The position numbers and the translations under genes were made by a program. A stretch of 64,000 bases of DNA. Source: Diospyros lotus (Eukaryota > Streptophyta > Magnoliopsida > Ericales > Ebenaceae). The DNA is taken from the NCBI RefSeq assembly GCF_014633365.1, contig NC_068351.1, positions 13,460,907-13,524,906 of the forward strand. Direction: 5' to 3'. Below, piece after piece: positions 1 to 64,000 of the stretch. Numbering within the stretch: position 1 is the first letter of the stretch; each line of letters begins with the position of its first letter. The notes below the pieces were generated by a model that was not told where the DNA came from, did not search any database, and saw only the letters and a program-made list of their open reading frames with translations.

Positions 1-601
1 TTTATTTGAAAATATAGTCGACTAACCTATTTTGTTTGTCGATTATTTGTTTCTCAGAAACTTGTAATGGTTAGTTTTTGGTGCATTTAATGCTTGCCCA
101 ACCACCCACAACGGTTCAAATTTTGAACTTATCCACCATCAACTATAAATAGGTGGTTGAAGACGCATTGAAGGCTGCTGAATACATTGAATATCTTGAC
201 CTACCAAGCTTTCACTGTTACATCGAGCTTTAAATTTATTCTTTGTATCTTTATTTCTGAGGCTTATGTATCTCACCGTTACATTTATTTTAAGCCTCGA
301 TCATTTATTTAAGAGAGAAGCTTGTAACTAAGAGTTGTACTCTTAGATTTTCATTCTCACAATTCCTGTGGTTTTTCCTAGCATAAGCTAGAGGGCCCAT
401 TTGATTGGGAGGCTTGTACATTTCCTAGTCAAGGACTAGAGTACCTGCTCATATTGAGTAGGGGGTTTGATAGTGAAATTACTTAAAAATCCTTAGTTAG
501 TAGCTAAGGTAGTGGACTAGGTTTGAAAAATTGAACCACTATAAATCCTGGTCTCTTGTGCTCTCTGTTTTTCACTTGTCGTTGATTAGCATTTTTATTC
601 T
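1..601 (+). repeat. Partial Ty1/copia (SIRE-like) LTR, copy a
   Basis: This stretch matches the distal half of the LTR at 29712-30968, for example the ATAGTCGACTAACC block, the TATA region aactataaataggtgg and the tail cacttgtcgttgattagcatttttattc. It is closer to that LTR than to the adjoining LTR at 602-1886. It stops at 601, exactly where the TG of the next LTR begins, and the window edge cuts its left side. I read it as the 5' LTR of element 1, interrupted by insertion of element 2. A TATA box sits at 144-151. Confidence 0.8.
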
Positions 602-856
602 TGATATTTTACTCTTAGTAATAAAATGGTTTTGATAATAACTATATGAAAATCAATCTCTACTATATAGATTATATGAATGAGAAAATACATTTGTAAT
701 ATATGAATTTTGAAGCAAGGTATGAAAACCTATAGAAGAAATATTGAGTATGGTTGAGTGTGTTTAGATTCAAAATAAATATACTTTTGATAATCCCAAC
801 TTGCTTTCAAAAAGATCAAAATGAGGATTTGTTGAGTTTTCAATGTTTTCAAAATG

Positions 857-1176
857 ATAGTCGACTATGTGGTTTAATGCTGTTGACTATGCCTGAAAAT
901 AGTCGACTATGCTGTTAAGGATAGTTGACTATACTGTTTTGATCTATCGACTATTTAAGGCATCTGTCGACTATCATATAAGGATAGTCGACTATGACTT
1001 TTCATCTGTCGACTATTTTTGTTCTTTAAATTCAAAATTCTCTTCATATTTTAACATCTGTCGACTATGGCTTTGTATCTGTCGACTATGGAAAGTTTGT
1101 GTAAGAAATAGTCGACTATGATTTTGTGTCTGTTGACTATGGCCAGTTTTATTTGATAAAATAGTCGACTAACCTA
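857..1176 (+). repeat. Array of ATAGTCGACTAT palindromes in copia LTR
   Basis: GTCGAC, mostly inside ATAGTCGACTAT or CTGTCGACTAT, occurs about nine times in 320 bp, with degenerate forms (GTTGAC, ATCGAC) between. Spacing is irregular, at roughly 15-40 bp. The same cluster recurs at 29980-30305 and more sparsely at 27768-27935. It lies upstream of the LTR TATA box, where a retrotransposon enhancer would be expected. The function is unknown. Confidence 0.8.
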
Positions 1177-1290
1177 TTTTCTCTATTGACTATGTGTTTC
1201 ACAGAAATTTATAACGGCTAGTTTTTGGAGCATTAAATGCTCGCCCAACCACCCATAACGGTCCAAATTTTGAATTTGCCCACCATCAAC

Positions 1291-1298
1291 TATAAATA
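1291..1298 (+). promoter_or_regulatory. TATA box of copia LTR copy b
   Basis: TATAAATA is preceded by a region conserved in all three LTR copies (144-151 and 30404-30411 are the equivalents). It is followed 30-100 bp downstream by conserved sequence suited to the R region. Confidence 0.65.
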
Positions 1299-1888
1299 GG
1301 TGGTTGAAGACGCATTGAAGGCTGCTGGAAATATTGAATATCTTGAATCATCGTGCCTTCATTGTTACATTGAGCTCTTAACCCTTTCTCTCTGTATTTT
1401 CATTTAAGAGGCTTTGATATCTTACTATTCGATTACTTTTAAGCCTTAATCATTCATTTAAAGAGAGAGTTTGTAACTAAGAGTTGTACTCTTAGAATCT
1501 TTATTTCAATTTCTATATTTTTCCTAACAGTAGCTAGAGGGCCCATTAAATTGGGAGGTTGTACACTTCCTAGTCAAGGACTAGAGGACCTGCTCATATT
1601 GAGTAGGGGATTTGATAGTGAGAGTGGTTTTGAAAATCCTTAGTGGATAGCTAAGGTAGTGGACTAAGCTTGGAAGGCTGAACCACTATAAATCTGTGTC
1701 TTCACTGCTCTTCATCTTTTCTTTTTTACGTTTGCATCCTTGCTCTATTGACTTTGCTTATTCATTGATAAGATTTCATTTTTATTCTTCACTTTACGAA
1801 AGTATTTTCACTTCTCAAAAGAATTTTTTTAATTATACCAATTCACCCCCCCTCTTGGTGTGTGCCATATCAGTTCAATTCTATCAAT

Positions 1889-1900
1889 TGGTATCAGAGC
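1889..1900 (+). promoter_or_regulatory. Primer binding site, initiator Met-tRNA type
   Basis: TGGTATCAGAGC, two bases after the LTR end, is the standard plant copia primer site complementary to the 3' end of initiator tRNA-Met. Confidence 0.9.
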
Positions 1901-1955
1901 CAAGTTCCCTTGTTTTCTTATTGGTTTAACAACCTAGGGAAAAAGGTCTTATTAT

Positions 1956-3254
1956 ATGGCTCATTTTGCCTCATCATCTCAATCCGAGGGTCTAAGCACC
2001 ACTCGTCCCCCATTCTTTGATGGAACTAACTATAATTACTGGAAAACAAGAATGCAGATTTATTTAATGCAAGATTCAAGCTTAATGCAAGCTGTTCATA
2101 AGGACATCAAGTTAGCTGACATGGAGAAAATTGAGACCTGGACACCAGAAGAAAGGAGAAATATGGAGATAAATGCTAAAGCCATGAATACTCTTACCTG
2201 TGCACTGAGTTCAGAGGAATTCAACAGAGTGTCAACATGAAAAATAGCTAAGGAAATTTGGGACAAATTAAAGGTAACACATGAAGGAACCAATCAGGTA
2301 AAAGAAACGAAAATCAATCTTCTTATCCATGATTATGAGTTATTTTCTATGAAGGAATATGAATCTATAAAAGACATGTACACTAGATTCAATGACATTG
2401 TTACTACCTTAGAAGCCTTAGGTAAGACATTTTCAAATGGAGAAAGAGTTAGAAAAATTTTAAGAAGTTTACCTAGATCATGGGAATCCAAAGTCACTGC
2501 CATAACAGAAGCTAAGGACTTAGATACACTTCCATTTGACAACTTGTTAGGTTCTTTAATGACACATGAAATAATGATGAAAAGAAATGAAGTTGAGAAT
2601 GAAGATAAAAACTCTCAAAGTGAAGATGATGATTTTGCACTGTTAGCTAGGAAATTTATGAAGAAAGGTAGGTTTAATCAAAGGAGAACATTTCGGAAAG
2701 AAAAAGATTAAAAAGAGTCTAATCCATCTAATGAGCTTCGATGTTTTGAATGTAAGAAGCTAGGTCACATTAGAAGTGACTGCCCTCAACTGAAAAAGAT
2801 GGATCGCAAGGAAAGAAAAATGAAGAAGAAGGCTCTAATTGCATGGGGTGAAGAAGAGCTCTCATCAAGTGATGAATCACAAGATGAAGAAGTTGCCAAC
2901 ATTTGTTTTATGGCCAATATTAAAGACGAGGTAAACTCTTAGCAGCTTAATTCAATTTCTGAATTTACATTTGAAGAACTTCATGATGCATTCAATGAGT
3001 TGCTAGGTGAATGTGAGCATATGAATGAGAAAAACAGTGATTTAAAAAGAGAATTAAATTCTTTAGAAAATAAGGTAAATGATCTGAAAAACAAAATAGG
3101 AATGTTGGAAAATGAAAGAGACAATCTAAGTTCTAAAAAGGAAAATCTCTTGAAAGAAAACAAAGACATGATGGAATCTTTAGAAAAATTAGTTGAAGGT
3201 AAAAATAAACTAGAAATGATACTTGGAGCTCAAAGAAATTTTGGAAATAAATAA
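1956..3254 (+). pseudogene. Copia gag (element 2), broken
   Basis: The reading starts at the ATG at 1956 with a typical SIRE/Tork gag N-terminus (FFDGTNYNYWKTRMQIYL). It continues through the UBN2/gag core and a CCHC knuckle (CFECKKLGHIRSDC, about 2743-2784) into a Lys/Glu-rich coiled coil (about 3000-3240). In-frame stops lie at 2238 (TGA where the other copy has TGC), about 2709 (TAA) and about 2939 (TAG). The frame is lost near 3245. The same frame change occurs in the copy at about 24190, so it predates both copies. It would make the nucleocapsid protein but cannot be functional as it stands. Confidence 0.85.
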
Positions 3255-5894
3255 GGAATTAGATTTGATCAATTCCAAGCAAGCTCCAGTAAAACAGTGT
3301 TTGTTAAAGCATCAAACCAAAAATTTATTCAAAGAAAATCATCTCTCAAACCAAAGTTTTCAAAAAGAGGTATTACCTCTCACTACTGTGGAAAAGATGG
3401 TCACTCAATTAACAAATGTTTCATACGAAATTTCCCTCAAAAATTCAAACAAATTTGGGTTCCTAAAGAGATAGTGTCTTCTAACAAGAATGGACCCAAG
3501 ATGATGTGGGTACCAAAGGGAACAACGTGAATGATTTCTTGTGTAGGCTGCATTGGTTTCAAATGATTCAAGGAGCAAGTGGTTCCTTGACAGTGGGTGC
3601 TCAAGGCACATGATAGGAGATTAAGATCTTCTCAGCAACATCGTTTTCAAGGAAGGAGGTAAGGTTTTCTATGGGGACAACTCTCAAGGTAAGATCATAG
3701 GTATGGGCTCTATTTCTTTTGAAAACATTACATTAGAAAATGTATTTCTTGTTGATAGACTTAAACATAATCTGATCAGTATTAGTCAATTGTGTGATTT
3801 AAATTATGAAGTTTGCTTTGATGCTAACTCTTGTAAAGTTGTATGCTCTAAGACAAAGGAAATGAAATTAAAAGGAAATAGAATAGGAAACATCTATCTC
3901 ACATTTCTAGAATCACGAAAAATGGAGATATGTTTAGTTGCTAATTCATCTCAAAATTCCTGGTTGTGGCATAGTAGGTTAGGGCATGCTAGTATGAATC
4001 TAATAAACAAGTTAGTAAAACATGATCTTGTTATTGGATTGCCTAAGCTTAAATTTGAAAGAGATCACATTTGTGGCACTTGCATGAAAGGCAAGCAAAT
4101 CAGTATTTCATTCAAACCAATAAATGAAGTATCAACATCTAGACCTCTAACACTACTTCACTTAGACTTGTTTAGTCCAATGAGAACTCTAAGCTTAGGA
4201 GGTAAACAATATGTTTTGGTAATAGTAGATGATTATTCTAGATTCACATGGGTTATCTTTCTTGCATCCAAAAATGAAACCTTTTAAGTCATTTGAAATA
4301 TTTAGTAAAAGAATTCAAAGAGAAAAAGGCTTTTGTATTTCAAAAATTAGAAGTGATCATGGAGGAGAATTTGAAAATGAATCTTTCAAACTGTTTTGTG
4401 AAGAAAATGGAATAGATCATAACTTATCTTATGCTAGGACTCCCCAACAAAATGGTGTAGTAGAAAGAAAGAATAGATCTTTACAAGAAATGACTAGAAC
4501 AATGCTTTGTGATAAAAATCTTCCTAAATACTTTTGGGCAGAAGTTGTGCGTACTGCCTGCCATATTCTAAATAGAGTTTCAATGAGGCCATTATTGAAA
4601 AAGACTCCATATGAATTATTTAAAGGAAGAAAGCCCAACATAAGTCATTTCCATGTCTTTGGTAGCACTTGCTATATTCTCAATAATGGAAAAGAATCAC
4701 TAGGTAAATTTGATGCTAAAAGTGATGAAGGTATATTTTTAGGATATTCATCTCAAAGTAAAGGTTATAGGGTATTCAACAAAAGAACCTTAGTAGTAAA
4801 GGAAACAATTCAAGTAATAGTTGATGACATAAGCATTGAATCTCCAAAACATAAGGAAGATGGTGAAAATGAAGTAACCCAAAATTTTGAGAAACTTTCA
4901 ATAGAGCAAAATGAATCTAATACTCAAGAAAATGATCCGTTTGAAGGAGAACAAGTGCATCAAGTAGAAAAAGAACCAACATTTCCAAGAGAAAGGAAAT
5001 ATGTCAAAAAGAATGAAATCATAGGAGATCCATCCAAAGGCATTAGAACTAGATCTTCCATTAGAAATGAATGTCAATATGCTGCCTTCCTATCTCAAGT
5101 TGAACCCAAAAATATCAAAGAAGCTTTAGAAGATGAAAATTGGATTATAGCCATGCAAGAAGAATTAAATCAATTTGAAAGAAATGGAGTTTGGAAATTA
5201 GTGCCAAGACCAAAAGATTATCTTATTATAGGCACAAAATGGGTATTTAGAAATAAGATGGATGAAAATAGAATTGTAACTAGAAACAAAGCAATGTTAG
5301 TGGCTCAAGGTTATAGCCAAGAAGAAGGTATTGACTATGATGAAACCTATGCCCCTGTTGCTATGTTAGAAGCAATAAGAATGTTGTTAGCATTTGCTTG
5401 TTACAAAAACTTCAAGTTATATCAAATGGATGTTAAGAGTGCTTTCTTAAATGAGTATATTAATGAAGAAGTCTATGTAGAACAACCCTCTGGTTTTGAA
5501 AATCACAAGTATGAAGATCATGTGTTCAAGTTGTCTAAAGCTTTATATGGTCTAAAACAAGCCCCTAGAGCATGGTATGAGAGACTTAGTAAGTTTCTCT
5601 TAGAAAAAGGATTTAAAAGAGGCCAAATAGATACAACCTTATTTATAAGAAGCCACGATAGGGACATCTTATTAGTTCAAATATATGTAGATGACATCAT
5701 CTTTTGATCTACAAATAAATCTCTATGTGATCAATTTGCAAATCTTATGCAAGGAGAATTTGAGATGAGAATGATGGGTGAACTTAAGTACTTTCTAGGA
5801 TTGCAAATAAAACAAGAAGAAGAAGGTATATATATTTCTCAACAAAAATACATAAGAGATCTTCTCAAGAGGTTTGATGTTCAAGATTGTAAAC
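3255..5894 (+). pseudogene. Copia pol (element 2): protease, integrase and RT, broken
   Basis: A second, imperfect CCHC knuckle (SHYCGKDGHSINKC, first Cys replaced by Ser) is followed by an aspartic protease core (FLDSGCSRHM, about 3580). The integrase has its GAG-pre-integrase HHCC part at about 3960-4100 and its DDE core with DYSRFTW. RT follows with the YVDD catalytic motif (IYVDDIIF, about 5685). An extra T near 4270 shifts the frame inside integrase. TGA replaces GGA at about 5705 just after YVDD. Otherwise the reading frame is long. The gene breaks at 5894, where a solo LTR is inserted, and resumes at 8772. Confidence 0.85.
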
Positions 5895-5899
5895 CTATG

Positions 5900-8766
5900 T
5901 GTAGTGGCCCACTACCGGATAGTCTCGCTAGCATAGGATATCCGAAAGGAGGTCATCACAAGTGTGATATAGAACAATAACATACAACACCATAATACTA
6001 TCCTTAGATAAACTCAGCGGAAGCTAACATAAAGGTTTACAACATCTTAGACCATAGTCTAAACAAAATGAAATACAAGGGCACTAACAAATTTTATAAC
6101 ATAAAATTTCCTCACACTTGCCCTTATCACAAATGCTAACATAGACCATCTAATTTGGAAGGTCTCTGTACACCTCTAACCCTGGGCTTTAGCCCCACTG
6201 GGCTCGCACTCAACCACTGCTCTACTTGTACCTGGAATGACATGAGAGTAAACAAGGTGAGCCACAAGGCTCAGCAAGTGTATTTATAAAGCATGGAGAT
6301 ATAGAATCAAAGGCAGGGATAATCAAGATAGAATAAACAACTCTATGAGAAGATATTAGTATAACGCGACTCATAAGTTTTCCATTTACATTAATTTCCC
6401 ATGCCGTGATTATTACATATTTTATGTACTCGTTCTCATGCTCATGCATATGCACCAATAATAAGGAATTTTTCCGCATAATTCTCAAGGCTCTCACGGC
6501 CAAGTAATAACAATTTGAGCCACGCCTACTGGGTTGATGGCCACCTCACCCGCGTCAAGCGCTCATAGGATATCCTTTCTCACCCACGGACTTCGCCGTC
6601 GTGCAAAATAATAGGTGCGCAAATCAGTATAATCATGCATCACATATGCATATCCCAATTTCATGTCAATCCTCAATGATTAAAAAAAATCTCAAATCAT
6701 GCTTAACATGCACAATTAGATAAATTAATGTGTGCACCATCTTATGATCACATGGTAAATTTTAATACATTTATTTACTCATACTTATAGAAATGTCCAA
6801 CCAATATTTACGGTATATTTTTACCCCAAAAATAATCTCAAGGAATCAAAATTTATACATGCAAGAAACACCAAATCTTGCATGACACTAGACCCTAATG
6901 AATAAATGTCATTCCTTAAGAAATGTAGGGTGACACAAAAACCCTATTTAGATTTTAGCAATGTTCATCAAGAAAACGAATTAATATTGCAAGATTTATC
7001 GAAATAAGGAGAATAAAACCCTTTTATCCAAAAATGAGGGTTATCAAGAATAATTCAAAAAAAATGGAAGAACTATACAAAAATCATAATTTTAAACGTA
7101 GGGAGGATAGACTACATAGGAGGAGTTGAATAACAATATATTTCAGAAATTTCCAGATTTCAAGCATATTTTCAAAAATCCAATCCGGGCTCAATATTTG
7201 GTCAAATACCACAAACGATATACCAAATCAAAGCCTAATGAGTCTAGTTTCTGGAACATCAACTGGATTTGAAATCGGAAATAACCACAAGGAGATATTC
7301 CACAAAAACCGAAACAAGGCAGAATTTGTATCAGTAATTTACAGAATTCTACATAGAATTCAACAAGGTTGTTATGGGTAGAAATCATAACCAAAAATTT
7401 CAAATCGTATACCGAATTGAATCCCATGATGTCTATTTTATATAAAAATAAATGGATCACAATTTGGATATAACCACAGAGCATTATACCCCCAAAACCG
7501 AAGCAAGAACAGATTATTCAAAAATAGAGCAGAAAATTTCCAGATTCTGGGCAAGAATTTACAAGAATACTGTAGGCTCAAAACACAGCAAAAAATTCTA
7601 AAAAAATTACCAAATGAATATTATCAAGTCTAGTTTATACAAAAACAAACGGATCTTGAATCGGATATAACCACAGAGAGTTATACCCTAAAGAGTACAA
7701 CAAGGTCAGTTTACTCGAAAGTAGTAAAATTTCCAGATCTTAGCAGGGATTTACAAGGCTATAACATGATCAAATCTTAGTCAAAAAATTCGATTATTGT
7801 GTCTAAAATGAAGCTTAAGATGTCTAGTTTACAACCCAATAAACGGATCTCAATTTGGATATAAACACAAGGAGTTATAGACCAAAGAACATAACATGGT
7901 CAGTGAATCCGAGAATAAGAATTTAAGAGCAACAACTTAAAGATGAAGGAAACAAGCCTTCTAAGATGGAAACAAGGTTGAAGAACTTGCATTAAAAGAT
8001 AAACAAGAGAAGAAGAACTTACACAATCATAAGGAGAAGAAGAAGAAGAAGATCTTGAATTTGAAACAAGAAGGAAGGGAACTTGCCTTAGATGGTTGCA
8101 AATCCAAAGAGATGAAGACACCCCTTGAAATTGAAAATTCCATAGTCTCCACTTAAAGCTTCAATGAAGAAGAACAATGGAGGAAGAAGAGAAAATCGGG
8201 AGAGGGAGAAGAAGAAGGGAACAAGAAAGTAAGAAGAAAGAAAAGGAGGGAAAAAATGTGGGAGACTTGTCTCCCAACTCCTTTCAATCCATCTCCCTTT
8301 TAATTTTCTCTAATTTGCCCTTCATACTAACACACACAATTCACATATCTCTTACCCATTTTGGTCATTTTACCATTTTCTTAATCTTTTTTTCTTTTTA
8401 ATTAAGATACCATTCTCTATGCCCATAGCCCAAGCCCAAGTCAAAATATATATATAGCCCAAGCCCAAGTCAAAATATATATATAGCCCAATCCAACTAA
8501 GGCCCAATGGACTTTTCTTGAGATTTGGGTTCAACCCAATTCATTTACACTTAAGATTTAATTATTTATCAATGGTCTAATTCAAATAAGGCCCAAACCC
8601 ATTTAGCCCACAACTTTGAGACTTTTTCACACCAAATATTATTTTCATTAATTTACCCCCATTACCAACTCATATAATATTTTTAACAATTAATTAATAA
8701 AGGCAACAACTCTAATGTGCAAACTAAAATACCCATAACACCTAGACCCACTAACAGGTCGTTACA
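5900..8766 (-). mobile_element. Solo LTR, 2867 bp, probably Ty3/gypsy chromovirus, reverse orientation
   Basis: The insert begins TGTAGTGGCC and ends GGTCGTTACA, and is flanked by the 5-bp duplication ctatg (5895-5899 and 8767-8771). Removing it rejoins copia pol exactly, as seen in the uninterrupted copy at 26840. Read on the minus strand it starts TGTAACGACC, which is typical of chromovirus (Tekay/Del-type) LTRs. I see no gag or pol and no second LTR, hence solo. It includes a 30-bp tandem duplication at about 8430-8490 (cccaagcccaagtcaaaat with ATs) and GA-rich tracts around 8020-8250. Confidence 0.85.
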
Positions 8767-8771
8767 CTATG

Positions 8772-9077
8772 GCTACACCTATGAGTAGTTCTCAAAGCCT
8801 AGATAAAGATGAACTAGGAAAAGGTGTCGATAACAAGCTTTATAGAAGTATGATTGGTTCTTTGCTTTATTTAACAGCTAGTAAACCTGATATTATGTTT
8901 AGTGTGTGCTTATGTGCTAGGTTCCAATCTAATCTCAAAGAATCTCACTTGAAAGCAGTTAAAAGAATCTTGAGATACCTAAAAGGAACTGCAAATCTAG
9001 AACTATTTTATGCAAAATCAAATATTTTTGATCTAATAGCATACACTGATGCAGATTATGATGGATGTAAAATAGAT
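8772..9077 (+). pseudogene. Copia RT/RNase H (element 2), continuation and truncation
   Basis: This continues the protein interrupted at 5894 with the connection domain and RNase H start (SMIGSLLYLTASKPDIMF, then [10 protein letters not shown]). At about 9077 the sequence leaves the RNase H wording (the other copy continues with RKSTSG) and switches to the gag leader of another copy. The missing C-terminus includes the remaining RNase H catalytic residues. Confidence 0.85.
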
Positions 9078-9448
9078 CTTATCAGATGGCACATTTTGCC
9101 TCCTCATCTCAATCCGAGGGTCTAAGCACCACTTATCCCCCATATTTTGATGAAACTAACTATAACTACTGGAAGACAAGAATGCAAATTTATTTGATGC
9201 AGGACTCAAGCTTAATGCAAGCTGTATATCAAGCTAGCTGATATGGAGAAAATTGAGACTTAGACAGTGAAAGAAAGAAGAAACATGGAGATAAATGCAA
9301 AAGCTATGAATACACTTATCTGTGCACTAAGCTCAGAGGAATTCAACAGAGCGTCAACGTGCAAGATAGGTAAGGAAATTTGGGACAAATTAAAGGTAAC
9401 ACATGAAGGAATCAATCAGGTAAAAGAAACAAAAATCAATCTTCTTGT
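9078..9448 (+). pseudogene. Copia gag N-terminus (element 1), broken
   Basis: Homologous to the gag at 1956 onward. An ATG at 9086 starts MAHFASSSQSEGLSTT. An 8-bp deletion near 9220 relative to the other copy shifts the frame. The sequence runs up to the target site cttgt (9444-9448), where the gypsy element is inserted, and resumes at 23232 with the next gag bases. Confidence 0.85.
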
Positions 9449-9769
9449 TGATTAGTGGTTAATTTTATAAAAATTTTGTTATAATTATACCCTTCTTTTG
9501 ATCTTAAAAATAGTTTAAATTAGATATTAATATATATTTTATGGTTATATGCAAGTTTAAATTGAAAAATGAATGAAATGAAATTTTAAAGTAAAATTTA
9601 ATAATAATAATAATAATATATAAAATTATATATAATACATATATATCATTATATGCATTCATGTAATATATATAATATAATATAATATATATATATATGT
9701 GCCATGTGTAATACATATATATAATATATAATTTATTAATAATATTAAATTATTTTTATTTTTTTTAGG

Positions 9770-9925
9770 CATGAAGAATTAAAGCCCATGAAGAATTCAA
9801 ATCCATGAAGAAATCAAGCCCATGAAGAAATCAAGCCCATGAAAAATTAAAGTCCATGAAGAAATCAAATCCATGAAGAAATCAAGTCCATGAAGAATTC
9901 AAGCCCATGAAGAATTAAGACCCAA
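9770..9925 (+). repeat. Short tandem repeats in LTR, catgaagaa(a/t)tcaagcc type
   Basis: About nine imperfect units of 17-18 bp (catgaagaaatcaagcc and variants) follow one another. The same array is at about 21494-21649 in the 3' LTR. Confidence 0.85.
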
Positions 9926-10054
9926 TTTGAGCAACCCATGGAGAATATTATTTGGAGAAGGCCCAAGGATTATTTTTAATCCTAATGAAGATTAAAAACC
10001 AATTTATAGAAATCTATTTTTATTTTGTATGTGAGAGCTTTATTAGGTGTGTTT

Positions 10055-10200
10055 TTTAGCTAAAATCCATTTAACTATTAGGTGGATATTATAGCTAAAA
10101 TCCATTTAACTTTATGAATGCTTTATTAGGTATGTATTTTAGCTAAAATCCATTTAATATTAGGTGTGTATTATAGCTAAAATCCATTTAACTTTAAGTG
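10055..10200 (+). repeat. Four copies of tagctaaaatccattta in LTR
   Basis: The unit tagctaaaatccattta occurs four times, separated by attaggtgtgtatt-like spacers. It is repeated identically in the 3' LTR at about 21779-21924. Confidence 0.85.
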
Positions 10201-10275
10201 TGTGAGTGCCCATTAGATATAATTATGTCTAGTTGAATAATTGAAATTGTGTGGTTTGTATTGCATCTTGTGGCC

Positions 10276-10283
10276 TATAAATA
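10276..10283 (+). promoter_or_regulatory. TATA box of gypsy LTR
   Basis: TATAAATA in the context tggcctataaatagatcac. The equivalent in the 3' LTR is at 22000-22007. It is the best TATA candidate in the LTR and would drive genomic RNA synthesis starting about 30 bp downstream. Confidence 0.6.
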
Positions 10284-10467
10284 GATCACTTGATTGCATT
10301 TGTAAGTGTGATTATTATTCTTGAATCAAAGTTTAGTTATTTCCTTAGAATTCTCTCTTTGAGAATTGCTTTTGTTCTCTCTCATTTTCTTTAGTATTTT
10401 CTCTTGTGATCTTACTTTCTTCCTTTCTTCTTTTAAATTCTTATGTCATTTATTATTACTTTATTAT

Positions 10468-10630
10468 TCACCGCCTAAATGGACGGTTAGTTTATGCCTT
10501 TAAATTCTTGCAATTTTAATTCTTGTCATTTAATTGTTCACCGCCTAAATGGACGGTTAGTTTATGCCTTTAAATTCTTGCAATTTTAATTCTTGTATTT
10601 TAATTATCTACCGCCTAAATGGCCGGTTAG
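10468..10630 (+). repeat. Three tandem units around ACCGCCTAAATGG in the LTR leader
   Basis: Units of about 70 bp repeat, each with the core ACCGCCTAAATGGACGGT (third copy GGCCGGT). The core is partly self-complementary (ACCG...CGGT), so transcripts could form short hairpins. The position downstream of the TATA box places the units in R/U5 RNA. The 3' LTR has the same set at about 22192-22354. Confidence 0.8.
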
Positions 10631-11507
10631 TTTCTTCTATTTTAATTCCTGTCATTTAAATTCTGTTATTTAAATTATGTCATTTAAATTGTTGTCAATT
10701 AATTTAATAGAGATGAGTAGCTAAATCTAATCTTGGGTTAAGGCAAGGACAGTGTCTAACGCCAATGATTCCCAAAGAAAGCTACGCTTTAAATGAGTAA
10801 CATTGGTTTAAACTTCAATATGAGTGTGTTTTGATTATTGAAAAATCACTAGGTTTGGATTGGAGCGTAAGCCTAACTTAGAGCTTTCATGTCACGCATG
10901 AGAGTTACTAGAACTGGAAACGCTATCATACCCAAACCCGGATGATTAATTTAGTTGTTTTGTGTATTAATTGTAATTAAATTTATGGTAGTTTTTTAAA
11001 TTAGAATCCCACATATCATGTATGGGGATTGCTTAAACTAAAGCTATCATTATCTTTAATTGCATTTAATAACAAATCCTCATATATGAAATTAAATTAA
11101 TGTTGCTAATCTTTTATGCTAATATTTGGGAATCAACGGGTTGGCACTGAAATTGTCTTAACTCAAGTACTTTCCAATTTCATATTCTCACGTTTAGTAT
11201 TTATTTCAACTTCTGTCTTGCTTTATTTTCTAGTATTTGTTATCTAAAAAAATTATAAAAAATCATGTTATCAATCCATCTAAATGCGTGTGCGTGTGTG
11301 TGACATTCTTTTTTTTCTTTTGCCATAAATAAATCTCTCAGTGGACGACCTGGACTTATCCAGAAAGTATAAATTTAAATTTGAACTACAACTGCACTCG
11401 TACACTGACGAGTATAAACCTCTCGCCTAAATAAATAAATAAAATATAAAATTTTTATTGTGTTTTGTTTTGTGTTTTAATTGCAGGGTGAGAGTGCAGT
11501 CAAATTT

Positions 11508-11525
11508 TGGCGCCGTTGCCGGGGA
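11508..11525 (+). promoter_or_regulatory. Primer binding site, tRNA-Asp type
   Basis: TGGCGCCGTTGCCGGGGA, five bases after the 5' LTR end, is the exact complement of the 3' end of plant tRNA-Asp(GTC). This primer is characteristic of Athila/Tat-group gypsy elements. Confidence 0.95.
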
Positions 11526-11630
11526 GATTGAGGCAAAAACAAAAAGGAAAAAAAAATATAAGAATAAGCATCTCCTGATAAATTCGGTAACTCTGTTTCT
11601 TTTTACTTTTTTTTTATTTGTGCATAGTGT

Positions 11631-14600
11631 ATGATACTTAGGTCAGGTAAAACTGTAGAAAATCAGTCACTCATGTCTCAACATGATGAGAACATGCCAC
11701 TTCCACAGAACATGTCTGCACGTGGTAGTGACCACGGTGACCCTGATCCCATTGATCAGGAGATGATCAGACCCCTTAGGGAGTATCTTCATCCTCCTAG
11801 GCAGACAACCCCCTCATGCATTATTCTTCCCATCAACCATCATAGGTTTAACTTCAAACCTGGCACAATCCAATTGTTACCAACTTTTCATGGCATGGAT
11901 TCTGAAAATCCATATACTCATATGAAAGAATTTGAGGAAGTATGTAGCACTTGCATGGACCATACAGCAAATGAGGATGTCATAAGATTAAAACTCTTTC
12001 CATTCTCACTGAAAGATAAGGCAAAAATATGGTTAAGCACTCTCCCACCTAGATCTATAGGAACTTGGAGAGAAATGCAAACAACTTTCTTAAAAAAATA
12101 CTTCCCTGCCAACAGAACTGCTACTCTTCAAAGACAAATCATGAACTTTGCCTGTAAACCAAATGAGAATTTTGCTCAAGCGTGGGAAAGGTTTAAAGAC
12201 CTTCTTCACACTTGTCCGCACCATGCTTTTGAGCAATGGAGAGTGGTTAGTTTCTTTCATGATTCACTCACTCCCCAATTGAAAATGCTAGTTTCTACAA
12301 TGTGCAATGGAGAATTCTATGAGAAGACTCCAGAAGAAGCTTTCCACTTCTTTGACACATTGGCTGAGAATACAAGGAACTGGGAAGTTGGTCCAACATC
12401 TGCTCTTGATTCAAAAGAAAATCCACAACCTAGAGGGAGATACCAACTGAGTGAGAGTGACGATTTAAATGCAAGATTAACTGCTTTAACAAAGAAAGTT
12501 GAAAACATGCAACCCAAAAAGGTGCAATCTGTTAATCAAGTGGAAGTAAAGTGTGCTGTGTGTGATGCAACAGATCATTCAACTGAAGAATGTCCTACCC
12601 TACCTGCTTTTAAGGAGGTATTGTATGGGCAGACTAATAACAATCATTCACACAACTTTGAGGGGAGACAAAATCAAAATCAGAGTGGAGCCTATTATGG
12701 GAATAATCAGAACTACAATTCATACCATCCCAATAATAGAAATCACCCCAATTTTTCTTGGAGAAATGATTCTGGAAATCATTCTCAACCTCCCTTCCCT
12801 ACACAACAACACACCTTTCAACAAAATCAAGGTTCTTCATCCAATACTTACCAACCTCCTCATAGGAGATCTTTGGAAGATACCTTGCACCAGTTCATCC
12901 AAAGTCAAACAGGTATCAACAATCAGGTTGCTCAGCTTGTCAAAAATCAAGACCAAACAAATAGAGCCATAGAAGACATTAGGAGCCAGTTGACCAAGAT
13001 AACACAAACATTGAGTGTGAGAGAACCCGGAAGGTTTCCATCCCAAACTAATCCTAACCCAATTAGGCAAACCAACCAGGTAGAAGCTTCAAATAGTGAA
13101 ACCAACACTCATGAACAAGTGCAAGCAGTGACTGCCCTAAGAAGTGGAAGAATAATTGAGAAACCAACTGATCCTAGGATAAACCAACATGTTGATGAAG
13201 AAAAAGAACCAAAAGATCATGAATCCACCGTGGAAAAAAATGAGAAAAATGAGAAAAATGAAAAAAATGAAAAAAATGAAAAACAAAAAGAAGATGAGAA
13301 AGAAATTCAATACAGGCCCAAACCACCTTTTCCACAAAGGTTGAATCATTTGAAAAAAGAGCAACAAAATGCAGATATATATGAAGTGTTTAAGCAAGTG
13401 AGAATCAACATCCCGCTGTTGGATGCAATCAAACAAACACCTTCATATGCAAAGTTTTTGAAAGATCTGTGCACTGTCAAAAGGAAAACAAATGTGCATG
13501 AAAAGGCATTCTTGACTGAACAAGTCAGCGCCATTCTCCAATTGAAAACTCCTCCCAAATACAAAGATCCAGGCTGTCCAACCATTACATGCATCATAGG
13601 AAGTCAAAAGGTTGATCGGGCACTCTTGGATTTAGGAGCTAGTGTCAATTTGTTGCCATATAGTGTGTATCAACAGTTGGGATTAGGTGAGCTTAAACCC
13701 ACTAGAGTGACCCTTCAGCTGGCTGATCGATCAGTCAAAGTTCCACGAGGAATTGTGGAGGATGTTCTGGTACAAATCGATAAGTTCTACTTTCCAGTGG
13801 ACTTCATTGTTTTGGACACCCAGCCGCATCAGGGGCCTCAACCTCCTGTGCCAGTCATCTTAGGTCGACCATTCCTTGCCACATCAAATGCCATCATCAA
13901 CTGTAGGAATGGTGTGTTAAAGCTATCTTTTGGGAACATGACTGTAGAAATGAATATCTTTAGGGTAGCCAAACATCAGGACACTGAGAGTGAAGTGGAG
14001 GAGGTAGACTTGATCCAAACACTGACCAATGACTGTTTTGAAGAGTTCATGAGAAGACCCAAAGAAGGAAATCAAGATCTTGAAGAAATAAAAGAAGTGG
14101 AAGTCATAAGCAAAGAAAGTGAGAAGCCTACATGGATGCCTGGTTTAGAGCCATTAAGAAACTTGGACAGTAAGCTCATGGCTCCTGATAGCCATCAGTC
14201 CACGCCTGAGAGAAAACCATTGCCCAGTGATTTGAAGTATGTCTTTCTAGGAGAAGGGGAAGCATTCCCAGTGGTGATCTCTTCAAGTTTGACACCTCAG
14301 CAAGAGCAACAATTGATAGAAGTTCTAAAAGCACACAGGAAGTCATTAGGATGGACCATTTCAGATTTGCAAGGTATTAGCCCTTTGATATGTACTCATA
14401 AGATATTCTTGGAAGAAGGAGCAAAACCAGTTAGGCAAATGCAAAGGAGATTAAATCCCAACATGAAAGAAGTTGTCAGAAAAGAAGTGCTTAAGCTATT
14501 GGATGCTGAAATAATTTACCCAATCTCTGATTCTAAGTGGGTAAGTCCAACACAGGTAGTACCCAAAAAGTCTGGAGTCACTGTTGTAAAAAATGAGAAC

Positions 14601-17129
14601 AATGAACTGATTCCCACGCGCATCCAGACAGGATGGCGTATGTGCATTGATTATAGAAAGCTCAATTCTGTGACAAGGAAAGATCATTTTCCTTTGCCTT
14701 TCTTGGATCAAGTTCTGGAGAGAATAGCAGGCCAAGCCTACTATTGTTTCTTAGATGGCTACTCAGGGTACAATCAGATAGAAATTGCACTAGAAGATCA
14801 AGAGAAGACAACTTTCACATGTCCATTTGGGACATTTGCATACAGGCGCATGCCATTTGGGTTATGCAATGCTCCAGCCACCTTTCAAAGGTGTATGATG
14901 AGCATTTTCAGTGAAATGGTTGAGCAAATTGTTGAAGTGTTTATGGATGACTTTTCTGTTTATGGAAGTAACTTTGAGGCCTGTTTGGAGAATCTGAAAA
15001 AGGTTTTAGCAAGATGTGAGGAAACAAATCTGATACTCAATTGGGAAAAATGTCACTTCATGGTGAAACAGGGCATAGTCTTGGGGCACATCGTTTCATC
15101 TAGGGGGATGGAGGTAGACAGATCAAAAATTGAAACAATTCAAAAACTCCCCATCCCTAGGAATGTGAAAGACATCAGAAGTTTTTTGGGACATGCAGGG
15201 TTTTATAGGAGATTCATTGCTTCCTTTAGCACTATAACAAGACCCTTGTGCCATTTGTTGTCTCAAGATGTTCCGTTTGAATGGAGTCCTGCCTGTCAAA
15301 ATGCTTTTGATAAATTGAAAGATGCACTCATTTCAGCACCTATCATTCAGTCCCCTGATTGGTCCCTCCCGTTTGAACTTATGTGCGATGCTAGTGATTA
15401 TGCGGTAGGAGCTGTGTTAGGGCAGAGGAAGGATAAGAAACCTCATGTGATATATTATGCTAGCAAAACTCTTAATGAGGCACAAAATAATTACACCACT
15501 ACAGAGAAAGAGTTACTAGCAGTTGTCTTTGCCCTGGACAAGTTTCGATCTTACCTCGTAGGGTCACTAGTGATCATTTTTACTGATCACGCTGCTCTGA
15601 AGTATTTGTTCACAAAGCAAGATGCAAAACCCCGTCTGCTCCGATGGATCTTACTCCTGCAAGAGTTCAACATTGAAATCAGAGACAAGAAGGGAGTAGA
15701 AAATGTGGTGGCTGACCATTTGTCAAGGATTCCAAGTCAAGATCTCACACAATTTGATGAACCAATTCATGACAATTTCCCTGATGAGCAACTGTTTAAA
15801 GTAAATGTTATTCGTGCATCATCTGTTGTCCCTTGGTATGCCGACATTGCGAACTACCTGGCAACTGGTCTGATCCCAGACCATTGGAGTAAGCAAGATA
15901 GGCATAAATTCTTCAGAAAAGTCAGAACCTTCTTTTGGGATGAGCCCTACCTCTTCAAGTATTGTCCTGACCAAATCATCCGTAGATGCATACCCGATCA
16001 TGAGCAACAAAGTGTCATCAATTTCAGTCATACTCTTGCATGTGGAGGCCATTTTTCTGTCAAGAAAACAGTTGCAAAAATTTTTCAGAGTGGATTTTAT
16101 TGGCCGACACTGTTCAAGGATGTGTACAAGTTCTGTTCAAATTGCGATCGATGTCAAAGGTTAGGAAGTCTGTCAAGGAGAAACATGATGCCATTACATC
16201 CGATCCAAGTGTTAGAAGTTTTTGACTGTTGGGGTATGGATTTTATGGGCCCATTTGTCAATTCATTTGGTCATGAATATATCTTACTTGCTGTTGACTA
16301 TGTGTCCAAATGGGTAGAAGCAATCCCGGCCAGAACAAATGACCATAGGACTGTCGTGAAATTTTTGAAAGAAAACATATTCAGTCGATTTGGGATGCCA
16401 CGAGCAATCATCAGTGATGGGGGTTCCCATTTTTGTAATAAAGTTGTGGCAGGATTAATGAAGAAATATGGTGTACTGCATAAGGTTGCAACACCATACC
16501 ATCCCCAAACCAATGGTCAAGCCGAGCTAGCCAATAGGGAGATTAAGCGCATATTGGAAAAGACTGTTGGTGCTAATCGTAAGGATTGGTCCTTAAGACT
16601 AGTAGACGCTCTTTGGGCGTACAGGACAGCTTACAAAACAATTTTGGGAATGTCTCCCTATAGGCTAGTATACGGTAAATCTTGTCATCTGCCGGTGGAA
16701 ATTGAGCATAAAGCATATTGGGCAATTCATAAGATCAACAAGAGTCTAACTGAAGCAGGCTTATCCAGGAAGCTCCAATTGAATGAACTTGAGGAAATTC
16801 GGAATGAAGCATTTGAAAATGCAAGATTGGCCAAGGTTCGCATGAAAGAGTTACATGATCGGCACATCATTCGAAAAAGCTTTCAGGTAGGGCAATGGGT
16901 ACTCTTGTATGATTCTCGATTGCATCTATTCCCAGGAAAATTGAAGTCTCGATGGGTCGGCCCCTTTGTAATCAAGTCCATCTCAGGATATGGGGCATTT
17001 GAGATAGAAAATCTGGAGTCAGGACAGCTTCTAACAGTCAATGGTCATAGGTTGAAACCATACCAGGGTAGTGTTGAGGAGAATGAAGGAGTTGTGGATT
17101 TAGATGATCCATCATCATCTGATGAGTAG
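11631..17129 (+). CDS. Gag-Pol polyprotein of Athila-type gypsy retrotransposon
   Basis: A single open frame of 1832 codons with no stops. In order it shows a retrotransposon gag domain (residues about 100-250), a CCHC knuckle (C308, C311, H316, C321), a low-complexity linker with a KNE repeat (about 540-560), an aspartic protease with DLGAS at 667-671 (the Athila form, instead of DTG/DSG), RT with FMDD at about 1104-1107, and RNase H with its first Asp at about 1253. The integrase follows with an HHCC zinc-binding part starting about H1467 and a DDE core (D about 1537, ISDGGSHF at about 1592, the Glu in [10 protein letters not shown]) and a C-terminal GQWVLLYD...[10 protein letters not shown] module. 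It would package and copy element RNA and integrate it. Integrase after RNase H gives the gypsy order. The chosen ATG lies 105 bp after the primer site. The intact frame fits a young, possibly autonomous element. Confidence 0.95.
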
Positions 17130-17697
17130 GGAAAGTTTCCTATCGTCTGGGAATCTGACGTTAAAAGACCACCTTTCCATTTAGGTTAAATGGATGTTTA
17201 TAGATCTGAAAAAAAAATTAAAAAAAAATAATAAAAAAAATAAATAAAAAAAGGAAAAAAATAAAATAAAATAAAATAATAAAGAATTATATATATAAGT
17301 TGTTCATTTTCTGCATTACTTAATTAACTTTGATTCAAAGAGTGTTTCTCTGTGTGCAGTCTAAATAAAATTTTTTTGCATACAAGTTCATGCATTGAAG
17401 ACCACCAGGTATGCCTATCTTCTATCCTTTTATTGTCGATTGAGGACAATGCGCAATTTAAGTTGGGGGGTAAGGTGTACTTGATTTTATTGGTGTTTGA
17501 AACTGATCCATTGTGCAAAAAATAAAAAAAATAAAAAAAAATAAAAAAAATTAATAATAATAATAAGAATAAGAATAAAAAAAATTAAAAAAAAAAACAA
17601 TAAAATAATAATATAAAAAAAAAAAAAATTTGAATTGAGAGACAGAATTGACGCTGGTGGTAGCTATCTTTTCTTGGGCAGTGCAATCACACTGCCC
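17130..17697 (+). other. Non-coding spacer after gag-pol with A-rich tracts and first polypurine-like motif
   Basis: It holds long A/AAT-rich runs (17205-17290, 17515-17630) and, at 17460-17471, AAGTTGGGGGGT preceded by tgaggacaatgcgcaattt, a wording usual just upstream of the 3' polypurine tract in Athila elements. No ORF of note. Confidence 0.7.
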
Positions 17698-17832
17698 TAT
17701 AAAGGATAAGGCACACTGCCAAATGTTGAAAAATGAGGCACCAAGCGTTGAAAAAGAGACGCCAAGCCTGACCCTGTAATTATGGCATGCCTCGAGCCGA
17801 GTGTAAAATAGTGATGGTCATTGCTCTATAAG
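17698..17832 (+). promoter_or_regulatory. Possible internal promoter or leader for the accessory genes
   Basis: Two TATA-like words lie upstream of the 181-aa ORF: TATAAA at 17698-17703 and TATAAG at 17827-17832. A pyrimidine-rich stretch (cttctctcctttgtgttattctcc) and then cgatcag/gtactc follow, the last resembling a splice donor. Whether the downstream genes are made by an internal promoter or by splicing from the LTR transcript cannot be decided from sequence. Confidence 0.3.
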
Positions 17833-17975
17833 AGACTCCATATCTGTATAAGGCAAGCCACCCTTCTTGAGCTCAGTCTTCTCTCCTTTGTGTTATTCTC
17901 CGATCAGGTACTCTCATCCCTTTTGTAAAGTTTATAGTTCTTTACTTTCTTCTTAGTATAGTTAAAAAAAAAAAA

Positions 17976-18521
17976 ATGGATCTTTATCTCTCAAAAATTC
18001 ACAAGTACTATCCATCTCTCCCGCAGAATGATTTGAAAAAAATTTATGTTGCTAGGTGTGAAAGACTTAGGTTGTTGATGCTTAATAACATCCCTGAAGA
18101 TATTCGTTGGCTGATCGAAGCAAAAGTTCGATTAGCTGGTGAAACTTCACCTAGTTTTAAGCATTTTCCAGGCTTAGGGAAGAGTAGTTTTGCGAAGAAA
18201 AGAAGAGCGAAAAGAGTGAATGGTTGTTACAAATGTGCTCGATGGACCTGTAACACACGATGCAAATCTGTGGGGTTTACGTCCATAAATCGAGAAGATA
18301 AAATTAGTTTCATAAAGGATAGACTGAGTAAGGAGTCTCTGGATGATATCCGATTGACTCTTGAGACGCATCCGTGTGGAATAGTGCAAAGAGAACTTCT
18401 TGCTTTATGGACCCAGTTCAGAAGTGACCACCAACGCTATAGTCTTGGGAATCTGACTAAAAACGACCATGTTTGCCAATCTATAAGAAAATTGGATGGG
18501 AAGCTTATCCCCACTTCATAG
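17976..18521 (+). CDS. Basic Cys-cluster accessory protein of unknown function, 181 aa
   Basis: An intact ORF inside the gypsy element, between gag-pol and the LOG gene, starting at an ATG after an A-run. Visible features are an amphipathic N-terminal half (residues 1-60), a strongly basic run KKRRAKR (74-80) that could be a nuclear localisation signal or RNA-binding arm, directly followed by a Cys cluster C84-x2-C87-x4-C92-x3-C96 that could bind zinc, then a charged helical C-terminus. I do not recognise a retrotransposon family for it. The layout, a basic arm immediately before a compact Cys cluster, recalls the small cysteine-rich nucleic-acid-binding proteins of carlaviruses and allexiviruses, some of which suppress RNA silencing. 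That link is inference from layout only. It takes the place of the env-like gene of other Athila elements. Confidence 0.8.
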   Translation: MDLYLSKIHKYYPSLPQNDLKKIYVARCERLRLLMLNNIPEDIRWLIEAKVRLAGETSPSFKHFPGLGKSSFAKKRRAKRVNGCYKCARWTCNTRCKSVGFTSINREDKISFIKDRLSKESLDDIRLTLETHPCGIVQRELLALWTQFRSDHQRYSLGNLTKNDHVCQSIRKLDGKLIPTS

Positions 18522-18663
18522 AAAGTGTTTAAGCCGTTTCTGGACGTAAAACCAGAGGAAGATGTGAGCCACAATCACAACTACTTATATATACGCAAGA
18601 TTTTTGTTTGTATTTATTTCTTGTTGAATTGTTGTATAGCTACTTTTGATCTCCAAACTTCTT

Positions 18664-18668
18664 TTCAG
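18664..18668 (+). promoter_or_regulatory. Possible splice acceptor upstream of LOG ORF
   Basis: A pyrimidine-rich tract ending ttcttttcag|g lies 20 bp before the LOG ATG and matches a plant 3' splice site. It may allow the LOG message to be made by splicing from an upstream donor. Confidence 0.35.
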
Positions 18669-18688
18669 GACATACAAAAGAAACAAAC

Positions 18689-19348
18689 ATGGAAGGGCAG
18701 TTCGTTCGTCAAATTAAAACCATATGTGTACTTTGTGGCTCTCAACTTGGGAGTGATATTTGTTACGCACTTGCAGCGAACGAACTTGGTAAAAAATTAG
18801 GAGAGAAAAAAATTAATTTGGTATATGGAGGGGGAAGTCGTGGATTGAATGGTTATGTTTCACAAGCTGTACATCTTGGAAATTCATCTGTGGTAGGTAT
18901 AATGCCAATCCCTTTAGCTGAACCACATATTTCCGGGATTACACGCGGTCAACTTATAGAAACGACTTCTATGTCTGAGCGCATGGCTTGTAAGATTTAT
19001 CAGTCAGATGCCTTCATTGCTTTACCAGGAGGTTTTGGAACACTTGAAGAAATCTTTTGTATAATCTCCTGGGCCAAGAGTAATCTCCATACCAAACCCA
19101 TTGGACTTTTAAATGTTAACCATTTTTTCGATGGGTTACTCTCTTTTCTTGATCAGGCTGTGGACCAACAGTTCATTTCTCGTTCAGCAAGAAAGATTCT
19201 CATTTCTGCATCCACCATTGATAAGCTGTTAGAGAAATTACATGCTTATGTTCCACAGTACGATCCTCATGAGCCTCGGATAGACTGGTCTAAGGCAATT
19301 AGTAACAAGCGCCAAAGGGGTCCGATTAATTTAGATTTATCACTGTGA
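18689..19348 (+). CDS. LOG-like: LOG-type cytokinin riboside 5'-monophosphate phosphoribohydrolase inside a retrotransposon
   Basis: This intact, intronless ORF of 219 aa matches the LONELY GUY family over its full usual length. It has the Rossmann-fold start (ICVLCGSQLGS, about 12-22), the nucleotide-binding YGGGSRGLNG (about 52-61), MSERMACKI in the place of the family's MxxRKxxM, the active-site signature LPGGFGTLEE (about 119-128), KPIGLLNV and the C-terminal AYVPQYDP. LOG enzymes are cytosolic or nuclear and release active cytokinin bases from N6-prenyl-adenosine monophosphates in one step. Plant LOG genes normally have several introns, so their absence suggests capture from spliced mRNA. 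The Arg of the motif is kept, but the following Lys is Met. The last residues (SNKRQRG) are basic. It lies 167 bp after the 181-aa ORF and well inside the LTRs. Plant origin is likely but not proven. Confidence 0.92.
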   Translation: MEGQFVRQIKTICVLCGSQLGSDICYALAANELGKKLGEKKINLVYGGGSRGLNGYVSQAVHLGNSSVVGIMPIPLAEPHISGITRGQLIETTSMSERMACKIYQSDAFIALPGGFGTLEEIFCIISWAKSNLHTKPIGLLNVNHFFDGLLSFLDQAVDQQFISRSARKILISASTIDKLLEKLHAYVPQYDPHEPRIDWSKAISNKRQRGPINLDLSL

Positions 19349-19355
19349 GAAATGC

Positions 19356-19550
19356 TCTTTAATAAGATGGCTGAGTAAGGAGTACTTTTTGTACTCTTGA
19401 GACGCATCTAGTTATTGTACAACTCGCAGAATTTTTCTTGGTTGTGTTCTTTAAAAAAAAAAAAACAAAACAAAACTGTGGAATGTTGTTAGCAAAGTCT
19501 TTGATAAGATGGCTGAGTAAGGAGTACTTTTTGTACTCTTGAGACGCATT
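19356..19550 (+). repeat. Direct repeat pair with hairpin gagtac-ttttt-gtactc
   Basis: A unit of about 46 bp (ataagatggctgagtaagg... to gacgcat) occurs at 19362-19407 and again at 19504-19549, nearly identical, offset by 142 bp. Each contains GAGTAC TTTTT GTACTC, able to form a 6-bp hairpin. Both lie in the 3' untranslated part after the LOG stop codon. Confidence 0.8.
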
Positions 19551-19714
19551 TTGCTTATCTTATGACTTGCATGAAATTTTTATTTTGGTGTGAAAATATA
19601 AATATATATATATGGTGTGCTCATTTGTTGTTTAAGTTTTAGCAGTTCACAGCAAATCTATGGACTTGTGGAGTTACAGGTATTCCTAACAACCCTGATT
19701 TATTACTGCAATTC

Positions 19715-19726
19715 AAGTTGGGGGGT
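19715..19726 (+). promoter_or_regulatory. Second internal polypurine-like motif AAGTTGGGGGGT
   Basis: Identical over 12 bp to the motif next to the 3' LTR (21160-21171) and to 17460-17471. It is followed by gtaaggt, similar to taaggt after the first copy. Confidence 0.6.
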
Positions 19727-21159
19727 GTAAGGTCTAGTCATGAATCATCTGATTTATATTTAACTGTGAGTTTGTAATTACTAGTTTGTAGTCTTGTGGG
19801 AATTGATTGTCTTTATCTACTCTTATAAAAAAAAAAAAAAATTATTATGTGTTTTAAATAATGCTATTCCTAAAGCTTTAAAGTTATGCACTGATAGCCG
19901 GTTAAGTTTACAATACGAAACATGAATGCATTGATTTCTCATTTGAAAACGTTTATGCATGAGAATAAGTAATTTACATTCATCGAGGATTCAAAATTTA
20001 AAAATTGATTATCGGTCATAAAGTCAAAGGTAACAGTAATTAGCTGATTAATACACTGTATGATCTCTCAACAGAAGTGGAGACAATTACCCAAGTGAGT
20101 GTTTGAGCCTAATAATCGTTAATTCTGAGTGAAATAACACTTACTCTAAATATGTTTTATTGTTTATCTTATCTTTTCAATGGCTTCAAAACATCAATTT
20201 GCTTTGAATGTCTAGTATGATAGCGGATAAGTTTGACTGGTTTCAAACTCTGAATTAGATGACTGAGTATCATCGTTTTGTAGAAGCATGATAGAGGGAT
20301 CAATTTCTTTCATTTTGAGCTTATTAAACCTTTTTCTTTCTTTAAATTAACCTCCTTTGCTATCCCATTTGAGCCATTTGTAGTATAATTTCTTTCGTTA
20401 CCCTCGTTTGGTGTGATTTTGAGAATTAGTCTGTTTATCTATTTTCATATTTAAAGAAAAAAAAAAGAAAAAAAAAAAGAAAAAAGAAAAAAAGAAGAAA
20501 AAAAAAAAAGGTGAAAAAAAAAAGGGGAAAATTCTCTTAACTATTCAGCATAACTGTTTCAAAAGAAATGGTAAAAAAAAAAAAAAAAAAAAAATCCCGA
20601 CACACCCTTTGCACACTCTACCTTTTCTTTGACAACCCGTATTAACCTTATAGCCCCATTACAACCCAGTCTGGTCCCTTTTGATGCTATAAATCATGTG
20701 ATCTCAGAATTCGAGTTTGGAGTAGGGAATCATGTTTAAATTCAGAAGTTACTATCTAGAGCATTATTCCAATCATGAAGCTATGTCAATTTCCTTATTC
20801 TTTCATGAAAATACGTTCCTTGTATTTGGGATGGCACCGAGTTTTGAACTTGTTCTGCATTTACTCTTATAACGGTGCACCCCCTTGTGTGTACACCTGA
20901 GGAATCCTTTTTATTGGAGAGAAAATCCATAGTGAGATTTGAAGTCAAAACTTCGAGGGAGTAAGTCTGTGTGTTGGTTATCCTAATTTCCATTCCTGAG
21001 ATTGTATGACCTTTAACCAAAAATCTGATTTAGAATGCTAAATTATTTATTTAATTTTATGCATTTCGGTTTCGAATTTGAAATTTTTACATTCATACAG
21101 TTATTGTGAATAAAGTTTGGCAGGTGTATAATCTGATTGCTAAGGGACTAGCAATGTTT
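19727..21159 (+). other. Non-coding 3' region of gypsy element
   Basis: About 1.4 kb without a credible ORF. It includes a long A/G-only tract (about 20454-20530) and an A-run (about 20575-20595), as found in 3' regions of Athila elements. Confidence 0.6.
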
Positions 21160-21171
21160 AAGTTGGGGGGT
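21160..21171 (+). promoter_or_regulatory. Polypurine tract of gypsy element
   Basis: AAGTTGGGGGGT, immediately before the TG of the 3' LTR (21173), is the expected primer for plus-strand DNA synthesis. Confidence 0.85.
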
Positions 21172-21172
21172 A

Positions 21173-23226
21173 TGATTAGTGGTTAATTTTATAAAAATTT
21201 TGTTATAATTATACCCTTCTTTTGATCTTAAAAATAGTTTAAATTAGATATTAATATATATTTTATGGTTATATGCAAGTTTAAATTGAAAAATGAATGA
21301 AATGAAATTTTAAAGTAAAATTTAATAATAATAATAATAATATATAAAATTATATATAATACATATATATCATTATATGCATTCATGTAATATATATAAT
21401 ATAATATAATATATATATATATGTGCCATGTGTAATACATATATATAATATATAATTTATTAATAATATTAAATTATTTTTATTTTTTTTAGGCATGAAG
21501 AATTAAAGCCCATGAAGAATTCAAATCCATGAAGAAATCAAGCCCATGAAGAAATCAAGCCCATGAAAAATTAAAGTCCATGAAGAAATCAAATCCATGA
21601 AGAAATCAAGTCCATGAAGAATTCAAGCCCATGAAGAATTAAGACCCAATTTGAGCAACCCATGGAGAATATTATTTGGAGAAGGCCCAAGGATTATTTT
21701 TAATCCTAATGAAGATTAAAAACCAATTTATAGAAATCTATTTTTATTTTGTATGTGAGAGCTTTATTAGGTGTGTTTTTTAGCTAAAATCCATTTAACT
21801 ATTAGGTGGATATTATAGCTAAAATCCATTTAACTTTATGAATGCTTTATTAGGTATGTATTTTAGCTAAAATCCATTTAATATTAGGTGTGTATTATAG
21901 CTAAAATCCATTTAACTTTAAGTGTGTGAGTGCCCATTAGATATAATTATGTCTAGTTGAATAATTGAAATTGTGTGGTTTGTATTGCATCTTGTGGCCT
22001 ATAAATAGATCACTTGATTGCATTTGTAAGTGTGATTATTATTCTTGAATCAAAGTTTAGTTATTTCCTTAGAATTCTCTCTTTGAGAATTGCTTTTGTT
22101 CTCTCTCATTTTCTTTAGTATTTTCTCTTGTGATCTTACTTTCTTCCTTTCTTCTTTTAAATTCTTATGTCATTTATTATTACTTTATTATTCACCGCCT
22201 AAATGGACGGTTAGTTTATGCCTTTAAATTCTTGCAATTTTAATTCTTGTCATTTAATTGTTCACCGCCTAAATGGACGGTTAGTTTATGCCTTTAAATT
22301 CTTGCAATTTTAATTCTTGTATTTTAATTATCTACCGCCTAAATGGCCGGTTAGTTTCTTCTATTTTAATTCCTGTCATTTAAATTCTGTTATTTAAATT
22401 ATGTCATTTAAATTGTTGTCAATTAATTTAATAGAGATGAGTAGCTAAATCTAATCTTGGGTTAAGGCAAGGACAGTGTCTAACGCCAATGATTCCCAAA
22501 GAAAGCTACGCTTTAAATGAGTAACATTGGTTTAAACTTCAATATGAGTGTGTTTTGATTATTGAAAAATCACTAGGTTTGGATTGGAGCGTAAGCCTAA
22601 CTTAGAGCTTTCATGTCACGCATGAGAGTTACTAGAACTGGAAACGCTATCATACCCAAACCCGGATGATTAATTTAGTTGTTTTGTGTATTAATTGTAA
22701 TTAAATTTATGGTAGTTTTTTAAATTAGAATCCCGCATATCATGTATGGGGATTGCTTAAACTAAAGCTATCATTATCTTTAATTGCATTTAATAACAAA
22801 TCCTCATATATGAAATTAAATTAATGTTGCTAATCTTTTATGCTAATATTTGGGAATCAACGGGTTGGCACTGAAATTGTCTTAACTCAAGTACTTTCCA
22901 ATTTCATATTCTCACGTTTAGTATTTATTTCAACTTCTGTCTTGCTTTATTTTCTAGTATTTGTTATCTAAAAAAATTATAAAAAATCATGTTATCAATC
23001 CATCTAAATGCGTGTGCGTGTGTGTGACATTCTTTTTTTTCTTTTGCCATAAATAAATCTCTCAGTGGACGACCTGGACTTATCCAGAAAGTATAAATTT
23101 AAATTTGAACTACAACTGCACTCGTACACTGACGAGTATAAACCTCTCGCCTAAATAAATAAATAAAATATAAAAATTTTATTGTGTTTTGTTTTGTGTT
23201 TTAATTGCAGGGTGAGAGTGCAGTCA
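21173..23226 (+). repeat. 3' LTR of gypsy element, 2054 bp
   Basis: It starts TGATTAGTGG, ends GTGCAGTCA and is followed by the target duplication cttgt (23227-23231). It is almost identical to 9449-11502. TATA box equivalent at 22000-22007. Confidence 0.95.
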
Positions 23227-23231
23227 CTTGT

Positions 23232-24190
23232 CCATGATTATGAGTTATTTTCTATGAAGAAAGATGAGTCTATAAAAGATATGTACACTAGATTCAATGA
23301 TATTGTTACTACCTTAGAAGCTTTAGGTAAGACATTTACAAATGGAGAAAGAGTTAGAAAAATTCTAAGAAGTTTACCCAGATCGTGGGAATCCAAGGTC
23401 ACTGCCATAACAGAGGCCAAAGACTTAGATACACTTCCATTTGACAACTTTCTAGGTTCATTAATGACACATGAAATTATGGTGAAAAGAAATGAAGTTG
23501 ATGACTCCAAGAAAAACAAAAATGTAGCATTTAAAATTGAGGATGAAGATAAAGACTCACAAAGTGAAGATGATGATTTTGCTTTGTTAGCCAGAAAATT
23601 TAGGAAATTTATGAAGAGAGGTAGATTTTATCAAAGGAGAAACTTTCGGAAAGAGAAAGAACAAAAGAAAACTAACCTATCTAATGAGCTTCGATGTTTT
23701 GAATGTAAGAAGGTAAGTCACATTAGAAGTAATTGCCCTCAATTGAAAAAGAAGGATCGCAAGGAAAGAAAGATGAAGAAGAAGGCTTTAGCTGCATGAG
23801 GAGAAGATGAGCTCTCATCAAGTGATGAATCCCAAGAAGATGAAGTTGCCAACATTTGCTTTATGGCAAATATTAAAGATGAGGTAACTTCTCAGCATCC
23901 TACTTCAATTTCTGATTTTACATTTGAAGAACTACACGATGCATTCAATGATCTGCTAAGTGAATGTGAGCATATGAACAAGAAAAACATTGATTTAAAA
24001 AGGGAATCAAGTTCCCTAAAAAATAAGGTAAATGAGCTGAAAAATAAAATAGAAATGTTAGAAGATGAAAGAAACAGTCTAAGTACTGAAAAAGAAAATC
24101 TCTTGAAAGAAAACAAAGACATGAAATAATCCTTAGAAAAATTAGTTGAAGGGAAAAAAAAACTAGAAATGATTCTTGAAGCTCAAAGAA
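23232..24190 (+). pseudogene. Copia gag (element 1), continuation
   Basis: It resumes gag after the gypsy insertion (HDYELFSMKKDESIKDMYTR). It has the gag core, a CCHC knuckle (CFECKKVSHIRSNC, about 23698-23740; the usual Gly before His is Ser here), an acidic segment and a Lys/Glu coiled coil (about 23960-24130). A TGA at about 23797 and a TAA at about 24127 interrupt it. The frame is lost near 24190, as in the other copy. Confidence 0.85.
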
Positions 24191-27100
24191 ATTTTGGAGA
24201 TAAATAAGGAATTGGATTTGATGCATTCCAAGCAAGCTCCAGTAAAACAGTTTTTGTTAAAGCTTCAAATCAAAAGTTTATTCAAAGAAAATCATTCATT
24301 AGACCAAAGTTTTCAAAAAGAAGTATTTCATGTCATTACTATGGTAAAAATGGTCATTCAGTCAACCAATGTTATATACGAAATTTTCCTCAAAAATTCA
24401 AACAAGTTTGGGTTCCTAAAGATGTAGTATCTTCTAACAAGAATGGACCCAAGATGATGTGGGTACCAAAGGGAACAATGTGAATGATTTCTTGTGTAGG
24501 CTGCATTTGTTTCAAATGATTCAAGGAGCAACTAGTTCCTTGATAGTGGGTGCTCAAGGCACATTACAGGAGATTAATATCTTCTCAGCAACATCGTTTT
24601 CAAGGAAGGAGGTAAGGTTTTCTATGGTGACAACTCTCAAGGTAAGATAATAGGTATGGGCTCTATTTCTTTTGAAAACATTACATTAGAAAATGTATTT
24701 CTTGTTGATGGTCTTAAACATAATTTGATTAGTATTAGTCAACTGTGTGATTTAAGTTATGAAGTTTGTTTTGATGCTAATTCTTGTAAAATTGTATGCT
24801 CTAAGACAAAAGAAATGAAATTAAAAGGAAATAGAGTAGGGAACATTTATCTCACATTTCTAGAATCATCAAAAATAGAAAACTATTTAGTTGCAAATTC
24901 ATCTCAAAACTCTTGGTTGTGGCATAATAGGTTAGGGCATGCTAGTATGAACCTAATAAACAAGTTAGTAAAGCATGATCTTGTAAATGGATTGCCCAAG
25001 CTTAAATTTGAAAGAGATCACATTCGTGGCACTTGCATGAAAGGTAAGCAAATCAGTGTATCATTCAAACCAATAAATGAAGTATCAACATCTAGACCTC
25101 TAACACTACTTCACTTAGACTTGTTTGGTCCAATGAGAACTCTAAGCTTAGGAGGCAAACAATATGTTTTGGTAATAGTAGATGATTATTCTAGATTCAC
25201 ATGGGCTATCTTTCTTGCATCCAAAAATGAAACCTTTAAGTCTTTTGAAATATTCAGTAAAAGAATTCAAAGAGAAAAAGGCTTTTGTATTTCAAAAATA
25301 AGAAGTGATCATGGAGGAGAATTTGAAAATGAATCTTTCAAACTATTTTGTTAAGAAAATGGGATAGATCATAACTTATCTTGTGCTAGGACTCCCCAAC
25401 AAAATGGTGTAGTAGAAAGAAAGAATAGATCCTTACAAGAAATGGCTAGAACAATGCTTTGTGATGAAAACCTTCCTAAATATTTTTGGGCAAAAGCTGT
25501 GCATACTGTTTGTTACATTCTAAATAGAGTATCAATAAGACCATTTTTGAAAAAGACTCCCTATGAACTATTCAAAGGAAGAAAGCCTAACATAAGTTAT
25601 TTCCATGTCTTTGATAGCACTTGCTATATTCTCAATAATGGAAAAGAATTTCTAGGTAAATTTGATGCTAAAAGTGATGAAGGTATATTTTTAGGATATT
25701 CATCTCAAAGTAAATGTTATAGGGTATTCAAAAAAAGAACCCTAGTAGTAGAGGAAACAATTCAAGTAATAGTTGATGACATAAGCATTGAGGTTCCAAA
25801 ACTTAGGGAAGAAGGTGAAAATGAAGTAACTCAAAATTTTGAAAAACTTTCAATAGAGCAAAATGAATCTAATATTCAAGAGAAGGATTCGTTTGAAGGA
25901 GAACAAGTGCATCAAGTAGAAAAAGAACTAACATTTTCAAGAGAAAGAAAATATGTCAAAAGGAATGAAATCATAGGAGATCCATCCAAAGACATTAGAA
26001 CTAGATCATCCATTAGAAAGGAATGCCAATATACTGCCTTCCTATCTCAAGTTGAACCCAAAAATATCAAAGAAGCTTTAGAAGATGAAAATTGGATTAT
26101 TGTTATGCAAGAAGAACTAAATCAATTTGAAAGAAATGGAGTTTGGAAACTAGTGCCAAGACCAAAAGATTATCCTATTATAGGCACAAAATGGGTATTT
26201 AGAAATAAGATGGATGAAAATGAAGTTGTAACTAGAAACAAAGCAAGGTTAGTGGCTCAAGGTTATAGCCAAAAAGAAGGTATTGACTATGATGAAACTT
26301 ATGCCCCTGTTGCTAGGTTAGAAGCAATAAGAATGTTGTTAGCATTTGCTTGTTACAAAAACTTCAAATTATATCAAATGGATGTTAAGAGTGCTTTCTT
26401 AAATGGGTATATTAATGAAGAAGTTTATGTAGAACAACCCCCTGGCTTTGAAAATCACAAGTATGAAGATCATGTGTTCAAATTGTCTAAAACTTTATAT
26501 GGTCTAAAACAAGCCCCTAGAGCATGGTATGAGAGACTTAGTAAGTTTCTCTTAGATGAAGGATTTAAAAGAGGCCAAATAGATACAACCTTATTTATAA
26601 GAAGCCATGATAAGGACATCTTATTGGTTCAAATATATGTAGATGATATCATATTTGGATCTACAAATAAATCTCTATGTGATCAATTTGTAAATCTTAT
26701 GCAAGGAGAATTTGAGATGAGCATGATGGGTGAGCTTAAGTACTTTCTAGGATTGCAAATAAAACAAGAAGAAGAAGGTATATATATTTCTCAACAAAAA
26801 TACATAAGAGATATTCTCAAGAGGTTTGATGTTCAAGATTGTAAACCTGTGGCTACACTTATGAGTAATTCTCAAAGCCTAGATAAAGATGAATTAGGGA
26901 AGGCTGTAGATAATAAGCTTTATAGAAGTATTATTGGCTCTTTTTATTTAACAGCTAGTAGACCTGATATTATGTTTAGTGTGTGCTTGTGTGCTAGATT
27001 CCAATCTAATCCCAAAGAATCCCACTTGAAAGCAGTTAAAAGAATCTTGAGATACTTAAAAGGAACTGCAAATCTAGAACTATTTTATGCAAAATCAAAT

Positions 27101-27574
27101 AACTTTGATCTAATAGCATACACTGATGCAGATTATGATGGATGTAAAATAGATAGAAAAAGTACAAGTGGTTCATGTCAATTCTTAGGAGATTGTTTGG
27201 TATCTTGGTCAAGTAGGAAGCAAAACACAGTGGCTCTATCATCTATTGAGGCTGAATATGTAACAGCTAAAAATTGCTATGCTTAAATATTGTGGATTAA
27301 ATATCAAGTAGAAGACTATGGCATAAGACTTCAAAACATCCCAATAAAATGTGACAATACTAGTGCTATAGCTTTACTAAGAAATCCAGTGTTTTATGCA
27401 AGAACTAAACACATAGAAGTAAAACATCACTTTATTAGAGACCATGTTAAAAAAAGAGACATAAATCTTAAATTCATAGATACAAATCATCAAATAGCAG
27501 ATATCTTTACAAAATCTTTTGATAGAGAAAAGTTTGAATATTTTAGGAGTGAGCTAGGATTAATTATTACATGA
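24191..27574 (+). pseudogene. Copia pol (element 1), nearly intact but with stops
   Basis: A degenerate knuckle (CHYYGKNGHSVNQC, second Cys replaced by Tyr) and a protease core (FLDSGCSRH, preceded by a stop) come first. From 24656 one frame runs to 27574 with integrase, RT ([10 protein letters not shown], about 26635) and RNase H (YTDADYDGC, then EAEY). It has only two stops, TAA at 25352-25354 in integrase and TAA at 27284-27286 in RNase H. It is better preserved than the copy at 3255-9077. Confidence 0.88.
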
Positions 27575-28209
27575 TTATCTATAATATTATTTACCTAGAT
27601 ATTATCACTGGTTTGTTAAATATTTTTTAGTTTTTTGAGTTTTCTGTTGTAAGGACAGGCATTTAAATTTGTCAATTAAATGAAGTAATCCATTGACAGT
27701 ATGCATTTCAGCCAAAATTTATAAGTGATGATTTAGGGCACATCTCTGTAAATTTAAATCTTCTAAGTATAGTCGACAGCAATAAAGCTATTGTCGACTA
27801 TAGTCGACAAAGGGTTCGACCATAGTTGACTATGCGTTATATTTTAAACTCAATCTGTCGATAGCACCTTAGTGTCTGTCGACTATATCCTAAATCTTCG
27901 CTATAATAGTCGACTATGCCTCTCAATTCTATCGATTATTCAGATTCGCCTATTTAAAGAACGGGCAACTATCTATTTTCTTATAAACCCTAACTTCTCC
28001 TTGTGTGGCCGATTTGCTCTCCTTAAGTACCGAACCCTTCTCTCTCTTAATCATTTTGCATTCGGTTTGTGTGTAATTTCATCCAAGCACTAAATTTATT
28101 TTGTGTTATCGGCCCTATCCTTTGCTCGTCCTCTCAGCCATATCCCGCAGCTTCTCTTGCTCTCTCTCTCTCTCGATTGCATCGTGTTTTATCACTCTCA
28201 ATAGCACGG
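27575..28209 (+). other. Spacer between pol and env-like ORF, with ATAGTCGACTAT motifs
   Basis: No credible ORF. About five GTCGAC-centred motifs cluster at 27768-27935, the same word that fills the LTR enhancer region. A pyrimidine-rich CT stretch (about 28145-28180) precedes the env-like ORF. Confidence 0.6.
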
Positions 28210-29268
28210 ATGAAGAACTCGGACAAAGGCAAAGGAAAGGAACCGGCTTCCTCAAGCCGTCCTCCATCTCAACCGAGGCCTCAACTTCAACTTTTCAATT
28301 CTGAGGGACAACAAGAAAGGTACTCCATTCATTTTGAGTCTCGGGAAGTCCTTGAAGGTCGTTATTTGGATTTAACGTTTCTAGAAGCCATTGGTTTTCC
28401 CTATATTCAAACGTTTAAGGATTTTGGTTAGTGGGATTTCTTAACAATTCATCGATGCATATATGAATATGCTGTTAGGGCTTTTTATTCAAATGCTGAT
28501 AATACATATCATAAGATGAAGTCAAATAAGAAGTTTAAAACCAACATTAGGGATTCTCATATGGAAGTCACCTTGATGTTAATTCATAATCGATTTGGAA
28601 TTCCGTTAGAAGGTGAGGACTATGCTTCTTAGACTCAAGATTATGTTTAGGCCAGTAAAGAAGTCATAGGAGATGACTCTCTTACAACAAAAATATCTGA
28701 CACATCAAGTATGAACTTGAACACTAGGATTCTTCATCTTATTTGTTGTCAGATGATTTACCCTAGGAATGGCAGTTTTTCTCTTGTTACTAGACTTGAT
28801 TTATGGCTACTTCAATGTATTAAGGCTAAGAGAAGGCTAAATCTATGTCTACTGATGATCAACTTGATGATAGACTCTTTTTCAACAAAGACTAGGTTAC
28901 TTCCCTATGACATGACAGTTAGTGAATTACTGGATAGTTTAGTGGGAAACATGGAAAGTGCTAGAAAAGTCTATCTCAGTCCCTCTCAGCATATAAATGA
29001 TAAGACAGCCCTTAGAATTGGCTATGCAAATAAGGATGGGGAATGGGTTAAAGTTGACAAACTTGAAAATCCTAAGAAGAAGAGAAGATCAGAAGGACTA
29101 TCTTCATCTTATGAAGAGTTAGTAGTTCAAGGAATGACAGATTTAAAATTAGACATATCAAGAATTGAAGCCAGTTTGCAAGAGTTTAGAGAAGAAGTCA
29201 TATTAGATTTGCAAAGTCTCCATCAGCAGCAAAAAGATCTCTCTTCTCAAATGGGACATCTTATTTAG
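28210..29268 (+). pseudogene. SIRE env-like ORF, broken
   Basis: A single frame of 353 codons from the ATG at 28210, interrupted by three stops (about 28429, 28630 and 28648). The N-terminus is Ser/Pro/Gln-rich (KGKGKEPASSSRPPSQPRP). The middle resembles the 'putative plant transposon protein' domain found after pol in SIRE elements. The C-terminus (about 29110-29260) is a coiled coil (MTDLKLDISRIEASLQEF). No signal peptide or clear transmembrane segment is visible. The position after pol and before the 3' LTR is usual for SIRE. Confidence 0.7.
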
Positions 29269-29696
29269 ATGCTCTCTTCTCAGTTCCCTCCACCTGTTGT
29301 ATCTCCATCTATACCATCAGCTTTTTTTCTTTCATCAGCTCAGTCTTTTCCTTCATCCATCTCTCCAGATGTTTAGATGATGCTCTCATCATATATTCTA
29401 CTTTACCTTTGCTTTATGTATGCTTACTTTGGCAGATTTACCTTTTGCTTTTATTATATGGTTTGTTGAACTACATTATCACTTTTATGAATAAATGTTT
29501 AAGTATTGACATTTTACTCTTGTTAATGTATGTTTAAATCTAACTGCATGGTTTAGTTGAATAATCTCTATGTGTAGCTTGGTTTAACGGGGAGCCTCAG
29601 TGTGTTTAAAAAATGGGGAGTATTCTTTTTTTTTTTATTGACAAAAAGGGGGAGATAAAATAAGTGAATTGATTTTCATATTTGTTTTGTCATCAT

Positions 29697-29711
29697 CAAA
29701 AAGAGGGAGAT
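29697..29711 (+). promoter_or_regulatory. Polypurine tract of copia element 1
   Basis: aaaaagagggagat sits directly before the LTR start at 29712. A second purine run (aaaaagggggagat, about 29643) lies about 55 bp upstream. Confidence 0.75.
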
Positions 29712-30968
29712 TGATATTTTACTCTTGGTAATAAAATAGTTTTGATAATGATTATATGAAAATCAATCTCTACTATATGAATTAGAAAATCAATCTTTAA
29801 TAAATAAGTTTGAAGCAAGATATGAAAATCTATAGAAGATATGTTGAGTATGGTTGAATGTGGTTTGTTTTAAAATATATTTTTGATAATCTCAACTTGC
29901 TTTCAAAATAATCAAAATGAGGATTTGTTAAGTTTTCAATCTTTTCAAATGGATAGTCAACTATGTGGTTTAATGCTGTCGACTATACCTAAATATAGTC
30001 GACTATGTCATAAGGATAGTCGACTATGCATAAGGATAGTCGACTATACTTGTTTAATTTGTCGACTATATATGGCCTCTGTCGACTATTTTTCATTATG
30101 TCGACTATCATGTAAGGATAGTCGACTATGGTTTTTCTTCTGTCGACTATGTTTGTTCATGAATTTCAAAATCTTCTTCATATTTTTGTATCTGTCGACT
30201 ATGTGAATTTATGTTAGAAGATAGTTGACTATGCTTTCTTATCTGTCAACTATGCCTTGTTTTATTTGAAAATATAGTCGACTAACCTATTTTGTCTGTC
30301 GACTATTTGTTTCTCAGAAACTTGTAACGAGTAGTTTTTGGCACATTTAATGCTCGCCCAACCACCCACAACGGTCCAAATTTTGAACTTATCTACCATC
30401 AACTATAAATAGGTGGTTGAAGACGCATTGAAGGCTGCTGAATATATTGAATATCTTGACCTACCAAGCTTTCACTGTTACATCGAGCTTTAAATTTTAC
30501 TCTCTGTATCTTTATTTGTGAGGCTTGTGTATCTCACTGTTACATTTATTTTAAGCCTCGATCATTTATTTAAGAGGGAAGCTTGTAACTAAGAGTTGTA
30601 CTCTTAGATTTTTATTCTCACAATTTCTATAGTTTTTCCTAGCATAAGCTAGAGGACCCATTTGATTGGAAGGCTTGTACATTTCCTAGTCAAGGACTAG
30701 AGAACCTACTCATATTGAGTAGGGGGTTTGATAGTGAAGTTGCTTAAAAATCCTTAGTTGGTAGATAAGGTAGTGGACTAGGCTTGGAAAGCCAAACCAC
30801 TATAAATTCTGGTCTCTTGTGTTCTCTGTTTTTCACTTGTCGCTAATTAGCATCTTTATTCTTATTTATTTCACTTAATCTTTCATAAGATTTCATATTT
30901 CTTTTTAAGAAAATTTTAATTTACCAATTCACCCCCTCTTTGTGTGTCATATCATTTCAATTCTACCA
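29712..30968 (+). repeat. Ty1/copia 3' LTR, copy c, 1257 bp
   Basis: It begins TGATATTTTACTC and ends CTACCA. About a dozen GTCGAC words lie at 29980-30305 and a TATA box at 30404-30411. It is closer to the partial LTR at 1-601 than to 602-1886. The flanking base pairs give no obvious target duplication with LTR-b, consistent with a rearranged composite. Confidence 0.9.
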
Positions 30969-31760
30969 GAGTATGGTAATATAATTGATTTTACATTAAA
31001 TTAAATATAAGAACTCATGAGTTCAAATTTTCTTATGAAAAGTTTTTTATTTTTAAATAAAATATTTAAAAAGAAATTAATATATATATATATAATTGAA
31101 AATAAAAAAATGAAAATAATAATAGTAAAATGGAAATGAGATGAGGTTAATTAATAATAAAGAATAATTACAGAACAACTCCAAGCAAATAATTTATGCC
31201 TATTTTATTACTTGAATAGAAAGTAGATGGAAAAAAAATGTATTTTTTTGTGGTTCAGGAGAGCATTGGGCAACGAGAATGGATGGAAAAAAAAAAGGAT
31301 ATTATTAATTATTAAGTGACTTATAATATTTTTTAAAAATAAAAAATATATAATATGACAAAATCAAAGGTGAAAAGTTTGAATTTTTAATAACCGTATG
31401 ATGTGATGTGATGTGAATTGTGAAAACACAAATAATTTTAAAAAGAGACAAAAAAGGATAAGGAAGCAATTTCCATTTCATTGCTAAATGCTTAATGCAT
31501 TTTCCCAAACAAACAAGCAAACGGACAGTTTGTTTCATTCCATCCGTTAAAAGTGACTTTTGACCATGCAGAGAAAGAACATTTAAAATATAATGCTGCA
31601 TAATTTTTTTTCATTAATACATTTTTAAAAACAGTAAAAAAAACACATTTTCATTATTTTAAAAAATTAAAAATTAAAAATAATTTAAAAACAGCAACAA
31701 AAAAAAAAAATGCAACCTAAATATTTTAATAAAAAATTAAAAATAACATTATTTAAAATC
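30969..31760 (+). other. AT-rich intergenic DNA
   Basis: Lies between the copia LTR and the 3' end of the acetyltransferase gene. AT-rich with A-runs and a short (TA)n stretch near 31081. I see no gene or element here. Confidence 0.6.
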
Positions 31761-31769
31761 CCTCTATCC

Positions 31770-32978
31770 AAGAACATCAAGAGTAGAAGATAACACACTT
31801 CTACTGAGAAAACTCTCTGTACTCCATAATAAATAACTCTAAAATTATCTGCCAGCTACATGAACATGACCACAAGCAACAAGTTGGATTGGACCTCCTT
31901 TTTGTAGACAACAGTAGACACCCCACCTCAAACCTGACAGCCTAAACCTAATCCTAAAACGCCATACAAAATTTACAAGAGGCACTATTCTAGACCTAAT
32001 AAGAGGCAATAGACTACTAGAGCACTCTCTACATTCATTCATTACCCTCCCAAGATAAGTTGCACTAGAGAATTGTGGAAGCGTCTAAACCATTTTCAGG
32101 CTCCTGCCAACACCAAAACAGGCAAGTTTGCCTTTAAACAAAGGCATTTCTTCTCTCCAGTTGGCCATCAAAGTGATCTCTGATCCTCAAAATGAGTTAA
32201 ATGCCTACCGTACACTAGTATGGTTTTTACTACTAGATGTAGGAGTTAGCAATGAAGTGTTAGGAGGAAGAATTGCTTCACAATACACGAGAATAAAATT
32301 GAAGCCCCAATTACTTACTGGCTTCATCTACAACTTGCTGCTTTAAGATCAACAGCTTATAATTATAATATAATTATTTCTTTTTCATTTCTAAACAAGA
32401 TGACAATCTACAAAACGGTATTCGAGGAGGGAAGAAGAACAAGCAGATCAAAGGAGAAGGAAAACAAAAAAAGGACTATAAAACTTAACTCCCTCCCAAA
32501 ATCCTTTGTGCAAAAAGAGAAGGAAAAAGAAAAATAATAAGCTAGACAGGTGAGAACAACTATGGTACATTTGCCACAGAAGATGGCACTGGACTGGACT
32601 GATACAAGAGACCATGAAATCAAAGAATCACCAAATTGGCCACCGATAAAACGCTTCTTTAGTATTCTCCCACTCCAAAAGGGTGCAGTTGCTGGTGGAT
32701 GGTAGCTCTGAAAAATAAACCGCACAGCTTCCTCCAGGAAAGAACAGCCATGCATGATAAGAAATCTAGAACAAGAATTTCCATCTCCAACTAACTGTTA
32801 ACAATCTGCAGCTGTTTCATTTTTCTGTCTTCACCAAAACTCTTCCCCCAACAACCCAACAACCCACGCACCAGGATAGTTCATTCTTACCAGAGAAGCA
32901 AATAATCTATCCTCCATCTGGAAGCCCCTCCATGGAACGTAATTAACCGTGACACCAATTACTGTATGTACACGCTGG
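31770..32978 (-). other. Probable 3' untranslated region of the HAC1-like gene
   Basis: It follows the stop codon at 32979-32981. Base composition is less AT-rich than the flank and there is no long ORF. The exact 3' end and any UTR intron cannot be set from sequence alone. Confidence 0.4.
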
Positions 32979-35900
32979 TCATCCAGCATTGCCAGCAACC
33001 TCAGCAGCTCGTTGCCGCATCATCTCCATCACTGCTGCCCTTCGTCGGGAATCAGATTGCTGTTGCAGCCTCCTCATATGCTCTTTCAGATCTCTGAATT
33101 AATGATAACATATATAAATGCTGGTTTGACAGTCTGAAAAAGTAGTATTTCCATACAGAGGGATTGGGTTATGGAACATTGATAATGTTCAAAAGGTCAT
33201 GTACAAACCTGCAACGTGGTACGTGGCATTCAGATTCCTTGCAAGCTCGAGCATGGAGTTGCAAGAGATACCACATTTTCTTGCACAGAACACAACCTCC
33301 AGAAGCACGGATTTTGCATTGTATCCCATGGCGGAAAAGACCCTTCACCCTGCGACAATTTGGATATTGACAATGTGGGGAACGGCACTGAGATGCGTGC
33401 ACCAGAAGGTCAAGCATTTTTCGAAGCTGCAACATTAATTAATCAAATCATGTCAGTCCTTGCGCATAAACATGCAGCTCTTCTAAAGCATTCTATCAGC
33501 AACCCTTGATGGCATCAAGTAATTAAGTTACCAGGAAACAGGCATGGATGTAGAGTATTGAGAAAACAATGAAAAAAAATATATCATAATTTCCAGTTGC
33601 TGGAAATACAAAGCAATAATCAACAATCAGATTTCCATACGTTGACATTATCATAAGTTTAGGGCCTTTTGATTTGTCAGGCCTCTCAAATGGACACACC
33701 ACAAAAATATTTCCCATCTTTCATAACATCAACCATACAGTGTCTGCCCATGCTAAATTGAAATAGACAAGAGGCCTTTCTGATTTTTTATTGTGCTTAT
33801 AATTTGTTATGCAACAAAGGCAAGTTTGATTGAGGTCTTCTAGTTTTCTACTAGAATCTGCAGCCCAGACATAATAAGCATAAATGAAATATTTCATTTA
33901 TTTCATTATGTTGCCATCATTAATTCATCCACACAGTATTCGCAAGTGGCAAAGACAAATTAATTTACGAGCTAAAAGGCCCTGGCCCTCAATCCTAAAA
34001 CAGAAACAAAAGCATATGTTTACCAATTATTTTTCCCCTTTCATTTCACCTTGTTTGGGGGGAGGGGGAAAGAAAAATGTATGTCCTTTGTTTCACTCCC
34101 AAAAGATGTGAAGTCACCTCACCTCGTAGCTGTCAAATGCATCCTACATATATCCTGAGTTTTTTGCTTGAATTCTACCATACAAGAAATTGAGGTCCCA
34201 AGTTCAAAAAGTAGCAATGGGTGGTTACAATTCTTTGGCACAATTCCATCATTCAAAATAAGTCAAATGCAACATCCATCAAAATGTAAAAAGTAAATCC
34301 ATAAGCTCCAAAAGGTATAGTTTTACATCCGAAATTCAAAAAAACCTAAGTTGCATATATTCTGAAAGGACATTAAAAGTAAACAACAAGATCCAAAAAG
34401 CACAGTTTACCATCCAAGATAAAACAAAAAGAAATCCAATTCCAACATATTGAGGGCTGACACAACATGAGATAAAGTTCTGATGATAAATATTTGTGAC
34501 AAACTCCACAAATTATGTAACCAGGTACCACAAGCAGAGAACACCCCACCCCCACCCCCATTTCCTATTGGAATCAGTATTAACATATGCAAAGATTAGA
34601 TCCATAGTTCAAAAGAATATTAGCAGTAGCTTCAAGAATTGCATTCAAAGTATTGCAGACAATTAACATAAAAAGTATCTCTGATATGATGAATATTATA
34701 TCACAGTAACCAATCTAAACAAAATATTGCACACAATCAACAACACATTTTGACATCTGCACATCAAGGGATAACTCTTGTTAGTTGTTAGAACTCCCAA
34801 GCTCCCCATTTTGTGAGTATTTGGAGAGTTGATGAGAATCATGGAGGGCCGACTAATAATGACGTAATCGGATCAGTCAATCCAGTCACACCAGATCGCA
34901 CATCAGGAGTATTGTTTTTGTACAGTCATTCTCTTATTTTGGATAGAGGTGGTTTCCACAACTCAAACATGTGACTTTCTAGTTAGAAAGGAGCAACTTT
35001 ACTGTTATTATCAAGGCTCACCCTCATAACTTTTGCTAGAATAATTAGAAAGAAATATTATAAGACTTGGATAAGGAAGATGCTTAAGGGCATCTGCCCG
35101 ACGTATGCAAGTCTCAAAAAAGTCACCTTGTTCGAGCCACTCCACTATACACCCAAACTTTCTTTTTTATGGTATATAATGTGTGTTACATGATATAAAC
35201 TTGTGTTCACCACATCAAATAGGAGGACCTGATCCCAAATTATAATTAATTGACAAGTAAATAAGTTTTTGAGCAGCATTAAAACATTTCCTCAATAAAC
35301 AACTTCATCCACCATTAAAAGCCCTAAACATTTTTATAAAATTTGTTCATCAACCTTACAATGGGTTGTAAAAGATTCAAGAATTATAAGTGCACCAAAT
35401 CTAAACCCAAGTTCTAACGTCTGTATTTTCCACCCGCCATCCCTCCTCATTCTAACTAGATGCAAAGGCTTTCCCCGCAAAGAGCAAAAGACAAGAAGGA
35501 AGCATATAGCACTTCAAATGTTTCATATAAGAGCTAAACTTAAACTACAGAGTCTTGCTTCCTGGCATTTAGAGAAAGTACATAAGAGCAATGGGCTTTT
35601 TGACAAATACAGCTTGTGAATGCTTATTTTCCAGCAATATGAGGACAACCCCAATGCATGAGGCTCTGTACTTTGTAAGGGTTGGGGAAGAGCTATATTT
35701 GTATGCAACCTTCTCCTTGCATTTTTGTAAAGAGGTTGTTTCTGGAACTCCAACCCGTGACCTTCCACTCACAAAAAAGCAACCTTCCCATTGCTACAAA
35801 GGCTCACAAAATGAAAAATGGAAAAGAAAAAAATCCAACCACAAACAGTGCAAGTGCAAACATACATGCAGATAAATGTAACCTGTAAAATTAGAAGTTG

Positions 35901-38900
35901 CCTGGCTTCTTGGAAAACAAAAATTGTTAATAACTTTGAAAATAATATATACTTAACCTGTAAAACTCGTATTTGCCTAGCTTCTTTGTTCTGTGCATCG
36001 CGTTCAGCTGTGGATGGATGATTCGTCAACTTATGAGGATGATCAATTCCACCATCCTTTTGATAACAAGAATTGCATACGTCATAATCAGGGCAAATCT
36101 CACATCGCCAACCTTGACCAGCTTCAATATCAAGATGACATATGTTACATGTTGTTACAAATGCAGGAGCAGTAGGATTGTGAAGATGGTAAAGGACCAT
36201 CATGGAAGAATGTTTAGCTCGGCGGAGGGTATCATATTGATAATGATTGCCTTGACAGAGACTCAAAAATGCTTGTCTTGTATCAAAGAATTCACTCTCA
36301 AGAATCTCATCTTTGTCCTTTGTATCTTCAGGTACATCATTGATTTCAACCTGCAAGGTTTATCCATCTGACTTCTCAAACTGGATCGTGACAAGTCAAC
36401 ATGTCGAAAAAATAACAAGAGCACAATAGATGACCATAAAACGGTAAGTAGAATACAAAATTGATGGATAGAAAAGCTTACTGCATATAGTATGTGCTTG
36501 TCCCTTTGATTGATAGGGTGTCTCTCTCTCTCTTCAAGTTTTTGTTCAGCATCATAACACCTGAAACAATAACAGCAAAGGATAAAACATCAAATGCACA
36601 ATATAGTTAGTGATTGAAAAATGAAGGTCAGACATGTACTTGCCATCCTTCAAGAACCATTAACAGAGATAACAGAGCCTTTAATGTACCTTTTTTTTTT
36701 ATCAAGTATTACAAGTTATTAAAGACATGCATCTTGGAGCATAAACAAGTGTCAGAATATGTGGAGGAGTACTTAGGCTTTTTCGATTACAATAGGATTA
36801 CATTAAGGATCTGCATTTAAGTCCTTACCCTATTGCCCCCAGTAATGGATGAACTCACTAAACATGTTCAAGCAAAGGTGCCACAGTGAATGAGACAAAA
36901 GAAAGTGTGGAGACTAAGCTCAATTTATGGAAGAAAATTTTAGAATCTAAAAGGATTTAAATTAAGTAGGGTGAAAACTGAATATATGGAATACAAATTT
37001 AGCAAGAATATAAGTGTGGATGATGTTATGGTAAAATTGGAATATCAAATCATACCAAGAAAAGATTAATTTAGATATATTGGAATCAGTCATCCAAAAA
37101 GATAAAGAGGGATTAATGAAGATGTTACTTGTAGAATTGTAGCAAGCTTGTTTAAATGGAAAAGTGCATCTAGAATTTTATGCGATAATATGATTCCACT
37201 AAAGCTAAAAGGAAAATTTTATAAGACATTGTAAGACCAACTTTGTTGAATGGTATGGAATGTTGGGCAATAAAATACCAACATGTGTAAAATATGAGCA
37301 TCATGGAGATGAGGATGCTAAGATGGATATATGGGGCCAAATAAAAAGATAAAGTTAGAAATGAGGTTATTCGTAATAAAGTAGGAGTGACTCCTATTGA
37401 AGATATCATGCAATATACAATTAAGATGGTTTGATCATGTAAGAAGAAGATCAATAGAGGCTGATAGTGAGGAGAGTTGATGGCATGGAACAAATAGGTA
37501 GCAAAAGAGGTTGAGGAAGACCAAAAGAACTTGGTAAGAGACACTTCAATTTGATATCAAGTATATGGGCCTTACTAAAAAAAAGGAAAAGGATAGAAAT
37601 GAATAGAAATCTAGAATTCAATACAAGCATGACAGAGATGAGGACTCTTAAGATGGATGAGCGGCTGTAAAGAAAAGAAAAAATTATAAAAGAGGTTATT
37701 CGTAATAAATTAAGAGTGGCTCTTATCAAAGATAAGATGCAGTAGATATGATTGACATGGTTTGATCATATGAGAAGAAGACTAATAGAGCCTGACTGTG
37801 GGGAGAGTTGATAGCATGGAACAAATAGTTAGCAAAAGAGGTAGAGGAAGACCACAAAAACTTGGTGGGAGACACTTTGGCTTGATATTGAGTATATTGA
37901 CCTTTCTGTGAACCAAAGTCACAAGTATCAACCAATATGCACATGATTTGGATACCAAATCTTTGAATTCTTTTAAGCACTAGCACAAGCTTAAAAACTC
38001 ATTGATACACCTGATTTGACCTGAGAAATGCAATCAGCCTAGGATGGTCAAGCATGCAGCTCTTACTTTAATTTGGACAATAAATAGCATAAATGGCCAA
38101 AGCTTGAGTGTTGCTGGTTTTAAGAATGTAAGTCTACTGTTTGAGTGAAAACACAAGCCACAGTAAACTACAAGTACATAAAGGTGCAATTTTCAAGTGA
38201 ATTTTGATGGCTTCAAAGACCCATGAATCATATTTGCTCATCAATATAGTTAGATGGAAATCCAGCTGAAACTAAACAAATTATATCTAAACACATGAAA
38301 CCAATTGACATATAGGGCCAGCATCATAGGAGCTGTGGTAAACTGCACTTACACTTGCTGTTGGCATCATCTTTCTTACTATTCCATTAAAAATATCAAT
38401 ATCAGATTGTATTAATAACAATCATAATAGAATTGTCAAATGCTTCAATTCCAGAATTTTCTTTCAAGCATACAAAAATAAAGGTCCCACTTGTTTCTTT
38501 TTTTGCTGCAGTAAGGAAGAACAAGGCCAGAGGAAAACATAAAACTAGCTATCCTGTATCTAAGCAAAATTGAACATCTGCTCTACAAGTTATCTCAATG
38601 TCAGAGGGAAGTTGGGAGATGCCAAAAATAGGAGAAGATCTGGCATGAGCAGCAAGATGTGCAGTTTGATTACTGAGGCCATTTGGTTGAGATTTTTTAT
38701 GTATTTGTTTTTTGTTGTTTCAAAATTAAAATAAAAAGAAAAGCCTTAGAAATACCTTTGTTTGCATGTACTTCTATTTATGTGATAAAAATTTGGAAGC
38801 AACAAAGACATCTTTTACTATTTTTCAAAATTGGAATACTTTGGAATCAACTCTCTAAAAACATTTTCCTGAACCAATTCAGCAGGCGTGTTTCTTGAGA

Positions 38901-41900
38901 TTTTCTACTTTGGTAGCCAAAAACAGTTTTTGGAAGTTGGAACCATAACCAATGAGTTCAATATTTTGAAATGTAGTTTCATGCATATTATATTACATTG
39001 CAGCAATAGAATACAGCAATCATATTTGCATATTCCATCATGCAAATATTAATACGCCTTGCATGCAAAAGTCAATAAAAATGTCTAACCATATAAATTA
39101 ACCAGAGAACATTTTTTTATTCTTTTCCAAAATTCGGGTACTTTGAGATCAATGTTCAAGAAACAATTTCATCAGCCAATTCATCAAATGCTTGATCTTA
39201 TCAAATTTATAACTCAAAAACAGTTTTTGGAAGTTGGAACCACAAACAAAAGGCTTAAAATTTTGAAAAATTATAGTTTATGCATATTATATCATAGTTA
39301 ACAACAGAATAAAATAGTTATATTCGCATATTGCATCACGCACATACCAATATAATTTGCAGAAAAATATTAATACTCCTCCCATTTCCATTACTCTTTT
39401 ACAAGCACATTTACTAATATTTTCCACACGTCCAAGCCATCTTAAAACACACTTCATGCATCTTATGTTCAACAGGTGCCACTTCTATGTATAATGTCAT
39501 TTCTAATTTTGTTTTTAATTGCATGGCCACACATCCACCCTAATATTGTTTAACTGTTTAACTCATTTACACTAGTAGTTCACACAGTACATAACCACCC
39601 AACATTCTGTGCAAGTCAACAGTAAATCATTCCACCTATAGGTATTTATGCCTATTGCATATTAGACTAGTAAATCATTCCCCCATTAATCAAATACAAT
39701 CAGTGTTACAAAACCATATTCAACTAATTAGTTGGACCAAGTTAAATGATGACCATTTGTCAAATATTTTTTTCTTCTAATAGGTTGGGATTCAAACTTG
39801 TTTTCTTTTCCTGTTGAAAATTAAGCCACCTATTAAATTCCACAAATGATATTGATGTAGGTATTATTTGGAAGTGGGAATAAAGGCTGCCTAATAGGAA
39901 TTGTTCAAACAATATTGGTCATGGAAAGTTTCTAAGCATAGAATTTTATAAGGTTAAAGGCTTTAAGGATTTCCAAATGGAATTGGAAGCAGTTATGATT
40001 GATCAGGCTTTCTTATGCACATATATGAAGAATGATTCAACATTCTTAATGAAGGCAAGGATTTTTACTAGGGAGTATATTTTTAAAATAATGCTTTACC
40101 TAATTTATGTTTCTGGAGGTTTTGATGATGGCACATTGGAGCTTAATTTGTTTCCCCAATGGGAGGGGTCATTTTGACTATTTGTCGTTTGGATTTTTTA
40201 AGGTCAATAAGATGGCCTCTTAGGAGGAGAAATTAAGGTCTGGAACTGAATCAAACTGAATTTGGAATCTAGTCAGGTCCATTAACAAATTGTCTCTGTA
40301 CTTGACCTAAATCCATTTTCTAATCAGTGTTTTGAAAAGCGCTAAGTGCACTTAAGTGCAAAAGGCCTAAGGATCTTAAGCACAAAGCCAAGTGCCCACT
40401 TAAGCAAAGTGGAGTGCATATAAATAAATAAAGAGTAAACTTTTGAGGGGCATATAAATAAATTAAAGAGTATAACCTTTTATAAGCATAAAAAATATAA
40501 GCTATTAAAACGGAAATCATTAAAAATAAACTAAATGAGAATGAGAGCGGCTCAAAAAATTAACAAAAGATGAGATGCTATTTTTCATTTATATTTTCAT
40601 ACTAGTTTACAAGTTTATGTAACCATAACAAAAACACATAGGGGACATAAAAAGGATACAATCTGGTCAAATACTGGTCCTAATGGAACTTGGAAGACAA
40701 GCTAGTCTAAACTCTCAATTGAAAGGATCTAAATATGCTAAGACTTCTTTTTTAATTTTTTATTTGTTTATTTTGTTGAGTCTTCTTTTGTTTTTTGTAA
40801 AAGTTTGGAAAGAAACCCATTCTATTTCAGTAACACGATTTGTACAAGGGATCGGATAGAAGAGTTAGGAAAAAAAAAATTCTAATTTACAACAACCCCT
40901 AATTAATCAACCCCAATTTACAACAATCCCCAACCAATCAATAAGGAATCAATTGTCAATCCCTAATTTACAGCAATCTGGAATCAATTAGCAACCCCTA
41001 TTTACACCTAACATGTTTCCATCAATATTTTTTGATTGGTAAATCCAGCTGCATGTTCTTTCTTTTTAAACAAATGTATATATGATTTTATTTAGGTTTT
41101 TCTAAGATCTGATAGTAGCTTTTTTGGTTAAGGATTACATACAAGCAGAGACAATGTTGCAAAAATTTAAACAAATCCAACCATTCATATCGTTTGCTAA
41201 AAAATAAATGCCCAAGTGTATTTCTGAAGCATGCTTTATTGTGCTTCAGAGCTCAGGTAAAACCACACTTCAGAGCACTTTAACCGTGCTCAGCTAAAGT
41301 TGTTGAGCTTCACACAAAGCATGCTGCACTTCATGCTTTGCACTTAAAGTGCACTTTTTTAGACACTGTTTCTGATCCGCTTTCCTACTCATTTCCAGTT
41401 TTGACAAGGTGGTGACTACCAATGGTAACATAAGAGGCTAACATGTGAAAGAAGACAGAGAAGAAGAAGACTCATTGTGTCCAGCTGACAACCTAGGCAG
41501 GTTTGCATAAACCTTCAAAAGTTCAACACAACTTTTTGGAATCTCATCACATTTATTAACAAATTGTCTATATATCTTGACTAATATCCATTTGTTGATC
41601 CCTTTTCCTACTCAGTTCCAGTTTTGATAGAGTGATGACAACTGAATGTAACAGGTTGATGCAAGAGTGAATCCATAATAAAGTAGTATCAAACAGAATT
41701 GCATAGATAATTGTCCACTTTCAGCAGCAGAGCAAAGTATGCCTAGAAACAAAAGAGCTATGATTGTGGAACCCTTACTTGTCACAAAGCTGAAAATTTC
41801 TGCACTGCTTGCAAACCCATTGATGTCCAGATACCATTAGAATACAGCAATGAGAACATGCAGGCTGCAAGTGGACCATGATAAAATCTTCCTTCATCGG

Positions 41901-41918
41901 GCAAATTGTTTCACCGAG
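32979..41918 (-). CDS. HAC1-like: HAC1-like exons 12-16: ZZ fingers and TAZ2
   Basis: Exons 12 and 13 form the first ZZ finger ([19 protein letters not shown], then LCDKCYDAE). Exon 14 has the catalytic-domain extension ([20 protein letters not shown]) and the second ZZ ([20 protein letters not shown]). Exon 15 is TAZ2 ([34 protein letters not shown]). Exon 16 ends the protein with a basic helix ([19 protein letters not shown]) and TGA at 32979-32981. Intron 11 (41919-43574) has a (GA)n run near 42089 and an AT-rich middle. Introns 12 and 14 carry the transposon remnants listed separately. Confidence 0.93.
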
Positions 41919-44900
41919 CTGGAAAAAGAGATAGCATGGTAAGAGCAAAACAGTAATACCTCAAAAGCTTTAAAAATTCAATTATAACCAGAAAGTATAA
42001 AATAACTCAGCACGCTCATTGGTTATGACCAACCAATCCAGGGTTGATACTCAACTCTTAACTAGGTTACATGGATGACCCAATTAGAGAGAGAGAGAGA
42101 GAGATTAAAAAACAGAAAATGTAAGAACTTTTGTGGTATGGATTAGAACACCTGCACGAGGTTGATCATGTAAGATGCACAGATATGAACAGAAAATTAA
42201 ATTTAGACAAACCACAACAAAATAACAAATAAATAAGTTTTAACTCGATGTAACTGCATGAATATACATTTAAGGCCATGTTTGCTGCACGAGATAAGTT
42301 GGCGTTGATTTTTTTACAGTGTTTGATAGACTTTAAGAAATGACCTAACATATACAACATTAACTTATATAGTATGTTGGGGATGCTATCTCCCAACATA
42401 AATGCCTTTTGGATAAGAGAGATTTACTATAATACTCTCATGATTGCATCACTTCATTATCCTCATCAACTACACCTTTTCCTAACCAAGATAGGGTTGT
42501 TGGCATGGCATTCATAATATCAATTGACTTCTAAAAGTCACATTGACAATACAAATCCACACAAAAGAACAATGTGGCAACATTTTATGCCAGATGCCCT
42601 CTAGCAAGGGAATAATGAGATAAAGTTCCAATATCATCTTCACATAGAAAAGTTTCATGAGATAGCAATGAATGAAGATAATGATATGGTTATGTTTCGT
42701 CACATGGTATTGTGAAACTAACCCATACAACATGGAAACACAACTATCTTAATTGCACCACTTAAGAACCAAAAATGCTATTACATGCACAAATATGTGT
42801 ATGTATAACATGATTTTTATTAAACATAAGATACTTAAAATTTACATAAAGGTCATCACCATGAGGCTTCCCATTTTGTGAGGGTCATCTTTTGCATGTA
42901 GACTTACCCTTGCTTTGCAAAGGAGCTAACTCCACAACATTACATAAATATCAAAATAATATTCTGATACTTCAATTACATTTAACACCAATAACTTGCT
43001 AAATATTGTGTAGTTATGATAAAATTATAGTATTTATTTTAAAATCATAACATATAAAAAAGATAATATTATAATTATATGCTAAAAACGATAATATTAA
43101 TTATACAAGTATCTATGATCAGCATGTATACATGCCAATATAAATGAAATATTAGTGAGAATGCATAGCATAATTATATTTCCATAATGCATCAAAAATC
43201 ACAAAAAAATGCTATCATATTAATATAAGATTATAATATAGTTTTATATAACTACAATAAAACTATGCATAAGTAATTGTAAAATGCTATACTAACATCT
43301 ATAAATGATATCATAATATAATGTCACTGGCAATATCACCATTTTAGTTTAAGCCAAACAAACACAAGTAGCAGTTATCCACCACCTAGATTCCACACAC
43401 ACCAAATATCAAAGAAGAAGTCAACATAATATATAATAACTTCTATATATATAATCTCCTGGAAGTAATTTCCACGAGATTCTATCCCATCTTATCCTAT
43501 CCGGTTAATCAAAACATAAACTGAAAAACATGTAACAGGAGGAAGGTGAATAGAACTTAAAGAATTAGCATTACTTTGTGCATCAGTAGTAGATCCTTTG
43601 ATGCATTGCTGGAAAGATCAGATTGACCAGACGCTTTTAAAGCCCTTTTTGTTATGGTCTTTTTGGTTGTCCCTTTTTTATGTTGTTTTCTACCATCTTC
43701 TTCTTGCTGAAGCTGATAGATCATATCTTCTGCAGCACCAGGCCAGTAGTCTCCATCAAAATAAGGTAAACGTGCAGCAGTGACCTTAGCCTTGCATTCG
43801 CCCGTGGTCACAAAGAAATGGTCATATAAATTAGTGAGGTCGACCACTATGTTCTCTTTTGAAGCCTTTCTTAACATAGATAAATACCTGAAATAATAAA
43901 AAATTCAATCATAAAAGATATAACGGTAGCTTCATAACATTAAATAATCACCATATCTGTTAGTTACATGGCTCACCATTCCCTAAGTTTATCAGATTTT
44001 GGTGTTTTTTGAATCTCTGGATGGCAATATAAAATATAGTCTTCACCCTTTAATGGTGGGCAAGCCCATATGTAGCAACTTGTGAAACCACGTATCTTGC
44101 AATATTCTAGATATCCAATCTGAAAAGAGAATCCAATTTGTAATCAAGAAAGTTGACAATAATAATGACGATGAAAGATGACAGCAAAAGAACAACTAGA
44201 ATTACAAACTCCATGAATCAGAAATAAGAGAATTAATTAAAAAACATGCCAGAATTTCATGATAAACAAATGTACGGAGTGCCTCTCCAGTCACAGCTTT
44301 AATCTCAGGCCTGAAATACTTGACAGAATCCAGATATGAGAGATAAACACGTCGGTGATTTGGCTGTAGACACTCTGATCCAAATTCTTGAACATACATG
44401 CCAAACAGGCATACTTCCACTCCTTCAATTTTCTGAAATAACAATACTACCTGGAAGAAGAAATTTATTACGTCATTTAATACCCCATAGAATCAAGGCA
44501 GGATGGTTAAAGTGGAAAAGTGCACCTAGGATTTTATGTGATAGAAAGATTCCATTTAAGCTAAAAGGAAAATTTTTTAAGACAGCTATAAGACCAGCTG
44601 ATGTGGGACAGCACAGAGATGAAAGTAGGAAATGAAAGTAGTAGCTTAAGAAAGAAGCTTGAGAAAAAGGGAAAAGAATATAATCAAGAGGGGGAAAACA
44701 AATCACTGTATTCAATATTCAAGTAATGAAGAAAAGAATACAGCATGTACCTTATGTACAGGCCAAATCTAATCCTAACTATAGTAGAATTATGAGCCAA
44801 GTCATATCATAACTATGAATCCAAATCCTATCATAACTATAATTATCTAAGAAAAATGGAAACAAAACAAAATAACAAGATAAATTCTAATTTCTAAAAT

Positions 44901-47900
44901 CAAAATAGGAAAGAAAGATGGAAACAAAACAAAGTAACAAGATAAACTAATCTATAGCTAATTTCTAAAATAAAATTAATCAAAATAGGAAATGTATCCC
45001 TATCACCAGCTTTGTTGTATGACACATAATATTTGGAAGTAAAGCACCAACATATACAAAATATGACTGGAACTAAGATGAGGATGCTAAGATGGATGTG
45101 TGGTCAAACAATAAAAGATAACAAATAGAAATGAGGGCATTCATAATAAGATCATAGTGGTTCTTATTGACAAAAGAGGTGTGAGACACAATTAAGAATG
45201 TGAGACAAAGACCAATAGAGGCTCTTGTGAGGAGAGTGAATGGAATGAACCAAATATTAAACAAAAGAGGTAAATGAAAACCAAGAAAAACTTGGTTCGA
45301 GACACGTAAGTTTGATATTAGTTATATGGGCTGTACAGAAGATAAGGTCAATGGTAGAAATGGACAAAAAGCTATAATTCATGTAAACAACCCCACATAG
45401 CCAGATAAAGGCATGGTAAGTTGCTTATTCAATGTTCACAAAAGGAAATTCAGGAAAAAGAAAAGAAAAAAGACCACAGAAGGACATATGAGATATAAAA
45501 AGATAACACAAGGAGCTCAGGAAAATACTGTATATCCAGTGTACCTTTGACTTGTATGAGAATTCTGTTGGATAATTCTCTTCTTGAAAAATCTCAAGAA
45601 ATCGCTGCTTCACTTCCAATTTTTTGTCTACTGATGACACTACTCTAATTACAAGTGATTCTGCTCCTGGAACCTGGTAATTACAATGGCACAAACAAGT
45701 TCAAACCGTTGAATTGGTTGGCAGTCTGAGATGCATTGCTAAGAAGGTGAAATAAAATAATTGGTCCACCAAAATATAATGCACAGAAATCCAGCCCACA
45801 GGGAACCGGCAATCAAAGATATTGCCACAAGGAAACAAATAGTATGCAGTAATATTATCACCAAGAATAATCTCCTAATGAAGAATGAAGCCAAAGGGGC
45901 AAGTCAGAGGGGATGAACCAACCTAGGTTTATATTTGTACATAGAAGATGGTAAAATCTCCATCCAGCTAGTATCATGCATGCACATATGCATATGTATT
46001 TATTTTGAGAATCCATAAGCTAGTTATACAATACATACACACAAACACCCACAAAGAGACAAACAAAGCGCCAAGGTGCAGGGTTTAAAAACCAATTCAT
46101 AGAAAATGACATCCAATGTTTCACCGAAAGGAAATGAAGCAGCTGAAATGGAGGGTTTAAAGCATCATTGGAGGCATCCAGCTACATGTCCAAATAAAAA
46201 GACTTGGTTTAAATCTCATTTTTTATTCTCAAATGGCTTTTAATTTTAAGGGGCTGGATTGGGAAATAAGTGAATGAATGTGCAACTGTCTGGAACTCAT
46301 CCCTAAGAATTTAATTAAAATTTTAAGTGCCTCTTGTGAAGTTGAAAGTAAAGTATTTCAGCACAAAGCACATCCTGCATCAAAGAAGATTCATTCCAGT
46401 AAATTTAGTTCACTAGAAACTATTAGCAATCGCCTAACATAACATGGCAAGCCAGACAAATCACCTCATCATAACTTTTCCCCTGAGCCTTTGCCCTGTC
46501 TAGTCTTTCCTGCTTCAACCGCTTGAATAACCGCTGCTCTATGTGGTCACTGAGGATTGTTCTAGGCAGATCTTTTGCACCAAGAACAGCACTCTGAGGC
46601 AAGGGTGTACGCTCTCCTCTTTCGATTTCAGCTATATAGCAGTTTGGACAAGTGTATTCAGCTTGTCCACCATCATTTCTTCGACCATTAAACAGTGCAC
46701 ATATTTGATGTTGCCAAGCCTCACACTTGTCACATTGAACCCACTGTATAAAGCACCAATGGACAAAAGCTAGATGCATTAATTATCTTATAACAAGAAG
46801 TAAACAAGATAAAAAAAAAACAAGAAAAGAATACATCATACCCATTCTTCCGTCTCCTCATCGTTTCTCTTCTTCTCCAGTTTTGCCTTTGGAATAGCAG
46901 TTCCATCAAACACAATAGTATCTCCACGAGAATCATTATAGCACGGAATACAGAAGAAGTGCCTCGTCTCTCCAGCTCCCATGGTATAATACATTGCATT
47001 TCTTTTAATACGAGCACCACATGGCGAACAATATATAGGTGGTGGCTCAAAAGTCAGCTTCTCGACAGCACACAGCTGGCATGAGTTCTCACTCATTGAA
47101 TGCTCCATTGCTTGGTTTTTTTCTGCCTTTGCTTTACTCTGCCAAGATAAAAGCACAGGTGTAGGAGAAAGAGAATCTCATGATCAAGAAGATGGAAAGC
47201 ATAAAAAAAATGAAAGAAAGAACAGAATCACACATTCAGCAGTGTGTTAAAAAAGTGTGCTTTAAGTGCAAAGCAGAGCGTGCTTAGGCTTTTTGTGTGT
47301 GACCCTCAACGACTTTAGCAGAGCACAAGCATGCTTAACTTGCACTTTTACTTGAGCTTTGAAGTGCAAAAAAGCACTCTTCAAAAGTATGCTTTTTTTT
47401 TATATGACAATATCAATGGTTGGATTTGTTTAAATTTTTGCAATGATGTGGTTGCTTGAACGGAAACCTTACCCAAAAAAACTGTTTAAGATCTGATAAA
47501 ATCATGTATACATTTAAACCTTAGAAAAAAAAAAAAAAAGAACAAGAAGGCCTGACTGTTTTGTCAAGCAAATTATATTGATGGAAATATGTAACTAGGT
47601 GTAAATTAGAGATTGCTAATATATTCTTGATTGCTGCAAATTATGGATTAATGATTGATTCCAGATTGCTGTAAATTATAGATTGTTGATTGATTGTAAA
47701 TTAGGGATTGATTGTTTGGGGATTGTTGTAAATTGGGGGTTTGATTGATTGGGGATATCCGTAAATTAGGGATGATTCTTTTTCCTTGCGCATTTTTTAA
47801 GATTGTATGAACTTGTGAACACATACAAAAATATAAATAAAAAATGGTATCTCATCATTTGTAAAATTTGCAACCCCATTCTTATTTAGATTTTTTTCAA

Positions 47901-50900
47901 TGATTGTCTTTTAATAGTTTATATTTTTTTGTGTATAAAAGTTTGTACTCTTTATTCCATTTGTGTGTGCTTCACTTCACTTAAGCCCCATAGGTCTTTT
48001 GCACTTAAGTGCGCTTAGAACTTTTGAAAACACTGATTCAGCATGGAAAAAAAAAAAAAGAAGAAGAAGGCGGTTATTGACAAAATCCAGAAAATTTTTA
48101 TCAACCATGAGACCCTGATAGATAGTCGACCACATTTTGATTAAATCACATTTTGATTAAATCTAGTTCACTAAGACATTGCTGAATCTATTTCCAATCA
48201 GGCTGTATTGAAAGGAAATGTAAGCAGCAGTCAAATGAATCTTTATTACAAGTATTCCCAAACCTTTACTTCTAAACTCAAGACAATTCAACCAAACTTT
48301 GCTCCTACTTTTGATTGGTTATGGTTTCCTTCTTTTTCCTTGCATATTCTAAAGATCCAGATTTCATTTTTCATTTACATAAAGGCTCAACTATAACATA
48401 TAAAAGAAGCAAATTTAACAATCTACATACAAGTGAATATCTACATCCTGTACAAATTAATCATGAGAGAAGGCAGACAAAGGACATGATAATTCTTCCC
48501 CTAACACTATCAATTGAACCCTCTATCTATCTCATCAAAAGCACCTCTAGTCCTCTAGCAATATATGCCACATAATACAACAAAGCGTTGTTCCAAGCCA
48601 AAGCCAGACCCAAACTCATAATCAAAAGAAGGAATAACGCATCAAGTCTTAATCTTAGTAGTTGGAGTAGGCTACATGGATTTTAGCTTGCCAATCATCT
48701 CTATCTATAGTAGTATACGCTTTAAGTCCATTACAATGTATATCATGCCTAAGAGTTTCTAACTTTTTATTGATCTTCCTCTACTTGTTAAGTTAAAACC
48801 TCTTTCCATTCCATTCTCTTTCCTCACAAGAACATCCATCGGTCTTCTTCTCATATAACCAAACCATCATAATCATATCGCACACATAAGTTCACTAGTC
48901 CAACCTTATGATGTGTAACCTCATTTTTAACTCTATCCATTTTTGTGTGACCATACATCCATTACAACATCATCATCTCTGTTATTCTCATATTTTGCAC
49001 ATGTTGGTGATCTACTGCCCAATATTCCACGCCATAAAACAAAGATGGTCTTATAGGCATCAAATAAAAAATTTCTTTTAGCCTTAATAGGATTTTACTA
49101 AAACATGAAATGCTTGGCGCATTTCTCCTTCCAACCATCTTGTCTTAATTCTATTAGTAACACCACAAATAATCTTCCCATATTTTTGGACAAAATTGAT
49201 CTAAGATATTTTTTTCGAAATGGCATGATCTTTAAGTTTTGCTATCACATCATCCACACTTGTATTTTTATTAAACAAATACTCCATATATTTAGTTTTA
49301 TAGCTGCCCAACTTAAATCCTTCAGATTCTACAGTGTCCCTCCAAGAAAAAAATAGATGCAAAAGTAGGCTGACATGACCCTCTTTACACCAAAAGAACA
49401 GAGGAAGGCTCTAACACAGCTAGCAACAATACAATATAGAAGAAGCTTGACTAATTCCGCAACTAGCTTACAGATATTACACATTTTAGTAACCATTTGG
49501 GATCACTCCACTCAGGTTGTCTATTACCAAAATGGAACCTGCCAAGCAGTCCAAACAAAAAGGCAACCTAGGAAGTGCCCTTAATCTCTAGAAAGCTTTC
49601 TAGGGGATGTCAATTCTCCTTTCACAAAAAAGGTCCAATAGAACAAACAGATTGAAAATTTTCCCTCTCCAAGATGGATAAGGCCATCTGTCTTCCTATC
49701 AATCACCAAGTCATTATCCAGAATTCAGGGAAAAAATTGCCAAAATATTCAATTTCACAATTTTGTAAAATAAGTATGCACTGAAAGAACCGCAATTTTA
49801 ACAGAGGAATTGCTGAGATAATCTCACCGCCACACCTTACCCTAGCCAGCAGAAAAATGGCGGGGAAAATCTTAATAAGTGAATGAGTATTACAACACAT
49901 CACTTTCCATAATTTCATTCTAGAACCAAATTCCAACCAGAACTCAACACAAGAAAGAAGTAACTCTAGAATCTCATAAAATCCTCCACAATCCTACTAT
50001 GGACAGTACCTAACTTCTCCTATGGTCCAAACAACAATTCAAGTATCCATACAAACAATAACCTTTACCCAAAAGAAGTGACCCCTTGACCCATACAAAC
50101 CCTGTCCCAACCAACTAAGCTACACTTAAAAGATCATCATGAAGGCTACACCCAAAGGGAGTTTCTTCATCACATCTTAAGACTATAAACCAATGAGGTA
50201 TGGATTAGTTAAAATCAAGATTCTGAAAACCAAACCAAAGCATTGACTCAAGAAGGGAAAAGGGAAATGAATTATAACTTAGATCTAAAAATGGGAAATT
50301 CAAAAACAGGAAAAAAAAAAATCACAACCAGGTTTAACCATTTTTTTCCAGCCAGCTAGACTTGTCTGGCAATCCATTGTCAATCAACCTGGTCTGACAG
50401 GCCAGTCAGGTCCAATATTTACAACAATGGACACGTACTATCTTCTTTAAGTCGGCCACCTTTGGACAGATATTATCTTCCGAAGATGGAAGATTTCTCT
50501 CATCTCTCTCTATAACCCCATCTAAAACTAGCTTAGCCTTGAGATCAATTACATTGACCCTTGAGGATCAGAGATGTACTGGCATCTGACATCCAAAGGT
50601 CGGTCTAAATATTTCACTCTTAAAGGCACCAATGTTACAAACCCAAGTAAGCTGACAAGCGTTTGTATTACTCACCCTTGCCTAGAATTACTTGTAGCCT
50701 CAAAATTCAAAAATGCTTGGATCCACAGAAAGACAATATGGAGGAGACTAACCAGTTTCTCCTGAGGACCAGAAAAAATAATGATGTCATCACCAAATAG
50801 AAAATGTGGGAGCATATGTAGTTAATCCCCAAGAATGTTGGCAATCTCTTTTGTAGTTGGATAGAGGTCTGAGTTGGGAAGAGTAGGAGACTACCATTTT

Positions 50901-53900
50901 CTTTTGCATCTTTAGCTTTAATGTGGTTAATCTGGTGAATGGCTTAACGAAAGATCTTTAGTTGCATTAACAAAAGATCTTTACAAAGATGGAAGACATC
51001 TACTCTTAACCTTGAGGATGGAATTTTTTTTCCTTCTTTTTTTATATTTGAATCTAAGGTAGCATTGTTGTTGAACAAGTCTTTTAAGTTTTGTTGTATA
51101 ATACAGATAGGACAAGTCTTGATAACAAGGGTAAGGTTGCTCCTTTGTGTCACGACCGAGGGGTTTAGAGATAATTGTTCAATACATTTAATTCTTCTTT
51201 GTTAGAATTATTCCTTCTCAAATTCTCTGTCTCCCTCTGTTTTCTCTGATTTCTCCCTTCCTTTCTATTCTCTCTTCCCCGATTCCTTCCAAATTCCAAT
51301 TCGAAACCCTAGGTGTGTGACATTTGGTATCAGAGCCAGTTGATTGTCAGCAGTGATTCTGTCAGTTCCTAGCAGCTAATCAAGGTTTGAATTTGGAGGC
51401 GACCCAAGCCAACAATTCTTGGATGTGATTCCAGCGACTTCTGTTAGCTGCAACAGAGTCAATCAGAGCAAGGCTATCCTCGGAAGCCGAATGCAGGCGA
51501 TTTCCAAAGAAACTGCAACGGTAATTCACTGTAGATCTGAGACGACTTGAGGAATGGCAAAAGGTACCAGGATGAAGCAGCTAGAAGCAAGGATGGAGGC
51601 AATGGAATTGGGACTGCTGCAGACTCAGGAGGCGGTGAGGCGCAGCAGGGAAGAGAACTCTGCCATACGAGAAAGTGTGAAGAGATGGAGAAAAGCAGAG
51701 AAGAAACTGCCAGAACATTGGATCAATTTGTCCAGAGAATAGACAGCATGTTCAAAATGCTGTCAACATTATTGCCTCAATTTTGTTTATCAGTGGATTT
51801 TCCACCGAGATCCACTTCCAATCCACTCCTGCCTGGTGATGGAATTCTTCCTCAAGTTTCAGGATTGGAGTTTCCACTGAGATCCACTTCTGATCCAAAC
51901 TTGCCAGGTGATGGAATTCTTCCTCGAGTTTCAGGAATGCAAGAGGCTGAGGAATTTCTGATTCTGGAGCCAGCAGTCTAGGTAAAGGGTTCTTCTCATA
52001 CCTCGCACTATACTCCCATGCCAAGGTTGGAGATACCAGTTTTTGAAGAATCAAAACCGAGAAGGTGAATTTGTAGATGCCAGAGGTTTTTTCAGTATTA
52101 TAATATACCACAAGGGCAGAAGGATAACCTTGCAGCAGCCTATCTCAACGATATGGCTAACCTGTGGTATCAAGGTTGGAATAAGATGAGGAGATTTGAG
52201 GCCAGTTGGACTGAGTTCGTGGAGGATCTATGTGACTGGTTTTGAAAGAAGTCAATGACCGACATGGTTGAAGAATTTAACAAATTAAAGCAAGACGGAT
52301 CTGTAATGGAGTATCAGATCCGGTTTGAAGAATTCAGGTCTTTAATGCTGAATTCTCAGCCTGCTTTAACAGAGCAATATTTTGTTTCCAGCTTCATAAG
52401 TGGCCTTAAGGATGAACTAAGGCCAATTGTAAAAATGATGCAACCTGCTCCTGTTAAGCAGGCTGCTGTGAAGGCAAGGCTACAGGAGCTTGTGATTCTC
52501 AAAAAGTACACTATCTTAACAGAAATTCAGGCTTCCTTCAACCAACGGTGGGAAGGAAATCAAGACAATTTGAATTCTAGGGCTATCCTAACCCTAATTC
52601 AGTTAAATCATCTACTATGGAGCAGAGAAGGAAGTTAGGATTGTGCTAGAAATGTGGAGATACATTCACTCCCAGCCATCAATGTAGAAGACAATTACTG
52701 AACATGGAAGACTTAAGAGGAAGAAAACGAAGGAGGAGAGCCAGTGGCTCAGTTTTCATAGTTTCTTGTGACAGTTACTGAACACGGAAGGCTCAGTGGA
52801 AGAAAACGAAGAAGGAGAGCCAGCGGGAATTGGATGAAGAACAGCGGCTCAGTTGTCATAGTCTCTTGGAGAAAAGAAACCTCTCAAGGAGCAGGGATTG
52901 TCATGACACAAGGGAATAGATGTAATTGTTCAATACATGTAATTCTTCTTTGTTGTACTGTAGGCTGTTGTAGTATTGTACCTTTCAGTTTATTGCTAAC
53001 TGAAGGGAGAGAACAGCCTATAAATAGGCTGGATTAGTTAGAGAATACAGTTGATGAATGAATTCTGAATTCTTTCTCCTCGAATTCTCCCTTTCCCTCT
53101 GTTCTCTCTGATTTCTCCCTCCATTCTTCTGATTTTTCCCTTCCTTTCTATTCTCTCTTCCCCGATTCCTTCCAAATTCCAATTCTAAACCCTAGGTAAA
53201 CCCTAGGTGTGTGACATTTTGCTATTGGAAGGTCACGGGTTCAAGTTGAGGAAACAACTTCATTGTAAAGCAAGCTAAGGCTGCTTAGAAAAAGGACAAT
53301 CCTCTGTCCCTCACAAAATAGGAAACCTCATGCACTAGAGATCCTAATAGTCCTAGTTGTCATATATAGGACCTTATTTTCAGAACACCACAAGTTTTGG
53401 TGCATTCTTTTTAGAACCAAAAAAAACCACTATACTTTTTATTTATTGTGCATTAACTAACCTGGCCAACCCATTGCCTGAGACTTCTGATGTGTTCGTT
53501 CACTTGCTCAGGAGTGAATAGCTCCATCAATGATACACCCTTTATTTTTGGCTTCCCAGACTTTGTTCCAGTAGGATTTTCAGCAGGTGGTGTCACATTT
53601 TCATGCTTTGCAGAGACCAACCCTTTCTCAACTGTAATGAACTTTTGCTGAGCAGAACCAGCTGTATCATCAGGCATCACAGGAGCACCAGTTGCCTTTT
53701 GGCTATATGTATCATCCATATAGTCTTTCTTCATGTCAGTAATATTAGGATTTCCTTGCCCAGAGCCTACAGGAATGTCAGTCTTTACCTCTGCAGGCTC
53801 AGTTTTCAGATCCATACTAGTGTGAACATGTTGGAATTCCTCGCCCTGTGCACCATGGTGTAGATGAGACTCACCACTGGCAGGAACTGCAACAGCAGAA

Positions 53901-56900
53901 CTTTCACTCTCAGTAGGAAGAGACTGGGAAGGCGGCTCTATCTTTATGCGCTTCAGCAAAGGCAGTGAATCTTCCGAAGTTTCAACTGGAGGACTCGTAT
54001 TTGAAGTCAATTGAGCAGTAGTCTCTACATTATCATATGATTTACTGGATATATTGGTAGAAACTTCCATAGCAGAATTAGAATCTGAGCGGGGACGAGC
54101 CTTCTGTTGCGCTTGTATATAATTCTTGACAGGAACACAAACAGGGCAACCTAGGTCCCTGCAATGCTTGTGATGATTCAGTAGCATCTTTGTATGGTGG
54201 CAACGAGGATACGGACATTGAGATGCATTGCATTGGTCAAGATGTCTCCAAAGTTTTTGGACAGTTATGCAGTTAACTTCCTGGCATTTCCCTTCTGGGG
54301 CCATACACCGACGGGCATGCCTCAAAAACAATAGCCACCTTTGTTGATTCTTGAACTGCCGTTCACGGTTTGGATTACCAGATCTACAGGCAGAACCACC
54401 TGAGTTTGGGGGCTCTACTGTTCTAGTAACAGAAGTCTCACAAATAAATCCTTCTGATGATAAATTATTTTGCTGTGCTTCATCTTGCCCACTTATTCTC
54501 TGACGGAATTCATCCTGAATATTCTGTTCGTGCAACAAGTTCCCCAACATAGAAGACCTGTCCTGTGACTTAGGATGCCATTGACCCAGTAGCAGCCCCT
54601 CTGATTGTACTCCAACAGAAAGGCAGCCAAAATCACTTTGGGAGTCCACAACCAACTGGTTAGGATGCAACAACTGTTGCATCTGTCGTGAAGTTTGAAC
54701 CTGTGATGAGCACACACCTTGTGAGACAGAGGGAACAGAAAGTGCCTGAGTCCCTGTGGAATGATTCTCAGCAGATCTTTGCTGAAACTGGTTCTGCAAC
54801 TCAGGAAATTGGAACTGTTCTGAGACTTGTGAGTGTAGAGCTTCATCACGAATCTCAACTCCATGCTCAGGCCTTGGTTGACTGCCTATATCAGAATTTA
54901 ACTGAGAATGACCCAAAGACTCATGCTTTAACAATATCTGATGCTGCAGAATTTGCTGCTTTTGTTGCCGCTGATGTTGAACAAATTGCTGTTGATGGAA
55001 CTGAGGCTGCTGCTGAAACTGTTGCTGGTGATTAGTTTGCAAGAGATTGTCTTGCAAAGAGCTAGAAGCTTGAAAGTTCATCTTTTCTGATTGATCAATA
55101 GATTGAGACTTTACATGAGCAGCCTGCTGGGTACTGCGTAAATTTGACTGAGTAGTTATCATTGGAGAGTTGGTCCTCGATGTAGGCTGCAAGTTTGTTG
55201 GATTCAAATTCTGATTGTTCATTGCTGAACCAGCAGTGGTTATACCATAGAATTGCCCAGGTCCTGAAGAATCAGAAGTGCTCATTCCATATCCATCACC
55301 TATAAAATAAATATGAGCAAAAAAATGCAGTTATAGACAAATAACATAATTTTAAATGCAAACATGTTAGACCTCCCAAGATGTATCATACGAAGAGTAA
55401 GAGTGTACCCTGTATCAACGTCCGCTGATGTTGGTCAAAATGTTGTAAAGATTTGGGTGAACTGCCATATGATGTGGCCGTCATATAGCCCTCAGAAGTT
55501 CCAGGACCATTGATCAACTGTAAATTTCCTCGCGTACTTAAACCACCATTTAAAGCCCCATTTGAAAATCCATAAGATTTCTGCTGCAAACCAGACCTAA
55601 GTCCACCACCTATGTGACTCCCAAGGCTGTGCAGTATCCGGCTGTTTTGGCCACCAACTTGTTGCTTTTGGGCCAAAGTCTGGGGTACCATAGTGGATTC
55701 AACAGTTGAAAAGGCACCAGTAGTATTAGAAGATTCCAACTTCACAGAATAATGATTACTGTTGCTATTAAATCCAGGAGTGGGGATCATTTGGCTTGCC
55801 ATTCTTTGTACACCTCCACTGGAACTTATGGAAAAATTAGAAGGCGACTGTTGATACCCATTAGATATGGGACCTGCAGAAGTGGACTTTGTTACTTGAA
55901 TGGATATAAGAGCAACTGATAGCTAATGAATTCAAAGCGATAAAAAAGTATCAAATACCATTAGAAGAGTTGAAAGAACTATTGTGGACTGCAACGGAAG
56001 GCCCACTAGTAGTTGGCAATACACTTCCAGCATTCCCAGTTGCAGGCGCAATGTTATTACCCCCGCTGGCAGCTAACAGGGAAGTATCCATGGAAGATGT
56101 AACCATCATGCTTGAATTCCCACCATGTTGCATACCAGGAGTTGGTATCATTGTACCAATAGAAGAGGAGGAATTAACAACCTGTGGATATTGTTGGTTG
56201 TGATTACTCATTGGTAAACGCTTGATCAGACCATGCAAACGATTTTCAAGAGTCTCAAGGTTTATATACTCCTCCTGGCAATACAAAAAAAAAAAAAGGT
56301 TACACAAAGCAAAGTATACAGGGTCAACAAACTGAAATAAGATACTAATTCATTCTGGAAACTACTAAAGCTCTAATGCCAAAATGAAAATGAAAGAAGT
56401 CCCCCCACAAATACAAAAATAAAAAGAACCCTCAATTGAAAAGCAGTTATTTTATCACTTCAATTCCATTGCAAACCAGGTAGCAGACAAGATATATAGT
56501 TCACAGGAAGGATTGAAAAGCAGAACAAAGGATAACTATAACGAACCTTGGAGGCAGCATTCCTCAACAGAATGTCGTCTAGGCGTCTTACAATGTCCAG
56601 AATCCGATTAGTTTGTATTTCATGACCCTGTTGCCGTTGCATAAGATATTCATAGCTGCAGAGAAGGAGAAATGAAGTTTAGCTGAACATTCAATGCTAT
56701 ACTAAATCTTCTAGCTACAAATGTGAAAAAAGCTCCCCCAGAGTATCCATTTCATATGAATGTTAGACAACAACAGGAACTAACAGGACAACAATTGGAG
56801 GATAAAGAGCTTTGATATCAAATACTACAATTTAATGGGAATGCTACAACAGAGGCCACTGCTATGACAAAAGTTAGAACTGCAAGCATAAGAACAGATA

Positions 56901-58650
56901 ATGCCACAGCTTATCTATACAACCCAAATCAAGTTATTTAAACCACACATTCATCCATTTGGAATAGTCAACCCCACGTAGAGGGATAAAGGGTTGGTAT
57001 GTGGTTATATTCATCCATTTGGAAGGAAGACACTCTCCTTCAAGTATTCTCTGCACCCTGAAGAAAACAGTTGAAAAAAAGGGGAGGGAACTGGCACAAC
57101 CCTCCCTGACTCCCAAAACAAACCATGGTTCTAACTTGTATAAAAGATCTACCAATATAAAGTTACAAGCCTAACATACAAATGACTGTCATCAATACTA
57201 TGTTTCCACTTCTGTTTCATTGTAAGGCTGGCTGCAGATGAAGCTAGTTAGTTTGTAGAGAATATTAGTCCAAGGCAATCTATTGCTTGAGCACTTTGGT
57301 CCACTTCCAACAAGTCAAATTGCACTTATTGTGGCTGAACCCACAAAAAGTTCAGGTCAAGTTATATTTGCAACTGTGGATACGATGCAGTTCTATTCTC
57401 CTCTCTGTATAATCCTTGCATATTAAAAATAAGATATAAACTACCAGCAATTAGTTTTATATAGCACTCTCCATCTTTCTGAGCACGTCCTTAGTTCACC
57501 GGATAAAAACAATACAAATGACCATCCCCATTAAGGAAAAGTAGAAACTATAAACACGGGAGCAGGACATGATATGAAAGGTACATCCTAACACAGCAAT
57601 TTTCATGTGGATTAAGAGAGAACATGACAATAACATTGACATAAATAAATCTATATGATGTATATTATATACATAAAAGTATCAACTACTTCTTCATTTT
57701 TACACTACAATACATTTTTATAATTTCTAATCATGAAAAAACTGAAAATTTTGACCACAAAATTAATAAAATTAAAAATCTAGATAAGCAAGAGCTACTA
57801 GGTATAAATCCATATTGGTTTTATTTATAATTGACTAACAACACATTCTTTTAAATATGTGGTGTGATTCAAATTTATTTATTTAAAGTGATGACCAATA
57901 TGTCTAAGAACATTTTATTTACTTAATAAGAGGGCATGTCAACCAATGTCTACCAAATATTTGGAGATGCCTATTACTGAGTGTGTCTGAGATGGTGTCT
58001 CAAACAATAAAATATGTATTGTTTCGTTGCATCTCAGCATCCACATACATCCCCAAAAATGATGGTCTTACTTGTTTGACCCCCCGAGGTGGCAACATAT
58101 GGAAACATGTAAAAGAAGCAATGATCTTTTTATTCTTCCAGAAATCTGAAGGACAAAATGCGCTGCCTGTTTTTTTAGATTTTGAAACAAAAAAGTAAAT
58201 CAAATAGCACCAAAAAAACAAATAGCATCATCTGGATGATAAAACAAAATTTTCCTATATTCATCCCTGATCTTATACCTGGCTTTTCAATTGAACATTA
58301 TTTCATAGCAAAAAAACTATTCTGCCAAAAGATAAGTCTGCTCCACTTCACCCTTCTACAACAAACACCTCCCCCCCCACCCCAAAAAAAATAAAAATAA
58401 AAAAATAACACAAGCATGTAAACTGAAGTCATAACAAAGACGGAATAAGTAACAGTGTCTCTTACATCTTCTCTTGCATAAATCTGCGTGCCTTCGCTAG
58501 CTCAATATCCATAATTAGAGTATTACGATGACCCCCTATTTGGTTAGAAATAGAACTTCCATTCTGCTGAGAAAGTCCAGGCAACTGACTACCAATTTGA
58601 TTAGGCACCTGCCCTGATATTTGTCCAGACATATGTGCCTGCAAATTCAT
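32979..58650 (-). CDS. HAC1-like: HAC1-like p300/CBP-type histone acetyltransferase, 16 coding exons
   Basis: Coding exons, 5' to 3' on the minus strand: 58650-58466, 56655-56547, 56274-55959, 55873-55409, 55299-53462, 47138-46842, 46743-46465, 45673-45545, 44450-44250, 44119-43977, 43887-43575, 41918-41779, 36560-36482, 36350-35958, 33426-33209, 33093-32979. They total 5220 nt, or 1739 aa plus stop, close to the usual plant HAC1 length. All junctions keep frame and use GT-AG, except the donor after 44250, which is GC. Domains are TAZ1 (about 676-748), PHD (about 1060-1125), KAT11 acetyltransferase (about 1164-1425), ZZ (about 1437-1480), a second ZZ (about 1562-1610) and TAZ2 (about 1634-1700). 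The protein acetylates histones and acts as a nuclear transcription coactivator. The start [18 protein letters not shown] is the usual HAC start. No break is seen, so the gene should be functional in spite of transposon-filled introns. Confidence 0.95.
34905..35035 (-). mobile_element. Au-type SINE remnant in intron 14
   Basis: Read on the minus strand it has gagggtgagccttgataa, aaggttgctcc-like wording and a gtttgagtt B-box-like word followed by gtggaaaccacctct. This is the pattern of tRNA-derived plant Au SINEs, about 130 bp and quite diverged. Confidence 0.6.
35640..35795 (-). mobile_element. Au-type SINE remnant in intron 14
   Basis: On the minus strand: gagcctttgtagcaatggg, gtgagtggaaggtcacgggttggagttcc (B box region), agaaacaacctctttacaaa, then aaggttgcata. 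This matches the general wording of plant Au SINEs. Confidence 0.65.
36930..37910 (+). mobile_element. L1/RTE-like LINE 3' remnants, two tandem pieces, in intron 12
   Basis: The plus strand encodes, with many stops and shifts, the C-terminal part of a plant non-LTR reverse transcriptase: wording like '[12 protein letters not shown]...[11 protein letters not shown]' and '[15 protein letters not shown]...MRMLRWIYG', then the '[13 protein letters not shown]...RVDGMEQ' tail. A first piece spans about 36930-37560. A second, partial repeat of the tail spans about 37600-37910. Confidence 0.7.
38815..39335 (+). repeat. Diverged tandem duplication, about 300-bp period, in intron 12
   Basis: Segments starting caaaattggaatacttt (38827) and caaaattcgggtacttt (39129) run parallel through aaaaacagtttttggaagttggaacca (both) and tgcatattatat...gcatattgcatca. 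It is an old duplication with many substitutions, of unknown origin. Confidence 0.65.
40325..41368 (+). mobile_element. Non-autonomous hAT-type DNA transposon, 1044 bp, in intron 12
   Basis: Termini CAGTGTTTTGAAAAG and (inverted) CAGTGTCTAAAAAAG, with 8-bp flanks tttctaat (40317-40324) and tttctgat (41369-41376) that differ by one base. Subterminal regions are full of AAGTGCA/TGCACTT words. There is no transposase ORF. The 8-bp duplication and CA(G)TG ends are hAT hallmarks. Confidence 0.8.
43575..47138 (-). CDS. HAC1-like: HAC1-like exons 6-11: Cys-rich/PHD and KAT11 catalytic domain
   Basis: Exon 6 carries CQLCAVEKL...CSPCGARI...CIPCYND zinc ligands. Exon 7 is the PHD finger ([18 protein letters not shown]...CPNC). 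Exons 8-11 are the acetyltransferase core, including [56 protein letters not shown] and [15 protein letters not shown], all as in plant HACs. Exon 9 ends ATTCTG and the intron starts GCATGT, a GC-AG intron. The exon 6/7 junction gives two adjacent Trp where related proteins usually have Pro-Trp. Intron 8 holds a LINE remnant with a solo LTR. Confidence 0.93.
44480..45420 (+). mobile_element. LINE RT 3' remnant in intron 8, split by a solo LTR
   Basis: The wording [40 protein letters not shown] at 44480-44598 continues at 45006 ([25 protein letters not shown]). It is degenerate and related to the fragments at 36930-37910 and 48590-49330. Confidence 0.75.
44599..45005 (+). mobile_element. Small solo LTR or TRIM, 407 bp, inside the LINE remnant
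   Basis: It begins TGATGTGGGACA and ends TATCCCTATCA, with 5-bp target duplication ccagc at 44594-44598 and 45006-45010. Deleting it restores the LINE sequence. It is copia-like in size and ends, with no coding content. Confidence 0.75.
47240..48035 (-). mobile_element. Second hAT-type non-autonomous transposon, 796 bp, in intron 5
   Basis: Termini CAGTGTGTTAAAAAAG and (inverted) CAGTGTTTTCAAAAG. Right flank is attcagca, left flank attcag, overlapping the terminal CA. It shares the AAGTGCA-rich subterminal blocks and the gattgttgtaaattagggattg core with 40325-41368, in opposite orientation, so both belong to one family. Confidence 0.75.
48590..49330 (-). mobile_element. LINE 3' remnant, minus strand, in intron 5
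   Basis: The reverse complement reads like the same non-LTR RT tail found at 44480 and 36930 ([21 protein letters not shown], then MMML-like and a VWSHKNG region), with many breaks. Confidence 0.7.
49380..50900 (-). mobile_element. Degenerate L1-type LINE reverse transcriptase fragment in intron 5
   Basis: The reverse complement near 50770-50830 encodes [16 protein letters not shown], the RT box with the F-x-DD catalytic motif of L1 elements (usually FADD, here FGDD). The rest has lost frame. Boundaries are guesses. Confidence 0.5.
51105..51147 (+). mobile_element. Au-type SINE, left part, interrupted by the mini LTR element
   Basis: gtcttgataacaagggtaaggttgctcctttg is the A-box half of an Au-like SINE. 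The B-box half resumes at 53222 (ggaaggtcacgggttcaagt). This is the third Au-like copy in the window. Confidence 0.7.
51148..53216 (+). mobile_element. Gag-only mini LTR retrotransposon (TR-GAG-like) inside a SINE, intron 5
   Basis: The 5' LTR is 51148-51322 (TGTCACGACC...GTGTGACA, 175 bp) and the 3' LTR 52899-53216 (318 bp). They match except that the 5' copy lacks about 145 internal bp. A Met-type primer site TGGTATCAGAGCC lies at 51325. The inner part has only a broken gag and no RT or integrase. Flanks are ctttg (51143-51147) and ttttg (53217-53221), a target duplication with one change. It lies antisense to the host gene. Confidence 0.85.
51554..52760 (+). pseudogene. Gypsy-type gag of the mini element, broken
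   Basis: It starts [20 protein letters not shown] (51554). A frameshifted middle carries a gag core ([24 protein letters not shown] at about 52150), followed by [14 protein letters not shown]...[11 protein letters not shown] (52255-52440, interrupted by a TGA just before). A knuckle-like [14 protein letters not shown] with a stop inside lies near 52650. A 70-bp block (ttactgaaca(t/c)ggaag... to gagccag) is duplicated at about 52695 and 52772. Confidence 0.7.
53217..53330 (+). mobile_element. Au-type SINE, right part
   Basis: ggaaggtcacgggttcaagt (B box), then gaggaaacaacttcattgtaaagc and ctaaggctgc. It continues the SINE begun at 51105. Confidence 0.7.
53462..58650 (-). CDS. HAC1-like: HAC1-like exons 1-5: N-terminal Gln-rich part and TAZ1
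   Basis: Exon 1 (185 nt) and exon 2 (109 nt) encode the conserved HAC N-terminus (GHRN..., then YEYLMQRQQ). Exon 3 (316 nt) and exon 4 (465 nt) encode Ser/Asn/Gly-rich, probably disordered sequence with repeated MIPTPG motifs. Exon 5 (1838 nt) has a poly-Gln tract (about residues 450-480) and the TAZ1 zinc finger with its HxxxC-type triplets ([31 protein letters not shown]), an interaction module for transcription factors. The exon ends with [20 protein letters not shown], the HAC linker before the PHD region. Intron 1 (56656-58465) and the other small introns show no recognised element. Confidence 0.93.
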
Positions 58651-61310
58651 CCTTATCCCGTAGGCTCCAAAATATCAAGAACCGCATAAAATTTCACCAC
58701 ATACATGAAAACCTCACATTATATCACCAACACGTGTTTATCTGCTCAATGCTGGCTGGTGTAATGAACCCATCCAGTGTACGTATGAAAACACATGCCT
58801 ATAACAGAAAGAATAAAAATAACCAGTCAACTAATAAACATCATTATCGAGTAAACAGAAACAAATAAGAAAGGGTACGACCTAAAAGGACAAGGATTAA
58901 ACAGTTAATAGCTCACAGAGTTTACATATGGTTAAACAAAGATGTGTTGCTGGGAAAGAACATTTTTGCGGCAAATAGACGAAAAGAAGTCAAATGTTAA
59001 AAATTTACAAATCCCATACAATATGGATGCTGAAACAATCAACTTAACAGAACATGGGAAGCGTGAATACATAAATTATAGAACATAAAAAATCAAGATC
59101 TTTCAAATGTTCTCCCTGCCATGAAAGCACCCAATACACACAAATGTACTTCTGATGATACAGAGACTGATTATAATAAGCATTTGGAGTCACACATTTG
59201 CTTCTTCTTCTTTTTTAACCAAACAATATGAGACCACATAGTAGCTGTATTTTATAGCCTCATTCACTCTGCTCACTTCTTCTCATTATTTTGAAAGCTC
59301 ACCCTCCAAGCATTTATTTATTCTTAAAATAAAATTTAAGAGAAAAATAATCAGGTTAAAAGACTTTCCTTTGTCCTGACAAGGAAAAGACGTTTCTAGA
59401 AAGTGTTGCAACAAATTGGCTTGTTCAGAATTTACATTGAGTGGTTACAATCAATGGTCGAACTTAGCTCAACTCACTCTAAACACATGGAAAGGAAAAG
59501 AGAATGGGATTACAACAGATGCCCTAAACCCGGCTTGTATAGCTTCCACTACTAGAATCTAAGTAAGATACTTCTAAAAGGGAGAGCAAAAGCATTTAAT
59601 AATCAGGCAACCTACTAAAGAGAGTTCCTTCATTCTTTAACTTATTATGTCAAAACACATTGTAGAGATATTATTGCCCCATTTTTCATTTCGTCCTTCC
59701 AAACCTCCATTATCTCTGGATCAACCCCCCCCCCCCCCCCCCAAAAAAAAAAAAAATGAAAATGAAAAAAAAAAAAAACAAACACAAATCAGAAAATAAA
59801 ACAAATATGAGATTGTAAAATACTTCTGAAGTGAACTGCAGACATATCAACATTTTCCCTTTTTTTGGTTAAGTAATAATATTTTTGGGAAATATTGGTT
59901 CAACTACGAAGCTAGGAAACAAATTTTGTTCATTCAACATTCTACATAACAAACTCTTTCTTTATATTCAAAAAACAACATACATTCAGTTGAAAACTCA
60001 TAAAATGCACCAGTTATATGGTCTAAAATTGGACCAAACTAATTTTGCTGCTCTTTTTCTGTAAGGAGCATGAGTGGCTAACCAACCAATTATTTTCTGA
60101 TCATATTTACAACAAACACTACCTCCCAACTTCATATAAGGTAAGATAGACAACAAACTACCCAGAAAGTTTTTGATATTATTTTAATATTAAAAGAAAT
60201 TAGTTTCTCATAAGGAATGCACTAAGTACAAATAACTACCACTGATTACCCAAACCATCTAAAAGTATCTAAATTTCGTAAGAGTTCAAGAGTCTTTAAA
60301 AGTTCCAAATAAAGGAGAAGCCTCTTCTACAGATCCATTGTGGCTATGAAAGGCTAGGATTTTTTTTTTTTTTTTTTTTTTAGCATGATGAGAGGACCAG
60401 GGTGAGACATAGTAGCAACTGTAAAATTGCTCCTTTTTGAGTTATGCAAAGAGTGAGAGAAAACCTCTGAATAAATGCAACCCTCTCCCAAGGCCCCAAC
60501 CCTCGCAAACCAAGGAGCACCATCCACAGGGCATGCTGAAGGAGAAGAGGGGAGGAGGTTATTGTTCTTTTGATGTTGGAAGAAAGTTACCGTTTCTTTG
60601 ATGACATTGAAAGAACTGATCCACCATTTGCCAAGAAAAAGTTCTTGGGATAACTACAAGTAGTTGTAACAGTATTCAACATATCTGGATACTTCCGGGA
60701 TTCTCTGGTAGTTTGGAAGATAATTGCGTGTGTTTAGAGGCTTTGAGCCCAATTTTTGCACACATTATATGATATTGTTTCTGTCCATTCATAATGGCAA
60801 GAAATAGCAAGGATCAAATGGATGAGTAAACTAAAACAGTTACACGAATGGATCAAACACATTATTTTTTCTCTGCTACACATCATTGTGCAAGCTAAAA
60901 GAAAAAAAAAGAGGGGGGGGGGGGGGGGGGGGGGAGGGAGGAAAATAAATTTAGTGGAACTTAATCATCAAGTAACCTAATTCTTCCTACAGCAACTCCA
61001 CTAAATGACAGTGTCAAGAAAATCCCACAACAATAATGGACCTAAATGGTATAGAGGATTAGTAATTTGCCTGCAGAAGTACAAAGCAAGCAAATGGAAA
61101 AAGTACGAACTTGCCACAGAGATATCAAAATTAGGTATGTATGAAAGATTAAAATATCTCTGCTTGAGTCTTTCTAATACAAATAGCATATATCTACATG
61201 TGAATGAAATCTGATATAGATAGGAAGATCTAGTAGTTATCAACTTTTGGGCATATATTGACTTTTATGTTCATATAAAAAGAATTTCTACCCCAATTGA
61301 AAATAAATAT
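58651..61310 (-). other. Upstream flank of the HAC1-like gene
   Basis: No ORF of note on either strand. It should contain the 5' UTR and promoter, but I cannot place a transcription start. Near 60380-60510 there is weak SINE-like wording on the plus strand (gtgagacatagtagcaact, attgctcctttt, aaaacctctg). Homopolymers are C18 followed by A14 (59725-59756), a T run (about 60360-60381) and G22 (60913-60934). Confidence 0.5.
60913..60934 (+). repeat. G22 homopolymer
   Basis: Twenty-two consecutive G between an A-run and ggaggg. Together with the C18A14 run at 59725-59756 it is unusual for this AT-rich DNA and is prone to sequencing error. Confidence 0.8.
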
Positions 61311-61329
61311 ATTTTTGGATAACATTATT

Positions 61330-62530
61330 TAATTTCTACCAAACCCAACCATAACCGAAGCCTCAGCCACAAGTTATCCTAACCCTCATTCTCAGTCCAA
61401 TTTTTCTACAAACCCTATTGATAACCATCCTCTACAGATTACTCAATATTGGGAGTAATTTCAAATAATGGTTTCAATCTGTATTGCTCGTGATCAAGGG
61501 GAAGGGAAAAGATGGATACTTAATAGGAGCTATTCCTACCCCACCAAACACAGCAGCAAATTATGGCATCCACGAAACAGAAAATTCAACTATTATGGCA
61601 TGACTTATCAACTCAATGGAGCCAAAGATTGGTAAAACTTATCTCTTCTACAAGACTGCAAAAAAAATTTGGGATGCAATCCAAAAAATGTACTCAGATT
61701 TGGAGAATACCTCTCAATGCTTTGAAATCAGGTTAGTCATTCATACAACCAGACAAGGTAACCTTAACGTTACAGAATACTATAATGTTTTGACTGAGTT
61801 ATGGCATGAGATGGATTTATTCTACACTATTAATTGGGAATGTCCAGCCGATAGCACAAAATACACTAAAATGTTAGAAAATGATCGTGTTTTTTATTTT
61901 CTCCATGGTCTGAACTCGGATTTGGATGAAGTTCGTGAAAGATTATTAGGTACTAAACCTGTACCTACACTCAGAGAGGTGTTTGATGAGGTAAGAAGAG
62001 AGGAAAGCAAGTGTAAGGTGATGCTCACCCAACAAACAAACTCAATCTTAGGTCTTCAAAATTCTACTCTCGCTACTATCAAAAAGGAGGACACTTTGTC
62101 AAGAAATCAAGGGAAGGACAAGCAATGGTGTGACCATTGTAACAAACCATACCACACAAGAGAAACATGCCGAAAGATTCATGGCAAACCAACAAATTGG
62201 AAGCCATGAAATAAGAGAGAAACAACTAGATCAGCCTATGCCACCGAAGTCTCCACTGAACCTGGGAACAACACAAATCTAAACCTATCAGCAGAGCACG
62301 GTCAAGCCTTGTCCAGGCTATTAAATCAAACCATAGGTACAAACCCCTCAAGTCCTCCTACTCCTAAGCCAACAGCTTTAATAGCTCTACAAGGTATGCC
62401 TCAGTACTCACTAATCTCATGAAAGCTCCCTAAACATGTTTGGATAGTGGATACTGGTGCATCAAATCATATGTCAAGTTTGGCTACTTCTATGATGGAT
62501 TATACACCTTGTAGCACAACTATTAATATT
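61330..62530 (+). pseudogene. Ty1/copia gag and protease start, plus strand, broken
   Basis: A degenerate gag N-terminus with shifts lies at 61330-61615. An open part at 61616-62209 has the UBN2 domain (FYKTAKKIWDAIQKMYSD...LWHEMD) and a CCHC knuckle CDHCNKPYHTRETC near 62130-62172. The protease motif WIVDTGASNHMS follows near 62440-62475, after stops. It belongs to a different copia lineage (Ale/Ivana-like in wording) from elements 1 and 2. It stops near 62530, where sequence of opposite orientation begins. Confidence 0.8.
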
Positions 62531-64000
62531 TCTAACATACCTGATCTCCACCTCACCATTTTCAACTTTCTCCCTCACAAAATGAACATCAACACCTATG
62601 TGTTTTGTCCGTGAGTGATATACAGGATTTTCTGCCATACTTTTGGCAGCTAAATTGTCACACCACACAATAGGAGTAGCTTTACAAGGATATCCCAGCT
62701 CTTGCAATAGATTCTTCAGCCACACAATTTCAGTTACTCCCAAGGCAACAGCTCTGTATTCAGCTTCACCCACTGAACGAGCGACAATCGATTGCTTCTT
62801 TGATCCCCATACAACAAGATTTTGGCCAAGATAGACACAAAACCCGGTAGTAGATCGACGAGTAACTCGGCAGCCAGCATGATCGGCATCTGTGTAGACC
62901 ATGATAGACAAAGCTTCAGCTAAGGAAGAGAAAAGTAGACCCAAACCAACAGTTCCTTTAACATACCTCAACAACCGTTTACAAGCTAACCAATGTTGCA
63001 GTTTAGGAGCAGCCATGAATTGACTCAGTTTATTTACTGTGAAAGCAATATCAGGCCGAGTGTAAGTAAGATATTGCAAGGAACTAATGAGAGTGCGATA
63101 CAACTTAGGTTGTGAAAACAGCTCACCATCATCAGTAAGAGAAGTACCAGCAGCCATAGGAGTACTACAAGGTTTACAAGCCTGTATTGAGGCCTTTTCC
63201 AACAAATTACGAACATATTTGGACTGAGTGAGATAGAGATCAAAGTGATCACGATAAGCTTCAAAACCCAAAAAATAATTAACCGTTCCCAGAGTTTTTA
63301 AAGCAAAGGAACGATCTAGATCAGCGATACAAGTACGCAAAGCTGCTGAACTGGAACCAGTGATTAATATATCATCAACATAGACTAACATATAAATCAC
63401 ATAGCTAGCAGTGCGTTTGATGAACAGAGATGCATTGGAAACTGATTTAACAAAGCCCCAACACAATAAAGTTGATTTCAGCTTAGTATACCAGGCTCTT
63501 GGAGCCTGCTTCAACCCATAAAGAGACTTCTTAAGTTGACAAACATGATTGGGAAACCGAGAGTTGACAAAACCCTTCGGTTGAACCATAAACACTGTTT
63601 CATCCAAATCACCATTGAGGAAAGCACTGTTCACATCCACTTGTTGTATGTCCCAACCATTTTGAACAGCCAAAGAAAACAGAACACGAATTGTAGGAGC
63701 CTTAATGACCGGACTAAAGGTCTCACTATAATCAACACCCGGGTTTTAAAGAAAACCCTTAGCCACTAACCGGGCCTTATGCTTTAGAATGGATCCATCG
63801 GAGTTATACTTTATCCGAAAAACCCACTTGTTCCCAATGAGATTCATGTGATGAGAAAAAGGAACTAAAACCCATGTATGATTATTCATCAAGGTCATAT
63901 ACTCAGCCTCCATGGCCTGAGCCCACTTTAAATCTAAAAGAGCCTCGCGAACAGAATTAGACTCACAAGAACTCACTAAGGCATGAGGGCTAGAGGTGGC
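62531..64000 (-). pseudogene. Ty1/copia RT-RNase H, minus strand, partial
   Basis: Read from the window edge, the RT starts WAQAMEAEYMTLMNNHTWVLV, GNKWVFRIK. One TAA at about 63748 interrupts after ARLVAKGF, then VDVNSAFLNGDLDE, MLVYVDDILITG (catalytic YVDD, about 63390), [13 protein letters not shown], and RNase H with YTDADHAGC, VGEAEYRAVA and SRTKHIGVDVHFVREKV. It breaks off at about 62531, just before the expected C-terminal residues (VENGEVEIRYV). Otherwise it is well preserved. The integrase side lies outside the window. Confidence 0.88.

What the first reader, a model, noticed from the sequence alone, without database searches (positions are those of the whole stretch)
18689..19348. 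Intact cytokinin-activating LOG gene carried by a young gypsy retrotransposon
Seen: a full-length, intronless 219-aa LOG ORF with YGGGSRGLNG and LPGGFGTLEE lies between gag-pol and the 3' LTR of an element with matching LTRs and a perfect target duplication. Known: LOG enzymes make active cytokinin, which drives division and meristem maintenance. Inference: the element captured a host LOG mRNA and keeps it because raising cytokinin in infected cells, perhaps meristem or germline precursors, helps its transmission. I know of no named element group with this gene but cannot search.
Basis: partly seen in the sequence, partly recalled or inferred. Interest (0 to 1): 0.96.

Follow-up and report, generated by a model that had tools for sequence, protein, structure and literature searches.

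The report
Retrotransposon carrying viral-type gene and LOG
A jumping gene repeated through what is likely the date-plum (Diospyros lotus) genome carries, side by side, a gene of a plant-virus nucleic-acid-binding family and an altered copy of a plant cytokinin-enzyme gene, a pair that is likely used to reprogram the host cell rather than simply to make more cytokinin.

Summary
In detail: an intact 219-codon LOG ORF lies in a young Ty3/gypsy element (LTRs 2 mismatches in 2054, perfect 5-bp duplication). LOG domains in such elements are already in print (PMC9289625, citing Steinbauerova 2011), so the headline is not new. Four further findings I did not meet in the papers I saw. (1) The ORF before LOG is a flexivirus-type nucleic-acid-binding protein (Viral_NABP); it sits beside LOG in 40 of 40 fetched copies. 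(2) Sampled element-type LOGs from rosids and asterids form one clade apart from cell LOGs, so the capture is probably old. (3) They keep the catalytic Arg and Glu but mostly lack a pocket Lys and Glu (9 of 111 keep them; cell LOGs 118 of 118); alanine at that Lys kills bacterial LOGs. Most end in a basic, EAR-like LxLxL tail (88 of 111 against 0 of 120). (4) Six pol-less derivatives examined still hold both genes, both open in three. Simple cytokinin activation is therefore doubtful. I favour a neofunctionalised, nuclear LOG working with a silencing-suppressor-like partner. Function is untested.

The parts
9444..9448 (.). target-site duplication CTTGT, left copy (right copy 23227-23231)
   Evidence: sequence
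9449..11502 (+). 5' LTR, 2054 bp
   Evidence: 99.9% identical to the 3' LTR, 2 mismatches, no gaps
11508..11525 (+). primer-binding-site-like stretch (tRNA-Asp type by recall, not tested)
   Evidence: sequence
11631..17129 (+). gag-pol, single ORF of 1832 aa (gag, protease, RT, RNase H, integrase)
17460..17470 (+). first polypurine-tract-like copy AAGTTGGGGGG
   Evidence: three copies seen in 20 of 23 loci
17976..18521 (+). NABP ORF, 181 aa: Pfam Viral_NABP, basic stretch and CxxC-x4-C-x3-C zinc-finger-like motif
   Evidence: E 3.6e-7; 501 homologues; 28 of 32 members match PF05515
18689..19348 (+). LOG ORF, 219 aa: catalytic R98 and E121 kept, M99 and C124 in place of the pocket Lys and Glu, tail INLDLSL
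19356..19412 (+). hairpin repeat 1 after LOG, similar to NABP codons at 18324-18371
19498..19552 (+). hairpin repeat 2 after LOG
19715..19725 (+). second polypurine-tract-like copy
21160..21170 (+). polypurine tract next to the 3' LTR
21173..23226 (+). 3' LTR, 2054 bp

Best explanation
This is a Ty3/gypsy LTR retrotransposon with a two-gene cassette between pol and the 3' LTR, a flexivirus-type nucleic-acid-binding protein (NABP) followed by a LOG-derived protein, which are predicted to act together in the host nucleus so that the element's RNA escapes silencing and the cell is kept in a permissive, dividing state. The LOG part was likely captured once, long ago, from a plant LOG mRNA. It has since been remodelled: the fold and the phosphoribose-side catalytic residues are kept, the adenine/prenyl pocket is changed, and a basic tail ending in LxLxL was gained. 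I infer that it acts on a nucleotide other than the usual cytokinin precursor, and that the tail would recruit or sequester TOPLESS-type corepressors. The NABP is inferred to suppress RNA silencing and/or activate transcription, as some of its viral relatives do. Shown: anatomy, copy number, gene pairing, residue changes, tail, single clade in the sample. Inferred: nuclear site, new substrate, TOPLESS binding, silencing suppression, benefit to the element.
For: NABP: Pfam Viral_NABP at E 3.6e-7; 28 of 32 aligned members match PF05515. Of 120 listed homologues, 101 have a CxxC-x4/5-C-x3-C motif and 106 a basic run before CxxC. NABP stands beside LOG in 40 of 40 fetched copies. In the 6 pol-less loci examined, no pol is found but LTR, NABP and LOG sequence remain; both ORFs are open in 3 of 6. 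LOG: 31 of 31 (99/97) and 32 of 32 (97/90) sampled element-type LOGs fall on one side of a branch away from cell LOGs. R98 is kept in 107 of 111, E121 in 108, T118 in 109; K99 and E124 in 9 each, the same 9 rows; each loss needs one change on a tree built without those columns. Replacements are confined: 100 of 102 at position 99 are Ile, Met or Leu; 90 of 102 at 124 are Gln or His, which looks like redesign rather than decay. A terminal LxLxL is present in 88 of 111, 86 of them with 3 or more K/R in the 12 residues before it, against 0 of 120 cell LOGs. Constraint: LOG dN/dS 0.36 over 41 copies and 0.25 over 7; the six added copies are open. Some viral NABPs suppress silencing, and one (chrysanthemum virus B p12) is described as a transcription factor causing hyperplasia (PMC12172455, passages). 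A C-terminal LxLxL binds TOPLESS in a pathogen effector (PMC7446885, passages).
Against: No expression, localisation, binding or enzyme data. LxLxL alone does not suffice for TOPLESS binding: ten other LxLxL effectors were tested in yeast, under a heading that says the motif is not sufficient (PMC7446885, passage cut off). The catalytic motif is so well kept that ordinary LOG activity is not excluded. The 111 and 120 proteins are top-120 lists chosen by similarity to the window LOG and to one cell LOG7, so shared traits are partly built in; one cell LOG of 120 has LxLxL within its last 40 residues. Copies for one search were chosen by LOG score, which favours low dN; nonsense changes were not significantly fewer than expected there (LOG 3 against 4.0, P 0.40; NABP 2 against 5.1, P 0.07). 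NABP missense changes are not significantly reduced (P 0.25). Among 13 close autonomous copies the LOG ratio is 0.56 on very few changes. The NABP model is poor (pLDDT 60.9) and its viral fold matches are not significant (best E 0.16).
Confidence: 0.4

Rival explanations
1. Plain cytokinin activation: the element LOG is still a normal cytokinin-riboside-monophosphate phosphoribohydrolase, and extra cytokinin keeps cells dividing and helps the element into the germ line.
Against: Met99 and Cys124 replace the pocket Lys and Glu. Alanine at the AMP-site residues, the Lys among them, almost abolished AMP hydrolysis in CgLOG (PMC4979012), and alanine at the Lys abolished it in Cg1261 (PMC5379747). 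Both changes are shared by 102 of 111 element-type LOGs.
Confidence: 0.25
2. Pseudo-enzyme scaffold: the LOG fold no longer hydrolyses anything and serves only to present the tail, bind nucleotides, or poison host LOG dimers.
For: Loss of the Lys that is needed for activity in bacterial enzymes; a new conserved tail.
Against: Catalytic Arg and Glu, which a scaffold would not need, are kept in 107 and 108 of 111.
Confidence: 0.2
3. Passenger genes: an old transduction carried along without benefit to the element, open only because the copies are young.
For: This copy is recent (LTRs 2 mismatches in 2054); NABP constraint within the genome is weak and nonsense changes are not clearly depleted; in pol-less loci one of the two ORFs is broken in 3 of 6.
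Against: Homologues at about 50-70% identity in several eudicot orders keep ORF length, zinc-finger and catalytic residues. LOG dN/dS is 0.25-0.36. Pol-less elements lost pol but still hold both genes.
Confidence: 0.1
4. The pair is not an element gene set but an endogenised virus fragment or host gene that happens to lie in one insertion.
For: NABP belongs to Pfam families named after viruses.
Against: 40 of 40 copies at different places have the pair. 17 of the 20 larger loci also hold gag-pol, and in pol-less loci the pair lies between LTR stretches. Orobanche gene models P0045, P0079 and P0113 carry both domains.
Confidence: 0.02

Closest known systems
LOG/YgdH-bearing LTR retrotransposons of Citrus and Populus (PMC9289625, section 12 read; Steinbauerova et al. 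2011, not held: its abstract, recalled, speaks of two Athila-like elements similar to LOGL4)
   Same: LOG-type domain in plant Ty3/gypsy elements; Populus LOGs fall in the same clade as the window's.
   Different: The NABP partner, the pocket changes, the LxLxL tail, the pol-less derivatives and the common origin are not mentioned in section 12.
Phalaenopsis gypsy elements with a functional AlkB m6A demethylase (PMC9289625, abstract)
   Same: A host-type enzyme taken into a gypsy element as an additional ORF.
   Different: Different enzyme; there activity was shown in vitro.
Cysteine-rich / nucleic-acid-binding proteins of carlaviruses and other flexiviruses (PF05515, PF01623)
   Same: Basic stretch plus zinc-finger-like Cys cluster; Pfam match.
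   Different: Encoded by a retrotransposon; 181 aa, longer than the viral NABPs and suppressors listed (about 100-140 aa for the ones not marked as fragments).
Plant LOG7/LOG3/LOG8 cytokinin-activating enzymes
   Same: Fold, PGGxGTxxE, catalytic Arg and Glu.
   Different: Pocket Lys and Glu lost, tail gained (compared with LOG7-like proteins), intronless ORF, separate clade.
EAR-motif pathogen effectors such as HaRxL21 (PMC7446885, passages)
   Same: LxLxL at the C terminus.
   Different: TOPLESS binding not tested here; unrelated protein.

Membership tests
Ty3/gypsy LTR retrotransposon | paired LTRs, short target duplication, gag then protease-RT-RNase H-integrase | tested here: met
Athila lineage (non-chromovirus, non-Tat) | no chromodomain and no second RNase H domain (PMC6317226, passages) | tested here: met
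   one search lists RT, RNase H and integrase domains and neither of these, by Pfam alone
Athila lineage (non-chromovirus, non-Tat) | RT falls with Athila in a tree | not tested
   no reference RT set was at hand; the lineage name is an inference by exclusion
LOG (type-I phosphoribohydrolase) | PGGxGTxxE with catalytic Arg and Glu, LOG fold | tested here: met
LOG (type-I phosphoribohydrolase) | adenine/prenyl-pocket Lys100 and Glu125 of CgLOG (PMC4979012) | tested here: not met
   Met99 and Cys124 in the window; 9 of 111 element-type LOGs keep them, 118 of 118 cell LOGs do (7 of 118 and 2 of 120 rows without an LPGG anchor were left out)
LOG (type-I phosphoribohydrolase) | release of cytokinin base from its riboside monophosphate | not testable with these tools
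   needs an enzyme assay
Flexivirus NABP/CRP | Pfam Viral_NABP above the curated cut-off | tested here: met
   30.8 bits against 23; Carla_C4 just below its cut-off (20.5 against 20.9)
Flexivirus NABP/CRP | same fold as viral NABPs | tested here: inconclusive
   low-confidence model; 45 matches up to E 10, best E 0.16, several of them flexivirus NABPs or suppressors
Flexivirus NABP/CRP | RNA-silencing suppression | not testable with these tools
   needs a bench assay
EAR-motif protein | LxLxL motif | tested here: met
   window tail INLDLSL; 88 of 111 element-type LOGs, 0 of 120 cell LOGs at the end, 1 of 120 within the last 40 residues
EAR-motif protein | binds TOPLESS/TPR | not testable with these tools
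   needs a binding assay; the motif alone is not sufficient (PMC7446885)

The most novel reading that the evidence does not exclude
An ancient lineage of eudicot LTR retrotransposons runs a two-protein host-takeover kit: a plant-virus-type silencing suppressor/transcription factor, and a stolen LOG enzyme turned into a nuclear, TOPLESS-hijacking nucleotide phosphoribohydrolase with a new substrate. The kit is older than the rosid-asterid split, and pol-less offshoots carry it while borrowing pol.
Probability: 0.25. Interest if true: 0.9.

Novelty: new variant of a known kind. Interest (0 to 1): 0.72.

Why it matters
Why so many plant retrotransposons keep extra genes after pol is an open question. 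Here the two genes have recognisable relatives whose activities can be assayed (silencing suppression, transcription, phosphoribohydrolysis, TOPLESS binding), so the question becomes testable. If the LOG is neofunctionalised it also gives a natural experiment on LOG substrate choice. It further warns annotators: the element ORF is filed as a host gene, 'LOGL10', in Diospyros lotus, with 8 member sequences (P0121).

Tried and rejected
Rejected: 'new element kind because of LOG', as it is in print. Recent single capture: the clade holds members from rosids and asterids. Pseudogene in other copies: 143 of 150, 145 of 150 NABP and 149 of 150 scored frames have no stop, all three sets being top-scoring matches only.

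Led nowhere: viral contigs with the NABP alignment: 19 pattern matches, none confirmed. Rfam on 17130-21300: 4 matches up to E 5, all far below gathering score. The viral structure library for NABP: nothing significant. Paper searches on NABP with retrotransposons; judged by their listings nothing fits, and of these hits I opened only PMC3136472 (passages). Paper searches on LOG with retrotransposons: (no paper holding 'LOGL4' was listed). One search gave no useful paper. The tail, the pocket switch and pol-less derivatives were not searched for in print as such. A pol search of the genome did not complete, so elements without the cassette were not sampled. One search was a script of mine that failed; one search is its corrected form.

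Full report
WHAT IS THERE. It lies in a Ty3/gypsy element with 2054-bp LTRs (9449-11502, 21173-23226; 2 mismatches), a CTTGT target duplication (9444-9448, 23227-23231) and a single gag-pol ORF (11631-17129). Two mismatches in 2054 put the insertion within roughly the last hundred thousand years at recalled plant rates (not measured here). Pfam finds no chromodomain and no second RNase H, which by the definitions in PMC6317226 (passages) leaves Athila; no RT tree was made. The host is inferred to be Diospyros lotus: P0121, named 'LOGL10 [Diospyros lotus]', differs at one residue of 219, and contig C14 has the length of the contig that carries the D. lotus LOG7 P0287.

The ORF just before LOG (17976-18521, 181 aa) matches Pfam Viral_NABP (E 3.6e-7, 30.8 bits, cut-off 23) and, just under its cut-off, Carla_C4. 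The protein search gave 501 relatives among 557 candidates, 120 listed; those with names come from Populus, Orobanche, Xanthoceras, Rhamnella and Acer. Of 32 aligned members (the window and 31 of the 120) 28 match PF05515 and 27 PF01623 at E 0.01. The zinc-finger-like Cys and much of the basic run are invariant or nearly so; by pattern, 101 and 106 of 120 listed proteins have them. Three Orobanche gene models carry the NABP and LOG domains in one protein.

COPIES. The own genome (630 Mb) gave 1129 LOG candidates; the 150 scored match over residues 1-219 (one over 1-218) and 143 have no stop. NABP gave 994 candidates, 150 scored, 145 without a stop. A query with the cell LOG7 P0287 ranked a partly different 150, 149 without a stop, the best at 51% identity; the LOG7 gene itself is not among them, as expected if introns split it (not shown directly). 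I fetched 40 copies (20 of about 10 kb, 20 of 1.9 kb) chosen from the LOG list: all 40 have NABP beside LOG; LOG has no stop in 36 and NABP in 37. Of the 20 larger loci 17 hold gag-pol, matched full length without a stop in 7. L015, L027 and L028 lack pol; three more loci fetched because of their spacing or score group (L049-L051) lack it too. These pol-less elements have LTR stretches, NABP and LOG, and a gag-derived ORF of 409-419 codons in four of six (split in L015, 324 codons in L049). NABP is open in four of six and LOG in five; both are open in L027, L050 and L051. A primer-site stretch was read in L028 only. So both genes are still held where pol has been lost, though not always intact.

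SELECTION. Over 41 copies LOG has dN/dS 0.36, with fewer missense variants than random placement (35 against 46.2 expected, P 0.001) but not fewer nonsense ones (3 against 4.0, P 0.40). NABP has 0.43, with missense (44 against 46.8, P 0.25) and nonsense (2 against 5.1, P 0.07) not significantly reduced. gag-pol has 0.12 over 18 rows. LOG copies were picked by LOG score, which biases this. Six further copies picked have no stop and give 0.25 over 7 sequences at dS 0.075. Between 13 autonomous and 6 pol-less copies the LOG ratio is 0.28 (dS 0.024, dN 0.007); among the 13 autonomous copies it is 0.56 on 1.3 changes per pair.

ORIGIN OF LOG. A tree of 43 rows puts all 31 element-type LOGs (the window and 30 of the 118 listed relatives, chosen by me for spread: Populus, Reevesia, Diplodiscus, Pterospermum, Xanthoceras, Rehmannia and unnamed) on one side of a 99/97 branch; 10 cell LOGs and one unassigned row (P0229) lie on the other. 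The result holds without the pocket and tail columns: 32 rows, 97/90 (with P0229 counted as cell). 'Element-type' outside this genome is inferred from the clade, from shared contig lengths between NABP and LOG hits (8723, 4511 and 2128), from clusters with many member sequences, and from the Citrus/Populus report (PMC9289625). One capture before the rosids and asterids parted, or later horizontal spread, both fit.

WHAT HAPPENED TO THE ENZYME. In CgLOG the AMP site uses Met96, Arg99, Lys100, Glu121 and Glu122 among others, with Glu125 and Trp129 in the inferred prenyl site; alanine at the AMP-site residues nearly abolished activity, S19A excepted (PMC4979012, passages). In Cg1261, Arg155, Lys156, Thr175 and Glu178 to alanine abolished it (PMC5379747, passages). 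Aligned to these, the window LOG keeps R98, T118, E120, E121 and W128 but has Met99 for the Lys and Cys124 for the Glu (and Ser96 for a His). Of 118 element-type hits 111 could be read at an LPGG anchor: 107 keep the Arg, 108 the catalytic Glu and 110 the Trp, while only 9 keep the Lys and 9 the Glu; of 120 cell LOGs 118 could be read and all keep all. The 9 are the same rows: eight Xanthoceras models and P0218; in the trees P0182, P0219 and P0218 branch near the base of the clade. Each loss needs one change on the tree. The replacements are nearly always Ile, Met or Leu (100 of 102) and Gln or His (90 of 102). I read this as a redesigned base pocket; a dead enzyme is the alternative.

THE TAIL. 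88 of 111 element-type LOGs end in LxLxL, 86 of them after three or more K/R in 12 residues, for example KKRKLDLTLRL; 0 of 120 cell LOGs do (rows), and 1 of 120 has LxLxL in its last 40 residues. On the tree the tail needs two changes; P0127, P0182 and P0219 lack it. LxLxL is one form of the EAR motif that recruits TOPLESS (PMC7446885 passages; also the start of the abstract of PMC6479872 as listed). An oomycete effector binds TOPLESS through such a C-terminal motif, though the motif alone is not enough. The comparison set is LOG7-like; the tails of other cell LOG subfamilies were not seen.

HOW IT PROBABLY WORKS. Some viral relatives of NABP suppress RNA silencing, and the chrysanthemum virus B one is also described as a transcription factor that causes hyperplasia (PMC12172455, introduction passage; originals not read). 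A retrotransposon would gain from both: its RNA is a silencing target, and dividing, undifferentiated cells lead to the germ line. The LOG-derived protein, with basic tail and EAR-like end, is predicted to join it in the nucleus. For expression, a donor-like CAG/GTACTC at 17907 (exact in 22 of 23 loci) and an acceptor-like TTTTCAG/GA at 18668 (23 of 23) would splice NABP out and make LOG the first ORF; this is untested, and near-identical copies would share it anyway.

Nothing here shows cytokinin production, and the pocket change argues against assuming it. It is not excluded; I give it 0.25.

WHAT IS NEW. LOG in such elements is not new (PMC9289625 section 12, read; Steinbauerova 2011 not held). 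The NABP partner was not found in print, judged by listings; LOG with retrotransposons was searched, which gave the known report. The single clade, the pocket switch, the tail and the pol-less keepers were not searched for as such; I did not meet them in the papers I opened. Subscription journals are mostly missing from the library.

Noticed in passing
18522-18584: After the NABP stop the same frame reads KVFKPFLDVKPEEDVSHNHNY; P0050 and P0099 have nearly the same peptide in frame without a stop. Stop readthrough is possible, but within D. lotus this stretch varies as much as NABP (0.130 against 0.121 variable sites per base, TAG in 40 of 40).
   Followed up: partly
19356-19412, 19498-19552, 18324-18371: A hairpin repeat lies twice after LOG and resembles NABP codons LSKES...LETH; two or more matches in 22 of 23 loci (L049 holds two elements). 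Fold z-scores are weak (-1.6, -1.5, -0.7). It may be a cis RNA signal or a decayed duplication.
   Followed up: partly
17460, 19715, 21160: Three polypurine-tract copies AAGTTGGGGGG bound the cassette and the following 1.4 kb; three are seen in 20 of 23 loci. This suggests the cassette entered by recombination at the 3' end, or that extra tracts are used.
   Followed up: partly
L028 4485-5723; L027; L050; L051: Pol-less relatives have a gag-derived ORF of 409-419 codons with only a short stretch of DNA similarity to gag.
   Followed up: partly
own genome C11:16479278, 16486540, 16493989 and C10:29875577, 29882878: LOG copies spaced about 7.3 kb apart; L049 shows one LTR between the first two of the C11 set, which suggests tandem arrays that share LTRs.
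   Followed up: partly
8769-9125 and 23254-23799: The element seems nested in another retroelement: ORFs that look, by eye, like copia RNase H/RT and gag pieces lie on the two sides. No family search was made.
   Followed up: no
P0121: The element ORF is named as host gene LOGL10 in Diospyros lotus.
   Followed up: no
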